Origin: Aliidiomarina iranensis
GTDB lineage: Bacteria > Pseudomonadota > Gammaproteobacteria > Enterobacterales > Alteromonadaceae
DNA length: 64,000 nucleotides
NCBI RefSeq assembly: GCF_003987135.1
Contig: NZ_PIPJ01000001.1
Span: 620,001-684,000 of the forward strand
Direction of reading: 5' to 3'
Part shown: one piece after another, positions 1 through 64,000 of the stretch
Layout of the letters: every line of letters starts with the position of its first letter
How positions within the stretch are numbered: position 1 is the stretch's first letter
Program-made: the position numbers and the translations under genes
Notes under the pieces: generated by a model
Told to the model about the DNA's origin: nothing
Databases searched by the model: none
Seen by the model: the letters and a program-made list of their open reading frames with translations, nothing else

Positions 1-104
1 TTTGCGTGTTTTCAGGCATTTTCAATCGCTCTTTTGATCAGTATTTGCGCTTTATTTGTTGAAACATGCTTGTGAACCCTCAACGCTCGCCTTAACTTAT
101 CCTG

Positions 105-1271
105 TTATAATGCACGGTTGCTGGCATGCCAAACGGTGAATTTAGGTGTGTGCGCTAAAATATTCACATATTTAAAGTTTTCACTTAACGCCTCGCGATA
201 GGGCAAAAAGGTATTAGCAACGATTAGTAGCGAACCATCGGCTTTGAGTTTATTGCGGCTCTCGCGAATAAAATCCTGGGTGATTTTATAATCAGTTTGT
301 TTACCAGAGTGGAAGGGCGGGTTACTAATAATCCACTGATAGTGTCCATGAACATGAGCCAAGCCATCACTGGCAAAAATTTCAGCGTGAACACCTAAGT
401 TCTCTAATGTCGATTTCGTTGCTTCCAGCGCGAGTACATTAATATCCACAGCGCTGATTTCGATTGGCGAAAACCGTTTTGCCAAATACGCGCTAATCAC
501 CCCGGCACCACAACCGAAATCAAGCACTTTACCGCTGATTTTCTCGGGCAGGTTTTCCAATAATAACTGCGTGCCCAAATCGAGGTGGCCGCTGCTGAAT
601 ACACCGGGTAGATTGGTGATCGCTAAGCTTTCTTGGTTATTTTGTTGATTGCTTTTGAGCTGCTTACTGGCAGTTGCAGAGGGCAGCATTACGTTATAGG
701 TGCTAAGGAACTCGGCTAGTTGAAAAGGGGCTGTGCTCAAAAGAGCGCCGCTCAAAAGCTGGCAATGATTGCCGCTCGCTAATTTAGCAAATTTTTGCCA
801 ACCGGCATGCTCTTGTTTTAAGTAAGAGCGGATACCTGTTTCGTTATGGCCCACAAGCCAGATTGGTGTGCCTACCGGCACCACAGCTCGCAAATTGGCT
901 AGGAGCATCCGAGAAAGTTGTTTCTCTTTCGGAATGTTAAGAATTACGCCAGCTACCTGCTGTTTAGCGGTTAGGTACGCCTGAAATAGCGAGGAACTAT
1001 ACCCGATGCTATCTGCACCACTTGCTGGCTGTGTTTCCTGTTCAGTGGGCGGTTCATTGGCACCGCTGAAAACCGCTTGTGCAACTTTATCAGCGCCTAG
1101 AGCTTGTGCGTTCAGCACCCAGCTGGTGCAGTTGAAGCCCGCATGGGCAAGTTGTTCAGCCATACCCACACTTGGGTTTACGAGGAGAACTCTGGCGCCG
1201 CGCTCGCTCCCAAGTTGAGCATGTATCAAATCAGCTTGGCGAATTAATAATTTTGTGGCTGCTCCCGACAT
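105..1271 (-). CDS. rsmC: 16S rRNA (guanine-1207-N2)-methyltransferase RsmC
   Basis: SAM-dependent methyltransferase expected to make m2G1207 in 16S rRNA on the 30S subunit. The C-terminal half carries the SAM-binding motif I DFGCGAGVIS (residues 251-260) and the amino-group methyltransferase motif NPPFHSG (317-323), which is typical of N2-guanine enzymes. The N-terminal half is the degenerate methyltransferase-like domain seen in RsmC. At 388 residues it is somewhat longer than the roughly 340 of E. coli; the extra length includes a Gln/Asn-rich linker near residues 200-215. The ATG start has an AAGGG Shine-Dalgarno sequence just upstream. It is monocistronic, with an unusual repeat array behind it. 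RlmG is a paralogue with a similar fold, but the length and N-terminal layout favour RsmC. Confidence 0.9.
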   Translation of the reverse strand: MSGAATKLLIRQADLIHAQLGSERGARVLLVNPSVGMAEQLAHAGFNCTSWVLNAQALGADKVAQAVFSGANEPPTEQETQPASGADSIGYSSSLFQAYLTAKQQVAGVILNIPKEKQLSRMLLANLRAVVPVGTPIWLVGHNETGIRSYLKQEHAGWQKFAKLASGNHCQLLSGALLSTAPFQLAEFLSTYNVMLPSATASKQLKSNQQNNQESLAITNLPGVFSSGHLDLGTQLLLENLPEKISGKVLDFGCGAGVISAYLAKRFSPIEISAVDINVLALEATKSTLENLGVHAEIFASDGLAHVHGHYQWIISNPPFHSGKQTDYKITQDFIRESRNKLKADGSLLIVANTFLPYREALSENFKYVNILAHTPKFTVWHASNRAL

Positions 1272-1338
1272 GGTGGCCCTTTTAAAATCTTTTTATTTAT
1301 GTTTTTCAATAATTCTTCGCATAACGCTCTGCGCAACT

Positions 1339-1434
1339 TTCGCATGGTCCTTCGCATGATCCTTCGCATGATCCTTCGCATGATCCTTCGCATGGCTCTT
1401 CGCATGGTGATGCGCGTGGTCTTGTGCATAGCTT
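1339..1434. repeat. 12-bp tandem array, about 8 copies
   Basis: Unit TTCGCATGATCC. Copies two to four (1351-1386) are identical and the outer copies decay progressively. The array lies between the desuccinylase stop codon and the rsmC start, both genes reading leftward. Because the unit is a multiple of three, it opens short Arg/Met-rich or Cys/Glu-rich reading frames, which I regard as artefacts. Confidence 0.9.
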
Positions 1435-1459
1435 TCTGCGAAAATGCCGGCTCACGCTT

Positions 1460-1495
1460 CTCAACCTGTTCACGCTACTCAACCTGTTCACGGTA
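1460..1495. repeat. 18-bp direct repeat, 2 copies
   Basis: Two adjacent copies of CTCAACCTGTTCACGCTA, with one mismatch in the second, 20 bp downstream (in gene orientation) of the stop codon of the leftward gene ending at 1515. It sits beside the 12-bp array but has an unrelated unit. Confidence 0.85.
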
Positions 1496-1514
1496 TTGAC
1501 GCTGCTTGCCCCGA

Positions 1515-2546
1515 TTAGCTGGGCCGATCTGGGTAGGCTTCAACAAACATATCCACCATCTCGGAGGCGTTAGGAATTTCAGTGGCATCAAAGCAGGCAA
1601 TATGAAATAGCGCCTCGCCCTCATTACTTACTGGAATATTACTAATACCAATCACAATGCCGCTCACTATTGAGTAAATACAGGTATGCTCACCACCATG
1701 AGGCGGCGCTACATGCGCCAAAAGCTGGCCCCGATGCACCGTTTGCCCAAGCTCAACTTTAGCCAGAACTAAACCATCACCCTCACTGCGCACCCAAACC
1801 GAACGCTGAGCAAAAACCGGCGTTACTTTTTTCCGAGTGCGGCGGCCTTTCATCATTTTCAGCATTTTCATTACATTGGTCACGCCATTTACACCGGCTC
1901 GAATCGCCGAGTAATCAAAGCGTAATGCTTCGCCTGCTTCATAAAGAATAAGCGGAATATTTAATTCAGAGGCTTGTGAGCGCAGCGAGCCATCGCGATC
2001 TTTTGAATTCATAATCACTGGGCTGTTAAACGCCTCGGCCATTTCTACCGCTTTTTCATTATCCATGTTCACGCGAATTTGCGGCAGGTTGCTGCGATGA
2101 ATAGCCCCGGTATGTAAATCGATAATGTAGTTAGCACGTTCAACTAACAAAGTGCGAAATAAGTAGGCTAAGCGGCTGCCTAAGGCACCGCGTTCCGAGC
2201 CTGGGAAGCACCGGTTCAAATCTCGCCGATCAGGCAAATAACGGGTTTGTTGGATAAAGCCGAACATGTTAACCACGGGAACAATCAATAGTGTTCCGGT
2301 GAGTTCTTGCGGATCCACACTTTGAATAAGGCGTCGGCAGATTTCAATGCCATTAAGTTCATCGCCATGAATTGCGGCACACACAAGAAGTACTGGCCCA
2401 GGTTTAGTGCCATGTAACACTTCTACATGCAAATCAAGAGGTGTATCGGAATATAAACGCGCTGCAGGGAGGAGAACACGTTCTTGGGTTCCTGGGGCTA
2501 CCGAAATCTCGCCCAACAAAAACGGCTTACTAGGTTTACGTGCCAT
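1515..2546 (-). CDS. Succinylglutamate desuccinylase/aspartoacylase family zinc hydrolase
   Basis: Zinc-dependent deacylase of the M14-like AstE/AspA superfamily. Visible motifs are HGDE (His60, Glu63), DLNRCFPG (109-116) and DLHTG (His145), which supply the zinc ligands and the Arg of the active site in this family. The C-terminal 100 residues look like the beta-rich barrel-like domain of the family. At 343 residues the length is normal. It lies 30 bp behind rimK and follows rimB-rimK in one leftward transcription unit, so it may act on glutamate-modified ribosomal protein S6 or a related ligated product; that is inference. The substrate cannot be read from the sequence, and it should not be named astE because no arginine-succinyl pathway genes are nearby. 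Confidence 0.85.
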   Translation of the reverse strand: MARKPSKPFLLGEISVAPGTQERVLLPAARLYSDTPLDLHVEVLHGTKPGPVLLVCAAIHGDELNGIEICRRLIQSVDPQELTGTLLIVPVVNMFGFIQQTRYLPDRRDLNRCFPGSERGALGSRLAYLFRTLLVERANYIIDLHTGAIHRSNLPQIRVNMDNEKAVEMAEAFNSPVIMNSKDRDGSLRSQASELNIPLILYEAGEALRFDYSAIRAGVNGVTNVMKMLKMMKGRRTRKKVTPVFAQRSVWVRSEGDGLVLAKVELGQTVHRGQLLAHVAPPHGGEHTCIYSIVSGIVIGISNIPVSNEGEALFHIACFDATEIPNASEMVDMFVEAYPDRPS

Positions 2547-2576
2547 AAAGGTTAGACCTTAAAAATCGGCCACGGT

Positions 2577-3482
2577 TTAACCGTGACCTTTAGTTCGAGT
2601 TTTGTGTGCTTTTGCTGTTTTTTCGATAAAACTAATAATTTGTGCGGCCACATCTTTATCCGTTGCCATTTCAATGCCTTCAAGCCCCGGCGATGAGTTC
2701 ACTTCCATAACTAAAGGGCCATGATTTGAACGCAAGAGATCCACACCTGCCACGTTCAAGCCCATAGTTTTTGCGGCTTTAACTGCGGTTGCCCGTTCCG
2801 CTGGGCTAAGTTTTACCAAGGTAGCACTACCACCGCGATGCAGGTTAGAGCGAAACTCGCCCGGTTTCGCTTGCCGCTTCATTGCTGCAATCACTTTATC
2901 GCCAATTACAAAGCAGCGAAGGTCGGCGCCACCGGCCTCTTTAATGTATTCCTGCACCATAAAGTGAGCATTTAGCCCCATAAACGCTTCGATTACGCTT
3001 TCCGCGGCCTTCCGCGTTTCGGCTAACACCACACCAATACCTTGCGTGCCTTCGAGCAACTTGATAACCAATGGTGCGCCGCCAACCATATCGATAAGAT
3101 CCGGAATATCGTTCGGTTTACTGGCAAAACCCGTTACTGGCAAGCCAATCCCCTTGCGTGATAATAGTTGCAAGGACCGCAATTTATCGCGGCTCCGGCT
3201 AATGGCAACAGATTCATTTAACGGGTAAGTGCCCATCATTTCGAATTGGCGCAGCACGGCAGCGCCGTAAAAAGTAATTGAGGCACCAATTCGCGGAATC
3301 ACGGCATCAAATTGGGGTAACTCTTTACCGCGCATATGAATCTCGGGCTCTTTGGCATTGATATTCATATAGCAGCGGAGCGGGTCGAGCACATGCATCT
3401 CATGGCCTTTAGCTTCACCTGCCTCAATTAAACGCCGTGTTGAGTACAAGTTTTTGTTCCGCGATATAATAGCGATTCTCAT
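2577..3482 (-). CDS. rimK: Ribosomal protein S6--L-glutamate ligase RimK
   Basis: ATP-grasp ligase of the RimK family, which adds glutamate residues to the C terminus of ribosomal protein S6. The nucleotide-binding strand [13 protein letters not shown] is at residues 139-151, and the metal-binding motif [14 protein letters not shown] at 258-271. The length of 301 matches E. coli RimK (300). The start ATG overlaps the stop of the upstream rimB-like gene by 4 bp (ATGA), indicating translational coupling. Downstream, after 30 bp, follows a zinc deacylase, giving a rimB-rimK-deacylase operon. Confidence 0.93.
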
Positions 3483-3967
3483 GCCGGTTTTCCTTGTAGG
3501 TAGGAGGCTTCTGGATTTACTAAGTAGCGGCCATTCAGAGCTTGGCGGCCAAGTAGCATTCTGAATTTCATTGTATCACGATTTGTCAGGGTGAATTCTG
3601 CTGAAAATTCTTCGGCTTCATTGCCGAACCCAACTTGCACTCGAGTACGAATAACATAGCGAACTTCAGTGTGGCCACCTGAATCGGTTACCGCCCGTTG
3701 CTCAAGAATAGGCGCTTCACATACATGCTCAGTGCTATCATCTTGAATAGGGTGCACCCAAATACGCAGCCAATCTTCACCATTTTTAGCAAATGGTTCA
3801 ATGTGAAAGGCGTGCAAACAAGAGGTTTTAGCGCCTGTATCAACTTTAGCTTTAATGGCCTCAATACCTAAATCAGGCAAAGCCAACCATTCGCGCCAAC
3901 CGGTAACTTTTAATTGTGCATCGTTTATCACGGTTCTTTTTATCCCAAAAAGTGAGTGAATTCGCAT
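3479..3967 (-). CDS. rimB: RimB-like retropepsin-family protease (ATP-dependent zinc protease domain family)
   Basis: A 162-residue protein of the family formerly called DUF785 / putative ATP-dependent zinc protease, now regarded as retropepsin-like. The active-site signature [10 protein letters not shown] lies at residues 42-51 with catalytic Asp43, and the second family motif MLLGRQAL is near the C terminus. RimB in Pseudomonas works with RimK on S6 glutamylation, and here the gene overlaps rimK by 4 bp. The ATG at the start has a poor Shine-Dalgarno sequence; a GTG at codon 13 is an alternative, and the conserved domain starts only at about residue 20, so the true N terminus is uncertain. 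Confidence 0.8.
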
Positions 3968-4024
3968 TCACATAAATTCGTTAAGACAACCACTGCTAAA
4001 CCAAGGTTTCCGCCACCTATGTGT

Positions 4025-4750
4025 TTATTTTTGGCTTTGTGGTAGCTCTAAGCCTAGCCCCTCAGCGAGAATTTGCTGAGTAAATTGTTTTTTTAAGTAA
4101 TATCCGCGGGGCAAAGTTTGAATTAATTCACCATGCGGGCCAATTGCGCTAGTAAGTGCTTTACTATTGGCTGCTTTTGGCCGTAATTGTAATGCCATTC
4201 CAGTACGAGCGGTAATGCTTTCTACTTGCCCGAGAACAATCGCTTCGGTAATTTCTTCCCAATCCTGTTTTAACATCTGTTCTTGCGTAGGCGAGGGCTG
4301 CCACAATAAGGGTAAACCTACACTGCGCTCACCAATGGGTACTTCGCGGCGGCCATCGATTGGAATCCAAAGAACCTTACTCAGTTTGTTACGCACATTA
4401 CTCTGCTCCCAGCTTACACCGGTTAAACCGGTAAGCGGCGCAATACACACGTAGGTTGTTTCCAGTGGCATGGCCTGTAAATTCACCGGAATTGTTTTTA
4501 GCTCTACACCGATCTCGGGAAAATCTTGCTCGGCACGAGAGCCTGCGCTAGCGCCGAGAAAAAGCTCCAGAAGTTGCCCAGCCCAGCCCTTGGCATGGCG
4601 CATGCTGCTGGGCACGGCAACCCCGGCAATATCCGCCAATTGTTGAAAACTACAACCAATCAGTTGCTCAGCGCGAGCAAGTAATTCTTTTTCAGTAGCG
4701 GGTGGGGCGCTGGCTAAGGTTGCAGCGCTTTGTTTATTTATCTGAACCAA
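4025..4750 (-). CDS. mutH: DNA mismatch repair endonuclease MutH
   Basis: Sequence-specific nickase of methyl-directed mismatch repair, cutting the unmethylated strand at hemimethylated GATC after activation by MutL. The family core GVELKTIPV (Glu and Lys of the D-(E)xK site) and the upstream DFPEI are present. I chose the TTG at 4750, which has AAGGGG nine bases upstream and gives 241 residues against 229 in E. coli; the longer TTG frame from 4774 is possible. It is divergent from rppH across about 120 bp, the same mutH/rppH neighbourhood as in enterobacteria. Presence of MutH implies that Dam methylation operates in this organism. Confidence 0.9.
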   Translation of the reverse strand: MVQINKQSAATLASAPPATEKELLARAEQLIGCSFQQLADIAGVAVPSSMRHAKGWAGQLLELFLGASAGSRAEQDFPEIGVELKTIPVNLQAMPLETTYVCIAPLTGLTGVSWEQSNVRNKLSKVLWIPIDGRREVPIGERSVGLPLLWQPSPTQEQMLKQDWEEITEAIVLGQVESITARTGMALQLRPKAANSKALTSAIGPHGELIQTLPRGYYLKKQFTQQILAEGLGLELPQSQK

Positions 4751-4873
4751 ATTACTTTTTCCCCTTCGAAGCAAATGCTCGTTGTTTAAAAGCTATAGTA
4801 AAAGCCTAAGATATTTGCCGCAAGCGAGGGTTTGTGGAAGAATCAAGAAAAGCTTTATTAAGAGGATGCTCGC

Positions 4874-5389
4874 GTGATTGATGCCGAGGGATATAGATCG
4901 AATGTCGGCATAGTGATATGTAACGAGCAGGGGCAAGTATTTTGGGCACGGCGCTTTGGCCAGCAAAGCTGGCAATTTCCTCAAGGTGGTATCGATGATG
5001 GTGAAACACCTGAACAAGCAATGTTCCGTGAATTGTATGAAGAAGTAGGTTTAAAACCTGAGCAAGTCGAGCTCGTGTATACCAGTAGAACTTGGTATCG
5101 CTATCGGCTCCCAAAACGCCTCGTGCGAAAAGGTTCCAAGCCGGTTTGTATAGGTCAGAAACAAAAATGGTTTTTGTTGAAACTAACCTGTGCAGAAGCG
5201 GAAGTGGACGTGTTGCAATCAGGCCACCCAGAATTCGATGGCTGGCGCTGGGTTTCATATTGGTACCCGGTGCGCCAAGTTGTTGCTTTTAAGAGGGATG
5301 TGTATCGGCGTGTGATGAAAGAATTTGCTGCAGTGGTGATGCCCTTTCGCCACAAGGCGCGCCCTAAACGATTTAAACGTAAGCGATAA
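4874..5389 (+). CDS. rppH: RNA pyrophosphohydrolase RppH
   Basis: Nudix hydrolase that removes pyrophosphate from 5'-triphosphate mRNA and so starts RNase E-dependent decay. The Nudix box fits GX5EX7REUXEEXGU exactly at residues 38-60, with Glu44, Arg52, Glu53, Glu56 and Glu57 in place. The N terminus [11 protein letters not shown] is diagnostic of RppH. The start is GTG, preceded by AAGAGG; there is no better ATG in frame. At 171 residues it matches the family. It is 3 bp upstream of ptsP, so the two are almost certainly co-transcribed. Confidence 0.95.
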
Positions 5390-5392
5390 CCC

Positions 5393-7666
5393 ATGCTAAC
5401 CGTATTACAGCGAATAGTTGAAGCAGTTAATCAAGCACCGGATCTGGATTCGGCGCTTGCTTTAATTGTGCAAAAAGCAAGGTCGGCCTTGGGTAGCGAT
5501 GTGTGCAGTGTGTACCTTGCCGATCATGATGCCCAGCAGTTCATTTTAATGGCTACAGAGGGCCTTAATTTAGATGCGAACGATCGGGTTACCCTAAACT
5601 TCGGCGAAGGCTTAATTAGTTTGGCGGCGCAACGAGAAGAGCCACTGAACATTGCCAATGCGAGCGAACACCCGAATTTCAAACTTGTGGAATCGGTAGG
5701 TGAAGAAGCTTACCGAGCAATGCTTGTTGCGCCCATTATTCATCAGCGTAAAGTGCTAGGTGTGCTGGCAGCGCAACAACGAAAAGCCCGTGCTTTCTCG
5801 GCCGAAGAAGAGGCCTTTGTGGTTACCTTGGCGGCACAGCTTGCAACTGTAATTGCGCACGCTGAAGCTCGCGGGTTAGTGAGTGGTCACTATTCCCCTT
5901 GGTTGAGAAATTTAACCGGTTTGCCGGGCGCTCCCGGTGTTGCTATTGGTGAAGCCTTCATTGGCAAACCCGCGGCTACCCTTGGTTCAGTGGTGCCGAG
6001 GCGCACCGAATTTCCCTGGCGCGAAATTCATAAATTCCGCAAAGCGGTATTACAAACGCGTATGGAGCTTCGTGCGCTTGCTGAGCAAGTGGCGGAGTAT
6101 GTGGCCGAAGATACGCTCGCCATTTTCGATGTATACCAAAGTTTGCTCGATGCCTCGAGCTTAGGCGATGCGGTTGAGAGCAAGATCAAAGAAGGCTGGA
6201 TGGCACAAACCTCGGTAAAAATGGCCGTTGAAGATTTTGTAGCTAAATTTGAAGATCTTGATGATTCATACCTGCGTGAGCGTGCTGTGGATGTGCGTGA
6301 TCTTGGCCAGCGTATTTTATCGTTTTTGCAGGATAAAAATGGCGGTAAGCCAAATTTCCCTGATGCGTGCATTTTAATTGCCGAGGAAGTCACGGCAAGC
6401 ATGCTCGCTGGAGTACCGAGAGATAAGTTACAAGGCCTAGTTTCTCTGCAAGGTTCAGCTAACTCCCATGCGGCGATTATGGCCCGAAGTATGGGTATCC
6501 CCGCGGTATTTGGTGTGAACCAAGTGCCGCTTGGCTATTTAGCTGATCAGCATTTAATTGTGGATGGTTACAGCGGTGAGATCTTTGTGAATCCACCGCA
6601 ACAATTAATGCAAGAATATGAAATTCTTCGCGATGAAGAATTTGAGTTAGCAGAAATGGTGGCGGATCATCGCGAAGATGAGGCGTGCACCTTAGATGGT
6701 ATTTCAGTTTCTTTGCAAATCAACGCGGGCATGAACGTTGAGCATGATCAGCAGCGCCTTGGGCATTACGAGGGCATAGGGTTATACCGAACGGAAATAC
6801 CCTTTATGATGCGCGAGCGTTTTCCTACCGAGAAAGAGCAATATGATTTATATCGGCCAGTACTCGAAAGTACCGGTTCGCTGCCTGTTGTAATGCGTAC
6901 ACTCGATGTGGGTGGCGATAAGCCCTTACCCTATTTTCCTATTCATGAGGAGAATCCGTTTTTGGGCTGGCGCGGTATCCGCATGACACTGGATCATCCA
7001 GAGATCTTTCTTGTGCAAGTGCGAGCCATGCTGCGGGCAAACATAGGCCTCGATAACCTGCAAATATTGCTGCCGATGATTACTACTTTAGATGAGGTAG
7101 ATGAATCCATACGGTTAATAAATCAAGCTTATTTTGAGGTTCGGAACGAGCTGTTACAGAATCAGCCTGGTGCGGTTGTAAACCGGCCGAAAATCGGTGT
7201 GATGATTGAAGTGCCTGCGCTGCTTTATCAACTTGAAGCTGTTGCGAAAAAAGTAGATTTCTTCTCAGTGGGCACCAACGATTTAACTCAATATTTGCTG
7301 GCGGTTGACCGCAACAATTCTCGCGTAGCCGGCCTGTACGATTCGTTCCACCCGGCGCTTCTACATGCGCTACAATTTATTGTGAAGCGCTGCCGGGAGT
7401 TAAACAAACCGGTGAGCATTTGCGGGGAAATGGCCGGTGACCCGGGTGGTGCTCTGTTGTTAGTGGCCATGGGGTATCGTAGTTTATCAATGAGTACCCA
7501 TAATCTGGATAAAACACGTTGGATTCTTCGTCATTTGGATAGCGAAATCATGCAAACACTATTGAGCAAGGTGATGCAGTGTACGCACCCCGATCAAGTG
7601 CGCCGAATTGTTCGGTTGAAGCTTGAAGCGCTCGGCCTCGGTGGTTTTGTTCGGGCAGGTAAATAG
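5393..7666 (+). CDS. ptsP: Phosphoenolpyruvate--protein phosphotransferase PtsP (EI-Ntr)
   Basis: First enzyme of the nitrogen-related phosphotransferase chain (EI-Ntr, NPr, EIIA-Ntr). An N-terminal GAF domain (about residues 1-160), the sensor of glutamine/2-oxoglutarate in the E. coli enzyme, is followed by the EI N-terminal domain. The phospho-histidine motif GSANSHAAIMAR has His359, and the C-terminal PEP/pyruvate barrel carries GLYRTEIPFM and GTNDLTQY. The length of 757 is close to the 748 of E. coli. It starts 3 bp after rppH, and its TAG stop shares a base with the GTG start of the next gene. Confidence 0.95.
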   Translation: MLTVLQRIVEAVNQAPDLDSALALIVQKARSALGSDVCSVYLADHDAQQFILMATEGLNLDANDRVTLNFGEGLISLAAQREEPLNIANASEHPNFKLVESVGEEAYRAMLVAPIIHQRKVLGVLAAQQRKARAFSAEEEAFVVTLAAQLATVIAHAEARGLVSGHYSPWLRNLTGLPGAPGVAIGEAFIGKPAATLGSVVPRRTEFPWREIHKFRKAVLQTRMELRALAEQVAEYVAEDTLAIFDVYQSLLDASSLGDAVESKIKEGWMAQTSVKMAVEDFVAKFEDLDDSYLRERAVDVRDLGQRILSFLQDKNGGKPNFPDACILIAEEVTASMLAGVPRDKLQGLVSLQGSANSHAAIMARSMGIPAVFGVNQVPLGYLADQHLIVDGYSGEIFVNPPQQLMQEYEILRDEEFELAEMVADHREDEACTLDGISVSLQINAGMNVEHDQQRLGHYEGIGLYRTEIPFMMRERFPTEKEQYDLYRPVLESTGSLPVVMRTLDVGGDKPLPYFPIHEENPFLGWRGIRMTLDHPEIFLVQVRAMLRANIGLDNLQILLPMITTLDEVDESIRLINQAYFEVRNELLQNQPGAVVNRPKIGVMIEVPALLYQLEAVAKKVDFFSVGTNDLTQYLLAVDRNNSRVAGLYDSFHPALLHALQFIVKRCRELNKPVSICGEMAGDPGGALLLVAMGYRSLSMSTHNLDKTRWILRHLDSEIMQTLLSKVMQCTHPDQVRRIVRLKLEALGLGGFVRAGK

Positions 7667-8463
7667 TGCTATTCAGTTTACTTATTTGCTTAGCGGGCGG
7701 CATTGCCGCTGGCTTGCTTTCCGGTATGTTGGGAATTGGTGGTGGTATATTGATCGTGCCACTGCTCATTTATTTGTTGCCAATTATGGGGTTACCTGCC
7801 GAGATTGTAGTGCCTACCGCAATTGGCACTAGCCTGGCCACCATAATGCTTACAACTCTTTCGAGTGCTCGCGCTCATGCTAAGCGGGGCTATGTGTTGT
7901 GGCATTGGGTTCGGTTAATTTCACCCACGCTGATTTTCGGCGGCTTGCTCGGTGCCTATTTGGGCACTCGGCTGCCACCGGAATTATTACAACGAATTTT
8001 TGCCGTAATGCTTTTATTCTTAGCAGTGCACATGATTTGGAAGCATCGGCCACGCTCGGAAGATCGCACCGTAAGTACGCTTGGTGTGCAATCTTTCTCG
8101 GGTGCCATAGGTGTTATTTCCGCGTTGGTGGGTATTGGTGGTGGCGCTCTTGTGGTGCCCTTATTACATTTTTACCAAGTGGCCATGCGCAATGCGGTTG
8201 CAGTTGCTGCGGTGTGTAGCGTATTGCTCTCTGGTTTTGGCATGTTTACCTATATGTTTGCCGGGCCACCTATTGGTATGGCGGCCATATCAGGATTAAT
8301 CGGTTACGTGTATATTCCCGCTTGGTTGGCGATTGCGGCCACCTCAATGATTTTTGCCCGAGTGGGTGCGGCAATAGCACATCGGTTGCCAGTGCGTTAT
8401 TTACAGCGAGGCTTTGCTATTTTACTCATCACAGTATCGGTACACTTATTTTTTGGTAGTTAG
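7666..8463 (+). CDS. TSUP family (TauE/SafE) membrane permease
   Basis: A 265-residue inner-membrane protein with about eight hydrophobic segments and two internally similar halves, each with the glycine-rich stretch typical of the family: GMLGIGGGILIVPLL in the first and ALVGIGGGALVVPLL in the second. Members export sulfite, sulfoacetate or other organic anions; the substrate is not predictable here. The GTG start overlaps the ptsP stop by one base, indicating coupling, and the gene is commonly the next one after ptsP in marine gammaproteobacteria. No thiol or sulfur genes are adjacent. Confidence 0.85.
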   Translation: MLFSLLICLAGGIAAGLLSGMLGIGGGILIVPLLIYLLPIMGLPAEIVVPTAIGTSLATIMLTTLSSARAHAKRGYVLWHWVRLISPTLIFGGLLGAYLGTRLPPELLQRIFAVMLLFLAVHMIWKHRPRSEDRTVSTLGVQSFSGAIGVISALVGIGGGALVVPLLHFYQVAMRNAVAVAAVCSVLLSGFGMFTYMFAGPPIGMAAISGLIGYVYIPAWLAIAATSMIFARVGAAIAHRLPVRYLQRGFAILLITVSVHLFFGS

Positions 8464-8488
8464 GGCATGTTTTGCTGCGTAAACTTAT

Positions 8489-8533
8489 GGAAAGCCAATG
8501 TTTGAAAAGGCAATGTTTGGGAAGCCAATGTTG
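8489..8533. repeat. 15-bp degenerate tandem repeat, 3 copies
   Basis: Three consecutive units close to GGAAAGCCAATGTTT, with two or three changes each. They occupy the gap between the TSUP gene stop and the lgt promoter. No gene function is suggested; the layout matches other short arrays found just after stop codons in this window. Confidence 0.75.
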
Positions 8534-8549
8534 GCTCGGTTGCAGCGCG

Positions 8550-8555
8550 TATAAT
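8550..8555 (+). promoter_or_regulatory. Probable -10 box of lgt
   Basis: A perfect TATAAT 41 bp before the lgt ATG. No convincing -35 hexamer is visible at 16-18 bp, and the preceding bases are the end of a tandem repeat. Confidence 0.5.
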
Positions 8556-8596
8556 TTTTCGGCTAGTGTGTTTGCTTTTAAATTTTAGGACGATTC

Positions 8597-9478
8597 ATGA
8601 ATTCTGATTTTCTGCAATTCCCCAATTGGGACCCCGTGGCTATTTCCATTGGCCCTCTCAGCGTTCACTGGTATGGCATCATGTATTTGGTGGGCGCAGT
8701 GTTTGCCTATTGGTGGGGCAGCAAACGGGCCGCAAAAATACCTGGCTGGGAACCAGAGGAGTGGCAGGATTTGCTCTTCTGGGGCTTTTTAGCGCTGATA
8801 CTCGGTGGCCGCTTAGGTTACTTTTTGTTTTATCAATCGGCGAGCTTTTTCAGTAACCCGCTTGTTTTCTTCCAATTCAGCCAAGGCGGAATGTCGTTTC
8901 ACGGTGGCTTACTTGGCGTATTAATCGCACTATTCCTGTTTGCTATCAAACATAACCGAGGGTTTTTACAGGTAGGTGATTTTGTGGCGCCACTGGTACC
9001 GGTTGGGCTTGGTGCAGGCCGTATTGGTAATTTTATTAATGGCGAGCTTTGGGGCCGAGTAACCGATGTGCCTTGGGCAATGGTTTTTCCTAACCCAGCT
9101 TCAGGCTTAGTGCCGCGCCACCCTTCGCAGCTTTATCAAGCCGCTACTGAGGGGCTGTTGCTATTCTTGTTGCTCTGGGCATTCAGCCGGAAGCCGCGGC
9201 CAGTGGGTGCGATATCAGGCTTGTTTTTGTTGGGCTACGGAAGCGCCCGTATGACCACGGAGTTTTTCCGCGAGCCGGATGCTCATTTGGGTATTTTGGG
9301 TATTATGAGCATGGGGCAGTGGTTATCTTTGCCGATGATAATTGTGGGTGCTGGGTTGATGATATTGGCTTACCAAGGCAAATTTGGTGGCATGCAGCCG
9401 TTGCCGGAAAAGCCAAAAGAAAGCAGCCCTGCAGGCAAATCTGGTAAAAAACCGAGCCGAAGCAAGAAGAAAAAATAA
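8597..9478 (+). CDS. lgt: Prolipoprotein diacylglyceryl transferase Lgt
   Basis: Polytopic inner-membrane enzyme that transfers diacylglycerol from phosphatidylglycerol to the lipobox cysteine of prolipoproteins, the first step of lipoprotein maturation. The Lgt signature [14 protein letters not shown] lies at about residues 141-154 and the N-terminal [12 protein letters not shown] segment is typical. There are seven hydrophobic segments and a lysine-rich cytoplasmic tail (about 25 residues) longer than in E. coli. Its substrates in this window include BamB, MltF and the small lipoprotein at 55 kb. It is followed after 77 bp by thyA, the standard lgt-thyA arrangement. Confidence 0.96.
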
Positions 9479-9555
9479 AATAATTAAAATACACTGAAGC
9501 ATGGGTTTTAATAGCGCCATGATGTTGAGAAGAGCAAGATAATGAGGCTGCCGAT

Positions 9556-10389
9556 ATGCGCGAATATTTAGATTTAATGCGCCATGTAATGGAACATGGA
9601 ACCGTAAAAGAAGATCGCACCGGCACCGGTACCAAAAGTGTTTTCGGTTATCAAATGCGGTTCGATTTGAGTGCCGGATTTCCGCTGGTAACCACAAAAA
9701 AGTGCCATCTGCGTTCGATTATTCATGAGCTACTGTGGTTTTTAAAAGGTGAAACGAATATCGCCTATTTAAAAGAAAATGGCGTAAGCATTTGGGATGA
9801 ATGGGCTACTGAAACTGGTGAGCTTGGCCCTGTGTATGGCGCCATGTGGCGCAGTTGGCCAGCTGCTGAAGGCAAAACTATAGATCAAATCAGTGCACTA
9901 ATTAACGAAATTAAGCACAACCCAGATTCACGCCGCCTTTTGGTGAGCGCGTGGAACCCAGCGCTATTGCCAGATACACAAAAATCACCAAAGGAAAATG
10001 CGGCAGCAGGTTTGCAGGCGCTGCCCCCCTGCCACACCTTGTTCCAGTTTTATGTGGCCGATGGCAAACTCAGTTGCCAACTTTACCAGCGCAGCGCTGA
10101 TATCTTCTTGGGTGTGCCGTTTAATATTGCCAGCTATGCTTTGTTCACGCTGATGATCGCCCAAGTATGTGATTTAGAACCAGGTGATTTTATTCACACA
10201 TTGGGTGATGCTCATTTGTATTCGAATCACATGGAGCAAGCGAAATTGCAACTGAGCCGTGAGCCGCGGCCACTACCAAAAATGACGCTAAACCCGAATG
10301 TGAGGGATATTTTTGCGTTCAACTTTGCTGATTTTGAACTCAGTGGCTATGATCCGCACCCGCACATTAAAGCGCCAGTGGCGATTTAA
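9556..10389 (+). CDS. thyA: Thymidylate synthase ThyA
   Basis: Converts dUMP and methylene-tetrahydrofolate to dTMP and dihydrofolate. The catalytic cysteine is Cys159 in LPPCHT, and the dUMP-binding [17 protein letters not shown] stretch is intact. The protein is 277 residues against 264 in E. coli; the difference is an insertion of about 13 residues rich in Lys, Glu and Ala immediately before the catalytic loop, which is seen in several marine relatives. It lies downstream of lgt and 11 bp upstream of tcdA. Confidence 0.97.
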
Positions 10390-10400
10390 CAGGAATTTGA

Positions 10401-11198
10401 ATGAGTGCAATAACTGAATGGCAGCGCCGGTTTAGCGGTATTGAGCGCTTGTATGGCGTGAACCAAGCCGCGCAAATAGCAAAACTGCATATTACTGTTA
10501 TTGGCCTTGGTGGCGTAGGTTCATGGGCCGCCGAGGCACTAGTACGAACCGGTATTGGTGAAATCACGTTAATTGATTTAGATGAAGTGTGTTTGAGTAA
10601 CGTGAATCGTCAATCACATGCGCTGAGCGATACGGTGGGGCAGCTGAAAACCGAGGTGTTAGCCCAGCGGCTGCTTGCCATTAACCCAGCTCTTAAAGTG
10701 CACGTGGTCGATGATTTCATTAATCAAGATAACCTTGCTGCATGTTTAACGCCTGCTCCTGATGGAGTGCTAGATGCGATCGATAGTTTGCAAGCGAAAG
10801 TAGCACTTTTGGCGTGGTGTAAGCGGCAAAAACTTCCGGTGGTTACAACCGGCGGCGCGGGTGGGCAAATCGATCCAACAAAAATTGCGCTAACCGATGT
10901 AGCAAAGGTAATCCAAGACCCACTCATGGCCAAGGTGCGTAACCAACTACGCCGAGATTATGGGTTTAGCCGCAATCCGAAACGAAAATTTGGCATTGAT
11001 TGTGTGTATTCCACTGAGCAATTGCGTTACCCAGATGCCCAAGGCTGTGTTTCTTACGCAAAACCGGGTGAAACTAATGTGCGAATCGATTGCAGCACGG
11101 GTTTCGGCGCAAGCATGATGGTAACAGCCAGCTTTGGTATGTTCGCTGCGGCCCGGCTACTGGAAAAACTATTACCAAAAACAACACCCAGTTCTTAA
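10401..11198 (+). CDS. tcdA: tRNA threonylcarbamoyladenosine dehydratase TcdA (CsdL)
   Basis: E1-like ATP-dependent enzyme that cyclises t6A37 to ct6A in tRNAs reading ANN codons. The ThiF/MoeB nucleotide-binding motif VIGLGGVGSW is at residues 34-43, followed by the family sequence DEVCLSNVNRQ. The length of 265 is typical. AGGAA precedes the ATG. It is 11 bp downstream of thyA and probably in its operon. The convergent neighbour is csdE; CsdE and CsdL/TcdA belong to the same sulfur-transfer system in E. coli, which gives context support. No csdA is next to them. Confidence 0.93.
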   Translation: MSAITEWQRRFSGIERLYGVNQAAQIAKLHITVIGLGGVGSWAAEALVRTGIGEITLIDLDEVCLSNVNRQSHALSDTVGQLKTEVLAQRLLAINPALKVHVVDDFINQDNLAACLTPAPDGVLDAIDSLQAKVALLAWCKRQKLPVVTTGGAGGQIDPTKIALTDVAKVIQDPLMAKVRNQLRRDYGFSRNPKRKFGIDCVYSTEQLRYPDAQGCVSYAKPGETNVRIDCSTGFGASMMVTASFGMFAAARLLEKLLPKTTPSS

Positions 11199-11298
11199 TT
11201 TCCAAGTGCCGGCCCCTATAAAATAAGCGCATAAATGCAACGCTTACAGTTACCAGAGAATGAGTAACAGGCAACACCTCGATAAAAATATGGGCGGT

Positions 11299-11757
11299 TC
11301 AAAGTAAGGCTTCGGCACTAGTTTTTGCATGTTGGCAAATATGAAACAAACCATTGCTGCGAGAAGGGGTAAGTTGTTGCTGTAAACCACAGGAACGCAA
11401 CCAATCTTCAAAAGAAAATGCTACCATATGTTCCGGCGATTGGTTCTGCACCGGAGCAAAGAGAATCACGAGTAAGCCACGAATCAAACGTGAACTACTA
11501 TCGGTATAATAACGTAGTGTATTTTCGGCGGTTGTTTCTATACGCAGCCACACGGGCGCCTCGCAGCCGCGCACCGCATGGCTTTGATTATGTTCAACAG
11601 CATCCGGTGTTACTGTTTTTGCCAGCTCCAGCACATATCGATACCGCTGCTCCCAACCCGGCATGTGCTGCAGGCTATTGAGAATTTCGGTAGCACTCGG
11701 CGCGCCTAGGTTAGGCGTTGAGCCATCTTTGATTGTATTGTGCGTATTTGAATGCAT
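11299..11757 (-). CDS. csdE: SufE-family cysteine desulfuration protein CsdE
   Basis: Sulfur acceptor that takes persulfide from a cysteine desulfurase. The conserved reactive-loop cysteine is in VRGCEAPVW (Cys65 with the start used here; Cys61 in E. coli CsdE, Cys51 in SufE). I set the start at the ATG at 11757, giving 152 residues; the open frame reaches back to 11883, but the extra 42 residues are unlike the family and Cys/Arg-rich. The Shine-Dalgarno sequence is weak in either case. Convergent with tcdA, its functional partner in E. coli. SufE is the alternative name; context favours CsdE. Confidence 0.82.
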   Translation of the reverse strand: MHSNTHNTIKDGSTPNLGAPSATEILNSLQHMPGWEQRYRYVLELAKTVTPDAVEHNQSHAVRGCEAPVWLRIETTAENTLRYYTDSSSRLIRGLLVILFAPVQNQSPEHMVAFSFEDWLRSCGLQQQLTPSRSNGLFHICQHAKTSAEALL

Positions 11758-11914
11758 ATATTCAGCCGGCGTTGTGAGGGTATTGGCCCTCTTTACTGTT
11801 GGTAAGTAGAATAAGCTAGTTCGGTTATACCGTTTGCAGTGCGAATTTGAACAGGGTGCCAGCTTCAGTTGACACCTCAACACTTATAAATTTTGGTCAT
11901 TATAACCAGAACAC

Positions 11915-11943
11915 TTGTTTCATGCAGGTTGCTTTTACATAAT
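11915..11943 (+). promoter_or_regulatory. Probable sigma-70 promoter of etfBA
   Basis: TTGTTT (11915-11920), a 17-bp spacer, and CATAAT (11938-11943). It stands 48 bp before the etfB ATG, which itself has an AGAAGGAAG ribosome binding site. Confidence 0.55.
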
Positions 11944-11991
11944 GCAGCCTGAAATCGGTTTCGATACAGAAATTATCAGAAGGAAGATGTT

Positions 11992-12741
11992 ATGAAAATC
12001 TTGGTCGCGGTGAAGCGCGTGATTGACTACAACGTCAAAGTACGTGTAAAAGCTGATCAATCAGATGTTGATTTGAACAACGTGAAAATGGCGTTGAATC
12101 CATTCTGCGAAATCGCGGTTGAAGAAGCCGTGCGCTTGAAAGAAAAGGGCGTTGCGGAAGAAGTAGTAGTTGTTTCGATTGGGCCAAAAGCCTGCCAAGA
12201 GCAGATTCGCACAGCGCTAGCTCTAGGGGCAGATCGCGGGATTCATGTAGAATCCGAGAAAATGCCTGATTCTTTAGCAGTTGCTAAAATCCTCAACAAA
12301 ATTGTATCCGAAGAAGCGCCACAACTCGTAATTCTTGGCAAGCAATCGATTGATTCTGATAACAACCAAACTGGGCAAATGTTAGCTGCCTTGGCAGATA
12401 TGCCGCAAGGCACCTTCGCCTCTGAAGTTGTGGTAGATGGTGATAAAGTGCAAGTAACCCGAGAAGTAGATGGCGGTTTGCAAACCGTAGAACTTACATT
12501 ACCTGCAATTGTTACTACTGATTTACGCTTGAACGAGCCGCGCTATGCATCGTTGCCGAATATCATGAAAGCAAAACGCAAACCGTTAGATGTGAAAACA
12601 CCAGAAGATCTAGGTGTTAGCTTGGATAGCAAAATCTCGGTGTTAAAAGTAGAAGCGCCCGCTGAACGCAGCGCCGGAGTGAAAGTTGCCGATATCGCAG
12701 AATTAGTTGAGAAATTGAAAAACGAGGCGAAAGTATTATGA
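11992..12741 (+). CDS. etfB: Electron transfer flavoprotein beta subunit EtfB
   Basis: AMP-binding small subunit of the electron transfer flavoprotein that carries electrons from acyl-CoA dehydrogenases and other flavin dehydrogenases to ETF-quinone oxidoreductase. The N-terminal signature [16 protein letters not shown], the [18 protein letters not shown] stretch and the ETF-beta signature near residues 150-190 ([18 protein letters not shown]) are all standard. The length of 249 matches the mitochondrial and proteobacterial type. Overlaps etfA by 4 bp (ATGA). Confidence 0.96.
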
Positions 12742-13667
12742 GCATCTTAGTTGTTGCGGAACACGATAATAAAGCCCTGAATCCAGCTACGCTGAAAACG
12801 CTTACAGCAGCGCAAGCCATGGGCGATGACATTCATGTTTTGGTAGCCGGTGAGGGCTCTGCAGATGTAGCCGCGGAAGCTGCAAAAGTGGCTGGTGTTG
12901 CCAAAGTTCTCCATGCGGATAATGCCGCTTATGGCCATCAGTTAGCCGAAAACTTGAGTGCGCTAGTTGTTAGTATTGGCAAAAACTACAGCCACATCGT
13001 TGCGCCTGCTACTACAACGGGCAAAAACTTTATGCCGCGTGTAGCTGTGTTGCTTGATGTTGCTCAAGTGTCTGACATCATTGCGGTTGAATCGGCCGAT
13101 ACGTTCCGCCGGCCAATTTATGCTGGTAATGCAATTGCCACAGTGCAGTGTGCAGAAGATATAAAAGTAATTACCGTTCGCGCTACCGCTTTTGATGCGG
13201 CATCTGCTGAAGGTGGTTCTGCGGAGATTGAAACCTTAGACGATGTATTTGCTTCGGATAAAGCAAGCTTCGTTGGTGAGCAAGTAGCTGCTTCAGAACG
13301 CCCTGATTTATCGGCGGCGAGCGTGGTTATCTCCGGTGGCCGTGGTATGCAAAACGGTGAAAACTTTGTATTGTTAGAAAAAGTAGCGGATAAATTAGGT
13401 GCTGCAATTGGTGCTTCTCGGGCCGCAGTGGATGCTGGGTTCGTACCAAACGATATGCAAGTAGGGCAAACAGGGAAGATCGTTGCACCTGATCTCTACA
13501 TCGCAGTGGGCATCAGTGGTGCGATTCAACATCTGGCTGGCATGAAGGATTCAAAAATCATTGTAGCCATTAATAAAGATGAAGAAGCGCCGATATTCCA
13601 AGTGGCTGATTATGGTTTGGTGGCGGATTTATTTGATGCCCTACCAGAACTTGAAAGTGCTCTGTAG
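12738..13667 (+). CDS. etfA: Electron transfer flavoprotein alpha subunit EtfA
   Basis: FAD-binding large subunit of ETF. The C-terminal FAD domain shows [45 protein letters not shown] and the [10 protein letters not shown] segment, all hallmarks of EtfA. The length of 309 is normal. It is translationally coupled to etfB. ETF-QO and acyl-CoA dehydrogenase genes are not in the window. A hairpin follows 12 bp after the stop. Confidence 0.96.
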
Positions 13668-13678
13668 TAACTGCGTGA

Positions 13679-13711
13679 CAAGCAGGTTAAAGTTCTGCTA
13701 ACCTGCTTGTT
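13679..13711 (+). terminator. Hairpin behind etfA
   Basis: Perfect 12-bp stem ACAAGCAGGTTA / TAACCTGCTTGT with a 9-base loop, starting 12 bp after the etfA stop. The following tract is A/T-rich but lacks a clean T run, so it may be a weak terminator or an mRNA-stabilising end. Confidence 0.55.
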
Positions 13712-13862
13712 AAAGATTTATTATAAAAAAGTTGGAAAAATGATAGGAAACACTTGCTTAAATGCGAGTAATCATACATGATTTTTCCAAAGTCATTAGC
13801 CAGGGACTCCCGATTCGGGGTACGCAGGATAGGTGGCAACAACAATGAAAAGAAGAATAACT

Positions 13863-15665
13863 ATGTTTAAAAAACTTCCATTAGCCTCTGCAATAGCCGT
13901 TGCAATTGCAGCCGTACCAGTACAAGCCGCAGATTTTGATTTGGGGCCGTTCGCCGTTAAATTTGATTCCACATTCTCACTCGGTGCAGTTGTGCGTACC
14001 GGTTCTCGTGATGCGCGTGTATTGCATCCGGGTAACTTTGAAGGTGGACAAGGCCAATCAGGTGTTGCCGATGATGGTAACTTAAACTTTGATAAAGGCG
14101 ACATGACATCATTAGTATTCAAAGGCATTCATGACCTTGATATTAATGCCGGCGAATACGGTGGTTTCTTCACTCGCTTCAACTATTGGTACGATGGAGT
14201 GATCGAACGTGAAGGCGTTGCTCACGGCCATAATGGTACTAATTATACACCGAATGCTCGCCTCGATGGCGATGCTTTTGATGATTACTCAAAAGGAAAA
14301 GGCTTCAACGTTCTTGATGCCTTTTACTATACCCAGTTTGATGTGGGCTCAACTCCATTCGATCTACGTATCGGCCGTCAGGTTTTAAGTTGGGGTGAAA
14401 GTACCTTAATTTTTAACGGCATCAACTCAATCAACCCACTTGATGTAAACGCAGCTCGTCGCCCAGGCGCTGAAGTACGTGAAGCTTTGCTACCTGTGGG
14501 AATGGTAAGCCTATCGGTTGGTGTTGGAGTGAACACATCACTCGATACCTTTGTTGGTTTTGAGTGGGATAACACCAAACTAGATGGCTGTGGTACTTTC
14601 TTCTCAACCGTAGATATTCTCGGTGGGCCAGGTTGTAATAAAGTAACCTTGAACCCCGAAGTTGCACCAGGCCGTTTCTTAAGCGACCAAGAATCGGTTG
14701 AAGCCGGTTTATATGTTTCTCGTGCGGCAGACCAAGATGCCAGTGATAGTGGCCAATGGGGTGTGGGTTTACGCCATTACTCTTTGGACTTAGATACTGA
14801 ATTTGGTTTGTACTACATCAATGTGCACAACCATGCGCCGATTATTTCTGCGTACGATTGGGACACGCCAAACTTTAGTAACAATATTGTGGCTTCAAAT
14901 GGCCCAATGTATTTTGCTGAGTGGCCAGAAGACAACCAAATTTTTGGCGCAAGCTTCAGTACAACTCTAGCCGGCTGGTCTTGGGCTGGTGAAGTGAGCT
15001 ATCGGCCGAACCAAGCGGTGCAAATAAATACCACGGAAATCCTAACCGCAGGTTTGCAGCCTAACGTTCCAAGCTCGTTCTCTGGCCGCATCCAAGAAGC
15101 TCGCCCAGATGGTATTCCAGTGGGTAACTATGCTGCGGGTTATGAAGAGTTAAAAGTGTACCAAGCACAAATGACTTTCATTAACTTCTTCGAACAATTC
15201 TGGATTTCGGATCGGTTAACATTACTTGCTGAATTCGGTATGAATCACATTGATAACTTACCGGATTTAGATACCCAACGCTTCGGCCGCAGCCCAGTGT
15301 ACGGTAAGTGTTTAACAATGCGTGATCAGCGCCAACTGGGTAACCCAGATCCAGCTGCAGATATTAACTGTGAAGGCTTCGTAACCACTACATCATTCGG
15401 TTACCGTGTTCGTGCCGCATTTGATTTCAACAACGTTTATCGTGGTTGGAACTTATCGCCTACGTTGGTATTGAACCATGATGTTAAAGGCTACTCGCCA
15501 AACGCTAACTTCATCGAAGGCCGCTTGAACTTAGGCTTGGTGATGAATGCAAGCTACATGAGTAAATACAATGTAAGCTTGGCATACAATAACTACAGCG
15601 GAGCAGATTACGATCCGATGCAAGACCGTGATCACGTATCTGCGAGCTTCTCAGTAGCGTTCTAA
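13863..15665 (+). CDS. DUF1302-family outer-membrane protein
   Basis: A 600-residue protein with a clear Sec signal peptide (MFKKLPLASAIAVAIAA, cleavage after about AQA) and a beta-rich, aromatic-alternating sequence ending in F (SVSFSVAF), as expected for an outer-membrane barrel. Stretches such as LDAFYYTQF, RIGRQVLSWGESTLI and NPLDVNAARRPG are typical of the DUF1302 family. These are often paired with a DUF1329 lipoprotein and linked to lipid or terpenoid use, but no DUF1329 gene follows here. I start at the ATG at 13863, which has AGAAGA upstream and leads straight into the signal peptide; an ATG at 13845 and a further one at 13833 add only a short basic leader. Its ligand is unknown. Confidence 0.8.
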   Translation: MFKKLPLASAIAVAIAAVPVQAADFDLGPFAVKFDSTFSLGAVVRTGSRDARVLHPGNFEGGQGQSGVADDGNLNFDKGDMTSLVFKGIHDLDINAGEYGGFFTRFNYWYDGVIEREGVAHGHNGTNYTPNARLDGDAFDDYSKGKGFNVLDAFYYTQFDVGSTPFDLRIGRQVLSWGESTLIFNGINSINPLDVNAARRPGAEVREALLPVGMVSLSVGVGVNTSLDTFVGFEWDNTKLDGCGTFFSTVDILGGPGCNKVTLNPEVAPGRFLSDQESVEAGLYVSRAADQDASDSGQWGVGLRHYSLDLDTEFGLYYINVHNHAPIISAYDWDTPNFSNNIVASNGPMYFAEWPEDNQIFGASFSTTLAGWSWAGEVSYRPNQAVQINTTEILTAGLQPNVPSSFSGRIQEARPDGIPVGNYAAGYEELKVYQAQMTFINFFEQFWISDRLTLLAEFGMNHIDNLPDLDTQRFGRSPVYGKCLTMRDQRQLGNPDPAADINCEGFVTTTSFGYRVRAAFDFNNVYRGWNLSPTLVLNHDVKGYSPNANFIEGRLNLGLVMNASYMSKYNVSLAYNNYSGADYDPMQDRDHVSASFSVAF

Positions 15666-15703
15666 TATCATCACAGCAGTGTTAGAACGATACGCTCAAG
15701 AAT

Positions 15704-15730
15704 AAAAAAACCGCCTCCGGGCGGTTTTTT
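15704..15730 (+). terminator. Rho-independent terminator behind the DUF1302 gene
   Basis: A tract of A residues, stem CCGCC-TCCG-GGCGG and six T residues; the A and T tracts extend the stem. It lies 38 bp after the stop and just before ung. Confidence 0.93.
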
Positions 15731-15750
15731 ATTAGCAAAACGGTAAAACC

Positions 15751-16506
15751 ATGGCGACTTGGCAAACGTTTCTTCAACGAGAGAAGAAAAAGGAATACTT
15801 TCAAAACCTGATTGCGCGCCTATCCGCAGAGCGTGAAGCGGGTGAAATTATCTTGCCACCTGAAAAAGATATGTTCAAAGCGTTCGAGCTCACCCCTTTG
15901 AATCAGGTGAAGGTGGTGATTATTGGTCAAGATCCTTATCACCAACTGGGGCAAGCCCATGGCTTGGCTTTTTCAGTGCCGAAAGGAATCAAACCACCAC
16001 CATCATTGAAGAATATTTACAAAGCAATTCAGCATGACTATCCAAAGGTAAGCATTCCGAAGCATGGTGATTTACAAGGGTGGGCAGAGCAGGGGGTGTT
16101 TTTACATAATACCGCGTTAACGGTTCGCATGAGTGCGGCCGGTTCTCATGCAAAAATTGGTTGGCAAACCTTCACTGAAAACGCACTGCGCTATCTTGCT
16201 GAGCAGCGCACCTGTGCCTATTTGCTTTGGGGTAATCATGCGCAAAAATTCGAGCCTTTGATTACAGAAGCTCATAAAATGCTGCCCGCAAATAACGCAC
16301 TGGGCCAAAATGAATCTGTAAAAGGGCGAAATATCTCCCCATTAATTTTAAAGGCCGTTCACCCTTCGCCACTTTCGGCTCACCGCGGATTCTTAAATTG
16401 CGGGCATTTTGCTGCAGTGAATTGTTGGTTACTACAACAAGGCGAAAGCCCAATTGAGTGGCTGAAAGCAGATACCGAAGCAGAGCAACAATACACATTA
16501 TTGTAA
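15751..16506 (+). CDS. ung: Uracil-DNA glycosylase Ung
   Basis: Base-excision repair enzyme that removes uracil from DNA. The water-activating motif GQDPYH is at residues 60-65 (catalytic Asp62) and the DNA-intercalating loop HPSPLSAHRGF starts at His204. The length of 251 is slightly longer than the 229 of E. coli, through N- and C-terminal extensions. It is preceded by a strong terminator and is followed by a small gene with its own ribosome binding site. Confidence 0.97.
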   Translation: MATWQTFLQREKKKEYFQNLIARLSAEREAGEIILPPEKDMFKAFELTPLNQVKVVIIGQDPYHQLGQAHGLAFSVPKGIKPPPSLKNIYKAIQHDYPKVSIPKHGDLQGWAEQGVFLHNTALTVRMSAAGSHAKIGWQTFTENALRYLAEQRTCAYLLWGNHAQKFEPLITEAHKMLPANNALGQNESVKGRNISPLILKAVHPSPLSAHRGFLNCGHFAAVNCWLLQQGESPIEWLKADTEAEQQYTLL

Positions 16507-16595
16507 CATTATTCTTTTATAGTTCGGGTGTTTGTGGTACAAAGTAAAGGCGCTTTAACAAAAATATAACAGTAATATTTTTAAGGGGGATTCCC

Positions 16596-16769
16596 ATGAA
16601 CGACGAACTTAACAGTGCAGGTAGTAATGCTGATAAATCGGGTAAGGGTCGGGCAGCAAAGCGGAAATGGCGTGAAATAGAAGCGATACAAGAACGCCAA
16701 CGTTTAGAAAAGGAATTAACAGATATTGATTACTGTTACGATCTAGAAACTGATGATTTAGATTTTTAA
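16596..16769 (+). CDS. Small DUF3545-like protein
   Basis: A 57-codon frame with a strong AAGGGGG ribosome binding site eight bases before the ATG. The protein is hydrophilic: a Ser/Gly-rich start, then GRAAKRKWREIEAIQERQRL, then an acidic end (YDLETDDLDF). The KRKWREIEAI core and acidic C terminus are what I recall for the DUF3545 family of small proteins in Alteromonadales and Vibrionaceae, function unknown. It is followed 31 bp later by a terminator, which supports a real transcript end here. Confidence 0.75.
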   Translation: MNDELNSAGSNADKSGKGRAAKRKWREIEAIQERQRLEKELTDIDYCYDLETDDLDF

Positions 16770-16800
16770 GCATAGATTTAAAACATCGTTATAGAAAACA

Positions 16801-16840
16801 AAACGCCGCATTGTGGTTACTCCACAAACGCGGCGTTTTT
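16801..16840. terminator. Bidirectional terminator
   Basis: Long hairpin: AAACGCCGC pairs with GCGGCGTTT, with an inner TTGTGG/CCACAA extension and a T run on the right; A residues on the left give a T run on the other strand. It separates the DUF3545-like gene from convergent suhB. Confidence 0.9.
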
Positions 16841-16889
16841 GATCTTCGTTATTTTAGCCTGCGCACTGAAGGCGCTAGCGCATGATTAG

Positions 16890-16987
16890 TTGCGCATGAT
16901 TACTTGCGAACAATTATTTGCGAACAATTATTTGCGAACAATTATTTGCGAACAATCACTTGCGAACCATTACTTGCGCATAGATTC
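16890..16987. repeat. 14-bp tandem array running into the 3' end of suhB
   Basis: Seven units close to TTGCGAACAATTAT; three central copies (16904-16945) are identical and outer copies diverge. The right-hand units cover the last codons and the stop of suhB (suhB ends at 16970 on the minus strand), so the array looks as if it was copied outward from the suhB stop region. Confidence 0.9.
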
Positions 16988-17770
16988 CGATAACAACGGG
17001 CGCATTTGCGTAACCATTGTTTGCAGAATTCGCGGTGCAGCAGCAACCACATTTCCTGAATTATTGTGATTCATACCACCACCAAAATCGGTAACAACGC
17101 CACCTGCTTCCCGAACAAGTAACTCGCCCGCAGCTGTATCCCAGTATTTAAGGCCGGCTTCGAAAAAACCATCATAACGGCCAGCCGCCACATAAGCCAA
17201 ATCAAGTGCCGCAGCACCAGCGCGGCGGATATCGGCAGTTTGTTCAAAAAACTTATTAAATACCGCTTGGTATTCAGGAAGCAAATGTTTCATGCGGAAT
17301 GGGAATCCGGTGGCTAAAAGCGCGCCATCAAGATCTTTACCACCACCAACCCGAATTCGGTAACCATTCAATTGCGCACCAGCGCCACGGCTTGCTGTGA
17401 ACATTTCTTCGCGAACGGGATCATACACCACCGCGTGTTGGGTGATGCCCTTGTGGGTTAAGGCAATGGAAATACAAAAATGAGGAATGCCACGAACGTA
17501 ATTCGTTGTGCCATCGATTGGGTCGATTACCCACAGGTAATCCCCTTTTGCACCGTGCTCACCAGATTCTTCTGCCAAGAAAGCGTGATCTGGATACGAT
17601 TTTTTAATCGTATTGATAATTACTTCTTCACAAGCTTTATCAATGTTTGAAACGTAATCATGTAAGCCTTTTGAGCTTACCTCAACTTGGTCAGGCTGAG
17701 CGAATGATTTCATAGCTACACGGCCGGCTGCACGAGCAGCACGCACCGCAATGTTTAAAATTGCATGCAT
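16970..17770 (-). CDS. suhB: Inositol-1-monophosphatase SuhB
   Basis: Mg-dependent phosphatase of the IMPase family; in E. coli SuhB also joins the Nus antitermination complex on rRNA operons. The metal-binding motifs AEESGE (66-71), DPIDGTTN (83-90) and KYWDTAAGEL are intact. I choose the ATG at 17770 (MHAILNIAVRAARAAG, as in family members), with AGGAA seven bases upstream, giving 266 residues; the open frame extends 26 codons further back without family similarity. Divergent from trmJ, the same pairing as in E. coli. A 14-bp repeat array starts at its very end. Confidence 0.95.
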   Translation of the reverse strand: MHAILNIAVRAARAAGRVAMKSFAQPDQVEVSSKGLHDYVSNIDKACEEVIINTIKKSYPDHAFLAEESGEHGAKGDYLWVIDPIDGTTNYVRGIPHFCISIALTHKGITQHAVVYDPVREEMFTASRGAGAQLNGYRIRVGGGKDLDGALLATGFPFRMKHLLPEYQAVFNKFFEQTADIRRAGAAALDLAYVAAGRYDGFFEAGLKYWDTAAGELLVREAGGVVTDFGGGMNHNNSGNVVAAAPRILQTMVTQMRPLLSESMRK

Positions 17771-17957
17771 GGGGATTTCCTGTACTGGCAAAGAGCGGGT
17801 GAAAATTTCGCCGGCATTATAAGCATGTTCCGCGCCAGATGCAATCAAACTACTGCTGTGCTAGTATCTCAGCGCTTTTTTAAGCGCCAGATAACCGGTA
17901 TATAGGGCTACAACGCCCAGTACTATAGAGCTTGAATATAACGATGGAAATTGCGCA

Positions 17958-18683
17958 ATGTTAAGCGAAATTCGGATTGTGTTAGTAGGAACCACCGACC
18001 AGAGAAACATAGGATCGGCGGCTCGCGCCATGAAAACCATGGGTTTACAGGAATTGGTATTGGTGGATCCGCAAGAGATTCCGCAAGGTAAAGCGCAGGC
18101 CTTGGCTGCGGGTGCCACCGATGTTTTAGCTCATGCGCGTACGGTTGATACATTGCAAGAAGCCTTGGCGGATTGCACCCTAGTGCTTGCCACCAGCGCT
18201 CGCAATCGCACCCTCGATTGGCCACAGCTCACGCCTCGTGAAGCCGGTGAAAAAGCGATCAAAGAAGGTTTACAGGGCGCAAAAGTTGCTATTGTATTTG
18301 GCCGTGAAGCCAGCGGATTAACAAACGAAGAACTGCAACAAAGCAACTTTCATATACATATTCCGGCGAATCCGGAATACAGCTCACTGAATTTAGCCAT
18401 GGCGGTGCAAACCGTAAGTTACGAGATGCGCATGGCGTTTTTAGCGGCGCAAACACAACCCGTTGAAGATGAACAGGTTTACCCATACCACAAAGAAATT
18501 GAAAGTTTTTATGATCATCTTGAACGTGTGTTAACCGCCTCGGGTTTTATTATTCCGCAGCATCCGGGCACGGTGATGACCAAGTTGCGCCGGTTGTTTA
18601 CCAGAACACGTTTGGAAGAGAATGAATTGAAAATCTTGCGGGGCGTTTTATCCTCTTTAGAAAAACAAATTCCGAAAAACTAA
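17958..18683 (+). CDS. trmJ: tRNA (cytidine/uridine-2'-O-)-methyltransferase TrmJ
   Basis: SPOUT-class enzyme that 2'-O-methylates position 32 of several tRNAs. The N-terminal [19 protein letters not shown] and the SAM-knot region [15 protein letters not shown] ... [10 protein letters not shown] are diagnostic of the TrmJ/TrmH group. The length of 241 matches E. coli TrmJ (246). It lies divergent from suhB and upstream of iscR, the conserved suhB-trmJ-iscR order. Confidence 0.95.
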
Positions 18684-18706
18684 ACTTGAGTGTTTTACTA
18701 GGTTAA

Positions 18707-18731
18707 ATACTTGATAGGAATAGTCGGGAAT
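18707..18731 (+). promoter_or_regulatory. Predicted type 1 IscR-binding site
   Basis: The 25 bases starting ATACTTGATAGG and ending GTCGGGAAT match the E. coli type 1 IscR consensus (ATASYYGACTRWWWYAGTCRRSTAT) at 21 of 25 positions by my count. It overlaps the -35 region of the likely iscR promoter, as in E. coli, so autorepression by [2Fe-2S]-IscR is expected. Confidence 0.65.
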
Positions 18732-18739
18732 GGTAAAGT
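18711..18739 (+). promoter_or_regulatory. Probable iscR promoter
   Basis: TTGATA (18711-18716), a 17-bp spacer and TAAAGT (18734-18739). About 100 bp lie between it and the iscR ATG. The -35 is inside the predicted IscR box. Confidence 0.5.
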
Positions 18740-18836
18740 TTTCAGCATAAATTTCCTCATTGGGCGTTGCAAAAATGCGCGCAGTTAAGTTCAAACGCCG
18801 CCATCGGCTTTGGGCTATGGTAAACCGAGGTAACCT

Positions 18837-19319
18837 ATGCGATTAACATCTAAAGGCCGATACGCCGTAACTGCTATGCTCGATGTGGCGTTACACAAAG
18901 ATAAAGGGCCAGTTCCCCTAGCTGATATCTCCGAGCGCCAGGGCATTTCGCTTTCTTATTTAGAGCAACTTTTTGCGCGCTTGCGCCGCAGCGGCATTGT
19001 TAGCAGTGTACGTGGGCCTGGCGGTGGCTATCAGCTTGGCCGTGAAGCCAGCGAAATATCGGTGGCTTCAGTAATTCACGCGGTGGATGAAAGTATCGAT
19101 GCTACCCGCTGCCAAGGTAAATCAGATTGCCACGGCGGTGCTCGCTGCCTCACTCACTCTTTGTGGTCTGGGTTGAGTGAACGTATCGATGAGTTTCTAT
19201 CGGCTATCACGCTTGCAGAACTAGTGGCTCAACAAGATGTGCAAATTGTGTCCGAGCTGCAAAAGAAACGCTACGGTGAGAACCAAGAGCATAAAATTGA
19301 ATTAAATATGCAACTGTAG
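18837..19319 (+). CDS. iscR: Fe-S cluster assembly transcription factor IscR
   Basis: Rrf2-family regulator that binds [2Fe-2S] and controls Fe-S assembly genes. The winged-helix N terminus begins [20 protein letters not shown]. Cluster ligands are at Cys92, Cys98, Cys104 with His107, the same positions as E. coli IscR. At 160 residues the length is normal. It stands 139 bp upstream of iscS. The likely IscR box upstream predicts feedback control. The rest of the isc operon is missing downstream of iscS. Confidence 0.96.
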
Positions 19320-19458
19320 AGATACGAATTCTCCGGTTGAAAAGCACCAGCAATAGTGCAGCAATCACATTGCACATAACTTATGTGCACTGATGAACTC
19401 ACCGCATTTTTAACCAGCACGTATTTTTTACTAGCAATAGTGCACCAGGATTCCCTTG

Positions 19459-20613
19459 ATGAAGTTTCCCATTTATCTTGATTATGCGGCAACCACGCCG
19501 GTTGCACCGCAAGTTGCGGAAAAAATGATGCAATACCTCACGTTCGATGGCGCCTTCGGCAACCCAGCCTCTCGTTCACATCGTTATGGTTGGCAAGCTG
19601 AAGAAGCGGTTGATGAAGCACGGGAACAGGTTGCTGAACTGATAAACGCCGACCCACGGGAAATTGTGTTTACTTCAGGCGCAACAGAAGCTTCCAACTT
19701 AGCGTTAAAAGGTGCCACCGAGTTTTATCAAGAACAAGGTAAGCACCTGATTACCGTAAAAACTGAGCATAAAGCAACGTTAGATACCTGCGCTGAACTA
19801 GAACGCCGTGGTTTCACTGTTACCTATTTAGATGTACAAGAAAGTGGCCTCATAGATATGGATGCGCTGCGCACTGCGGTGCGTGAAGATACGGTTCTAA
19901 TTAGTGTGATGCAGGTGAATAACGAAACCGGTGTTATTCAAAACATTGCCGCCATTGCCGAATTGTGCCAAGAACAAAATATTCTTTTACATGTGGATGG
20001 GGCGCAAAGTGTGGGCAAAATGCCTGTCGATGTGCGCGCTTTGAATATCGATCTGCTATCGATTTCAGCTCATAAAATGTATGGCCCGAAAGGCATTGGT
20101 GCGCTGTTCGTGCGGCGCCGGCCGCGGGCGCAACTGATTGCGCAAATGCATGGCGGCGGGCATGAGCGGGGCATGCGCTCAGGTACCTTAGCTACCCATC
20201 AAATTGCTGGGTTTGGTGAGGCTGCTTATTTAGCGCAAACGCAAATGCTCGATAATAGCCAGCATATTCAGAAATTACGCGAACGGTTTTTAGAAAAGCT
20301 TGAAACCTTGCCTGGCATACAAATTAACGGCGCGGCTTCGCAAAGCATTCCTGGTATAGTAAATATTGGGTTTGCCGATGTTGATGGCGAAAAGTTGTTG
20401 CTAGGGCTGCACGAACTCGCGGTTTCCTCGGGCTCTGCTTGCACATCGGCAAGCTTGGAGCCTTCTTATGTGTTACGCGCCCTTGGGTTAAGCGATGCTT
20501 TAGCACACAGCTCTATCCGCTTTAGTTTTGGCGTTAATACTAAAGCGGAAGAGGTGGATTATGCAGCAGAGCTGTTGCTTGATGTGGTTCCGCGGTTGCG
20601 CCAACTTGGTTAA
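19459..20613 (+). CDS. iscS: Cysteine desulfurase IscS (short C terminus)
   Basis: PLP enzyme that releases sulfur from cysteine for Fe-S clusters and tRNA thiolation. The PLP lysine is in [10 protein letters not shown] (Lys206 of E. coli), and the mobile-loop catalytic cysteine is in [10 protein letters not shown] (Cys328). The N terminus [14 protein letters not shown] fixes the start at the ATG at 19459, not the TTG before it. The protein is 384 residues against 404 in E. coli: it ends shortly after VVPRLRQLG, so the C-terminal tail that helps dock IscU is missing. It is not followed by iscU, iscA, hscB, hscA or fdx. Confidence 0.93.
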
Positions 20614-20670
20614 ATTGTGCTTGGCTATGTTGCTTAGCCCAGTAAATTAGCTGTGTCATTGAATCATTTT

Positions 20671-20719
20671 ACAAAGCCAGCATACAAAGCCAGCATACAA
20701 AGCCAGCATACAAAGCTAG
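20671..20719. repeat. 13-bp tandem array, 3.8 copies
   Basis: Unit ACAAAGCCAGCAT repeated without change three times, then a partial copy ending in CTAG. It lies between the convergent stops of iscS and msrA. Confidence 0.92.
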
Positions 20720-20755
20720 TTAACATAGTTGAGCTGCGTGGCAAGCCCCGCTAGT

Positions 20756-21319
20756 TTAACTTGCCTGTGCCGAGATAACCGGCTTAAGTTTGGCGGCGAA
20801 GGTTTGCCGAAACTTCGCTAATTTAGGTGAAACCACGGCCTGGCAATACTGATTTTCTGGATTCCGTTCAAAGTAATTCTCATGATAGTCTTCAGCAGGG
20901 TAGTAACTCTGAATGGGCTCTACTTCGGTAACCACTTTTCCTGGCCAAATCTGTTCATCCTCTATTTCGCGAATAATCGCTTCTGCAATTAACCGCTGTT
21001 CTTCGTTGTGATAGTAAACACCCGAGCGATATTGAGTGCCAATATCGTGGCCTTGGCGATTCAACTGGGTTGGATCATGCAAGGCAAAGAAAACCTCAAG
21101 AATCTCGCGAAAGCTTATCTCTTCCGGGTTGTAGCGCAATCGAATCACTTCGGCATGACCACTGCTGCCACTACACACTTCTCGATAACTTGGATGCGCG
21201 ATGTGGCCATTGGCATAACCCGAACTGGCTTTTTCTACGCCCTGAAGTTGGTTGAAAGCTGATTCCAGACACCAGAAGCAGCCACCAGCAAGGGTTGCTT
21301 CCTGAAATAAACCTGCCAT
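20756..21319 (-). CDS. msrA: Peptide methionine sulfoxide reductase MsrA
   Basis: Reduces the S-epimer of methionine sulfoxide in proteins. The catalytic motif GCFWC is at residues 13-17 (catalytic Cys14). GYANGH and GHAEV stretches of the family follow, and EDYHENYF lies near the end. The ATG at 21319 has GAGG at a proper distance; the GTG two codons upstream is too close. 187 residues. Convergent with iscS; the 140 bp between them hold a tandem repeat. Confidence 0.95.
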   Translation of the reverse strand: MAGLFQEATLAGGCFWCLESAFNQLQGVEKASSGYANGHIAHPSYREVCSGSSGHAEVIRLRYNPEEISFREILEVFFALHDPTQLNRQGHDIGTQYRSGVYYHNEEQRLIAEAIIREIEDEQIWPGKVVTEVEPIQSYYPAEDYHENYFERNPENQYCQAVVSPKLAKFRQTFAAKLKPVISAQAS

Positions 21320-21473
21320 ACACACCTCGATAAAAGAGAATCAAATAACCATCTGGACGTCTAAACTACATCAGATTTTATCTTCTGCCAAGTGCTGAAT
21401 CCACAAAAGCGACACATAAACGTGTAAATATCGTTTCAAGATCAGAGGAAACGCGTGCATGAACGGAAATTTA

Positions 21474-21503
21474 TTGGGAAACTGGCGTTAAATCACGTAT
21501 AAT
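21474..21503 (+). promoter_or_regulatory. Probable ndk promoter
   Basis: TTGGGA (21474-21479), an 18-bp spacer and a perfect TATAAT (21498-21503), followed by a CCGCGCG discriminator. GC-rich discriminators mark promoters under stringent control in gammaproteobacteria. Confidence 0.65.
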
Positions 21504-21566
21504 CCGCGCGTCTTTTTTAACCACTTTGAATGGCTCTGCGGAGCTTCATTTTACTAGGAGTATACA

Positions 21567-21998
21567 ATGGCTTTGGAACGTACACTTTCCATCATCAAGC
21601 CTGACGCGGTTGCTAAAAACGTGATCGGCGCAATCGTAAATCGCTTTGAAACTTCAGGCTTACGTATTGTAGGTCAGAAAATGATGCATTTAAGCAAAGA
21701 GCAAGCAGAAGGCTTCTACGCTGAACACAGCGAGCGTCCATTTTTTGCTGCACTAGTGGAATTCATGACATCTGGCCCAATTGTTGTAATGACATTGGAA
21801 GGTGAAGATGCGGTTCGTAAAAACCGTGAAATCATGGGCGCAACTAACCCACAAGAAGCGGCTGCAGGTACATTACGTGCAGATTTTGCTGAAACTATCG
21901 ATGAAAACGCGGTACACGGTTCAGATGCAGTTGAATCAGCAGCGCGCGAAATTGCTTATTTCTTCTCTGATGAAGAAGTTTGTTCACGTACTCGCTAA
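21567..21998 (+). CDS. ndk: Nucleoside diphosphate kinase Ndk
   Basis: Balances nucleoside triphosphate pools by phosphoryl transfer through a phospho-histidine. The active-site motif [11 protein letters not shown] has His117, and the N terminus [12 protein letters not shown] is canonical. 143 residues, as in E. coli. It has its own promoter and a strong terminator, and is upstream of rlmN as in many gammaproteobacteria. Confidence 0.98.
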
Positions 21999-22021
21999 AC
22001 TAAAAGTTAAGCACGTGATTG

Positions 22022-22046
22022 AAAAGGGGCTTAGTGCCCCTTTTTT
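22022..22046 (+). terminator. Rho-independent terminator behind ndk
   Basis: Stem GGGGC/GCCCC extended by A/T pairs, a 5-base loop and six T residues, 25 bp after the ndk stop. Confidence 0.93.
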
Positions 22047-22083
22047 GACTATGTTGGTAGTCATATGAAGAGAGGTCAATGCA

Positions 22084-23220
22084 ATGGAAACCACAACTAA
22101 GAAAGTTAACTTACTTGATTTAAATCGAGAGGGAATGCGCAAGTTCTTTGCCGAACTGGGCGAAAAGCCATTTCGTGCGGATCAGGTGATGAAGTGGATC
22201 TATCACTATTGCATTGATGATTTCGATAACATGACAAATCTAAATAAGGCCCTGCGCGAAAAGCTAAAAGCGATTGCAGAAATAAAAGCGCCGGAAGTGA
22301 AAGTGCAGAATGAATCCATTGACGGCACGATCAAATTCGCTATGGAACTTAGCGATGGCCAAGAAGTTGAAACCGTATGGATTCCAGAAGCCGACCGAGC
22401 CACCTTATGTGTTTCTTCGCAAGTGGGCTGCGCATTGGAATGTACTTTCTGTTCTACCGGTCAACAAGGCTTTAACCGAAACCTCAAAGTTTCAGAAATT
22501 ATCGGTCAAGTTTGGCGTGTAAATAAAGTGTTAGGGTCTTATGGCGATACTGGTGTAAAGCCCGTTACTAATGTAGTAATGATGGGAATGGGCGAACCAT
22601 TATTGAACATGAAGAATTTAGTACCAGCATTGCAGCTCATGCTGGAGGATTTCGGTTATGGTTTATCTAAGCGTCGTGTTACCGTGAGTACATCAGGTGT
22701 GGTGCCAGCATTGGATCAACTGCGGGAGCAAGTGGATGTTGCGCTGGCTATTTCGTTACATGCACCGAACAACAAATTGCGTGATGAAATCGTGCCGATC
22801 AACAAAAAGTACCCGATCGCAGAGTTTTTAGCGGCTTCTCGGCGTTATGTAGAAGCCTCTAAAGCGCAAACAAAAGTTACCGTAGAATACGTAATGATCG
22901 ACCATGTGAATGATTCAACGGATCATGCACATGAATTAGCGGAAGTGCTGAAAGACACACCAAGTAAAATAAATTTGATTCCGTTTAACCCATTTCCAGG
23001 TTCCGATTACGGCCGCTCGAGCAATTCACGCATCGACCGTTTCTCTAAAGTGTTGATGGAACACGGATATACCGTTATTGTAAGAAAAACACGCGGTGAT
23101 GATATCGATGCAGCCTGCGGCCAGCTTGTTGGTGATGTGGTTGATCGAACAAAACGGTTATTAAAACGACAAGAAAAAAACAAATCTGGGGAACCGATCC
23201 AAGTTAACGTGGTCGGTTAA
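22084..23220 (+). CDS. rlmN: Dual-specificity 23S rRNA/tRNA adenine-C2 methyltransferase RlmN
   Basis: Radical SAM enzyme that makes m2A2503 in 23S rRNA and m2A37 in some tRNAs. The cluster cysteines are Cys116, Cys120 and Cys123 in the CxxxCxxC loop GCALECTFC, and the second catalytic cysteine is in the C-terminal [10 protein letters not shown]. The length of 378 is typical. GAGGT precedes the ATG. It heads the series rlmN-rodZ-ispG-hisS, as in E. coli. Confidence 0.97.
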
Positions 23221-23275
23221 GAACGTTCGCGAACATGGCTATGGATAGCATAAACGTGGTGACTCTCAATCTATC

Positions 23276-24505
23276 ATGACAAATAAAAATGAATCAGATA
23301 GCGATTTGCAACCAGAAGTTGTAGAAGAGCTTATTTCTCAGCGCCCAACACCTGGCGAGTTACTGCGTTCAGGGCGGGAAGCCATGGGCCTATCCGTTGG
23401 GCAAGTAGCAGATAGATTGCGCTTGCGGCAACAGCAAATTCAAGAACTCGAAGATGATGTATTCACAGCTCATGTAAGTGGAACTTATATTCGAGGGTAT
23501 CTTCGTTCCTATGCCAAACTATTGCAGCTAGATGAAGGCGAAGTTCTTTCGGCATACGAGCACCTTGCCGGAGATCAGAAACCGAAAGGGCAAATGCAGA
23601 GTTTTTCACGGAAAACCAGCATTGAAACTCAAGATAACCGGTTAATGTTTTTCACTTGGATCGTTGTGCTGATTTTGGTTGGCTCCGTAGCCGTTTTTGT
23701 TTGGCAACAGTTCACCGCAGATCGGGATCAAGCGGCCTCTGGTAGCATTGAATCATCACTCGAAGCGATTAGTAATGCCCAGCAAGAAGTTGGACAGCAA
23801 GACCAACAGGATTCGCGTTCAACCGACACAACACCGGCGGACGCTGAGCTGGGGAATGTTGATCAAGGTAATGTTGCTCAAGGTAATGGTGGACAAGCCA
23901 GTTCAGCAACTTATGAGCCGGTAAATAATGGGGACAGTGGTGCCAATTCAAGTGCGAACGAGAGCAACACGAATGATTTGTCAACAGAAGGCGCCCGCGC
24001 CGCTAATGCGGAAGAAAATCCGCTAGAGAGCATGGCAAATAACGCTGAGAGAAATACGGAGAATACTGATTTAGCGGCAGCACAAGTTGCTGCGGTAGAG
24101 AGCGAAGAGCCTGGTGAAGAGAATTCAGGAAGCCAACTCAATACTATCGCAGACAACCAAGCTGCAGTTAATACCGATACAAACTCTGACGTTTCCGCAG
24201 CGCAATTATCGAATCAAGCAGAAGTGCAACAAGCTTTAGCTGAAACTGCGAATCCGGCTGAGTTGGGTGAGCTAGTGCTAGTATTCGCCGGTGATAGTTG
24301 GATTCGGATTGAAGATGGTAGCGGCGAAGCCATTGCCTATGGCGTAAAGGCCGGCGGTTACGTTATGCCGCTTAATGGTGTTACCCCATACGAACTAACC
24401 CTTGGTGCGCCAAGTGTGGTAACGGTTTATTTTCGTGGTGAACCCGTTGATTTAAGCGAGTTCAGTGGCGGCCGCATCGCCCGATTTAGCCTGCCGAGAA
24501 ATTAA
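23276..24505 (+). CDS. rodZ: RodZ-like cytoskeletal/helix-turn-helix membrane protein
   Basis: Links MreB to the cell-elongation machinery. An N-terminal helix-turn-helix domain (about residues 27-90; GREAMGLSVGQVADRL...) is followed by one membrane segment at about 122-145. A long periplasmic linker (about 150-330) is very rich in Asn, Gln, Ser, Glu and Ala, and the C-terminal beta domain (DUF4115, about 330-405, GDSWIRIEDGSGEAIAYG) closes the protein. Total 409 residues. Inside the linker three 15-bp repeats (23852-23896) encode GNVDQ-GNVAQ-GNGGQ. The neighbour order rlmN-rodZ-ispG is the standard one. Confidence 0.9.
   Translation: MTNKNESDSDLQPEVVEELISQRPTPGELLRSGREAMGLSVGQVADRLRLRQQQIQELEDDVFTAHVSGTYIRGYLRSYAKLLQLDEGEVLSAYEHLAGDQKPKGQMQSFSRKTSIETQDNRLMFFTWIVVLILVGSVAVFVWQQFTADRDQAASGSIESSLEAISNAQQEVGQQDQQDSRSTDTTPADAELGNVDQGNVAQGNGGQASSATYEPVNNGDSGANSSANESNTNDLSTEGARAANAEENPLESMANNAERNTENTDLAAAQVAAVESEEPGEENSGSQLNTIADNQAAVNTDTNSDVSAAQLSNQAEVQQALAETANPAELGELVLVFAGDSWIRIEDGSGEAIAYGVKAGGYVMPLNGVTPYELTLGAPSVVTVYFRGEPVDLSEFSGGRIARFSLPRN
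23852..23896 (+). repeat. 15-bp in-frame tandem repeat within rodZ
   Basis: Three units close to GGTAATGTTGCTCAA encoding GN(V/G)xQ pentapeptides in the disordered periplasmic linker. In-frame expansion here should be tolerated. Confidence 0.85.
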
Positions 24506-24532
24506 GTGGCGAGTGCTTTCCTCTGGGTCGGG

Positions 24533-24538
24533 TATAAT
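24533..24538 (+). promoter_or_regulatory. Probable -10 box before ispG
   Basis: Perfect TATAAT 28 bp after the rodZ stop and about 135 bp before the ispG start. No good -35 hexamer is visible. Confidence 0.4.
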
Positions 24539-24672
24539 TTTTAAAAGCTAGTTAGTTTGAGCATCGCTACACCACCAAAGAATAAACCATAACCAGAACA
24601 AAAGATCTGAACTAAAAAAATGAATGTACGCGTATTTATCTTAATTATTGATAGCAAAGAGCAGTTCATATC

Positions 24673-25788
24673 ATGATCCATCATTCTCCGATAGTTCGTC
24701 GAAAAAGCCGCCGTATATATGTAGGTAACGTGCCGATAGGCGATGGTGCCCCGATCGCCGTGCAATCAATGACCAACACACTCACTGATGATGTTGCGGC
24801 TACGGTAGCGCAGATTGAACGGATTGTTGCTGCGGGCGCAGATATTGTTCGAGTTTCGGTTCCTACTATGGATGCCGCTGAGGCGTTTAAAAAAATTCGC
24901 CAACAAGTGACTACACCACTGGTAGCCGATATTCACTTCGATTACCGAATTGCTTTGAAAGTCGCTGAGTATGGCGTGGATTGCTTGCGCATAAATCCAG
25001 GCAACATTGGCCATGAAGATCGCATTCGGGCCGTAGTGGACGCGGCAAAAGATAAAAACATTCCTATTCGTATTGGTGTAAATGCGGGTTCGTTAGAGAA
25101 AGATATTCAAGAGAAATATGGTGAGCCCACAGGTGCTGCATTAGTGGAATCGGCGATGCGGCATGTGGACATTCTCGATCGTTTCGATTTTCAAGATTTT
25201 AAAGTAAGCGTGAAAGCTTCCGATGTATTTTTGGCGGTTGATGCGTACCGCTTGTTAGCTCAGCAAATCGAACAACCCCTACACTTGGGCATTACCGAAG
25301 CGGGCGGCATGCGTGCAGGCGCGGTTAAATCAGCGATCGGCCTCGGCATGTTATTAAATGATGGGATTGGCGATACGCTGCGAGTTTCCCTAGCCGCAGA
25401 TCCTGTAGAAGAAGTAAAAGTTGGCTTTGATATTCTAAAATCACTACGCATTCGCAGCCGCGGTATCAATTTTATTGCCTGCCCGAGTTGTTCGCGGCAA
25501 GAATTCGATGTGATTTCTACCGTAAATGCATTAGAGCAGCGGCTTGAAGACATCACTACCGCACTTGATGTATCAATTATTGGCTGTGTAGTAAATGGCC
25601 CAGGTGAAGCGCTAGTAGCTGAAATTGGTTTGGCCGGTGCGAAAAACAAGAGTGGCTTCTATGTGGATGGTAAACGGCAAAAGCTGCGTATTGATAACCA
25701 CTCTATTGTGGATGATCTTGAGGCCCAAATTCGTGATTATGTGGCCCGCAAAGAGAAAGAAGAGCCAATCCAAGTAGTGAATGTGTAA
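24673..25788 (+). CDS. ispG: 4-hydroxy-3-methylbut-2-enyl-diphosphate synthase IspG
   Basis: [4Fe-4S] enzyme of the MEP isoprenoid pathway converting MEcPP to HMBPP. N-terminal TIM barrel ([20 protein letters not shown]) and C-terminal cluster domain with [11 protein letters not shown] and [10 protein letters not shown], which supply the cysteine ligands and the conserved Glu. 371 residues, matching E. coli. As a cluster enzyme it depends on the Fe-S assembly system whose local operon is incomplete. Confidence 0.97.
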
Positions 25789-25822
25789 ACAGAGTAGTTT
25801 ACCAGAAGGTTTAACCTAGCAG

Positions 25823-25873
25823 CTGAGTGCTTGTTCTAAACTTAGGATTTAGAGGCAAGAACAAGTGGCTCAG
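25823..25873. other. Interrupted inverted repeat in the ispG-hisS gap
   Basis: CTGAG-TGC-TTGTTCT pairs with AGAACAA-GTGG-CTCAG around a 20-base loop. There is no T run, so it is not a normal terminator; it could be an mRNA end or an operator-like palindrome. Confidence 0.4.
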
Positions 25874-25954
25874 ATAGAGAGTTGTTAGCCCCAATTGCAG
25901 GCGATTACGAACCTAGGTGCCGCAAGTGTTCTTTCGCCAAGCTCAGTAAACACG

Positions 25955-25960
25955 TATAAT
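25955..25960 (+). promoter_or_regulatory. Probable -10 box of hisS
   Basis: Perfect TATAAT followed by the GCGCGC discriminator, 72 bp before the hisS start. The -35 region is weak. The same CACGTATAAT sequence occurs in front of ndk. Confidence 0.55.
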
Positions 25961-25983
25961 GCGCGCATAATTTTGCAGAAGGT

Positions 25984-26011
25984 GGCGGCTGTCATTGGCA
26001 ACCGCCTTTTT
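25984..26011 (+). promoter_or_regulatory. Terminator-like hairpin in the hisS leader
   Basis: GGCGG pairs with CCGCC, with one mismatch and an inner 4-pair stem, followed directly by five T residues. It sits between the likely start of transcription and the hisS ribosome binding site, so it could act as an attenuator. No leader peptide rich in histidine codons is visible. Confidence 0.4.
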
Positions 26012-26031
26012 AATATAGGAAAATAACAACT

Positions 26032-27309
26032 GTGGCAAAGCAGATCCAAGCCATTCGTGGAATGAATGATATCCTTCCGGAACAGAGCGGGCGCTGGCAA
26101 CAGCTAGAACACGTGATCCGTTCGTTGCTTGCGGGCTATGGTTACAGCGAAATTCGGATGCCTATCGTTGAGCAAACGGATTTATTCAAGCGCTCCATTG
26201 GTGAAGTAACGGATATCGTTGAAAAAGAAATGTACACCTTCGCCGACCGCAACGGTGATAGTTTAACGCTGCGGCCCGAGGGCACAGCAAGCTGTGTGCG
26301 CGCTGGCAACGAGCATGGCTTGTTATACAATCAAACTCGCCGCATGTGGTACATGGGGCCTATGTTTCGCCATGAACGCCCCCAGAAAGGGCGCTATCGG
26401 CAATTTCATCAGGTAGGTGTTGAGGCATTTGGTTTAAATGGGCCAGATATCGACGCTGAGTTGATTTTAATGACGGCCAGATTGTGGAAGCAATTGGGTA
26501 TCGCCGAGCATTTACAGCTGGAGCTCAACTCCCTAGCATCGAACGAGGCGCGGGCGAGTTATCGGCAAGCGCTCACCGATTACTTGCGCGAGCACAGTGC
26601 CGTTTTGGATGAAGATAGCTTGCGCCGGTTGGAAACCAACCCGTTGCGTGTTTTAGATTCAAAAAATCAAGCCATGGCTGATATGTTAGCGGCCGCGCCA
26701 AAACTAAGTGAATACTGGGATGATGAATCACGAACTCACTTCCAAGGTTTATGTGAGCGCCTTGATGCTGCCGGCATTCAATACATTCACAATGAGCGCT
26801 TGGTGCGTGGTTTAGATTATTACAACCGAACCGTATTTGAATGGGTTACGGATAGCTTAGGTGCACAAGGCACTGTGTGTGCGGGTGGCCGCTATGATGG
26901 TTTAGTGCAACAGCTGGGCGGCAAAGCAACACCAGCCGTGGGTTTTGCCATGGGGCTTGAGCGCTTAGTATTGATGCTGGAAAATGCCGAAGCCTTCAAA
27001 GTACCACGAGAAGTGGATGTATATATCGCTGCAGTTGGTGATGTTGCGGAACTTCCAGCCATGGCGCTTGCCGAAGAAATTCGTGATGTACTGCCTAACT
27101 TGCGAGTTATGCTGCATTGTGGTGGTGGCAAATTTGCCAAACAATTGAAACGTGCTGATCAAAGCGGTGCTGAATTAGCTTTGATACTGGGTGCGGATGA
27201 AGTTGCGGAACAACGGGTTACTGTAAAATATTTGCGGCAAGATAAACCGCAAGAAACACTAGCATTTGCTGAACTTGTCGAGGTACTGGGTACCTTGGTA
27301 GTAGAATAA
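26032..27309 (+). CDS. hisS: Histidyl-tRNA synthetase HisS
   Basis: Class II aminoacyl-tRNA synthetase charging tRNA-His. Motif 2 region ([14 protein letters not shown]), the histidine-binding TLRPEGTA and [11 protein letters not shown] stretches and the C-terminal anticodon-binding domain are present. 425 residues, as in E. coli (424). The start is GTG with AGGAAA upstream. Downstream genes yfgM and bamB follow within 12 bp and a 4-bp overlap, an operon conserved across gammaproteobacteria. Confidence 0.97.
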
Positions 27310-27321
27310 GAGGAATAATCA

Positions 27322-27942
27322 GTGGAACACGAAGATCAACAAGTTGAACAAATAAAAGGCTTTATTAAAGATTACGGCCCTTGGGTTGTAGCAGGTTTAG
27401 TGATTGGTTTAGGCTCTTTATTTGGTTGGCGCTACTACCAAGATAACCAATTAGCGGCTGCGCAAGAGCGCACCGAGAGTTACCAAGCAATGGCCGAGAG
27501 CCTGCAGTTTTCTGAGGGTGCCGAAGCGATTGCACAAGCCGAATCTGTTGCCGCTGAATTAGCCGGTTCCGAGCAAGGTGCGTTAGCATTTATGCAGTTG
27601 GCACAGGTGGCCGCAAACGATGGCGATTTAGAAAGTGCTGAAGCATTTTTGCAGGACGCCTTGGCGTCTACCAACGTGAGTGAGCTGCAAGGGTTGATTC
27701 GTGTGCGTTTAGCTCGGGTAGCTATGGCTACCGAAAACTTTGCAGAAGCAGAAAGCCAATTGAATGCGGTAACTAATCCGGCGTTCTCGGGGCTAGTAAG
27801 TGAGCTTCGTGGTGATTTGCAATTTGCTCAAGGTAATTTTACCGCAGCACTTGATGCCTATGAAGTTGCGGTAGCAAACCAAGGCGATAGCGCTTCACCG
27901 TATCTGCAAATGAAAATAGATAACTTGGCAGGAAAAGAATGA
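27322..27942 (+). CDS. yfgM: YfgM family membrane-anchored tetratricopeptide protein
   Basis: Ancillary subunit of the SecYEG translocon that helps pass outer-membrane proteins to periplasmic chaperones. A short cytoplasmic N terminus (VEQIKGFIKDYG) leads to a membrane segment at about residues 18-36 (WVVAGLVIGLGSLFGWRYY), followed by a periplasmic TPR-like alpha-helical domain rich in Ala. 206 residues, equal to E. coli YfgM. The start is GTG with AAGAGGAA upstream. The stop overlaps the bamB start. Confidence 0.93.
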   Translation: MEHEDQQVEQIKGFIKDYGPWVVAGLVIGLGSLFGWRYYQDNQLAAAQERTESYQAMAESLQFSEGAEAIAQAESVAAELAGSEQGALAFMQLAQVAANDGDLESAEAFLQDALASTNVSELQGLIRVRLARVAMATENFAEAESQLNAVTNPAFSGLVSELRGDLQFAQGNFTAALDAYEVAVANQGDSASPYLQMKIDNLAGKE

Positions 27943-29126
27943 TGGTATTGAAACGTTGGTTAGGGGCGTTCGCGGCGGTTGCCTTTTTGGCTGCATGCTC
28001 CTCAACCGAAGGGCCAACCTATGCAGACCTCACGGAAATAACACCTGAGGTGAGCGGATCGATTGTTTGGCAAAGCAAAGTAGGAAGTGGTAGCGAGGGG
28101 CATTACTCTCGCTTGGTGCCAGCCATTCAAGACGATGTTATCTATGCCGCAGATCGTCATGGCTTGGTTGTGGCAATGAACCTAGAAAATGGTAATCAGC
28201 TCTGGAGCCAACGTTTAGGTGGGCGCCCAGGCTTTTTAAATCGCTACTTGCGCGGTGAAAGTGCGCGCATTAGTGGCATTACTGCCGCAGGTTCCATGCT
28301 TTTTATCGGTTCGGAAAACGGCGTAATCACGGCACTGAACTCAGATAATGGCGAGCTCATTTGGGAACAAAAAGTGCCTGGCGAAGTGTTATCAGCGCCT
28401 ACGGTTGGTGAAGGCCGCGTGGTTGCCCAACTGAGCAGTGGTTATGTTGTGGCACTGGCCGCTCGCACGGGTGAAATGCAGTGGAGTCACGAAGAAGAAG
28501 TATCCTTGCTATCGTTACGAGGCGTATCGCAGCCAGCGATCGAAAGTGGCGGTGTGATATTCGGAACAGCAACCGGTAAAGCCGTGGTATTGCTTGGCGA
28601 AACGGGCCAGCTCGCTTGGGAAGAGCGCTTAGCAACACCCTCTGGCGCAACTGAATTGGAACGCTTGGTTGATGTTGACGGATCCCCCTTAATCATTGGC
28701 GGCACCTTTTTTATGAGCGCCTTTAATGGTGAGCTTGTTGGATTGGAACTGCGTAGCGGTGAACCGATTTGGAAACAAGATCATGGCGCTTGGCGATCGC
28801 CCGTGCAGGCTGGCACACGCATAGTCTTAGTGAATCAAGATAGCCATTTGTTGGGCATCGATCGCCGAAACGGAATTGAGCTTTGGCGCAATAGTGATTT
28901 GTTCAATCGCAGCTTAACGGAACCGGCAGTGCTGGGTACCTATTTAGTAGCTGGCGATCGGTTTGGATATTTACATTGGTTCAACCGCAATGATGGCCGG
29001 TTAGTAGGCCGCCTTGAGTTAGAGGAAGATGTAGCGATTCAAGGGGCAATTCAGGTAGCCGGTGAAAACCTAGTGGTGCAAGATGCGAGTGGAAGCATTT
29101 ACGTAATTAGCCAGCAAGCACGTTAA
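27939..29126 (+). CDS. bamB: Outer membrane protein assembly factor BamB
   Basis: Lipoprotein of the BAM complex that inserts beta-barrel proteins into the outer membrane. The lipobox FLAAC puts the modified cysteine at residue 20. The body is an eight-bladed PQQ-type beta propeller with repeated segments such as GQLAWEERL, GELIWEQKV and GIELWRN. 395 residues, close to E. coli (392). Translationally coupled to yfgM. A hairpin with a partial T run follows before der. Confidence 0.96.
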   Translation: MMVLKRWLGAFAAVAFLAACSSTEGPTYADLTEITPEVSGSIVWQSKVGSGSEGHYSRLVPAIQDDVIYAADRHGLVVAMNLENGNQLWSQRLGGRPGFLNRYLRGESARISGITAAGSMLFIGSENGVITALNSDNGELIWEQKVPGEVLSAPTVGEGRVVAQLSSGYVVALAARTGEMQWSHEEEVSLLSLRGVSQPAIESGGVIFGTATGKAVVLLGETGQLAWEERLATPSGATELERLVDVDGSPLIIGGTFFMSAFNGELVGLELRSGEPIWKQDHGAWRSPVQAGTRIVLVNQDSHLLGIDRRNGIELWRNSDLFNRSLTEPAVLGTYLVAGDRFGYLHWFNRNDGRLVGRLELEEDVAIQGAIQVAGENLVVQDASGSIYVISQQAR

Positions 29127-29208
29127 TTTGCGAACATAGGGCTGGGAGTAGATACCTTAGCTTTTAGCATAAATTAATTTGCAAAGAATCGATGGCAATT
29201 GCCAATGA

Positions 29209-29246
29209 ACGCCTGAGGTGTTGATTCACCCTCAGGCGTATTTTAG
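29209..29246 (+). terminator. Hairpin between bamB and der
   Basis: ACGCCTGAGGTG pairs with CACCCTCAGGCGT with one bulge and a 6-base loop, followed by an A/T tract (ATTTTAGTTT). It may terminate bamB transcription partly, because der starts 20 bp later without another obvious promoter. Confidence 0.6.
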
Positions 29247-29265
29247 TTTAATGAGGACATAAAAA

Positions 29266-30717
29266 ATGTTACCAGTGGTTGCATTAGTTGGCCGCCCTAA
29301 CGTGGGTAAATCAACACTATTTAACCGGCTTACGCAAAGCCGTGATGCCCTGGTTGCAGATTTCCCCGGGTTAACTCGCGATCGCCAGTACGGCCAGGGG
29401 CATTACGAAGATTATAAATTCGTAGTGGTGGATACCGGCGGTATTCACGGTAAAGAAGAGGGCCTGGATTTAATGATGGCTCGGCAATCGTTGCAAGCAG
29501 TTGATGAAGCCGATGTTGTTCTATTTTTGGTTGATGCCCGGGAAGGTATTACGGCTGCGGATGAGTTTATTGCTGATTATCTTCGTAAGCAAAATAAAAA
29601 AATTCATTTAGTAGTGAACAAAGTTGATGGTATTGATGGTAATGCAGCTTCCGCTGATTTCTTTAGCCTTGGTTTAGGTGAACTCTGGCAAATTGCGGCG
29701 GCCCATGGCCGCGGTGTTACGCAATTATTGCAAGCAACGTTAGATCCGCTTGCGAATGAGTTTCCGGATATGCTTGCCAAAGAGGAAGCAAGCGAGGCAA
29801 CTGAGCTCACTGAGGCAGATGCCGAAGCTGAAATTGCACGTTTACAGGCGCAGCCCATTAAACTAGCGATCATTGGCCGGCCAAATGTAGGCAAATCAAC
29901 CCTAACTAACCGAATTTTGGGCGAAGAGCGGGTGGTTGTTTACGATATGCCCGGTACTACACGAGATAGCGTATATATTCCCATGGAGCGCGAAGGCCGG
30001 GAATATGTATTGATTGACACGGCAGGTGTGCGCCGCCGCGGCCGCATCGATATGGCGGTAGAAAAGTATTCCGTGGTGAAAACGCTGCAAGCTATTGAGA
30101 GTGCGAACGTGGTTATTCTTGTGGTTGATGCCCGAGAAACCATTAGTGATCAGGATTTAAACCTGCTCGGCTTCGTGTTAAATGCCGGCCGTTCGGTGGT
30201 AATCGCCGTAAATAAATGGGATGGTTTAGATACTGATGCGCGTGAGTGGATTAAAACTGAGCTCGATCGCCGTCTAGGTTTTGTGGATTTCGCTCGCCTG
30301 CATTTTATTTCGGCATTGCATGGTACCAACGTAGGCCATTTGTTTGAATCGGTACAAGAAGCCTATGCAAGTGCTACGCAACGCGTTAGTACAGCGCAGC
30401 TCACACGAATTATGGAATCAGCGCAAGAAGAGCATCAGCCGCCTTTAGTACGCGGCCGCCGAGTAAAATTAAAGTTCGCTCACGCCGGTGGTTATAACCC
30501 ACCTTTGATCGTGGTACATGGTAACCAAGTAACGGATTTGCCCAATAGTTATAAACGTTACTTAATTAACTATTTCCGCCGTTCGTTAAAACTCATGGGA
30601 ACGCCAATTAAAGTAGAGTTCCGCGAAGGGAAAAACCCATTTGCGGGTAAAAAGAATAATCTTACTTTATCGCAGCAACGTAAGCGCAAACGTATGATGC
30701 GGTTTGTTAAGAAATAA
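29266..30717 (+). CDS. der: Ribosome biogenesis GTPase Der (EngA)
   Basis: GTPase with two tandem G domains needed for 50S assembly. The first P-loop [12 protein letters not shown] is at residues 9-20 and the second [12 protein letters not shown] at about 205. Each G domain has its DTGG/DTAG switch and NKVD/NKWD base-recognition motif. The C-terminal KH-like domain ends with a basic tail ([14 protein letters not shown]). 483 residues against 490 in E. coli. The bamB-der order is conserved. Confidence 0.97.
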
Positions 30718-30814
30718 GCTTACGAAGCTGAGCAAGATTAGCATGTTTCGCAGTTGAACAAGGCGGCGCCGTATCAAAGCATAATCGTGGTTTGGCGAAG
30801 TAAAATATTTAGTG

Positions 30815-30843
30815 AGATGCATAGATAGATGCATAGTTAGATA
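30815..30843. repeat. 12-bp tandem repeat, 2.4 copies
   Basis: AGATGCATAGAT followed by AGATGCATAGTT and a partial third unit, in the gap after the der stop and before the shared terminator. Confidence 0.7.
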
Positions 30844-30857
30844 AACACTAAGGTAAA

Positions 30858-30890
30858 TAAAAAGGGCACTGCATTGGCAGTGCCCTTTTT
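30858..30890. terminator. Bidirectional terminator between der and hslO
   Basis: AAAAAGGGCACTGC pairs with GCAGTGCCCTTTTT around a 4-base loop; there are A and T tracts on both sides, so it serves both convergent genes. Confidence 0.95.
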
Positions 30891-30911
30891 GTTGTGGGGT
30901 ATTCAGCTAGG

Positions 30912-31784
30912 TTATTGAGTTTGCTCAGGTGCCGAATGTGCGTTCAATGCATCAATATCAAAACGGGTGTACACATATTCTGTGAGGCAATAATCGCAGG
31001 TTAGGCGTAATTCGCCGTCCTCATCAAGGATATTGTGTAATTCAGCCAACGAAACATTCCGCAAAGCCGAGGCGGTGCGTTCTCTCGAGCAGCCGCATGA
31101 AAACGTAACCGGATCTTCAGGATACAACTCGATAGTTTCCTCGTGATACAGCCGGTGTAAAACCTCTTCCGTAGCGAGTGTGAAAAGCTCTTCCGCGGTT
31201 ATGGTGCTAGCGAGTGTGCTTACATGCTCAAAGCTCGAATCTGTGTTTACGCCGGCAGGTAATACTTGCAAAAACAGCCCAGCCGCTTGGCCTTTATCTG
31301 CATCAGCAAATAACCAAATTCGCGTGGGTAGTTGCTCTGATTGCAAAAAATAACTCTCAATTGCTTCTGCTAAAGAATCACCTTCAATGGCCACCATACC
31401 TTGATACTTTTCACCATTGTTGGGCGTAAGCGTGATCACTAAATAAGCACCTTCGCCCACTAAGCTGCGAAAATCTTGCTGCTCCGGTTCACGGGTTAAA
31501 CGAGCTACGCCTCGCAAAGCTTGGCCATGGCTGCCATTTACGGTAGCAAAATTTAACGGCCCATCATTCCCCTGAATTTGCACGTTAATATGCCCCTCAA
31601 ACTTAAGGGTGGCTGTTAGCAGGCTAGTTACCGCCATTAATTCACCCAATAGTTGCTGCACTATTTTCGGATAATCATGGCCGGCCAACAAACTTTTGTA
31701 GCTCTCATGTAAACGCACAATCTCACCACGTACATCGTGATTAGTGAAAGCAAAACGAGCAATGGAATCTTGAGTTAGGCTCAT
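30912..31784 (-). CDS. hslO: Redox-regulated chaperone Hsp33 (HslO)
   Basis: Cytosolic holdase activated by oxidation and unfolding. The zinc-binding redox switch is complete: Cys230 and Cys232 (CGC) and Cys263 and Cys266 (CDYC). 290 residues, as in E. coli (292). It is 21 bp downstream of hslR, the conserved hslR-hslO operon, and is read leftward. Confidence 0.96.
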   Translation of the reverse strand: MSLTQDSIARFAFTNHDVRGEIVRLHESYKSLLAGHDYPKIVQQLLGELMAVTSLLTATLKFEGHINVQIQGNDGPLNFATVNGSHGQALRGVARLTREPEQQDFRSLVGEGAYLVITLTPNNGEKYQGMVAIEGDSLAEAIESYFLQSEQLPTRIWLFADADKGQAAGLFLQVLPAGVNTDSSFEHVSTLASTITAEELFTLATEEVLHRLYHEETIELYPEDPVTFSCGCSRERTASALRNVSLAELHNILDEDGELRLTCDYCLTEYVYTRFDIDALNAHSAPEQTQ

Positions 31785-31805
31785 ACGAGCTCCTGTTTCT
31801 TCAGG

Positions 31806-32198
31806 CTATTGATTTTTGAATTTGATGAGTTCACGCCGCTCTTTTTTATCGGGGCGGTGATCAGGATGCGGATTATACATCTGATTGAGCTTACGCGCCT
31901 CCGCATTTGCCTCTCGTTTGCGGATGCTTTCAGCTGTTTCTTCGTATAATTTTTGCGCTTCTGTGGCATTGCGCCGTTGTTCGCTGATAGCACGAACAAT
32001 CACTTCAACTTTATCGTGGCCACGTGGCACCACTAATTCAGCCCCTAACTCTACCGGTTTTGCGGGTTTACTCCGTTGGCCATTGTAAGTTACCTTGCCT
32101 GCTTGAACTGCAGTTCGAGCAAGCCCTCGGGTTTTAAAAAAGCGAGCCGCCCAGAGCCATTTATCGAGGCGAACAGCTACAGAGTCAGACATATTCAA
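31806..32198 (-). CDS. hslR: Ribosome-associated heat shock protein Hsp15 (HslR)
   Basis: Small S4-domain RNA-binding protein that rescues free 50S subunits carrying nascent chains. The S4 domain fills residues 8-70 (VRLDKWLWAARFFKTRGLA), followed by a basic helical tail. 130 residues against 133 in E. coli. First gene of the leftward hslR-hslO unit, divergent from the type II secretion operon across 150 bp. Confidence 0.95.
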   Translation of the reverse strand: MNMSDSVAVRLDKWLWAARFFKTRGLARTAVQAGKVTYNGQRSKPAKPVELGAELVVPRGHDKVEVIVRAISEQRRNATEAQKLYEETAESIRKREANAEARKLNQMYNPHPDHRPDKKERRELIKFKNQ

Positions 32199-32347
32199 GC
32201 CTTAGATTAAGGGTTTCAAAGCAATAGCTGTAGCCTATCACTTTTTGAAACATTTTTTTACAGAAACCGGCATTGTTGTTCCGGCTCGAGCAAGCTAGAA
32301 TGAGTGCTCTTATAACAAAAATTTAATAGCCGATTAGGCAGTGAAAC

Positions 32348-33214
32348 ATGAGAAGTACTTTCCCTAAGGGGCTCTCATTTAACGTGAGCTCGGGTTTAAT
32401 CAAGAATTTACTAACGTTGCTAGGTATCGTGCTGCTGCTTGTCGCGGCATGGTACGCTGCGGCTATCACTTGGCGGGTGTTAACGCCGGTTGATAGTGGG
32501 GCAAGCGTATTCAAACCGCAGGTAACCGCTAATCAATCAAATCGCAGCCGTGTTCGGCCGGAACAAATTGGCCAGCTGCATTTATTTGGTGAACGTGGCG
32601 CGGTGAACACGGTTGCGCAAAATCGTAGTGATGTGCCTCGAACCACCTTAAACATTCGCTTAGTTGGCGCAACTACTGCGCCAGATCCCGCTCGCTCTGC
32701 CGCCATTATTGAGCAAGGTGGGAATCAAAATACCTACGTAATCGATGAAACAATCGCATCAAGCCGCGCGGTTGTACGTGAAATTTATGTGGATCGTATT
32801 ATTCTGGAAAATAATGGCCGCTTAGAAACCTTGTTGTTAGAAGGTGTTGATGGCGCCGATACCGGTATTTCTTTAGTTACTTCAGCGCCTTCTCGGCCAG
32901 TGGAAGAAACAGCACCAGAGCGTATCGAAGACGTATCGTATCAAAATATTGGTGAGCTAATTAACATAAGCCCGGCGCAAGAGGGTGGGGAATTAATTGG
33001 CTATCGCTTGGCACCGAAAACGAACCCGGAAATATTTAATCAGGCAGGATTCCGCAGTGGTGATATTGCGGTGAGCTTAAATGGCTATGATTTAACCAAT
33101 GCGGCAGAAGCGTTGGTGATCATGAACGAAATACAAACGCTAACCAGCGCTACTGTTGTGGTTTTACGAGATGGTGATCTTGTTGAGCTGGAATTTAGCA
33201 TTCCGAATGAATAG
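32348..33214 (+). CDS. gspC: Type II secretion system protein GspC
   Basis: Inner-membrane clamp that joins the assembly platform to the secretin. One membrane segment at about residues 19-38 (LLTLLGIVLLLVAAWYAAA), then the homology region (about 75-165) and a C-terminal PDZ-like domain (about 200-288; GYRLAPKTNPEIFNQAGFRSGDIAVSLNG follows the PDZ pattern). 288 residues. First gene of the gsp operon, 10 bp before gspD. Confidence 0.93.
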   Translation: MRSTFPKGLSFNVSSGLIKNLLTLLGIVLLLVAAWYAAAITWRVLTPVDSGASVFKPQVTANQSNRSRVRPEQIGQLHLFGERGAVNTVAQNRSDVPRTTLNIRLVGATTAPDPARSAAIIEQGGNQNTYVIDETIASSRAVVREIYVDRIILENNGRLETLLLEGVDGADTGISLVTSAPSRPVEETAPERIEDVSYQNIGELINISPAQEGGELIGYRLAPKTNPEIFNQAGFRSGDIAVSLNGYDLTNAAEALVIMNEIQTLTSATVVVLRDGDLVELEFSIPNE

Positions 33215-33224
33215 GTAATTATAC

Positions 33225-35318
33225 ATGCGCATTTTATCACGATTTTTTGGTTTAACCTTAGCGGCAACCATTGCCATGGTGCCGGCTAGTGCGATTTCAC
33301 AAGAAGAGTATTCGGCCAGCTTTAAGAACACCGATATCAATGAATTTATTCAAGCGGTAAGCCGGAATTTAGAAGAAACCATCATTATTGATCCCGAGGT
33401 GCGTGGGCGCATCAATGTGCGTAGTTACTATTCAATGGACCGCGAGCAATATTACAGCTTCTTTTTGAACGTTCTAGAAGTCTATGGTTATGCGGTCATT
33501 CGCATGGATAACAATGTGTTAAAAGTTATTCGTGATCGGGATGCGAAAACTGAAGCCGTTCCTATTGTTGAGGGCGATGCCTATTCGGGAGATGAGTGGG
33601 TGGTTCGGGTGATTCCATTGCAAAACGTTACAGTCCGGGAGTTAGGCCCGCTTTTGCGCCAGTTTAATGATCAAACCGGCGGTGGCATTGTGGCTACCTA
33701 TGATCCATCCAACGTAATTATGCTTTCTGGGCGTGCTGCAGTTTTGAACCAGCTTGCCGAAATTGTACAACGTGTCGACCGTGCAGGTAATGCAGAAGTA
33801 GAGGTTGTGCAACTGCAGCATGCTTCTGCTGCCGAAATGGTTCGGATAGCACAAAGTGTTTTTCAACAGCAGGGTACTTCAATTCCAGAAATGAGAATTC
33901 CACGCCTTTCCGCTGATGAACGTACCAACCGAGTGCTTGTAAGCGGACAACCAGAAGCGCGAGAACGGGTAATTCGCCTAATTCGCCAGCTTGATACAGA
34001 AATGGAAACGAGCGGTAATACGCGTGTGTTCTATCTGAAGTATGCGAAAGCGGAAGAAATGGTTACGCTTCTGCGGGGAATGACAGATACCATTATTGCT
34101 GAGGAGCGAGCTGCGGCTGCCGGCTCGAGTTCAAATGGCGCGGCACGTTCTACTCAAGGCCGCGGCGGTAACGTAAGTATTGAAGCACACGAAGCAACCA
34201 ATGCCATTGTGGTTACTGCCCAGCCCGACGTGATTCGCTCAATCGAAGGTGTGATTGGTCAACTTGATATTCGCCGCGCGCAAGTGTTGGTTGAAGCCAT
34301 CATTGTTGAGGTATTTGAAGGCGATGGCACCAATTTTGGAATTCAGTGGGCCAGTGAAGATATCGGCTTGATGCAACACAGCAACGGCCAAATGGTGCCC
34401 ATTGGGCAGCTTGGTGTTGCGGTTGAAGCGGCGCGAACACAAGAAGGCGCAGAAACAACGCGGGTAGACAACGCAGGCAATGAATTTACTACTCGTGAAC
34501 CGGATCGCCGCGGTGATTTTTCCTTGTTAGCCAATTTATTAGGCAATGCCAACGGCTTGCTCTTCGGAACAGTTGAAGATGGCTGGGCTGCGGTTGTGCA
34601 GGCGGTAGCGACAACAACCAACTCCAACATTCTCTCTGCTCCGAGTATTACTACATTAGATAACCAGGAAGCCAATATCTTGGTGGGCCAAGAAGTGCCT
34701 ACATTAACTGGTGCCACTGCGGGTGCAAATAACGATAACCCATTTCAAACCATTGATCGCCGTGAGGTAGGTGTGCGCTTGCGGGTAACACCACAAATCA
34801 ATGAAGGCGATGCAGTTCAGCTCATTATCGAACAAGAGGTATCGAGTATTGCCGGTTCAACAGCCGTTGATGTGACCTTCAATAAACGAGAATTGAGCAC
34901 CACTGTGCTAGCTCGAGATGGAGAGACCATTGTACTCGGTGGCTTGATTGATGAAGATGTGCAAGAAAGCTTATCCAAGGTGCCATTGCTTGGTGATATT
35001 CCATTGGTGGGTCATTTATTTAAATCAACCAGTGTAACCACGCGCAAGCGTAACCTGATGATTTTCATTCGGCCGACGATTATCCGCGATGACACCACTA
35101 TGGGGCAATTGAGCCAACGCAAATATAGCTATATGCGTGCGCAACAGGTTGAACAACGCCAACGTGGAATTTCCTTACGCCGCGACGATACGGTGCCAGT
35201 ATTACCAGAGTGGGGTGATGATGCCGATTTACCACCTGAGTATCAGCGCTTTTTAGATGAATGGCGCCGTGAAATCGAGGATATGCGCCGTGAAGCGGAG
35301 GCTGGGAGCGAGCAATGA
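33225..35318 (+). CDS. gspD: Type II secretion system secretin GspD
   Basis: Outer-membrane secretin pore. Signal peptide at residues 1-25, then N0 and N1-N3 domains (repeated VVTAQPDVI-type KH folds), and the C-terminal secretin domain with [16 protein letters not shown], the classical secretin signature. 697 residues. The C terminus is acidic and basic mixed, where an S domain would bind a pilotin; no pilotin gene is in the operon. Its stop overlaps the gspE start by 4 bp. Confidence 0.97.
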
Positions 35319-36910
35319 GTGAGCAACAAGCAGCGCCGGTAGCAGGCATTTCTAAGGCAACCAGTGATGCCATTCAGCAACTTCCAGATGAACAGGCGGT
35401 AACAGAACAGTTAACTGGGGAAGCAGTTGAGCAAAGTGGTAAAGGCCACAAGCGTGTACCTTATGCGTTTGCTAAACGCTATGGCGTAGTGCTCACCTAT
35501 GAGGGTGAGCAACCCATTTTGAATAGCCGCAGCCAACCAAGCCCGCAAACTTTGCATGAAGTGCGGCGTTTGCTGGGCCAGCCATTTAAGGTGCAAGCAC
35601 ACAGTACGCAAGATTTTGAAGTGTTGTTGAGCCAGGCATATCAGCGCGATTCGTCTGAGGCGAAACAACTGATGGAAGATATCGGTAACGAGGTAAATTT
35701 ATTTTCACTTGCCGAAGAGTTGCCGCAAACAGAAGATTTACTTGATAGCGAAGATGATGCACCCATTATCAAGCTCATTAACGCGATGCTTAGTGAAGCC
35801 ATCAAAGAGGGCGCTTCTGATATCCATATTGAAACCTTCGAAAAAGATTTAGTAATTCGTTTTCGTATCGATGGCGTGCTGCGTGAAATTCTGCGCCCGC
35901 ACCGGAAACTTGCAAGTTTACTAGTTTCGCGAATTAAGGTTATGGCGCAGCTGGATATCGCCGAAAAACGCTTACCGCAAGATGGCCGTATTTCATTGTT
36001 GATTGCCGGGCGTGCGGTTGATGTGCGGGTTTCTACTATGCCTTCGAGCCATGGCGAGCGAGCAGTGCTGCGGCTTTTAGATAAAAATAATGCGCAATTG
36101 GATTTAACGGAACTTGGCATGACCGATGCCAATCGCGTTATTTTTTCCAGCTTAATTAACAAACCGCACGGTATTATTTTGGTTACCGGGCCTACGGGTT
36201 CAGGTAAAAGTACTACTTTGTATGCGGGCCTTTCAGAAATAAATACGAAAGATCGCAATATTCTCACGGTTGAAGATCCGATTGAATATGCGTTAGAAGG
36301 CGTGGGCCAAATGCAGGTTAACCCGCGGGTTGATATGACATTTGCTCGCGGTTTGCGAGCTATTTTACGGCAAGATCCCGATGTGGTGATGGTAGGTGAA
36401 ATCCGTGATGGTGAAACTGCACAAATTGCAGTGCAAGCCTCGCTCACCGGGCACTTGGTGCTCTCAACTTTACACACTAACACAGCAGCTGGCGCCATTA
36501 CCCGTTTAGAAGATATGGGTATCGAACCTTTCTTGTTGTCGTCGAGTTTATTGGCGGTGTTATCGCAGCGATTAGTGCGCACCCTTTGTAAGGATTGCCG
36601 TAAGTTACATGTAGCCAGTGCGGAAGAGTGTCAGTTATTGGGTGTTAGCGCGGAAAATCCACCAGAAATTTATAGCCCGCGCGGCTGTGAGAAATGTAAT
36701 CACACGGGATATCGCGGCCGAACCGGCATTCATGAAATGCTAGTAGTTGACGATAAAGTGCGGGAACTAGTGCATAACGGCCAGGGCGAACAGGCAATCG
36801 AGCGCTATATTCGAACCACAACACCAGGTATTCGCCAAGATGGTCGAGATAAAATTTTAGCAGGCAAAACTACGCTTGAGGAAGTCCTCCGCGTTACTCG
36901 CGAGGAATAA
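35315..36910 (+). CDS. gspE: Type II secretion system ATPase GspE
   Basis: Cytoplasmic hexameric ATPase that drives pseudopilus assembly. Walker [10 protein letters not shown] at residues 291-299, Asp box and Walker B in [16 protein letters not shown], His box LVLSTLHTN. The zinc-binding tetracysteine element is present (CKDC near 424 and CEKC near 458). 531 residues. Overlaps gspD; gspF starts 4 bp after its stop. Confidence 0.97.
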
Positions 36911-36913
36911 TTT

Positions 36914-38134
36914 ATGCCAGCATTTTCCTATGAAGCCCTCGATAAACAGGGCCTGAAAAAAACAGGTGTGCTAGAGGCCGATACTGAGCGGCAGATTCGT
37001 TCGCAACTGCGCGAGCAAGGTTTACTACCCCTTAGCGTTGAAGCCGCTAGTGCAGAAGAAAAAGGAACATCGCGTAAACGCAGCCTCTTTCAGCGCAAGA
37101 TTAAAACTCATGATCTAGCGTTAATCACTCGCCAGCTGGCTACCTTGGTGGAAGCGGCATTGCCCATTGAACAAGCATTGTTGGCTGTCGCCGAGCAAAC
37201 CGATAAGCCGCGCTTGCAAAAGATGTTGATGTCGGTGCGAAGCCGTGTTGTTGAAGGGTACAGTTTAGCCGATGGCATGCGCGATTTCCCGGGGGTGTTC
37301 GATGATTTGTATTGCGCCATGGTAGGCGCGGGCGAAAAATCTGGGCACCTTGATGAGGTGCTTAACCGTTTGGCTGATTACACCGAACAGCGGCAAGCAA
37401 TGAACAGCCAAATCACGCAAGCTGCCGTGTATCCTATCGTGTTATCCATAGTGGCTTTCGGTGTGATTGCATTCTTACTTGCTGTAGTAGTGCCACAAAT
37501 TGTTGATCAATTCGATAGCCTCGGTCAGGAGCTGCCCATGATTACGCAAATTCTTATCGCGATTAGTGATTTCTTACGCAGTTACGGTGTCTATCTGTTT
37601 TTTGCATTTTTAATTGCGTTTTTTGCCATAAAGCGCTTGTTACAAGTAACACGATATCGCTACATGTTGCACAAGCGCCTCTTACATTTACCTTTTGTAG
37701 GTAATTTAGTCCGTACGGTGAACACTTCACGCTTCGCACGAACATTGAGCATCCTCTCGGCCTCAGCAGTACCGCTGCTCGAAGGTTTGCGAATTTCCGG
37801 CTCAGTACTCGGTAATTTACGTATGCGCGAGGTAGTTGAAATAGCCGCCGATAGGGTTCGTGAAGGTACCAGCTTACGCGCGTCCCTAGCGGATAGTAAG
37901 TTATTCCCACCTATGATGTTGCACATGATCGCATCAGGTGAAAAAAGTGGTGAACTTGAGCAAATGCTGCGCCGCTGTGCAGATAACCAAGATAATGAAT
38001 TTTCTGCGGTAGTGAATATTTCCTTAAAAGTATTTGAACCCTTGCTCATCGTAACGATGGCCTTTGTGGTTCTTTTTATTGTTTTGGCGGTGATGCTGCC
38101 AATACTCGCTCTTAATACAATAGCAGGTGGTTGA
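36914..38134 (+). CDS. gspF: Type II secretion system inner membrane protein GspF
   Basis: Polytopic platform protein with two homologous cytoplasmic helical domains and three membrane segments (about residues 170-195, 220-240 and 370-400). AFSYEALDKQGLKKTGVLEA at the start and the two GEKSG motifs are typical. 406 residues. The stop lies within the gspG upstream region. Confidence 0.96.
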   Translation: MPAFSYEALDKQGLKKTGVLEADTERQIRSQLREQGLLPLSVEAASAEEKGTSRKRSLFQRKIKTHDLALITRQLATLVEAALPIEQALLAVAEQTDKPRLQKMLMSVRSRVVEGYSLADGMRDFPGVFDDLYCAMVGAGEKSGHLDEVLNRLADYTEQRQAMNSQITQAAVYPIVLSIVAFGVIAFLLAVVVPQIVDQFDSLGQELPMITQILIAISDFLRSYGVYLFFAFLIAFFAIKRLLQVTRYRYMLHKRLLHLPFVGNLVRTVNTSRFARTLSILSASAVPLLEGLRISGSVLGNLRMREVVEIAADRVREGTSLRASLADSKLFPPMMLHMIASGEKSGELEQMLRRCADNQDNEFSAVVNISLKVFEPLLIVTMAFVVLFIVLAVMLPILALNTIAGG

Positions 38135-38136
38135 AG

Positions 38137-38574
38137 ATGAGAATGAAACAGCAAAGTGGTTTCACCATGCTAGAGATGATGGTGGTAATTGTAATTTTAG
38201 GCATTATGGCAACCTTGGTTGTGCCGCAAATTTTCGGTCAACGGGAACAAGCTGATATGCAAAAAGCAGTATCCGATATCACAGCTTTGGAAAACGCGAT
38301 GGAAATGTATCGCGTGCAAAATGGTATTTACCCTACAACTGAACAGGGCTTAGAAGCACTGGTTGTTGAACCACAAAGCGATCCGCGGCCGCGGAATTAT
38401 CAAACGGATGGCTATATTCGCCGTTTACCTGCAGATCCTTGGGGCTTTGAATATCGCTTGTTGAGCCCAGGCCAAAATGGCCGGTTTGATATCTTCAGTG
38501 TGGGCCCTGATGGTCAACCGGGCACACAAGATGATATCGGTAACTGGAATATGCACGATAGAGAAGAGAACTAA
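38137..38574 (+). CDS. gspG: Type II secretion major pseudopilin GspG
   Basis: Main subunit of the pseudopilus. Prepilin cleavage site SGFTMLEMMVVIVILG with Glu at +5, then the pseudopilin beta domain with the calcium-binding C-terminal region (SVGPDGQPGTQDDIGNW). 145 residues. I use the ATG at 38137, which has AGGTGG six bases upstream; a TTG at 38131 is less likely and the ATG at 38143 is a further option. Confidence 0.96.
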   Translation: MRMKQQSGFTMLEMMVVIVILGIMATLVVPQIFGQREQADMQKAVSDITALENAMEMYRVQNGIYPTTEQGLEALVVEPQSDPRPRNYQTDGYIRRLPADPWGFEYRLLSPGQNGRFDIFSVGPDGQPGTQDDIGNWNMHDREEN

Positions 38575-38582
38575 GCAACTTT

Positions 38583-39143
38583 ATGCGGAAAAGAGCGCGT
38601 GGTTTCACTTTAATTGAAGTGATGATGACCATTTTAATCATTGGCGTTGCGGCTATGGTGGTGGTATTTAACACGCCTACGCAACGCTTTGGTGATAGCG
38701 CCGAAGATGCCGCTGAACGGTTTCTCCAACAAATGCACCATGCCCGCGAGCAAGCCTTATTGCGTAATTACGTTTACGGTATTGAGGTGGAAGACAACAG
38801 TTATAGTTTCTATCGATGGGAAGAACAAGCTTGGCAGTTGGTTACTGAAACGCCGTTAGCGCCGGTAACAGCGCCGGAATTGGTTTCTATTGAGTTGGAA
38901 ATGGGTGATTTCCGCCTACTTGATAATATGGAAGACGACCGCGATGCCATATTTGGCCGTGATGTCCGCCGAGATAATCAAGAAGAGGAAGTGCCAAAAC
39001 CAACGATTTTGATTTTTGAAAGCACGGAATTCGTGCCCTTTAGCTTACTTTTCACTAATACAGAAACAAATACCAGCATATTTGCAGTAGATGGGCGCAG
39101 CGGTATTCAGCTTCAACTAGAGGAGCGGGATACATGGTATTAA
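38583..39143 (+). CDS. gspH: Type II secretion minor pseudopilin GspH
   Basis: Prepilin-type leader RGFTLIEVMMTILIIG with Glu at +5. The 186-residue length and position between gspG and gspI identify GspH, a component of the pseudopilus tip. The middle part is acidic and poorly conserved, as usual. It overlaps gspI by 10 bp. Confidence 0.92.
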   Translation: MRKRARGFTLIEVMMTILIIGVAAMVVVFNTPTQRFGDSAEDAAERFLQQMHHAREQALLRNYVYGIEVEDNSYSFYRWEEQAWQLVTETPLAPVTAPELVSIELEMGDFRLLDNMEDDRDAIFGRDVRRDNQEEEVPKPTILIFESTEFVPFSLLFTNTETNTSIFAVDGRSGIQLQLEERDTWY

Positions 39144-39508
39144 AACATCGTGGTTTCACTCTGGTAGAAACTATGTTCGCCTTGGTGATCTTTTCGCTTG
39201 CGGCACTTGCGGCGCTAAACGTTGCCACCGAACAATTACGCAGTACCGGCATTTTAGAAACGCGCTATTTTGCTCAGCAAGTAGCGAGTAATCGTTTAGC
39301 AGAATTACATGCAAATACTCGTGCAGGTGAATGGCCACCACGCAATGAAGAAACCGGGAGCGCTGAAATGGCCGGATCGGAGTGGTTTTGGGAACAGCGA
39401 GTATTGGAAACAGTTACCGATGATTTGCGTGAGGTAACGGTTATGATTCGTGAGCGTGAAGATGGCCCTGTTGTGCTAGAACTTAGTGCGTTCGTAGGGC
39501 GGCGTTAA
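39134..39508 (+). CDS. gspI: Type II secretion minor pseudopilin GspI
   Basis: Prepilin leader RGFTLVETMFALVIFSLAAL with Glu at +5, and the family motif ASNRLAELH downstream. 124 residues. Tip pseudopilin that nucleates the GspI-J-K complex. Its last base is the first base of gspJ. Confidence 0.94.
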   Translation: MVLKHRGFTLVETMFALVIFSLAALAALNVATEQLRSTGILETRYFAQQVASNRLAELHANTRAGEWPPRNEETGSAEMAGSEWFWEQRVLETVTDDLREVTVMIREREDGPVVLELSAFVGRR

Positions 39509-40131
39509 TGGCTCGGGAGTTACGGCAACGCGGTTTTACGCTGATTGAAGTGCTAGTGGCTATGTCAATTTTAGCCATCATCGGGTTAGTGAGCGCAATT
39601 GTACTTACGCAAATGTTAGATTCCGAAGAAGTGAGCAAGGCTCGGCATGAACAATTAAGCGAACTGCAGTTTGCGATGCTCACGCTCGATCGTGATGTGA
39701 GGCAAATGGTAGTTCGAACAGTGCGGGCGAATCCAGAAGAGAGCCAGCGCTATTATGTAACCAATGATGCCGATTTAATTGATAGTGATAGTGGTGGTTT
39801 GGCCTTTGTGCGCGCAGGTTGGAGTAACCCAGATATGATGCTCCCGCGCAGTGAGTTGCAGCCTGTGGTTTATCGTGTTCGCGAGGGCGTATTGCAGCGT
39901 TTATATCGGCCGTTTGTAGATGATGTAAGCGGTGATCAAAGTATTCAAAATCTCCTTTCGGGCGTGGAATCGTTGGAAGTGAGCTTTTTACATGCGGGTC
40001 AGGAAAGTGATCGTTGGACACGGCCAAACGATTTACCTGATGTGGTTATTGTGCGGCTAGAGTTAGCGAGTTTTGGTTCCATTGAGCGCTGGCTCCTCAC
40101 CTCGGGTGAGAAACCGGAGCCACTGCCGTGA
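39508..40131 (+). CDS. gspJ: Type II secretion minor pseudopilin GspJ
   Basis: Prepilin leader RGFTLIEVLVAMSILAIIG with Glu at +5, then the QFAMLTLDRDVRQMVVR stretch typical of GspJ. 207 residues. Overlaps gspK by 4 bp (GTGA). Confidence 0.94.
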   Translation: MARELRQRGFTLIEVLVAMSILAIIGLVSAIVLTQMLDSEEVSKARHEQLSELQFAMLTLDRDVRQMVVRTVRANPEESQRYYVTNDADLIDSDSGGLAFVRAGWSNPDMMLPRSELQPVVYRVREGVLQRLYRPFVDDVSGDQSIQNLLSGVESLEVSFLHAGQESDRWTRPNDLPDVVIVRLELASFGSIERWLLTSGEKPEPLP

Positions 40132-41147
40132 GATATACAAGCGCAAGAATAAGGCAAGCAGGGCGTTCCCGAGGGTTCGCCATCATCACGGTACTGCTAG
40201 TGGTTGCATTAATCGCCGTGTTGGCTATTCAAATGAGCAGCCGGCTGCGAGTGCAAGTAGCGCGTATTGCTAGTAGCGATTACGCTGAACAAGCCTATTG
40301 GCATTGGATGAGTGCCGAGGCGTTAGTACGGCAAGTATTACTAATTGAACTAGAGCAAAATGAAGGGCAAACCAACTTATCGCAAAATTGGGCTACTGCG
40401 CAGGGCCCTTACCCGGTTCGGGGTGGCATGATTGCTGGCCGTATTCGCGATTTACACAGTTGCTTTAATCTGAATAGTTTATACACCGATGAAGAAACAA
40501 ATGCTCAGTTTTTAATGGCACAAGAACAGTATCGAGCGCTGTTAACGGCTCTTGAAGTCGATGAATTTACCGCCGAGCGGGTTACCAGTACGTTGATTGA
40601 TTGGCTCGATAAAAACACTGAATTACACAGTTCACTTGGCGCTGAAGATGCGGATTATGAATCGTTGCCGCAACCTTTTCAGGCTGGCAATAATTTGCTT
40701 TCGCATATTTCTGAATTGCGGCAAATAGCGGGTTATAACCGCGAATTGTATCAACTGATTAAGCCCTATGTATGTGTTATTCCAGCGGTTACTGAGTGGC
40801 AGTTGAACTTAAATACGGTAAAAGATACTCAGCCAGAAATAGTTATGGCATTTTTTCGTGGACAATTAGATCGCACCGCCGCTGAGAGTTTGTTGCGGGA
40901 ACGGCCAGATGATGGTTATTCTGATGTTGAATCAATTCGGCAGCAAGGCGAAATACAAAATTTAGAGAACGATGGCACCAGTTTGAGCGAGCTTGATCAG
41001 CTTATCGTTGCCAGTGAATATTTTGAATTGCAGGCGCAAGTGCAATATGGTGATTTAGAGTATTACGGATTTAGCCAATTGCGTATTTTAAATGGCGTGG
41101 CTCATGTAGTGCATCGGTCCCGTGGAGGATACGAACAAGATGAATGA
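40128..41147 (+). CDS. gspK: Type II secretion minor pseudopilin GspK
   Basis: Large tip pseudopilin. The leader RGFAIITVLLVVALIAVLA lacks the Glu at +5, which is a known trait of GspK. The alpha-helical insertion domain has the calcium-site family feature DWLDKNTE. 339 residues, GTG start overlapping the gspJ stop. It ends just after the start of gspL. Confidence 0.94.
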   Translation: MRYTSARIRQAGRSRGFAIITVLLVVALIAVLAIQMSSRLRVQVARIASSDYAEQAYWHWMSAEALVRQVLLIELEQNEGQTNLSQNWATAQGPYPVRGGMIAGRIRDLHSCFNLNSLYTDEETNAQFLMAQEQYRALLTALEVDEFTAERVTSTLIDWLDKNTELHSSLGAEDADYESLPQPFQAGNNLLSHISELRQIAGYNRELYQLIKPYVCVIPAVTEWQLNLNTVKDTQPEIVMAFFRGQLDRTAAESLLRERPDDGYSDVESIRQQGEIQNLENDGTSLSELDQLIVASEYFELQAQVQYGDLEYYGFSQLRILNGVAHVVHRSRGGYEQDE

Positions 41148-42342
41148 ACAACTAATTATTCGTTTACCAGCGGGTGAACAAGGCCCGGTAAGCTGGTTGG
41201 TTTGGCACAGCGAAGAAGCCAGTGTTGTTGCCAGTGGCGAATTAAAAGATATTGCGGAACTAGGCGAGCTTACGGAACGCGCACAAAATCGTGAATTACG
41301 CGTTTATGTGAGCTCTGCGGCTATTGGTTTCCATCAAGTAGATTTACCAGCAAAATCGCGCCGTCATCTCGACCGTGTGATCCCCTACGCACTTGAAGAT
41401 GAGATAGCCGAAGATATTGAGCAACTTCACTTCTTCTGGCCTGATATGTTGCCAAAAGAAAGTGCTATACCGGTATTTGTGGTGCGCCGAGATCAAGTAG
41501 AGCGCTGGTTAAATCAGCTCTCTGGTGCCGGTTTGCACACCACAGTGATGTATCCGGATATCTTTTTGTTGCCGTTGCAACAAAACGTTTGGAGCATGGC
41601 CGTGTTCCCCGGTGCGTTTGGCAAGGAATGGGTTATTCGCCAAGATGCTTGGCGCGGTATTGTGCTTGAACCTGAACTTGCGATGGGCATGCAGCCGGAA
41701 GAAAACGAAGTATTAACAGAAATTAGTGCCTTCGGGGATATCGAATGGCCACAACCACCGGCCCCACTGATAGCGAAAGATCCGGCGCTCCCCTTACAAC
41801 TTGCGGTGCACAGCCAACCGCAGAGTGTGAACATTTTACAGGGTGATTATCAGCTGCACTCTGGTGGCAAAAAAGATTATAGCTTCCTGAAGTTTCCGAG
41901 CATCGCCGCAGCGGTATTTTTAGCCTTGCTCTTTGTTAATGAATGGATGGGTGCGGTAGCGCTTGAGCGCGAAGCCGAGCTTGTGCGCAGCCAATACGAG
42001 GAACTCTATCGGCAAACCTTCCCAGAAGATAGCCGCATTGTTGATATTCGTAGTCAGCTTGCGCAGAAAGTAGGAACAGGTGGCGCTGGGAACCCCGGGC
42101 AAGTTTTACAAATATTACAGCAGTTGCAACCGGCGTTTAATGATGTGCCCATGCAACTAACCATGTTGCAATATGATCACAGCCGCGGTGAATTACGCAT
42201 GCAAGCTAATGGCGAGAATTTTCAATCATTTGAACGTTTTTCTCGAATCGCGCGTGAGCAGAATTTAGACGTTAATCAAGGCCAGCTTAACAGCCGAGGT
42301 GGTCAAATTAACGGCACTATTATTGTTAGGGTGGGAGTATGA
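41140..42342 (+). CDS. gspL: Type II secretion system protein GspL
   Basis: Bitopic inner-membrane protein that recruits the GspE ATPase. The cytoplasmic actin-like domain (about residues 1-245) shows AIGFHQVDLPAKSRRHLDRVIPYALED, split across the typical PALEE-like position. One membrane segment lies near 255-275, followed by a periplasmic ferredoxin-like domain. The ATG at 41140 has GGAGG 12 bases upstream; an in-frame GTG at 41122 is less likely. 400 residues with this start. Overlaps gspK and gspM. Confidence 0.9.
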   Translation: MNEQLIIRLPAGEQGPVSWLVWHSEEASVVASGELKDIAELGELTERAQNRELRVYVSSAAIGFHQVDLPAKSRRHLDRVIPYALEDEIAEDIEQLHFFWPDMLPKESAIPVFVVRRDQVERWLNQLSGAGLHTTVMYPDIFLLPLQQNVWSMAVFPGAFGKEWVIRQDAWRGIVLEPELAMGMQPEENEVLTEISAFGDIEWPQPPAPLIAKDPALPLQLAVHSQPQSVNILQGDYQLHSGGKKDYSFLKFPSIAAAVFLALLFVNEWMGAVALEREAELVRSQYEELYRQTFPEDSRIVDIRSQLAQKVGTGGAGNPGQVLQILQQLQPAFNDVPMQLTMLQYDHSRGELRMQANGENFQSFERFSRIAREQNLDVNQGQLNSRGGQINGTIIVRVGV

Positions 42343-42884
42343 GTAAACTTAAACAGTGGCTAACCCCGCTCACACAGAAGGTAGCACCGCCACTTATGCA
42401 AGTGCGAGCGAAGGCTTTGCAGCGTTGGCAATTATTGCAACCCCGCGAGCAAACTATGCTGCAATTAATGGCTGTGGTGATTGCCATTGCGTTGCTTTGG
42501 TTTGCGATCTGGCAGCCTCTGCAAGAACGCACACAAAGAGCGGAAGCCGCGCTAGAGAGTGAATATAACACCCAAAGCTTTGTGGAAAACCAAATCGCCC
42601 AAGTGTTGCAAGCGCGCAATAATCAACAGGGTGGCAGCAGGGTAAATGCTAATCAATTGAGCGGCGTTGTAACCACGCTTACCAATGAGCTGGAGCTCGA
42701 GGTAGCGCGGATGCAGCCTCAGAATGATTCACTGTTGCTCGTATTTAATGAAGCCGATTTCACAAACTTGTTAGAATTACTGGCGCGCTTGAGTGAACGT
42801 CAAGTTGTGATTGAGGCAGTTGATGTATCAGAAACGGATAATGCGGGTATTGTTCGCGTGCGTCGTTTATTGATTCGCGTTTAA
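42339..42884 (+). CDS. gspM: Type II secretion system protein GspM
   Basis: Small bitopic protein that stabilises GspL. Basic N terminus, REQTMLQLMAVVIAIALLWF membrane segment at about residues 36-58, then a coiled and ferredoxin-like periplasmic part. 181 residues. Overlaps gspL by 4 bp. Confidence 0.92.
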   Translation: MSKLKQWLTPLTQKVAPPLMQVRAKALQRWQLLQPREQTMLQLMAVVIAIALLWFAIWQPLQERTQRAEAALESEYNTQSFVENQIAQVLQARNNQQGGSRVNANQLSGVVTTLTNELELEVARMQPQNDSLLLVFNEADFTNLLELLARLSERQVVIEAVDVSETDNAGIVRVRRLLIRV

Positions 42885-42968
42885 CGGCAGAAAATCTGCC
42901 CTCGCGCGTTTATTAAGTGCCTTTTAAGCTACAAAGTGCTGTAGAGAAAAGATAACTGGAGTATCTTC

Positions 42969-43715
42969 ATGATAAAGAAATGGCAGCTGATTAGCCTTGT
43001 TGTGGCCGTGTATTTAGTTGGGCTAATTGTGCTTTTTCCCGCCAAAGTAGCACTTTCTTTTGCCCCTATTCCGGCGAACGTTAATATAAATCGAGTAGAG
43101 GGTACGATTTGGCGTGGTTCTCTAGGTTACCTAGAAAGTGAAGGGTTAAGTTTTCACGATGTGAGCTGGCGATTAAAATTTACGGATTTACTGCGTTTGC
43201 GAGCAACCGCCGATGTGAATATTCCAAGCCACCCGAATAACCTTCTTCAAGGCCAAGCCCAGTTACAGGCTAGCGGCAATAGTATCCGTATTCAAAATGC
43301 AAATTTGGCTGCGAATTTAGAAGATATGCTGGTACTAAGCCCAGTGTCATCACCGATTCCTTTGCAAGGCGGTGTGAGTATGAATATTTCCGAGTTTGAA
43401 CTGGGTAACCCAGTATGCAACGCTTTTGTTGGCCAAGCATATGCCATTCAAGTTCAGGCCCGGCTCGGTTCGAGCTGGCAAAATCTTGGTGATTACGAAG
43501 CGCAACTTGGCTGTACTGATGGGCGCATAAGTGTGGATATCCCTGAAAACAACCTCCTAGGCTTGAGTGTAACGGGGAGTTTTGCGCCGACAGGTATCGA
43601 TTTTCGCATCGGTATAGCACCGCAACCCAGCGCGCCACAGGGTATTCGCGATCTCATGCAATGGCTGGGTGAAGCGGATAGTCAAGGTCGAAGATATTTC
43701 AATTTCCGGCTATAA
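42969..43715 (+). CDS. gspN: Type II secretion system protein GspN
   Basis: Inner-membrane protein with one N-terminal membrane segment (about residues 7-26) and a periplasmic beta-rich domain. The motif VEGTIWRGS and the following LEGxSFxxVSWRL-like stretch are characteristic of GspN. 248 residues. Its separation from gspM (84 bp) is larger than elsewhere in the operon. GspN is accessory and missing in many type II systems. Confidence 0.88.
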   Translation: MIKKWQLISLVVAVYLVGLIVLFPAKVALSFAPIPANVNINRVEGTIWRGSLGYLESEGLSFHDVSWRLKFTDLLRLRATADVNIPSHPNNLLQGQAQLQASGNSIRIQNANLAANLEDMLVLSPVSSPIPLQGGVSMNISEFELGNPVCNAFVGQAYAIQVQARLGSSWQNLGDYEAQLGCTDGRISVDIPENNLLGLSVTGSFAPTGIDFRIGIAPQPSAPQGIRDLMQWLGEADSQGRRYFNFRL

Positions 43716-43748
43716 TGCAGAAAAACTCATACAATTAAGGGTATAACC

Positions 43749-44618
43749 ATGGATCAAGCAGTGAACTGGCTCGTTGAAAACCAAGAAGCAATTTTGCTTT
43801 TTGCTGGTAAGTTCGTTATTGCACTCGCTATCGTGGTGGGTGGTTTCGTGCTCTCCGGTATTCTTACAAAGAGCATGAAAAAGCGTTTAGATAAAAGCAA
43901 AATCGATAACGCGGTTGTATCTTTTATGGCGGGGATTATCCGCACGATTATCATCATCGCTTCATTACTCATGGCGCTTTCTCATGTAGGTGTGCAAACC
44001 ACCTCGTTCATCGCTATTTTAGGTGCTGCCGGTTTAGCTGTAGGTTTGGCTTTACAAGGTTCACTTTCAAACTTTGCTTCTGGTGTGCTCATCATGATTT
44101 ATCGTCCGTTTAAATCGGGTGATTATGTAGATGCGGGTGGTATCGCCGGCACAGTTGAACGCATTGAGCTGTTTATTACTGTTTTGAAAACACCGGATAA
44201 TAAAATTGTCATGGTGCCGAACTCCCGTATCACGGGTAATGAAATCACTAACTTTTCACAGGAACCGATTCGCCGCGTTGATATGGTAATTGGTGTTTCT
44301 TACGATGCTGATCTGAAAAAAACCAAAGAAGTTTTAATGGAAGTAATCAGCTCGGATGAGCGCATGCTTCAAGATCCAGCACCTCGAGTATCAGTTAATG
44401 CACTGAATGATTCCTCGGTAGATTTTATCGTTCGCCCTTGGGTGAAAAGTGAAGATTATTGGCCAATGTATTGGGATAGCATGGAGCGCATTAAAAACGC
44501 ACTTGATGCTAATGGCATTGGTATTCCATATCCGCAAATGGATGTTCACTTGCACCATCCTGAAGGCCAAGTGAGCGAGCTTCGTATCGCAAACCCCGAA
44601 AAGCTCGAACAAAAATAA
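43749..44618 (+). CDS. mscS: Small-conductance mechanosensitive channel MscS
   Basis: Homoheptameric channel that opens under hypo-osmotic shock. Three N-terminal membrane helices; the pore helix has the Gly/Ala pattern LGAAGLAVGLALQGSLSNFA, followed by the SGVLIMIYRPFKSGDYV beta-domain entrance. 289 residues, against 286 in E. coli MscS. Placed 33 bp after gspN but functionally unrelated. Behind it lies a nested palindromic repeat. Confidence 0.95.
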   Translation: MDQAVNWLVENQEAILLFAGKFVIALAIVVGGFVLSGILTKSMKKRLDKSKIDNAVVSFMAGIIRTIIIIASLLMALSHVGVQTTSFIAILGAAGLAVGLALQGSLSNFASGVLIMIYRPFKSGDYVDAGGIAGTVERIELFITVLKTPDNKIVMVPNSRITGNEITNFSQEPIRRVDMVIGVSYDADLKKTKEVLMEVISSDERMLQDPAPRVSVNALNDSSVDFIVRPWVKSEDYWPMYWDSMERIKNALDANGIGIPYPQMDVHLHHPEGQVSELRIANPEKLEQK

Positions 44619-44647
44619 GCCTGGTGGTTGCTGTGGATGCATCTTCC

Positions 44648-44888
44648 GGTGTGGGAGCTAGCATTCGCAGGGATGCCGAATATACATCCTTGTAGGCTTG
44701 GCTGCCGCATGGAGCTCAGTGGCTTCCGCGGGGTCTGTGGGTGCCAGCCAGAACCGCTCAAGCACATCCATGTGTCGCTGTGATCCGCGCCATCCTTGGC
44801 GCGGACACTTCTGGCTAGCACCCACAGACCAAGCTCGCGCCACTGAGTTCCATGCGGCAGACACCCTGCGAACGCTAATCTCCCACCT
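44648..44888. repeat. Composite nested palindromic element (type A inside type B)
   Basis: Outer type B: arm GTGTGGGAGCTAGCATTCGC (44650-44669) pairs with the complement near 44867-44886, and the B core (ACATCCTTGTAGGCTTGG then GCCGCAT at about 44704-44710) continues at ATGCGGCAGACACC (44852 onward). The B hairpin tip is split by a type A element (44711-44851): left arm 44711-44753, core 44754-44810 (CACATCCATGTG then a GCGCC/GGCGC hairpin), right arm 44809-44851. The A arms pair over about 43 bp, imperfectly. The whole gap between mscS and xseA (44619-44996) holds nothing else I can recognise. Confidence 0.9.
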
Positions 44889-44996
44889 CGAAACATTCAG
44901 CCAAGCCCCCAGGGATGGGTTTACGGCGTCTCTGGATCGTGAGGGGCTTAAGCGGAATACAGCTGTTGCCTTGGCGAAGCCTTGCCGAGAGCTGGA

Positions 44997-46355
44997 TTAT
45001 TCTGGCTTTATGTTTTCGATGCGGCTGAGGATTTCGCCGTTGGCGAAGCGGGTGCGCAGTTGATCGCCGGCTTTGAGGTGATTTACATCGCGAATAATAT
45101 TGCCCGCGTTATCGAAACTGATGGTGTAGCCACGCTCAAGGGTTTGTAAGGGGCTTACCAGGCCCAACGCTTGTTGGTTTGCTTGCATACGCGCATTCGA
45201 ACGATTCAGCTGCGAGGTAATGGCTTTTATTGCGCGCTGTTGATATTGCTCGCGCAGAGCCTTTTCTTTTTCAATGCGAAACGCTGGGTTTACTCGAACT
45301 AGCCGTTGCTGCATTTGTGTTTGCACTTGTTTGGATGTTTGCAAATTCCGGCGCAAGCTACGCTGCAAGCGGCTGTTGAATTCATCGAGTTGCTGCGCTT
45401 TGGTTTGTAGGCGTTGCTGCGGGTTTAGTGGAACCAAACGGCGCTTTGCGTGCTGCAACATCAGGTTGCGGCTCTGCCGATATTGCTGCCAGGCTCGTTG
45501 TAAGCGCAATTGTGTTTGCGCCAGTGAGCGCAAATACTCGCTGCGATCTTGGCTCACGAGTTCTGCGGCTGCCGAGGGCGTGGCGGCGCGCACATCGGCT
45601 ACGAAATCAGCGATGCAGAAATCAACTTCATGGCCAACGGCGCTGATAGTGGGGATAGGCGATGCGGCAATATCTCGCGCTAGCGCTTCATCGTTAAAGC
45701 ACCACATGTCCTCCAGCGATCCGCCGCCCCGCGTTAGTAGCAAAGCATCCACCTCGTTGCGATTCAGTGCAATAGCAAGTGCTTGGCGGATTTGCTCTGC
45801 TGCGGTGGCGCCTTGTACTTGGGTGGGGTAGATGATAACTCTGAGTTCGGGGTCGCGACGTTTTAGTACGCTCAGAACATCACGAATAGCGGCTCCGGTG
45901 GGTGAAGTGATAATACCTAAAGTGCGAATCGGTGTGGGTAGGGGGCGCTTATTTTCTGCTGCAAACAAGCCTTCGGTATTGAGTTGCCGCTTTAAAGCTT
46001 CGTATTGCTGTTGTAGCAAGCCCTCACCGGCAGGCTCGAGTTGATCGATGATGAGCTGATAATCGCCGCGTGGCTCGTAGAGGCTGAGCCTGCCACGAAC
46101 TAATACTTGCATTCCGTTCGCTGGACGTAATTTCACGCGGGCGTTGTTGCCACGGAACATAGCGGCCCGAATTTGCGCGTCTTTATCTTTTAAGCTGAAA
46201 TACCAATGCCCAGAACCGGGCGCTGAGAAGTTGGAAATTTCTCCGAGAAGCCACACAGAACCCCATTGCGATTCAAGTAAACGCCGCACTTCACTGTTTA
46301 ATCGGGCTACGGTGAAGATTTTTCGTTGGCCATTGCTATTGCTATCGGGTTGCAT
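44997..46355 (-). CDS. xseA: Exodeoxyribonuclease VII large subunit XseA
   Basis: Large subunit of exonuclease VII, which degrades single-stranded DNA from both ends. The N-terminal OB-fold shows GEISNFSAPGSGHWYFSLKD, the catalytic core has GVITSPTGAAIRDVL and LLTRGGGSLEDMW, and a long coiled-coil region (about residues 270-390) is rich in Gln, Arg and Leu. I use the ATG at 46355, with AAGG eight bases upstream; a GTG three codons upstream is possible. 452 residues against 456 in E. coli. Divergent from guaB. Confidence 0.96.
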   Translation of the reverse strand: MQPDSNSNGQRKIFTVARLNSEVRRLLESQWGSVWLLGEISNFSAPGSGHWYFSLKDKDAQIRAAMFRGNNARVKLRPANGMQVLVRGRLSLYEPRGDYQLIIDQLEPAGEGLLQQQYEALKRQLNTEGLFAAENKRPLPTPIRTLGIITSPTGAAIRDVLSVLKRRDPELRVIIYPTQVQGATAAEQIRQALAIALNRNEVDALLLTRGGGSLEDMWCFNDEALARDIAASPIPTISAVGHEVDFCIADFVADVRAATPSAAAELVSQDRSEYLRSLAQTQLRLQRAWQQYRQSRNLMLQHAKRRLVPLNPQQRLQTKAQQLDEFNSRLQRSLRRNLQTSKQVQTQMQQRLVRVNPAFRIEKEKALREQYQQRAIKAITSQLNRSNARMQANQQALGLVSPLQTLERGYTISFDNAGNIIRDVNHLKAGDQLRTRFANGEILSRIENIKPE

Positions 46356-46431
46356 CAGTAACACCTTTTCACATACTCAGTATTGGCACCTATGATAGCG
46401 GAATCTCGATGGAATGAAATGGTGGATTTTA

Positions 46432-46473
46432 GTTATTATTAGCCAAAAATTGGTTATTATTCGCCAAAATTGG
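46432..46473. repeat. 21-bp direct repeat, 2 copies
   Basis: Adjacent copies beginning GTTATTATTAGCC and GTTATTATTCGCC, each ending in AAAATTG-like sequence, about 75 bp upstream of xseA. Confidence 0.75.
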
Positions 46474-46671
46474 GGCGCTGTTTTATACTTCAAAGAACCC
46501 ACTCCCAAAAACATCCCAGATTATACTTGTAAGAACGCCCCAGCAAACACGCCAAAAAAATGCTGTAAGAATGCCTTAATTTACGCCGTAATTTACATCC
46601 TAATGAACGCTTAAAAAAATATGTTGCGAAAAAGTGAACATAAATTAAGCAGCCGGAAACGAAGATTTTAG

Positions 46672-46700
46672 TTTACTGAGGGCCTCATTGTGAGTAAAAT
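46672..46700 (+). promoter_or_regulatory. Probable guaB promoter
   Basis: TTTACT (46672-46677), a 17-bp spacer, TAAAAT (46695-46700), then a GC-rich discriminator ACCGCCGC, 50 bp before the guaB ATG. A GC-rich discriminator suits growth-rate or stringent control, as known for E. coli guaB. Confidence 0.5.
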
Positions 46701-46749
46701 ACCGCCGCAACATTGATCCAGTCATTCACCTCTAGCGAGAGATGTTGCC

Positions 46750-48216
46750 ATGCTACGATTAGCTCAAGAAGCACTTACCTTTGATGACGTTCTATTACTG
46801 CCTGCGCATTCTTCTGTTTTGCCGCATACAGCCAATCTGAACACCCGTTTAACACGTTCAATTTCGCTTAATATTCCAATGGTCTCTGCGGCCATGGATA
46901 CAGTAACGGAAGCTGATCTCGCCATCGCACTTGCCCAAGAGGGCGGTATTGGATTTATTCACAAGAATATGAGCATCAGTGAGCAAGCCGCTCACGTGCG
47001 TAAAGTGAAAAAATACGAAAGTGGTATTGTTTCCGATCCTGTAACCGTTACCTCCAAAACCACGATTAAACAAGTCAAAGCCCTTGCTGCCGAGCATGGT
47101 TTTCAAGGTTTTCCTGTGGTTGATAATAATCGTTTGGTGGGCATTGTTACCGGCCGTGATACGCGTTTTGAAGAAGCAAATAACAAAACCGTTGCCGATG
47201 TAATGACCCCAGAAGAGCGCTTGGTTACCGTCACTGAAAATACCAAGAGCAAAGATATTCTGAATTTGATGCATAAACATCGAATTGAAAAGATTTTGGT
47301 AGTGAATGATAACCACGAATTGCGTGGCATGATTACCTTAAAAGATTTCGAGAAAGCGGCGAACAAACCGAATGCTTGTAAAGATGAACAAGGCCGCTTG
47401 CGGGTAGGCGCGGCAGTAGGTGTTGGCGCGGGTACTGAAGAACGTATTGCTGCTTTGGTTGACGCAGGTGTAGATGTGGTATTGATTGATACCTCTCATG
47501 GCCATTCTGAAGGGGTATTGGAGCGTGTTCGTGCAACTCGTAAAGAATATCCTGAATTAAATATTATTGGTGGCAATGTGGCTACCGCAGAAGGTGCGCA
47601 AGCACTGGCCGATGCGGGTGTTGATGCAGTGAAAGTAGGTATCGGCCCAGGCTCAATTTGTACCACGCGTATTGTTACCGGCTGCGGTGTTCCACAAATT
47701 ACTGCCATCTCAAATGCGGTAGCGGGCCTTGAAGGGCGCGATATTCCAGTTATCGCCGATGGCGGAATTCGCTTTTCAGGTGATATCGCCAAAGCCCTTG
47801 TTGCTGGCGCAAGCTGTGTAATGGTTGGCAGTATGCTGGCGGGCACCGAGGAATCTCCCGGTGAAGTAGAGCTATATCAAGGCCGTTACTACAAATCCTA
47901 TCGGGGTATGGGTTCTTTGGGCGCCATGAACCAAAGCCATGGCTCTTCCGATCGTTACTTCCAATCTTCGAATCAAGCTGAAAAGTTAGTGCCGGAAGGT
48001 ATCGAAGGGCGCGTAGCTTACAAAGGCCCAATTGCGAATATTATTCACCAGCAAATGGGTGGTTTGCGTTCAGCGATGGGCCTTACTGGTTCTGCGGATA
48101 TCGAAACGCTGCGCACGAAGCCACAATTTATCAAAGTAACATCAGCGGGCATGGGTGAATCGCACGTACACGATGTACAAATAACCAAAGAAGCACCAAA
48201 CTACCGCATGGGCTAA
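46750..48216 (+). CDS. guaB: Inosine-5'-monophosphate dehydrogenase GuaB
   Basis: Converts IMP to XMP with NAD, the committed step of GMP synthesis. TIM-barrel catalytic domain with a pair of CBS domains inserted at about residues 95-205. The catalytic cysteine is Cys304 in GPGSICTTR, and the active-site flap carries [10 protein letters not shown]. 488 residues, as in E. coli. guaA follows after 666 bp filled by repeats, so the pair may be transcribed together through them or separately. Confidence 0.98.
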
Positions 48217-48228
48217 GTTGCCTATGTT

Positions 48229-48386
48229 GAAAGCGGCTGCACTGGGTGGCTTCCGCGTCTAGGTTGGGTGCCACCGGGAACCGCTCGAGCACGTCCATGT
48301 GGCGCTATGATCCACGCCATCCATGGCGTGGACATTTCCCGCCGGCACCCAACTAGACGCTCGCGCCACGCAGCGCCGCCGCTTTC
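48229..48386. repeat. Type A palindromic element, copy 1 of a tandem pair
   Basis: 158 bp. Terminal GAAAGCGGC pairs with GCCGCTTTC; inner arms TCTAGGTTGGGTGCC and its near complement pair across the core. The core (about 48281-48336) reads CCGCTCGAGCACGTCCATG onward and contains the CCACGCCATCCATGGCGTGG hairpin. It begins 13 bp after the guaB stop. Confidence 0.92.
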
Positions 48387-48610
48387 AAAGGCAACGAGGC
48401 AAGGTAGCTTCCGCATCTACGTTGGGTACCACCGGGAACCGCTCGAGCACATCCATGTGGCGCTATGTTCCACGCCATCCATGGCGTGGACATTTCCCAG
48501 CGGCACTCAACGTAGACGCTCGCGCTACCCAGTGCCGCCGCTTTTAAAAGGCAACGAGGCAAGGTTGCTTCCAAGTGAGCCGTAGGTGCCAGCGGGAACC
48601 GCTGGAGGTA
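48387..48610. repeat. Type A palindromic element, copy 2 plus a truncated copy 3
   Basis: Direct repetition of the preceding element with a period of about 158-160 bp. Copy 2 (to about 48546) has a nearly identical core but different arms (TCTACGTTGGGTACC) with matching changes in the opposite arm (CACTCAACGTAGACG). Copy 3 ends inside the left arm/core junction at about 48603. Confidence 0.88.
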
Positions 48611-48655
48611 AGGTTTCTATGGGCGGCTTAGAAGCGATAGAATGAATTTATATAT

Positions 48656-48850
48656 AGGATGATGATAATGCTGCGCTCGTTACACGAAGTTGAGAGCGCG
48701 AGTGGGGTGGCATAGCCATTGCTGGAATGTCCGCGCCAAGGATGGCGCGGATCATAGCGTCACATGGATGTGCTTGAGCGGTCCAGCAATGGCTGTGCCG
48801 CCCCACGGAAGCTGGCTTCCGTAACTTTCCGCAGCATTATTATTATCCTA
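48656..48850. repeat. Type A palindromic element with unrelated long arms, reverse orientation
   Basis: The core (48727-48781) is the reverse complement of the type A core. The arms (48657-48726 and 48782-48849) are about 68 bp, imperfectly complementary, and share little with the arms of other copies: outer AGGATGATGATAATGCTGCG, inner CATAGCCATTGCTGGA. Together with the tandem pair it fills the guaB-guaA gap. Confidence 0.9.
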
Positions 48851-48882
48851 GAACCTTGAATTAATTAGATATTGGGAAAGCC

Positions 48883-50460
48883 ATGACACAGGATATTCAC
48901 CAGCACCGAATTTTGATACTTGATTTTGGATCGCAGTATACACAGCTTATTGCGCGCCGAATTCGTGAAATTGGCGTTTATTGCGAGCTCTGGGCTTGGG
49001 ATGTGGATGCCGAAGATATCAAAGGCTTTAAGCCAGATGGCATTATTCTCTCGGGTGGCCCCGAGAGCGTGCCAGAGGCGAACTCGCCGCGGGCGCCAGA
49101 ATATGTTTTCGAGGCAGGTGTGCCGGTGTTTGGAGTGTGTTATGGCATGCAAACCATGGCTGCACAACTCGGTGGTGCGGTTCAGGGCTCTAATTTACGC
49201 GAGTTTGGTTATGCGCGGGTTGAGCAAATTGCGGATTGTAAGTTGTTTGCGAATATCGAAGATGGCGTAAGTAAAGATGGTTTGCCGCTATTAGATGTGT
49301 GGATGAGCCACGGCGATAAAGTAGGCGCAATTCCAGAGGGCTTCAGAACTGTAGCGCGCACGGATACATGCCCACATGCAGCTATGGTGAACGAAGAAAA
49401 GCAATTTTATGGTGTGCAATTTCATCCGGAAGTAACTCACACACGCCAAGGCCAGCGCATGCTTGAACATTTTGTGCTGGATATTTGTAAGTGTGAAAAG
49501 CTATGGACACCGGGCGCGATTATCGACGATGCAATCCATCGCATTCGTGAACAAGTAGGCACTGAAAAAGTAATGCTGGGCCTTTCCGGCGGTGTTGATT
49601 CATCGGTAACGGCTATGTTGCTACATCGGGCAATTGGTGATCAGCTTACTTGTGTATTTGTGGATAACGGTTTATTGCGTTTAAACGAAGCTGATCAAGT
49701 GATGGAAATGTTCGGCGATCATTTCGGTTTGAATATTATTCGTGTGGATGCTGAAGATCGTTTCCTAGATGCCCTAGCGGGTATTGATGAGCCAGAAGCG
49801 AAGCGCAAAGCAATTGGACGCTCGTTTATTGAAGTGTTTGATGAAAAAGCGAATGAGTTAACTGATGTGGATTGGTTGGCGCAAGGCACGATCTACCCCG
49901 ATGTTATAGAATCGGCGGGCTCAAAAACTGGTAAAGCGCATGTGATTAAATCTCATCATAACGTGGGTGGTTTACCACCGGGTATGCGCATGAAGTTGGT
50001 GGAGCCGTTACGGGAATTATTTAAAGATGAAGTGCGTAAAATCGGTCTTGAACTGGGTTTACCCTACGATATGTTGTTCCGCCATCCTTTCCCTGGGCCG
50101 GGCTTAGGCGTGCGAGTGTTGGGCGAAGTGAAGAAAGAGTATTGCGATTTACTCCGCCGTGCAGATGCTATTTTCATTGAGGAGTTACACAAAGCGGAGC
50201 TTTATCACAAAGTAAGCCAAGCTTTTGCCGTATTCTTGCCGGTGCGTTCAGTAGGCGTAATGGGCGATGCGCGTAAATATGATTGGGTAATTTCTTTACG
50301 TGCGGTAGAAACCATCGATTTTATGACGGCGCATTGGGCACATTTACCCTACGAACTTTTGGGCCGAGTTTCGAATCGAATTATTAACGAAATCGACGGT
50401 ATTTCTCGAGTTGTATACGATGTATCTGGAAAGCCTCCCGCTACTATTGAGTGGGAATAG
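48883..50460 (+). CDS. guaA: GMP synthase (glutamine-hydrolysing) GuaA
   Basis: Amidates XMP to GMP. Class I glutamine amidotransferase domain with catalytic Cys86 in FGVCYGMQ and the FHPEVTHT histidine/glutamate pair; ATP pyrophosphatase P-loop LSGGVDSSV at about residues 233-241; C-terminal dimerisation domain ending KPPATIEWE. 525 residues, as in E. coli. Separated from guaB by repeat elements. Confidence 0.98.
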
Positions 50461-50588
50461 TGAAGCTTATCCGTTAGTTGAGTGTTTTTCACTATACAAA
50501 ATGATGTAAAGATTTTGTAATAATCAAGCGCTATACTCCAAAGCCATTTTAATTATTTTAATAACTTAAATATGCTTGGAGCTACCTC

Positions 50589-53500
50589 ATGAAGGTTTTC
50601 ATTAAGGCGCTATTCACGGCTGCACTGTTGTTGCTCGCAACAACAGTGCAGGCTAACGATCGCGAAGTACTTGGTTACTGGAGTTTTAACCAAGGCGAAT
50701 TCACGGAAAACTCATTTCCTTTAACCCCCGATGTTGGTAATCGCGCTATGTTCACTTTGGTGAATATAGGTGATTACGCTGATGGTATCGCCGATTTTAC
50801 TGGCACAACAACGAACCGTTTAGATTCTAGCTTTCCAGCTGGCCGAGATTTAGCTATTCGTGGTGGCACGGATACCGCAAATAATGGTGCATCATTCGAG
50901 TTAATGATTGATATGACCGGGCTGGTGGATTTAGAAGTAAGCTGGGCACAACGTGGTTCAAGTACGGGCTTCGTTGAGCGCGTTGTGGCCTACTCTTTAG
51001 ATGGTGAAACCTTCACAACAGTGGAGACCGATAGTGGCGCGTTAAGTAGCAGTTACCAAGCTCGCAGCTACGATTTATCCGCTATCAGCGAACTTAATGA
51101 TCAAGCAAATGTGTTCGTGCGCGTAACCCTAACAGGTGCAACGTCTACCAGCGGTAATAACCGCTTTGATAACGTGCAAGTAACGGCTTTAAGTGCGGCC
51201 GATGCCGACCGAATTACCGTATACAACAAAGATTTTAGCTCAAACCCATTTGAGATGGGCTGGAGTGAAGTTGCTGTATCTGGCGAACAGCGCTGGGATT
51301 GGAACGGTAGCTTTGGCAATATTTCTTTCTCACCTTTTGTTAGCGGCTGCCAAGCTAATGATAACTGGTTGATCTCACCTGCGATTAACCTTGATAGCCA
51401 AATCGATGAGCGCTTGAACTTTGATATCGCGCGTGGCTTCCCTGGTGATAACCCGCTTGAAGTTTACTACACCACGGTGCCGCAAAACGGTGATGCGGTT
51501 AACCCAGAAGATTGGGTATTGCTCACTACTGTTAATAGTAGTGATTTCTCGAGTAATAACGCACCGGAACGCTTTGCTGGTTTCGAGGAACTGCAAGCTC
51601 TAGAAGGTGTTGCCCATATCGCGTTTCGTTTTAATTACGAAAGTGGCGAATGTGGCACGTGGCGAATCGCCCAGTTGGATATGAGTGCGTTAATGGCGCC
51701 TTTCGATCCAGTTGAGTTTGCTTGTGGTGCGCCAGTAACTCGCATTCACCAAGTGCAAGGTTTTGGTTTCCAAAGTCAAATGCAGGGTGCCCAAGTTCAA
51801 GTTGAAGCAGTAGTAACGGGTGTTTACCAAGATACCAGCGACGGTGGTTTAGGCGGCTTCTTCTTGCAAGAAAAATCAGAAAATGCCGATAGCAACCCCC
51901 TCACCTCAGAAGGCATCTTTGTATATGATGCTGGTTTTGGTGTGCCGCTTGCGGAAGGTGATGTAGTTCGGGTGCAAGGCACGGTAAGCGAATACTTCTA
52001 CAATACGCAAATTAGCGATGTTACTAATGTAGAAATCTGTGCTACCGGTGAGCTCGATACCGTTTCCGCGGCGAATTTCTCGTTACCTATTGAGAACTTC
52101 ACTGATTTGGAATCGCTTGAGGGTATGCTCGTGAGCAGTGAACAGCCGCTCACGGTTACTGAAGTATTCAGTGCTGTGCGCTTTGGTGAAATCCAAGTAT
52201 CTAACGGCCGTTTATTTGAACCAACGCAGGTTGCAGCGCCGGGCGAAGCTGCTCGTGCAGTATTGGAAGAAAATGCGCGAAACAAATTAATATTTGATAA
52301 CGCGCGCACCGGCACCTACCGCACCCCATTCTTAAGTGGCATTGATGGTAGCGAAGTTAATTTTGAAAACCCAATTCGCAACGGTTTCTTGGTGGAAACT
52401 GATGTAACTGGCCACATGGGGTATAGCTTCGGTTCTTATCGTGTGCACGTGGGTACTGAAATTCCATTTGTGCAAGGTGCCAACGAACGGCCAGAGCCAG
52501 TGGTTCGTGCTGCAGGTAGCAACCTGCGCTTGGCAACCTTAAACGTTGAAAACCTGTTCACCACTTTAAGTGGTAGCTGTGGCCCGAATGAACTGAGCTG
52601 CCGTGGTGCATCAACTAGCGAAGAATTGGAATTACAATTAGCCAAGTTAACCGGTGCTATTGCGGCATTAGATGCTGATGTAGTGGCATTGGTGGAAATT
52701 GAAAACGACGCTGATGATTCTACGCTGCAAGCGCTAGTTAACGCGTTAAATGAAAACCAGGGTTCTGAAGTTTGGGATTATGTAGCAACAGGCTTTGTTG
52801 GCACGGATGCTATTAAGAACGGCTTTATCTACCGCACTGAAAGTATTGCCACCGTAGGTGATTTCGCAGTTCTTGATAGCAGCGTGGATCCTGATTTTGA
52901 TAGTTCCCGCCAACGCCCTGCGCTGGCACAAACATTCATTGCTGATGATTTCTATCAGTTCACGGCTGTGGCATTGCACTTACGAGCGAAATCTTGCTCT
53001 GGTGCTTCCGGTGCGAACAGCGATGCAGGTGATGGCCAAGGCTGCTGGAATGAGTGGCGTACGCTTTCTTCACAAGCCTTAGCTCGCTGGTTAGATAGCA
53101 ACCCAACGTCGGCTGATAGTGATCATACCATTGTGTTAGGTGATTTTAATGCCTATGCGCAAGAAGATCCTTTAGCAGCGTTATACACAAATGGTTACGT
53201 GAATGCGGCGATTGCAGCTAATTTTGATAATCCAGAAGTGTATAGCTATGTGTTCCAAGGCCAATCAGGTAGCTTAGATCATGCCGTAGTGAATAGTTCT
53301 ATGGCGCAAAATATGGTTGATGCGCGCGCTTGGCACATTAACAGCGATGAGCTTCCGGTGTTTAATTACACACTAGGAAACTTACCTTCTAGCTCGATTC
53401 CGAAGCCAGCAAACTTCACTGGTACTGCACCATTCCGTTCATCGGATCATGATCCAATCGTGGTTGATTTCTTCTTTGAAACACCGGCGCCGGTTGATCC

Positions 53501-55028
53501 TGAAACAGCGTTACCACGCGGCGTAAACTTGCCAAGTAACGCTACGGTTGAACGCTTCACCGTACCGGGTAGTGAGAATACGAGCATTGAAGTTCGCTAT
53601 GAAATGGGTGAGCGGTTAGTGGATGCTAACTTGTTGGTGAGCCCAAATAACCGCGTACTGGAACTACAAGTAACTTCTGCTGTGCATGATTATCAAGTGC
53701 ATTTCGCAGCGGCTGCAGAAGCGATTACTCTTGCAGAAGATGGCATGTGGGAAGTTAAAGTGGGCAATCATACCTTGCATGTTTTAGCCGGCAACGAAAT
53801 GCCACTAGCGCTAACCACTGCAAGTGAAACAGAAACCACTAGCGTTTACGCCAACGAGCAAGCAGAGATCGAGTTTACTGCCGATTACCAAGCACAAGTA
53901 ATCACCGATGATGGTTATGAGCAATTGCGTGCGGTAGTTACAACGAATGCTGGTTTAGCTAACTTCTTCTCTGTAATTGAAGGAAGCCTAACCTTAATTA
54001 GTAGTGCTGATGCGGGTGTGTCGGCAGAATCTGCGATAACAGGCGCATTCGCAATCACTAAAGGTGAGCAAAACTTGTTGCTAGATAGCATGGGCAACCT
54101 AACGCTTGATGGTGAAGCTCAAACAAGTGGTGTGAGTTACCTTTGGGCAGGTACTGAGTTGCAATTAATTGATGCGGTGATTGAAGGCAACGCGTTGAGT
54201 ATAGCAACGGCTGATGGTGAGCTGATCAACGTAGATTTAGGGCCTCAGCCTATTCAAGATACCCAGCCAACCAGTAACAACATGGATGGGATAACGGCGA
54301 GTGGTTGGCAAACTGATTTGTTCGGTGCTGTTTACTCTGCCACAGTAAATAACCTTGAACTTGAAGTGCTAGCTAACGGCGCACTGTTCATAGAGCAATG
54401 GTTAGATGATGTGGCCTCTATGTTCTCAAGCTCAGTGGCTGGTGTAACAGCAAATGTTGTACCGGCAGAACTCGTAATACCTTTGGCAAACGATGATTTC
54501 GTAGCCCGATTCACTGCCAGCAACGATGTATTGAACTTCGCTTTAGATGCCAACGGCTTTATTGAGTTAACGGCCGAAGGCGCGGAGGTTGCGGTGCATA
54601 GTGCGGGTAGCCAAGTTGGTTTTACGGATACCGAGCATGGTGTTGTTGAATACGCTGCGGGCGATGTTGATGTGCATTTCAGTGTTATGCCGCAACAAGT
54701 GCACAGCACGCGCACAAACTTTAGCGGTGAAACCTTAATGGTGAATGCCGAAGGCTTCTTGGCTACTGGCGCGTTAATGGCAACGGAAGATGGTTATGAG
54801 CAACAGATAGCGGTGCAAAATGAAGAAGGCTTGAGTGCCCGCGTTATCATGTTGAACAGCGAAATTATTGCGCGCTTCGAGCAATGTACAGAAAGCTGCA
54901 CTACTTTGGGTGATGTGTTACCAAGCTCGGTAACTATTCCAGCAGATGCAAGTATTCACTTACATGATGAAAATGGCGTAAACGCGCGTATTCGCATGAG
55001 AGTGAGCAACCCAATCGTATTTGAATAA
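50589..55028 (+). CDS. Large secreted ExeM/NucH-type extracellular nuclease
   Basis: A 1479-residue exported protein. Signal peptide at residues 1-22 (ends TTVQA); two beta-rich modules at about 23-370; an OB-fold-like module at about 378-487 as in ExeM; then an endonuclease/exonuclease/phosphatase domain at about 640-960 with NLRLATLNVENLF, ALVEIEND, VLGDFNAY and SSDHDPIVVDF, which carry the metal and catalytic residues. The last 500 residues are a beta-rich region I do not recognise. No GlyGly-CTERM or membrane anchor at the end. Type II secretion is the likely export route, since the complete gsp operon lies 7 kb upstream; that is inference. Probable extracellular DNase. Confidence 0.85.
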   Translation: MKVFIKALFTAALLLLATTVQANDREVLGYWSFNQGEFTENSFPLTPDVGNRAMFTLVNIGDYADGIADFTGTTTNRLDSSFPAGRDLAIRGGTDTANNGASFELMIDMTGLVDLEVSWAQRGSSTGFVERVVAYSLDGETFTTVETDSGALSSSYQARSYDLSAISELNDQANVFVRVTLTGATSTSGNNRFDNVQVTALSAADADRITVYNKDFSSNPFEMGWSEVAVSGEQRWDWNGSFGNISFSPFVSGCQANDNWLISPAINLDSQIDERLNFDIARGFPGDNPLEVYYTTVPQNGDAVNPEDWVLLTTVNSSDFSSNNAPERFAGFEELQALEGVAHIAFRFNYESGECGTWRIAQLDMSALMAPFDPVEFACGAPVTRIHQVQGFGFQSQMQGAQVQVEAVVTGVYQDTSDGGLGGFFLQEKSENADSNPLTSEGIFVYDAGFGVPLAEGDVVRVQGTVSEYFYNTQISDVTNVEICATGELDTVSAANFSLPIENFTDLESLEGMLVSSEQPLTVTEVFSAVRFGEIQVSNGRLFEPTQVAAPGEAARAVLEENARNKLIFDNARTGTYRTPFLSGIDGSEVNFENPIRNGFLVETDVTGHMGYSFGSYRVHVGTEIPFVQGANERPEPVVRAAGSNLRLATLNVENLFTTLSGSCGPNELSCRGASTSEELELQLAKLTGAIAALDADVVALVEIENDADDSTLQALVNALNENQGSEVWDYVATGFVGTDAIKNGFIYRTESIATVGDFAVLDSSVDPDFDSSRQRPALAQTFIADDFYQFTAVALHLRAKSCSGASGANSDAGDGQGCWNEWRTLSSQALARWLDSNPTSADSDHTIVLGDFNAYAQEDPLAALYTNGYVNAAIAANFDNPEVYSYVFQGQSGSLDHAVVNSSMAQNMVDARAWHINSDELPVFNYTLGNLPSSSIPKPANFTGTAPFRSSDHDPIVVDFFFETPAPVDPETALPRGVNLPSNATVERFTVPGSENTSIEVRYEMGERLVDANLLVSPNNRVLELQVTSAVHDYQVHFAAAAEAITLAEDGMWEVKVGNHTLHVLAGNEMPLALTTASETETTSVYANEQAEIEFTADYQAQVITDDGYEQLRAVVTTNAGLANFFSVIEGSLTLISSADAGVSAESAITGAFAITKGEQNLLLDSMGNLTLDGEAQTSGVSYLWAGTELQLIDAVIEGNALSIATADGELINVDLGPQPIQDTQPTSNNMDGITASGWQTDLFGAVYSATVNNLELEVLANGALFIEQWLDDVASMFSSSVAGVTANVVPAELVIPLANDDFVARFTASNDVLNFALDANGFIELTAEGAEVAVHSAGSQVGFTDTEHGVVEYAAGDVDVHFSVMPQQVHSTRTNFSGETLMVNAEGFLATGALMATEDGYEQQIAVQNEEGLSARVIMLNSEIIARFEQCTESCTTLGDVLPSSVTIPADASIHLHDENGVNARIRMRVSNPIVFE

Positions 55029-55051
55029 GCAGCGAGAAAAGAGGATATTTT

Positions 55052-55378
55052 ATGAAAATTATCATTAATACGGCACTTAAAGCTGCACTCATTATGGTTG
55101 CTGCGTTCGGCTTAGCCGCCTGTGGTGGCAGCGATGGCCCAACGCAATTTGATACGGTAAATCCGCCGCAAGCTACACCGGCACCGGAACCAGAACCTAC
55201 GGATCCGGAACCGGTAGTTGTGAGCTTGGAAATCAATGATGAGTTCGAGATTCTAGCGGGTGATGAGTTACGTCCAGATGGTGAAGCAGAAGTAGAGTTT
55301 CGCGTTAATGCGGAAACGGGCGCTCGTTTTGTTACCTTAATTTCAGGTACCGCAGAAGTAGAGCGTGCGCCGGAATAA
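55052..55378 (+). CDS. Small lipoprotein of unknown function
   Basis: 108 residues, starting 23 bp after the nuclease stop and ending before a terminator, so probably co-transcribed with it. The lipobox GLAAC puts the lipid-modified cysteine at residue 24; the +2 residue is Gly, consistent with outer-membrane sorting. A Pro/Glu-rich linker (about 35-55) leads to a small acidic beta-rich domain. I do not recognise the family. It could assist the nuclease or bind it at the cell surface. Confidence 0.75.
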   Translation: MKIIINTALKAALIMVAAFGLAACGGSDGPTQFDTVNPPQATPAPEPEPTDPEPVVVSLEINDEFEILAGDELRPDGEAEVEFRVNAETGARFVTLISGTAEVERAPE

Positions 55379-55410
55379 TTAACGCCAAAATAACCAATAA
55401 GGCAGTAATC

Positions 55411-55443
55411 AAAAGCCACTCGTGCACACGAGTGGCTTTTTTC
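55411..55443 (+). terminator. Rho-independent terminator behind the nuclease-lipoprotein pair
   Basis: AAAAGCCACTCGTG pairs perfectly with CACGAGTGGCTTTT around a 2-base loop; the T run continues to seven. Confidence 0.95.
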
Positions 55444-55550
55444 ATGCTGCGGCACAAACGCCTTACCCATCATGTTATTTTTGCGCTAAAGTTTTGTTTT
55501 AAGTTTAGTGATAGAATCGCAACATAACAAAAGCAAATAAGGCCTACTTC

Positions 55551-56948
55551 ATGAATACAGAGCTCGGTTGGTTAAGCTTATTACCATCATTGTTAGCCAT
55601 TCTTTTTGCCATCATCACGCGGAAGGTGGTGTTAGCTCTGTTGGGTGGTGTGCTTTTGGCCCACGTGTTGTTATTTATGCCGAGCTTGGGCACTGGTGTT
55701 ATTTCCGGGGTAAGTAGCTTAGGTGAAGTTCTCATCGACCCTTCCAATCAGCTTATCTGGGGTTTTACTTTAGCCATTGGCGCCTTGTTTGGAGTGCTCG
55801 AACGCGGTGGCACCTTTCGCCACTTTGTTGCCGCCTTGCAGCAAAAGCAGTTGGTTCCGAATAAGCGCCGAGCGCGAATGTTTACCTGGATCTTGGGGGT
55901 GTTGGTGTTTATTGAATCCAATGTTTCCATCATGACATCAGGTACCACTTCACGCCCAGTTTACGATCAACTGGGGATTTCTCGGCAGAAATTAGCCTAT
56001 CTCATTGATTCTACCTGCGCACCGATATGCATTTTGATTCCTCTGAACGCTTGGGGCGCCTTCAATATTGGCCTTATCGGGAACCAAGGAATTAACGATC
56101 CGATCAGTACCTTTGTGGCGTCCATAGGCCTGAACTTTTACGCCATTATTGCCTTATTTCTCGCGCTCTTTGTGGCTTGGACGGGCTGGGCATTCGGGCC
56201 AATGAAGGGTTTTGAACAACAAGTCAGTAGCAACCATGTGCAAAAGCCCATGGCAAAAGTGAATAATGAAACGGTGAATAAAGGTGCGCTGTACACCGTT
56301 ATTATCAGCTTGGTGACTATGGTGCTGATGGTGCCGGTTATGCTCTATATTACTGGGGAAGGGCGCATTGTTTCCGGTGATGGCATGGTGAGTGTGTTCA
56401 CCGCTATTATGGTTGCGCTTGGCATTGCCATCGCCGGCACGGTATGGAGCTTGGGCGCATCGAGCAAAGTTATTCTAAGTGCAATTTTGCGCGGAGCTTG
56501 GAAGATATTGCCACTTGCCATTATTTTGTGGGTTGCCATTGCCCTCGGCGATGCTACCCGTACCTTGGGGTCTGGCGAATACCTAGCCGGCATTTTGAAT
56601 GCCAGTTTGCCTATTTGGCTGTTGCCCGCTTTAATTTTCCTATTATCAGCGCTTACCGCCTTTGCCATTGGTTCAAGCTGGGGCACTTTTGCTATTATGT
56701 TGCCGCTTGCCATTCCGCTGGCGCTCGGCCTCGATCTTCCAGTAGCGTTATTCGTGGGTGCGGCGCTGGCTGGTGGCATCTTCGGTGATCACTCATCGCC
56801 CATTAGTGATACCACAATTATCGCTTCGTTAGCTTCTGGCTCCGAACACATCGATCACGTGCGAACCCAGCTACCCTATGCCCTGTTAGCCGCAACCTTG
56901 GCAACCGCTGGTTATATTGTGGCGGGGATTTGGATTGCCAGTGCCTAA
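55551..56948 (+). CDS. NhaC family Na+/H+ antiporter
   Basis: A 465-residue inner-membrane protein with about eleven hydrophobic segments. The family motif GDHSSPISDTTIIAS near residues 408-422 and the early SMTSGTTSRPV-like stretch (IMTSGTTSRPVYD) are typical of NhaC-type antiporters. It would extrude Na+ in exchange for protons, in keeping with a marine or haloalkaline habitat. The exact substrate (Na+/H+ versus malate/lactate variants such as MleN) is not certain. Monocistronic. Confidence 0.85.
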   Translation: MNTELGWLSLLPSLLAILFAIITRKVVLALLGGVLLAHVLLFMPSLGTGVISGVSSLGEVLIDPSNQLIWGFTLAIGALFGVLERGGTFRHFVAALQQKQLVPNKRRARMFTWILGVLVFIESNVSIMTSGTTSRPVYDQLGISRQKLAYLIDSTCAPICILIPLNAWGAFNIGLIGNQGINDPISTFVASIGLNFYAIIALFLALFVAWTGWAFGPMKGFEQQVSSNHVQKPMAKVNNETVNKGALYTVIISLVTMVLMVPVMLYITGEGRIVSGDGMVSVFTAIMVALGIAIAGTVWSLGASSKVILSAILRGAWKILPLAIILWVAIALGDATRTLGSGEYLAGILNASLPIWLLPALIFLLSALTAFAIGSSWGTFAIMLPLAIPLALGLDLPVALFVGAALAGGIFGDHSSPISDTTIIASLASGSEHIDHVRTQLPYALLAATLATAGYIVAGIWIASA

Positions 56949-56993
56949 ACTGCCGGGTTTAAACATATTGCCGTTGCATGAGAAAGGAAATAA

Positions 56994-57689
<696 letters not shown>

Positions 57690-57693
<4 letters not shown>

Positions 57694-59138
57694 TGCTCTT
57701 CAGCCCTTTCCGCAGGTTGTGTAATGTTGGCGTAATCTGTGTCTGAAACGGGCAACCGCCCCTGTTCATCGAGCCATACCAGCGTATCAAAGTAACGGCG
57801 AATATTCTCTACGTATTTAACCGGTTCATCGCCTCGAGCAAAGCCAAAGCGCGTAGTGCGATAGAATTGTTTTTGCCGAAGCAGGGGTAAACGCTCACGA
57901 ACATCAATCCAATAATCGGGGTTTCCACCTTGGCGCTGAGTAATAATTCGCGCATCCTCCAAGTGTCCCAAACCCACGTTGTAAGCGGCAAGTGCTAACC
58001 ATGTGCGATCCGGCTCTGTAATGCGATCAGGTAAGCGCTGATGTAACCGGCGCAAATATTCGGCACCACCACGTATGGCTTGCTGGGGATCTAATCGGCT
58101 ATTCACCCCCATATCTTGCGCCGTAGGCAGGGTTAGCATCATTAACCCGCGCACGCCGGTAACCGAACGCGCACGTGGGTTCCAGTGTGATTCTTGATAA
58201 CTTACCGCGGCTAGTAAGCGCCAATCTAAATCACCGGAATATTCTTGAAAATAATCTAAGTAGTTGGGCAATACCTGCTCGGTAGCGGCAATAAAAGCAC
58301 GTGTATCTACGAAATTAAAGTTCGCCACATGGCCAAAATAGCGGTCGATCAGTTGCGCGATTTCGCCACCCTCGTGCTGACGGCCAATATATTCAACCGC
58401 TGCCGCGTAAAGTGAATCATCATGGCCACCGCGAAATGCCCAAGCTATAGGCACAGAATCGCGAGTAGTAAACGCAATACTTAGATTTGGAAAAGCACGG
58501 CGCTTAATGTCTAAATGATGAGAATCGGCAATGGTGTAATCGTATTTCCCTTGAATAACATGCTCAAGAATTTCATCGGCATCATAGAGGTGAGTACTTG
58601 TCCATTGTAAATGCGGATAAGTTTTGCTCAGCTCGCGCAAGTGTTCCTCATGGCTACTGCCCGCAACTACACGAATCGTGCCGGTTACATCATCCCAATT
58701 ACGTGGGCGATTTTGCGCGCCTTGGCGAAAAACCAGTTTTTGTTCAACGTTGTGATAAGCCGGGGTAAACTTCAACCACTCTAAGCGCGGTTCGGTTACA
58801 TCAATGCCCGCAGCAACAAAATCAATGTCACCGTATTCAAGTTTGCGCCATAAATCACGGAGCTCGTAACTCGTGCTCATTTCCAGCTCTACCCCTAACT
58901 GGTTTGCTAGGTTAGCGGCTAACTCAAACTCGAATCCTGTTTCTAAATTATCTGCCCCATAATAGTAATTCACTGGGCTCATCATGGTGCCAACCCGCAA
59001 CACACCGCGTTCTTGGATACGCTCCAATTGATTTTGATCCACGCGCTCGCGGCCACAACCCGATAGGCTAAATATCAGTGCAAGGAGCAAAATAATAGGC
59101 ATTGCCGGCCAAGCGCTATCTTTTGAAACAAGGTTCAT
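57690..59138 (-). CDS. mltF: Membrane-bound lytic murein transglycosylase MltF
   Basis: Outer-membrane lipoprotein that cleaves peptidoglycan to 1,6-anhydro products. Lipobox LSGC with Cys28. N-terminal substrate-binding-protein-like (SBP_bac_3) domain at about residues 40-265, then a C-terminal SLT domain with the catalytic Glu in YQESHWNP (about residue 315), GVRGLMMLT and AAYNVGLGH. 482 residues. Divergent from purL, as in E. coli. Confidence 0.95.
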
Positions 59139-59240
59139 GGCTGTTGTTGCAACTCGGTTGATAGTTTCATACCGCTAGTTATAACAGAACAACACGATTT
59201 CTGCATTGTCATTTATGTCGCAACTTAGTGTCATTTTCTT

Positions 59241-59246
59241 TATAAT
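59241..59246 (+). promoter_or_regulatory. Probable -10 box of purL
   Basis: Perfect TATAAT 43 bp before the purL GTG. The -35 region is not convincing, and no clear PurR palindrome is seen. Confidence 0.45.
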
Positions 59247-59289
59247 ATGAGCCCATCTTCATTCCTCAAAGTAATCTGGAGCTCAACCC

Positions 59290-62200
59290 GTGGATATCCT
59301 TCGTGGTTCACCTGCTTTGTCCGATTTTCGTGCCGAGAAGCTTAGTCAACGTTTACACAGCGTAGGCTTACCAATTAATGCCATTTATGCTGAGTTCGTG
59401 CATTTTGTGCATAGCACGAAAGAGGGGGCTAACGCTGCATTAGCAGAAAATGAAAAGCAAGTTTTAGATAAACTACTCACCTACGGGCCACAGCGTGAAG
59501 CACATACACTAAGCGGGCACTTAATTCTTGTAACGCCGCGCATTGGCACCATTTCGCCATGGGCTTCGAAGGCAACGGACATTGCCCACAATTGCGGCTT
59601 GAGTAATGTTGAGCGAATTGAACGTGGTATTGCCTATTATTTAACAGGCAATTTAAACCCTGAGCAGCTCAAGCAAGCGAGCGCGTTGTTGCACGATCGC
59701 ATGACAGAGAGCACATTCTCAGATTTATCTGATGCTGCGGCACTTTTTACCGAGCAAAGCCCAGCACCTTTTACGTCGGTAGATATTATCAACGCAGGGC
59801 GGCAAGCCCTAGTTGATGCCAACCAAAGTTTAGGTTTGGCATTGGCGGATGATGAAATTGATTACCTCACAGAGAATTTCGAGAAGCTAGGCCGCAACCC
59901 GGTTGATGCCGAGCTGTATATGTTTGCTCAGGCAAACTCCGAACATTGCCGGCATAAAATTTTTAACGCTTCATGGACAATCGATGGTGTAGCACAAGAA
60001 AAATCATTATTTAAAATGATTAAGCGCACCTATGAAGTAACGCCTGAATACGTGTTATCGGCCTACAAAGATAATGCCGCGGTGATGGTAGGCTCTGAAG
60101 CCGGCCGTTTCTTCCCCGTAGCGGGCAGTGCCGAATATCATTATCACGGTGAGCCGATTCATATTTTGATGAAAGTGGAAACTCATAATCACCCTACCGC
60201 GATTTCACCCTATCCTGGCGCAGCTACTGGCTCAGGAGGAGAAATTCGTGATGAAGGCGCCACTGGTATTGGCGCAAAACCAAAAGCAGGGTTGGTTGGC
60301 TTTTCGGTTTCGAATTTACGTATTCCCGGATTTGAGCAGCCTTGGGAAGAAGATTTTGGGCGCCCAGAACGCATTGTTAGTGCGCTAGATATTATGATTG
60401 AAGGGCCACTGGGCGGTGCCGCGTTTAATAACGAATTTGGCCGGCCGAATATTCTTGGTTACTTCCGCACCTATGAAGAGAAAGTAAACAGCTTCAATGG
60501 CATGGAAGTACGGGGCTACCACAAGCCTATTATGATCGCGGGTGGTTTAGGCAATATCCGTGAAGAACATGTAGAAAAGCACGATATTCCGGTAGGGGCG
60601 CCTCTTGTTGTACTCGGCGGGCCGGCTATGAATATTGGCTTGGGTGGCGGTGCGGCCTCTTCTATGGCCTCGGGCGATTCCTCTGAAGCGCTGGATTTTG
60701 CCTCGGTACAGCGGGAAAACCCAGAGATGGAACGCCGTTGCCAAGAAGTGATTGACCGCTGCTGGCAGCTTGGTGAAGAAAACCCAATTGTATTTATTCA
60801 CGATGTGGGTGCCGGCGGTTTATCTAATGCCTTGCCTGAATTAGTGAACGATGGTGGCCGCGGTGGCGAGTTTAAATTACGCGCGATTCCAAATGATGAA
60901 CCGGGCATGTCGCCAATGGCGGTGTGGAGCAATGAATCGCAAGAGCGTTATGTTATTGCGATTGCGCCGGAACGCCTAGCCGCGTTTGAGCAAATATGTA
61001 AACGCGAGCGTGCACCCTTTGCGGTAGTAGGCGAAGCCACAGAAGCGCAAACTCTACGTTTGTACGATGAAGTATTTGATAATTACCCGGTGGATATGCC
61101 ACTCAATGTGCTGCTGGGTAAAACGCCCAAAATGCATCGAGAGGCCCAATCCAGCAAAGTAGAAAATACCGCGTTGGCTACGGATACGATGCAAATAGCG
61201 GATGCCGTAAATCGCTTGTTGCGCTTGCCGGCTATCGCGGAAAAAACCTTTCTAATTACGATTGGTGATCGCAGCGTAACAGGCTTGGTGGCGCGGGATC
61301 AGATGGTTGGGCCTTGGCAAATTCCGGTGGCTGATTGTGGTGTTACGGCCGCCTCATACGATAGTTATGCGGGCGAGGCTATGTCGATGGGTGAGCGCAC
61401 CCCAGTGGCATTGCTGAACCATGGCGCTTCTGCGCGTTTAGCCGTAGCGGAGGCGATTACGAATATCGCTGGTACCGCGATTGGTGATTTTAAACACATT
61501 AAACTTTCCGCCAACTGGATGGCACCTGCGGGCCACCCAGGTGAAGATGCTGGATTATACGAGGCGGTAAAAGCCATTGGCGAGGAGCTTTGCCCAGAGC
61601 TGGGTATCACTATTCCGGTGGGTAAAGATTCTATGTCGATGCAAACGCGTTGGCAGGAGAACGGCAAGGATAAGGCGGTTATATCGCCACTATCATTGGT
61701 GATAACCGCGTTTGGCCGAGTAACGGATGTGCGCAAAACGGTTACCCCCATGCTGCGCAGTGAACGCGATGATGCACGTTTAGTATTGCTTGATTTAGGC
61801 CGCGGGAAAAATCGCTTAGGTGGCTCTGCGTTAGCGCAGGTTTACCGTGAGTTGGGTGATGTGCCGGCTGATTTAGAAGCCCCTGCGGAGCTGCGTTTCT
61901 TCTTTGAGTTAACACAAGAGCTGGTAGCTAACAAAGAGCTTTTGGCGTACCACGATCGCTCTGATGGTGGTGTTTTCGTAACTGCCGCTGAAATGGCTTT
62001 TGCTGGCAACTGTGGAGTTGAGTTACAGCTACCGAATAATGTTGATGCGATTGCTGCTCTGTTCAGCGAAGAACTAGGCGCTGTGTTGCAAGTGAGCGCG
62101 GAAGTTGCAGCGCAAATTCAGGCGAAGTGCGAAGCGGCCGGTTATGCGGATATGTATTTAGATATTGGCCGCGTGAGTAGCCAAGATGAGATTCGTATAG

Positions 62201-63201
62201 TGCAAGCTGATACGATTATTTATCAAGAGAAGCGTTCAGCATTGCGTGCCATATGGGCAGAAACAACGCACCAGATGCAGCGGTTACGTGATAATCCGGC
62301 TTGTGCTGATGAAGAATTTGTAGCCAAGCAAGATGTAAACAATCCTGGTTTAAGCGCGCAATTGAGCTTTGATCCGGCAAAAGATGTGGCGGCATCGCAT
62401 ATTTTAAAAGGCTTCTCACCGCGTATCGCAATTTTGCGGGAGCAGGGTGTAAATTCCCATTATGAAATGGCGGCAGCATTCGATAGAGCCGGTTTCACTG
62501 CGATTGATGTGCACATGAGCGATATTCTTAGTGGCCGCGTTACTTTGGATGGCTTCCAAGCATTGGCTGTGTGTGGTGGTTTCTCTTACGGTGATGTTTT
62601 GGGTGCAGGCGAGGGCTGGGCGAAATCTATTTTGTTTAACGCCAACGCCCGTGAGCAATTTGCAAACTTCTTTGCTCGTGAAGATACGCTCACTTTGGGT
62701 GTGTGTAACGGTTGCCAGATGCTTTCAAATTTACATGAACTGATCCCAGGCACGGAGCACTGGCCCCATTTTGTTACCAATCGCTCTGAACGTTTCGAGG
62801 CGCGGGTGGCCATGGTTGAGGTGCAAGATAACAATTCACCGTGGTTCAGCGGCATGGCAGGCTCGCGAATGCCTATTGCGGTTTCCCATGGTGAGGGCCG
62901 GGTAGAATTTAGCCGCGGTGATGGTAATGCTGCGCTTGCGGGCTTGGCGAAAGGCAAGCAGGTGGCTTTGCGCTATGTGGATAACTATGGCGAAATAACG
63001 GAAACCTATCCGGCGAATCCGAATGGCTCGGTGCAAGGCATTACTGGCCTCACCAGCGCCGACGGTCGGGTGGCAATTATGATGCCTCATCCGGAGCGAG
63101 TATTCCGCGCCATTAGTAATTCATGGTACCCCGAATCCTGGGGCGAAGACGGCGCCTGGCTGCGCATTTTCCGCAACGCCCGCCGCTACTTCGGCTCGTA
63201 A
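59290..63201 (+). CDS. purL: Phosphoribosylformylglycinamidine synthase PurL
   Basis: Fourth step of de novo purine synthesis, FGAR to FGAM, in the single-chain large form. N-terminal domain, two tandem AIR-synthase-like FGAM synthase domains (HSEHCRHK at about residue 216; [11 protein letters not shown]), and a C-terminal glutamine amidotransferase domain with Cys1139 in GVCNGCQML and His1267 in PHPERV. 1303 residues against 1295 in E. coli. The start is GTG with GGAG upstream (protein begins [14 protein letters not shown], as in relatives). Confidence 0.97.
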
Positions 63202-63205
63202 CCCC

Positions 63206-63418
63206 CAGGCTTGGCTGCGCACGGAGATCAGCGGCTTCCGCTGGGCCTGTGGGTGCCAGCTCAGTTTCTGGGAGGTTATGTGCTAATCCGGGACGCCGTA
63301 AATACGTCCATGTAGGCTTGGCTGCCGCATCCATGCGGCAGACACCCGGCTTCTCACATAACCTCCCAAAAACCCGCCAGCACCCACAGGCCCAGCTCGC
63401 GCCATGAGTTCGCGGGCT
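63206..63418. repeat. Composite nested palindromic element (type B inside type A arms)
   Basis: Type A-like arms (about 63222-63260, GGGCCTGTGGGTGCCAGC; and 63374-63410, CCAGCACCCACAGGCCC) enclose not an A core but a complete type B element: B arms TCTGGGAGGTTATGTG (63267-63282) and CACATAACCTCCCA (63355-63368), core 63283-63350 with ACGTCCATGTAGGCTTGG and the uninterrupted tip GCCGCATCCATGCGGC. The far left (GGCTTGGCTGCGCACGGA) resembles half of yet another B core. Confidence 0.9.
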
Positions 63419-63429
63419 TTAATAAAAAA

Positions 63430-63626
63430 ATGGCTGACGTTGATTCTGGTGTAGCAATGTTGCGTGTATTAATGGATCAATATGGTTTAAAAACAGCGGA
63501 TTTTGAGCACGAAATCGGAAAAAAAGCATGGTTTCGCAAGTACTTGCTGGTAAACGAAATCTGACGAAAGAACATATTATTAAACTCGCCAATCGTTTTC
63601 AGATCAGCCCATCATCTTTCTTCTAA
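63430..63626 (+). pseudogene. Frameshifted HigA-like helix-turn-helix antitoxin remnant
   Basis: Frame 1 from the ATG at 63430 reads GVAMLRVLMDQYGLKTADF and ends at a TGA at 63562. The -1 frame continues it after a run of seven A residues (63519-63525) as SMVSQVLAGKRNLTKEHI...NRFQISPSSFF, to the TAA at 63624. The joined product is the HTH domain of COG5499/HigA-type antitoxins; the N-terminal part usual in that family is missing. No toxin gene is adjacent. Palindromic elements flank it on both sides. A decayed gene or a sequencing error in the A run is likely; programmed slippage at A AAA AAA is possible. Confidence 0.7.
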
Positions 63627-63738
63627 AGCTCGAGTTTGCGCCGACAAAATTATGGTTCATGTGGTGAACTGCGGTTCTGCAGGGCGCCCGAGGCGGATCT
63701 GTGGGCGAAGGCGCGTTTGTGGAAGGCTACGGGCAAAG

Positions 63739-63913
63739 CTGGGTGTCTGCGGCATGGAATTCAGTGGCGTGAGGTGGGGCTGTGGATGCCAGGCAGAAGT
63801 GTCCGCGCCAAGGATGGCGCGGTACACAGCGTCACATGGATGTGCTTGAGCGGTTCTGACTGGCATCCACAGCCCCGCCGGAAGCCGCTGACATCCATGC
63901 CGCAGCCAAGCCG
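63739..63913. repeat. Composite nested palindromic element (type A inside type B), reverse orientation
   Basis: The type A core (about 63797-63852, reverse strand) is flanked by arms 63756-63796 and 63853-63892 (GGGGCTGTGGATGCCAGGC and GACTGGCATCCACAGCCCC). Outside these are the two halves of a type B hairpin: GGGTGTCTGCGGCATGGA on the left and TCCATGCCGCAGCCAAGCC on the right. The B element is truncated on the right, where the next gene ends. The stretch 63627-63738 before it is GC-rich and partly arm-like, with no gene I can support. Confidence 0.88.
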
Positions 63914-63919
63914 GAGTTT

Positions 63920-64000
63920 TTAGTTCTGTACCCAATCGATGAGTTGGGTGGCGATGTCGATGTGATCTTGGGCGCCTTTGAAGTTTTCTGACCATGGGCC
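63920..64000 (-). CDS. C-terminal end of an unidentified gene, cut by the window edge
   Basis: A leftward frame enters at the window edge and ends with GAQDHIDIATQLIDWVQN and TAA at 63920-63922. Only 26 residues are visible, too few to name. The stop lies directly against the end of the palindromic element. Confidence 0.55.
   Translation of the reverse strand, partial: GPWSENFKGAQDHIDIATQLIDWVQN

Follow-up and report, generated by a model that had tools for sequence, protein, structure and literature searches.

Between an mscS-like gene (43749-44618, plus strand) and xseA (44997-46364, minus strand), both named by the look of their sequences, lies a palindromic repeat whose hairpin tip is occupied by a second palindromic repeat. 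The locus raises the question of what kind of elements these two repeats are, and of how one of them came to sit inside the other. It belongs to the window analysed here, a 64,000-nt stretch corresponding to positions 620001-684000 of contig C1 in the 2.65-Mb genome G000. We refer to the outer repeat as B and to the inner one as C. Our preferred explanation, to which we assign a probability of about 0.6, is that the locus combines, one within the other, two members of a single large and dispersed family of non-coding twin-hairpin elements, that these elements function as RNA with CsrA sites, and that they are grafted onto each other by template switching or conversion.

A palindromic repeat nested in the loop of another

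The B core is uninterrupted at 63.3 kb, where it reads GGCTTGGCTGCCGCATCCATGCGGCAGACACCC. At 44695-44866 the same string is broken into GGCTTGGCTGCCGCAT, 139 bp, and CCATGCGGCAGACACCC, the break falling in the second hairpin loop of the outer B, between GCCGCAT and CCATGCGGC. The insert (44711-44849) is a C-type element with its own arms and core. Boundaries and target duplication had been left to be defined by the original prediction; with the intact 63.3-kb copy as reference, the junctions display neither a target duplication nor the loss of a base. The prediction of a complete palindromic element with clean borders in the B loop was correct, and its length of 141 bp is corrected here to 139 bp.

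As had also been proposed, the outer B arms still pair across the insertion, 44650-44672 with 44864-44886. An inverted-repeat search recovered 44659-44672/44864-44877 at 93% and 44699-44753/44809-44863 at 84%. The minus strand of the 241-nt region folds with -163 kcal/mol (z = -14.90) and the plus strand with z = -14.56, and on either strand none of 200 shuffled sequences folded as well. The nesting of one palindromic repeat exactly in the loop of another is thereby confirmed. A search of the genome for both cores, another step that the prediction had called for, gave 16 matches for C, partial ones included, and 5 for B, counting the interrupted core at 44.65 kb. The features of the nest and of the other copies in the window are listed in Table 1.

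Table 1. Elements of the nest and further B and C copies, in window coordinates
Feature	Position	Strand	Basis
Outer B, left arm TGTGGGAGCTAGCATTCGCAGGG	44650-44672	+	pairs with 44864-44886; inverted-repeat search, fold
Outer B, hairpin 1, minus-strand loop CAAGGATG (Csr/Rsm-type)	44675-44697	-	fold, loop rule
Outer B, hairpin 2, 5' half of stem TGCCGCAT, broken in loop	44703-44710	+	junction comparison
Inserted C-type element, 139 bp	44711-44849	-	junction comparison; TwoAYGGAY-like, 25.8 bits
Internal-loop motif GCTTCCG (left), conserved	44722-44728	+	C copy comparison
C hairpin 1, minus-strand loop CATGGATG	44763-44774	-	sequence, C alignment
C hairpin 2, minus-strand loop CAAGGATG	44785-44804	-	sequence, C alignment
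Internal-loop motif CTCGCGC, conserved right partner of GCTTCCG	44834-44840	+	C copy comparison
Outer B, hairpin 2, 3' half of stem and GACACCC junction	44850-44866	+	junction comparison
Outer B, right arm; homologous flank also in sister genome G004	44864-44886	+	site comparison
Second B element, truncated; complete in G004 at the same place	44898-44934	-	inverted repeats, site comparison
First C of the cluster behind guaB; no element here in G002	48241-48371	+	
Second C of the cluster, tandem relative of the first	48405-48530	+	
Truncated C element; complete in G004	48566-48608	+	
C element, opposite orientation	48695-48813	-	
C-type arms (GCTTCCG/CTCGCGC) holding a complete B, no C core	63226-63406	+	
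B element with own arms; TwoAYGGAY-like at 34.8 bits, below the gathering score of 43	63257-63380	-	
C between B hairpin-2 stem halves, without B hairpin 1; composite copy	63738-63912	-	

Syntenic sites and the proposed joining of hairpins

Three syntenic sites were compared in our genome, in the sister genome G004 and in G002. In the mscS-xseA gap our genome holds the nest along with a truncated B. The same outer B is found there in G004 (left CAGGGACGCC, right flank CATCTCCCACCCCGAAACA), but its core is interrupted elsewhere, by a complete B, and the second B of the gap is complete. In G002 about 64 bp separate the aligned segments, and they contain no element. G002 thus provides the empty site that had been called for at this gap; an uninterrupted outer B, which was also expected at the orthologous gap, was not found in G004, where the outer B is interrupted as well. 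Behind guaB our genome carries three complete C elements and one truncated C, G004 three and G002 none. Clusters of C elements, some of them broken, also occur near contig ends or as short tandem groups in L029 (880-1260) and in L057, which suggests local duplication.

The third site (63.2-63.9 kb) consists in our genome of a B inside C-type arms, plus a C. G004 has the B alone, without C-type arms (its B arms and ours are alike in 19 of 27 and 19 of 30 columns), and G002 has a C plus a B with a repeated arm unit, present 3.0 times (41 nt) to one side of the core and 2.5 times (38 nt) to the other. Such two-sided arm repeats are what repeated self-nesting would leave, though symmetrical slippage may also have produced them. 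An insertion "aimed at the tip" of a hairpin, as the nest was originally interpreted, is too narrow a description for this site, where the resident B at 63.2 kb is wrapped by C-type arms that G004 lacks. Unless G004 lost these arms, the base of the resident would here have been joined to the tip of the newcomer. Between the C and the B of this site, G002 also carries a two-gene module (L249:6790-7529; 102 and 150 aa, HigB/HigA-like by appearance), and a broken remnant of the end of its second gene is found at the same site in our genome, at window positions 63430-63626.

We therefore favour a model in which the base of one hairpin joins the tip of another and nests result. Template switching at replication hairpins may bring about the joining, as may conversion through the common core, and no dedicated tip-seeking transposase would be involved; a tip-targeting transposase is disfavoured because it would not place new arms around a resident element. 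Base-to-tip joining is the simplest account that would cover C in B, B in B, B in C-type arms, repeated arms and alternative tips alike, resting as it does on few junctions and on the assumption that G004 kept the original state of the arms.

Pure gene conversion followed by decay, in which no tip receives an insert and ancestral composites were duplicated with their flanks and their cores homogenised by homologous recombination, seems unlikely to us as a full explanation, even if several observations fit it. The C insert recurs together with B hairpin-2 flanks at 4 other places with 87-89% identity (query spans starting at 46, 46, 57 or 58 and ending at 220). The right flank is retained in all four, the left flank GGCTTGGC in two, at 63.8 kb and at C12:345926, and the remaining two keep GCATGG only. 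The outer flanks beyond these copies differ among the places. The composite of C and B hairpin-2 sequence has thus also been copied as a unit; the first joining may therefore have happened elsewhere, and in either direction. Joint variation of the two parts as one unit had been named at the outset as an observation that would speak against an insertion, and the composite bears this out in part. Also in keeping with conversion, the G004 ortholog of one of our elements has a different core subtype between conserved arms.

A further case is offered by a site in Stenotrophomonas that was followed through 30 loci, in 24 of which the outer flank was found (G329 is assigned to Stenotrophomonas on the basis of a 100% match between the S. 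maltophilia D457 query and G480, a genome of that genus). Classified by eye, the tip is of type 1 in 9 loci, of type 2 in 7 and of a third core type in 6; one locus is a chimera, its left arm being of type 2 and its right arm of type 1, and one is empty. These tip types, and the left/right chimera at a single site, are again as expected from conversion. The third core type, GACGCTGCAAGTACGTCC in L295 and present with small variants in L298, L306, L307, L309 and L313, has a similar twin-hairpin plan. Conversion alone does not, however, create the first C-in-B, B-in-B and B-in-C-arms junctions, nor does it explain why the hairpin-2 loop is also filled in a distant genus. In Stenotrophomonas, 23 of 61 genomes have B copies, 47 in all, with a multi-hairpin insert at this loop; the insert replaces ATCC and measures 83 nt in 29 of the 30 loci examined and 82 nt in one. 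This is a second, unrelated loop filling, and it probably goes back to one old event. Its minus strand reads GCAGGA in 30 of the 30 loci examined (L162:1412 among the copies).

Kept pairing, the structured strand and predicted CsrA/RsmA sites

B and C are built to the same plan: a long stem closes two hairpins whose plus-strand loops read TCCN, the loop starts being spaced 22-23 nt in B and 25-27 nt in C. Three genomes of one genus supplied the 27 C copies compared here (14, 11 and 2). CTTCC starts 31 or 32 nt upstream of the core in all 27 of them, and a CTCGCGC-type motif starts 25-27 nt after the core in 25, the exceptions being one copy at 20 nt, with the motif doubled, and one at 23 nt, with a broken arm. 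The cores are similar among paralogues (median identities of 0.91-0.92). For the inner arms of about 20 nt the median identity is 0.60 in G000 (91 pairs), 0.55 in G004 (55 pairs) and 0.50 in G002 (1 pair), against 0.55 for shuffled arms, with arms held in common by some copies, such as those at 44.7 kb, at 63.8 kb and three on contig C12.

Pairing is retained all the same. A consensus structure was drawn from a minus-strand alignment of 25 C elements and scored on that alignment, which includes related copies, so that cells are not independent events; it pairs in 95.1% of cells compared with 71.4% after shuffling. Double-changed cells number 240 compared with 75.2 and are present in 24 of 28 arm pairs; the covariation score is 0.590 as against 0.140 after shuffling and at most 0.107 for slid registers. 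Differences between C arms are mostly two-sided and few are one-sided, which suggests that stems turn over as paired blocks rather than by single steps, and would fit whole-stem replacement better than stepwise RNA compensation. The long closing stem would then be largely free in sequence as long as its pairing is kept. Foldback copying of host flanks was rejected as a general origin of the C arms, since the conserved GCTTCC/CTCGCG motif is located beyond the variable arms and keeps a constant distance. For the GCTTCC/CTCGCG loop itself a K-turn or tandem G.A pairs were considered, and neither is claimed.

The original prediction overlooked both the structured minus strand and the loops discussed below. 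On the plus strand, the arms of 140 B elements contain 156 A.C/C.A and 32 G.T/T.G oppositions and those of 27 C elements 20 and 5, so that on the minus strand G.U pairs outnumber A.C mismatches. When B stems of Gammaproteobacteria were counted by genome group, 39 of 58 groups were in favour of this asymmetry, 3 were against and 16 were ties (sign test with ties left out, p = 5.6e-9); the two B copies of our own genome tie at 1 to 1. Pyrimidine-pyrimidine oppositions on the plus strand of B exceed purine-purine ones by 129 to 30. With the two Stenotrophomonas groups and the unlabelled group left out, the counts were 114 vs 18 in 79 elements. Such asymmetry implies that the minus strand is exposed to selection or mutation in single-stranded form, and stem opposition counts provide a way to tell which strand of a palindrome matters. 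The minus strand is thus the structured one, most simply as RNA; the G.T bias could also stem from single-stranded DNA hairpins or from transcription-linked mutation.

Orientation relative to neighbouring genes was counted with crude ORF calling, by which 64 B and 6 C copies fell inside ORFs, many of these probably spurious, and 12 B and 2 C copies at edges. The 63 intergenic B copies divide into 20 ++, 14 --, 16 +- and 13 -+, and 14 C copies into 4, 2, 5 and 3, respectively. With gene orientation lacking a clear bias, a cis role at the 3' end, as part of a 3'UTR, is unsupported.

The same lack of bias would be expected if the repeats were single-stranded DNA elements, that is, non-autonomous hairpins of the IS200/IS605 or REP type inserting into exposed tips, the minus-strand bias then marking the DNA strand recognised by a transposase. 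REP palindromes are known targets of the insertion sequences IS1397, IS621 and ISKpn1 (PMC1525189), and a strand-specific G.T bias would arise from a single DNA strand as well. A genome-wide profile search for Y1_Tnp nevertheless gave no match in our genome, so that a Y1 (RAYT) transposase of the kind that goes with REP elements was not found there, while the control search was positive in 5 of 14 genomes. The loops, moreover, obey the consensus of an RNA-binding protein, including its two free positions. We consider a single-stranded DNA element quite unlikely, and return to the RNA element as the preferred reading.

Loop sequences were tallied with a class-wide B pattern that leaves both loops free, apart from the first C in both loops and the last G in hairpin 2, which the pattern itself fixed. 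It occurs in 15 of 369 genomes, our own included, and its reversed control in none. Among the 73 matches listed, of 97 by counts, the minus strand reads ANGGA in hairpin 1 in 69 and in hairpin 2 in 68, with variation mainly at the two N positions of CANGGANG. Both minus-strand hairpins thus read CANGGANG, which is the published Rsm/Csr site: the Rsm consensus is given as A/UCANGGANGU/A and the SELEX consensus as RUACARGGAUGU (PMC6849547), and RsmE structures hold an ANGGAN hexaloop (PMC7652899). According to the latter source, two sites can be bridged by a CsrA dimer when they are spaced by 10 to 63 nt, and bridging is best at spacings above 18. The loops of B and C elements are ANGGAN hexaloops on stems, and their starts lie 22-27 nt apart, within this range. 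Two CsrA genes above the Pfam cut-off are present in our genome. We infer that the paired CANGGANG loops of the minus-strand RNA are predicted docking sites for a CsrA/RsmA dimer, each element then acting as a small CsrA tether or sponge. The 44.65-kb nest holds three ANGGA-type loops, one in outer hairpin 1 and one in each C hairpin, against two in a plain element, and nesting would in this manner add a site.

Known relatives and distribution

Two Rfam families resemble the elements. On the minus strand, the B element at 63257-63380 matches TwoAYGGAY (RF01731) over its full length with 34.8 bits, and the nested C at 44720-44842 matches it with 25.8 bits, the gathering score of 43 being reached by neither. 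TwoAYGGAY was absent from a 20-kb scan of the window at E up to 1, had no match in our genome at E 0.001 and did not match the two G004 B elements at E up to 1. Members of the genus (G002, G006 and G008) have matches of 35-36 bits, that of G002 (C2:263580-263701) being its C element at the third syntenic site. Matches over the cut-off occur in 4 of the 38 genomes searched, and among 20 B loci the sole pass is L100, from another genus of the same family, with 44.0 against 43. We thus call the window elements TwoAYGGAY-like rather than members. The order on the minus strand is that of TwoAYGGAY, a long outer stem, two hairpins with A-N-GGA loops at the junction and a CAAG-type linker. Hypervariable arms, dispersal in many copies and nesting distinguish the window elements from TwoAYGGAY as it is portrayed in the relevant parts of PMC2864571 and PMC4333381. 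In 2010 TwoAYGGAY was described as a probable RNA, probably not cis-regulatory (Weinberg et al., PMC2864571), and it was later proposed to bind CsrA (PMC4333381). In a genome of the same family, an above-cut-off TwoAYGGAY match (L320, about 1500-1700) has nearly perfect arms of about 46 bp by eye.

The second family, the Yersinia sRNA Ysr224 (RF02770), holds the B core almost letter for letter in its consensus; it differs in aligning on the plus strand of the element, opposite to the inferred minus strand. Scores stay below its gathering score of 70, with 30.5 for the window and 36.6 for the best locus (L112). Ysr224 is reported as temperature-responsive and as one of the top 20 sRNAs by annotation count (PMC9029176), and such a high count would fit a repeat. 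High-scoring matches to plant microRNA families (MIR8670 and others) were taken as chance hits of long hairpins to hairpin models.

Neither the window nor the element queries matched Rfam families of the CsrB/RsmY/RsmZ type. RNAs of that type carry more CsrA sites each, and they are dedicated genes, whereas two to three sites are found here per dispersed repeat. Paired hairpins with GGA loops are common to both (PMC7652899, PMC4333381). Insertion into a dispersed palindrome likewise recalls the REP/BIME targets of the insertion sequences named above (PMC1525189), from which the present case differs in that the inserted DNA is itself a palindromic repeat with no evident gene, in a genome where no Y1 transposase was found. 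REP sequences are described as short hairpins with a GTAG or CGTC tetranucleotide at one foot (PMC3733652). In the open-licence literature we found no paper with the core sequence, and, among papers on nested palindromes, on repeats and CsrA or on CsrA and mobile elements, none that by title and the start of the abstract concerns elements of this kind. CsrA has been discussed for other (TAACTGA) repeats and judged unlikely there (PMC4679880).

Ordinary terminators or stability hairpins with chance similarity and coincidental nesting, a view that the intergenic position and the strong hairpins might invite, are refuted as a full account and keep next to no probability, given the exact B pattern in 18 of 369 class genomes (our own included) with none for the reversed control pattern, the covariation in C elements and the exact loop borders. 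As the class scans use exact patterns, these counts are undercounts. The B pattern is present in at least 120 stretches of named genomes; the carriers listed include Stenotrophomonas, Pantoea, Erwinia, Pseudidiomarina, Alteromonas, Marinobacter, Saccharospirillum, Methylomonas, Thioalkalivibrio and Luteimonas. The arms differ between copies in several genera; in Stenotrophomonas the copies have them largely in common. A distant DNA search at E 0.001 returned no match to the B core in plasmids, E. coli genomes or phages. By plain similarity the C core was found in our genome and in 2 of 57 others, both of our own genus, which is an undercount because G006 holds a more divergent C-like element (L072).

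The nested palindrome is in this way tied to a family of twin CANGGANG hairpins in many gammaproteobacterial genera, and TwoAYGGAY and Ysr224 are linked to one architecture. If the RNA reading is true, carriers would have CsrA/RsmA sites, numbering from a few to dozens, that lie outside mRNAs and known sponge RNAs. One may speculate further, tentatively and with the odds somewhat against it, that gene-less RNA elements of Gammaproteobacteria multiply CsrA-binding sites by hairpin grafting and so form a distributed, evolvable sponge. Grafting of this kind would give telescoped nests, swapped tips and a turnover of stems with pairing and loops fixed, and the sites with alternative tips may serve as a natural record of palindrome growth.

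Two other repeats were noted in the window, a tandem array of a 12-bp unit, TTCGCATGATCC x 5.7, at 1339-1406, and tandem units of 14, 28 and 42 bp around ATTACTTGCGAACA at 16878-16986.
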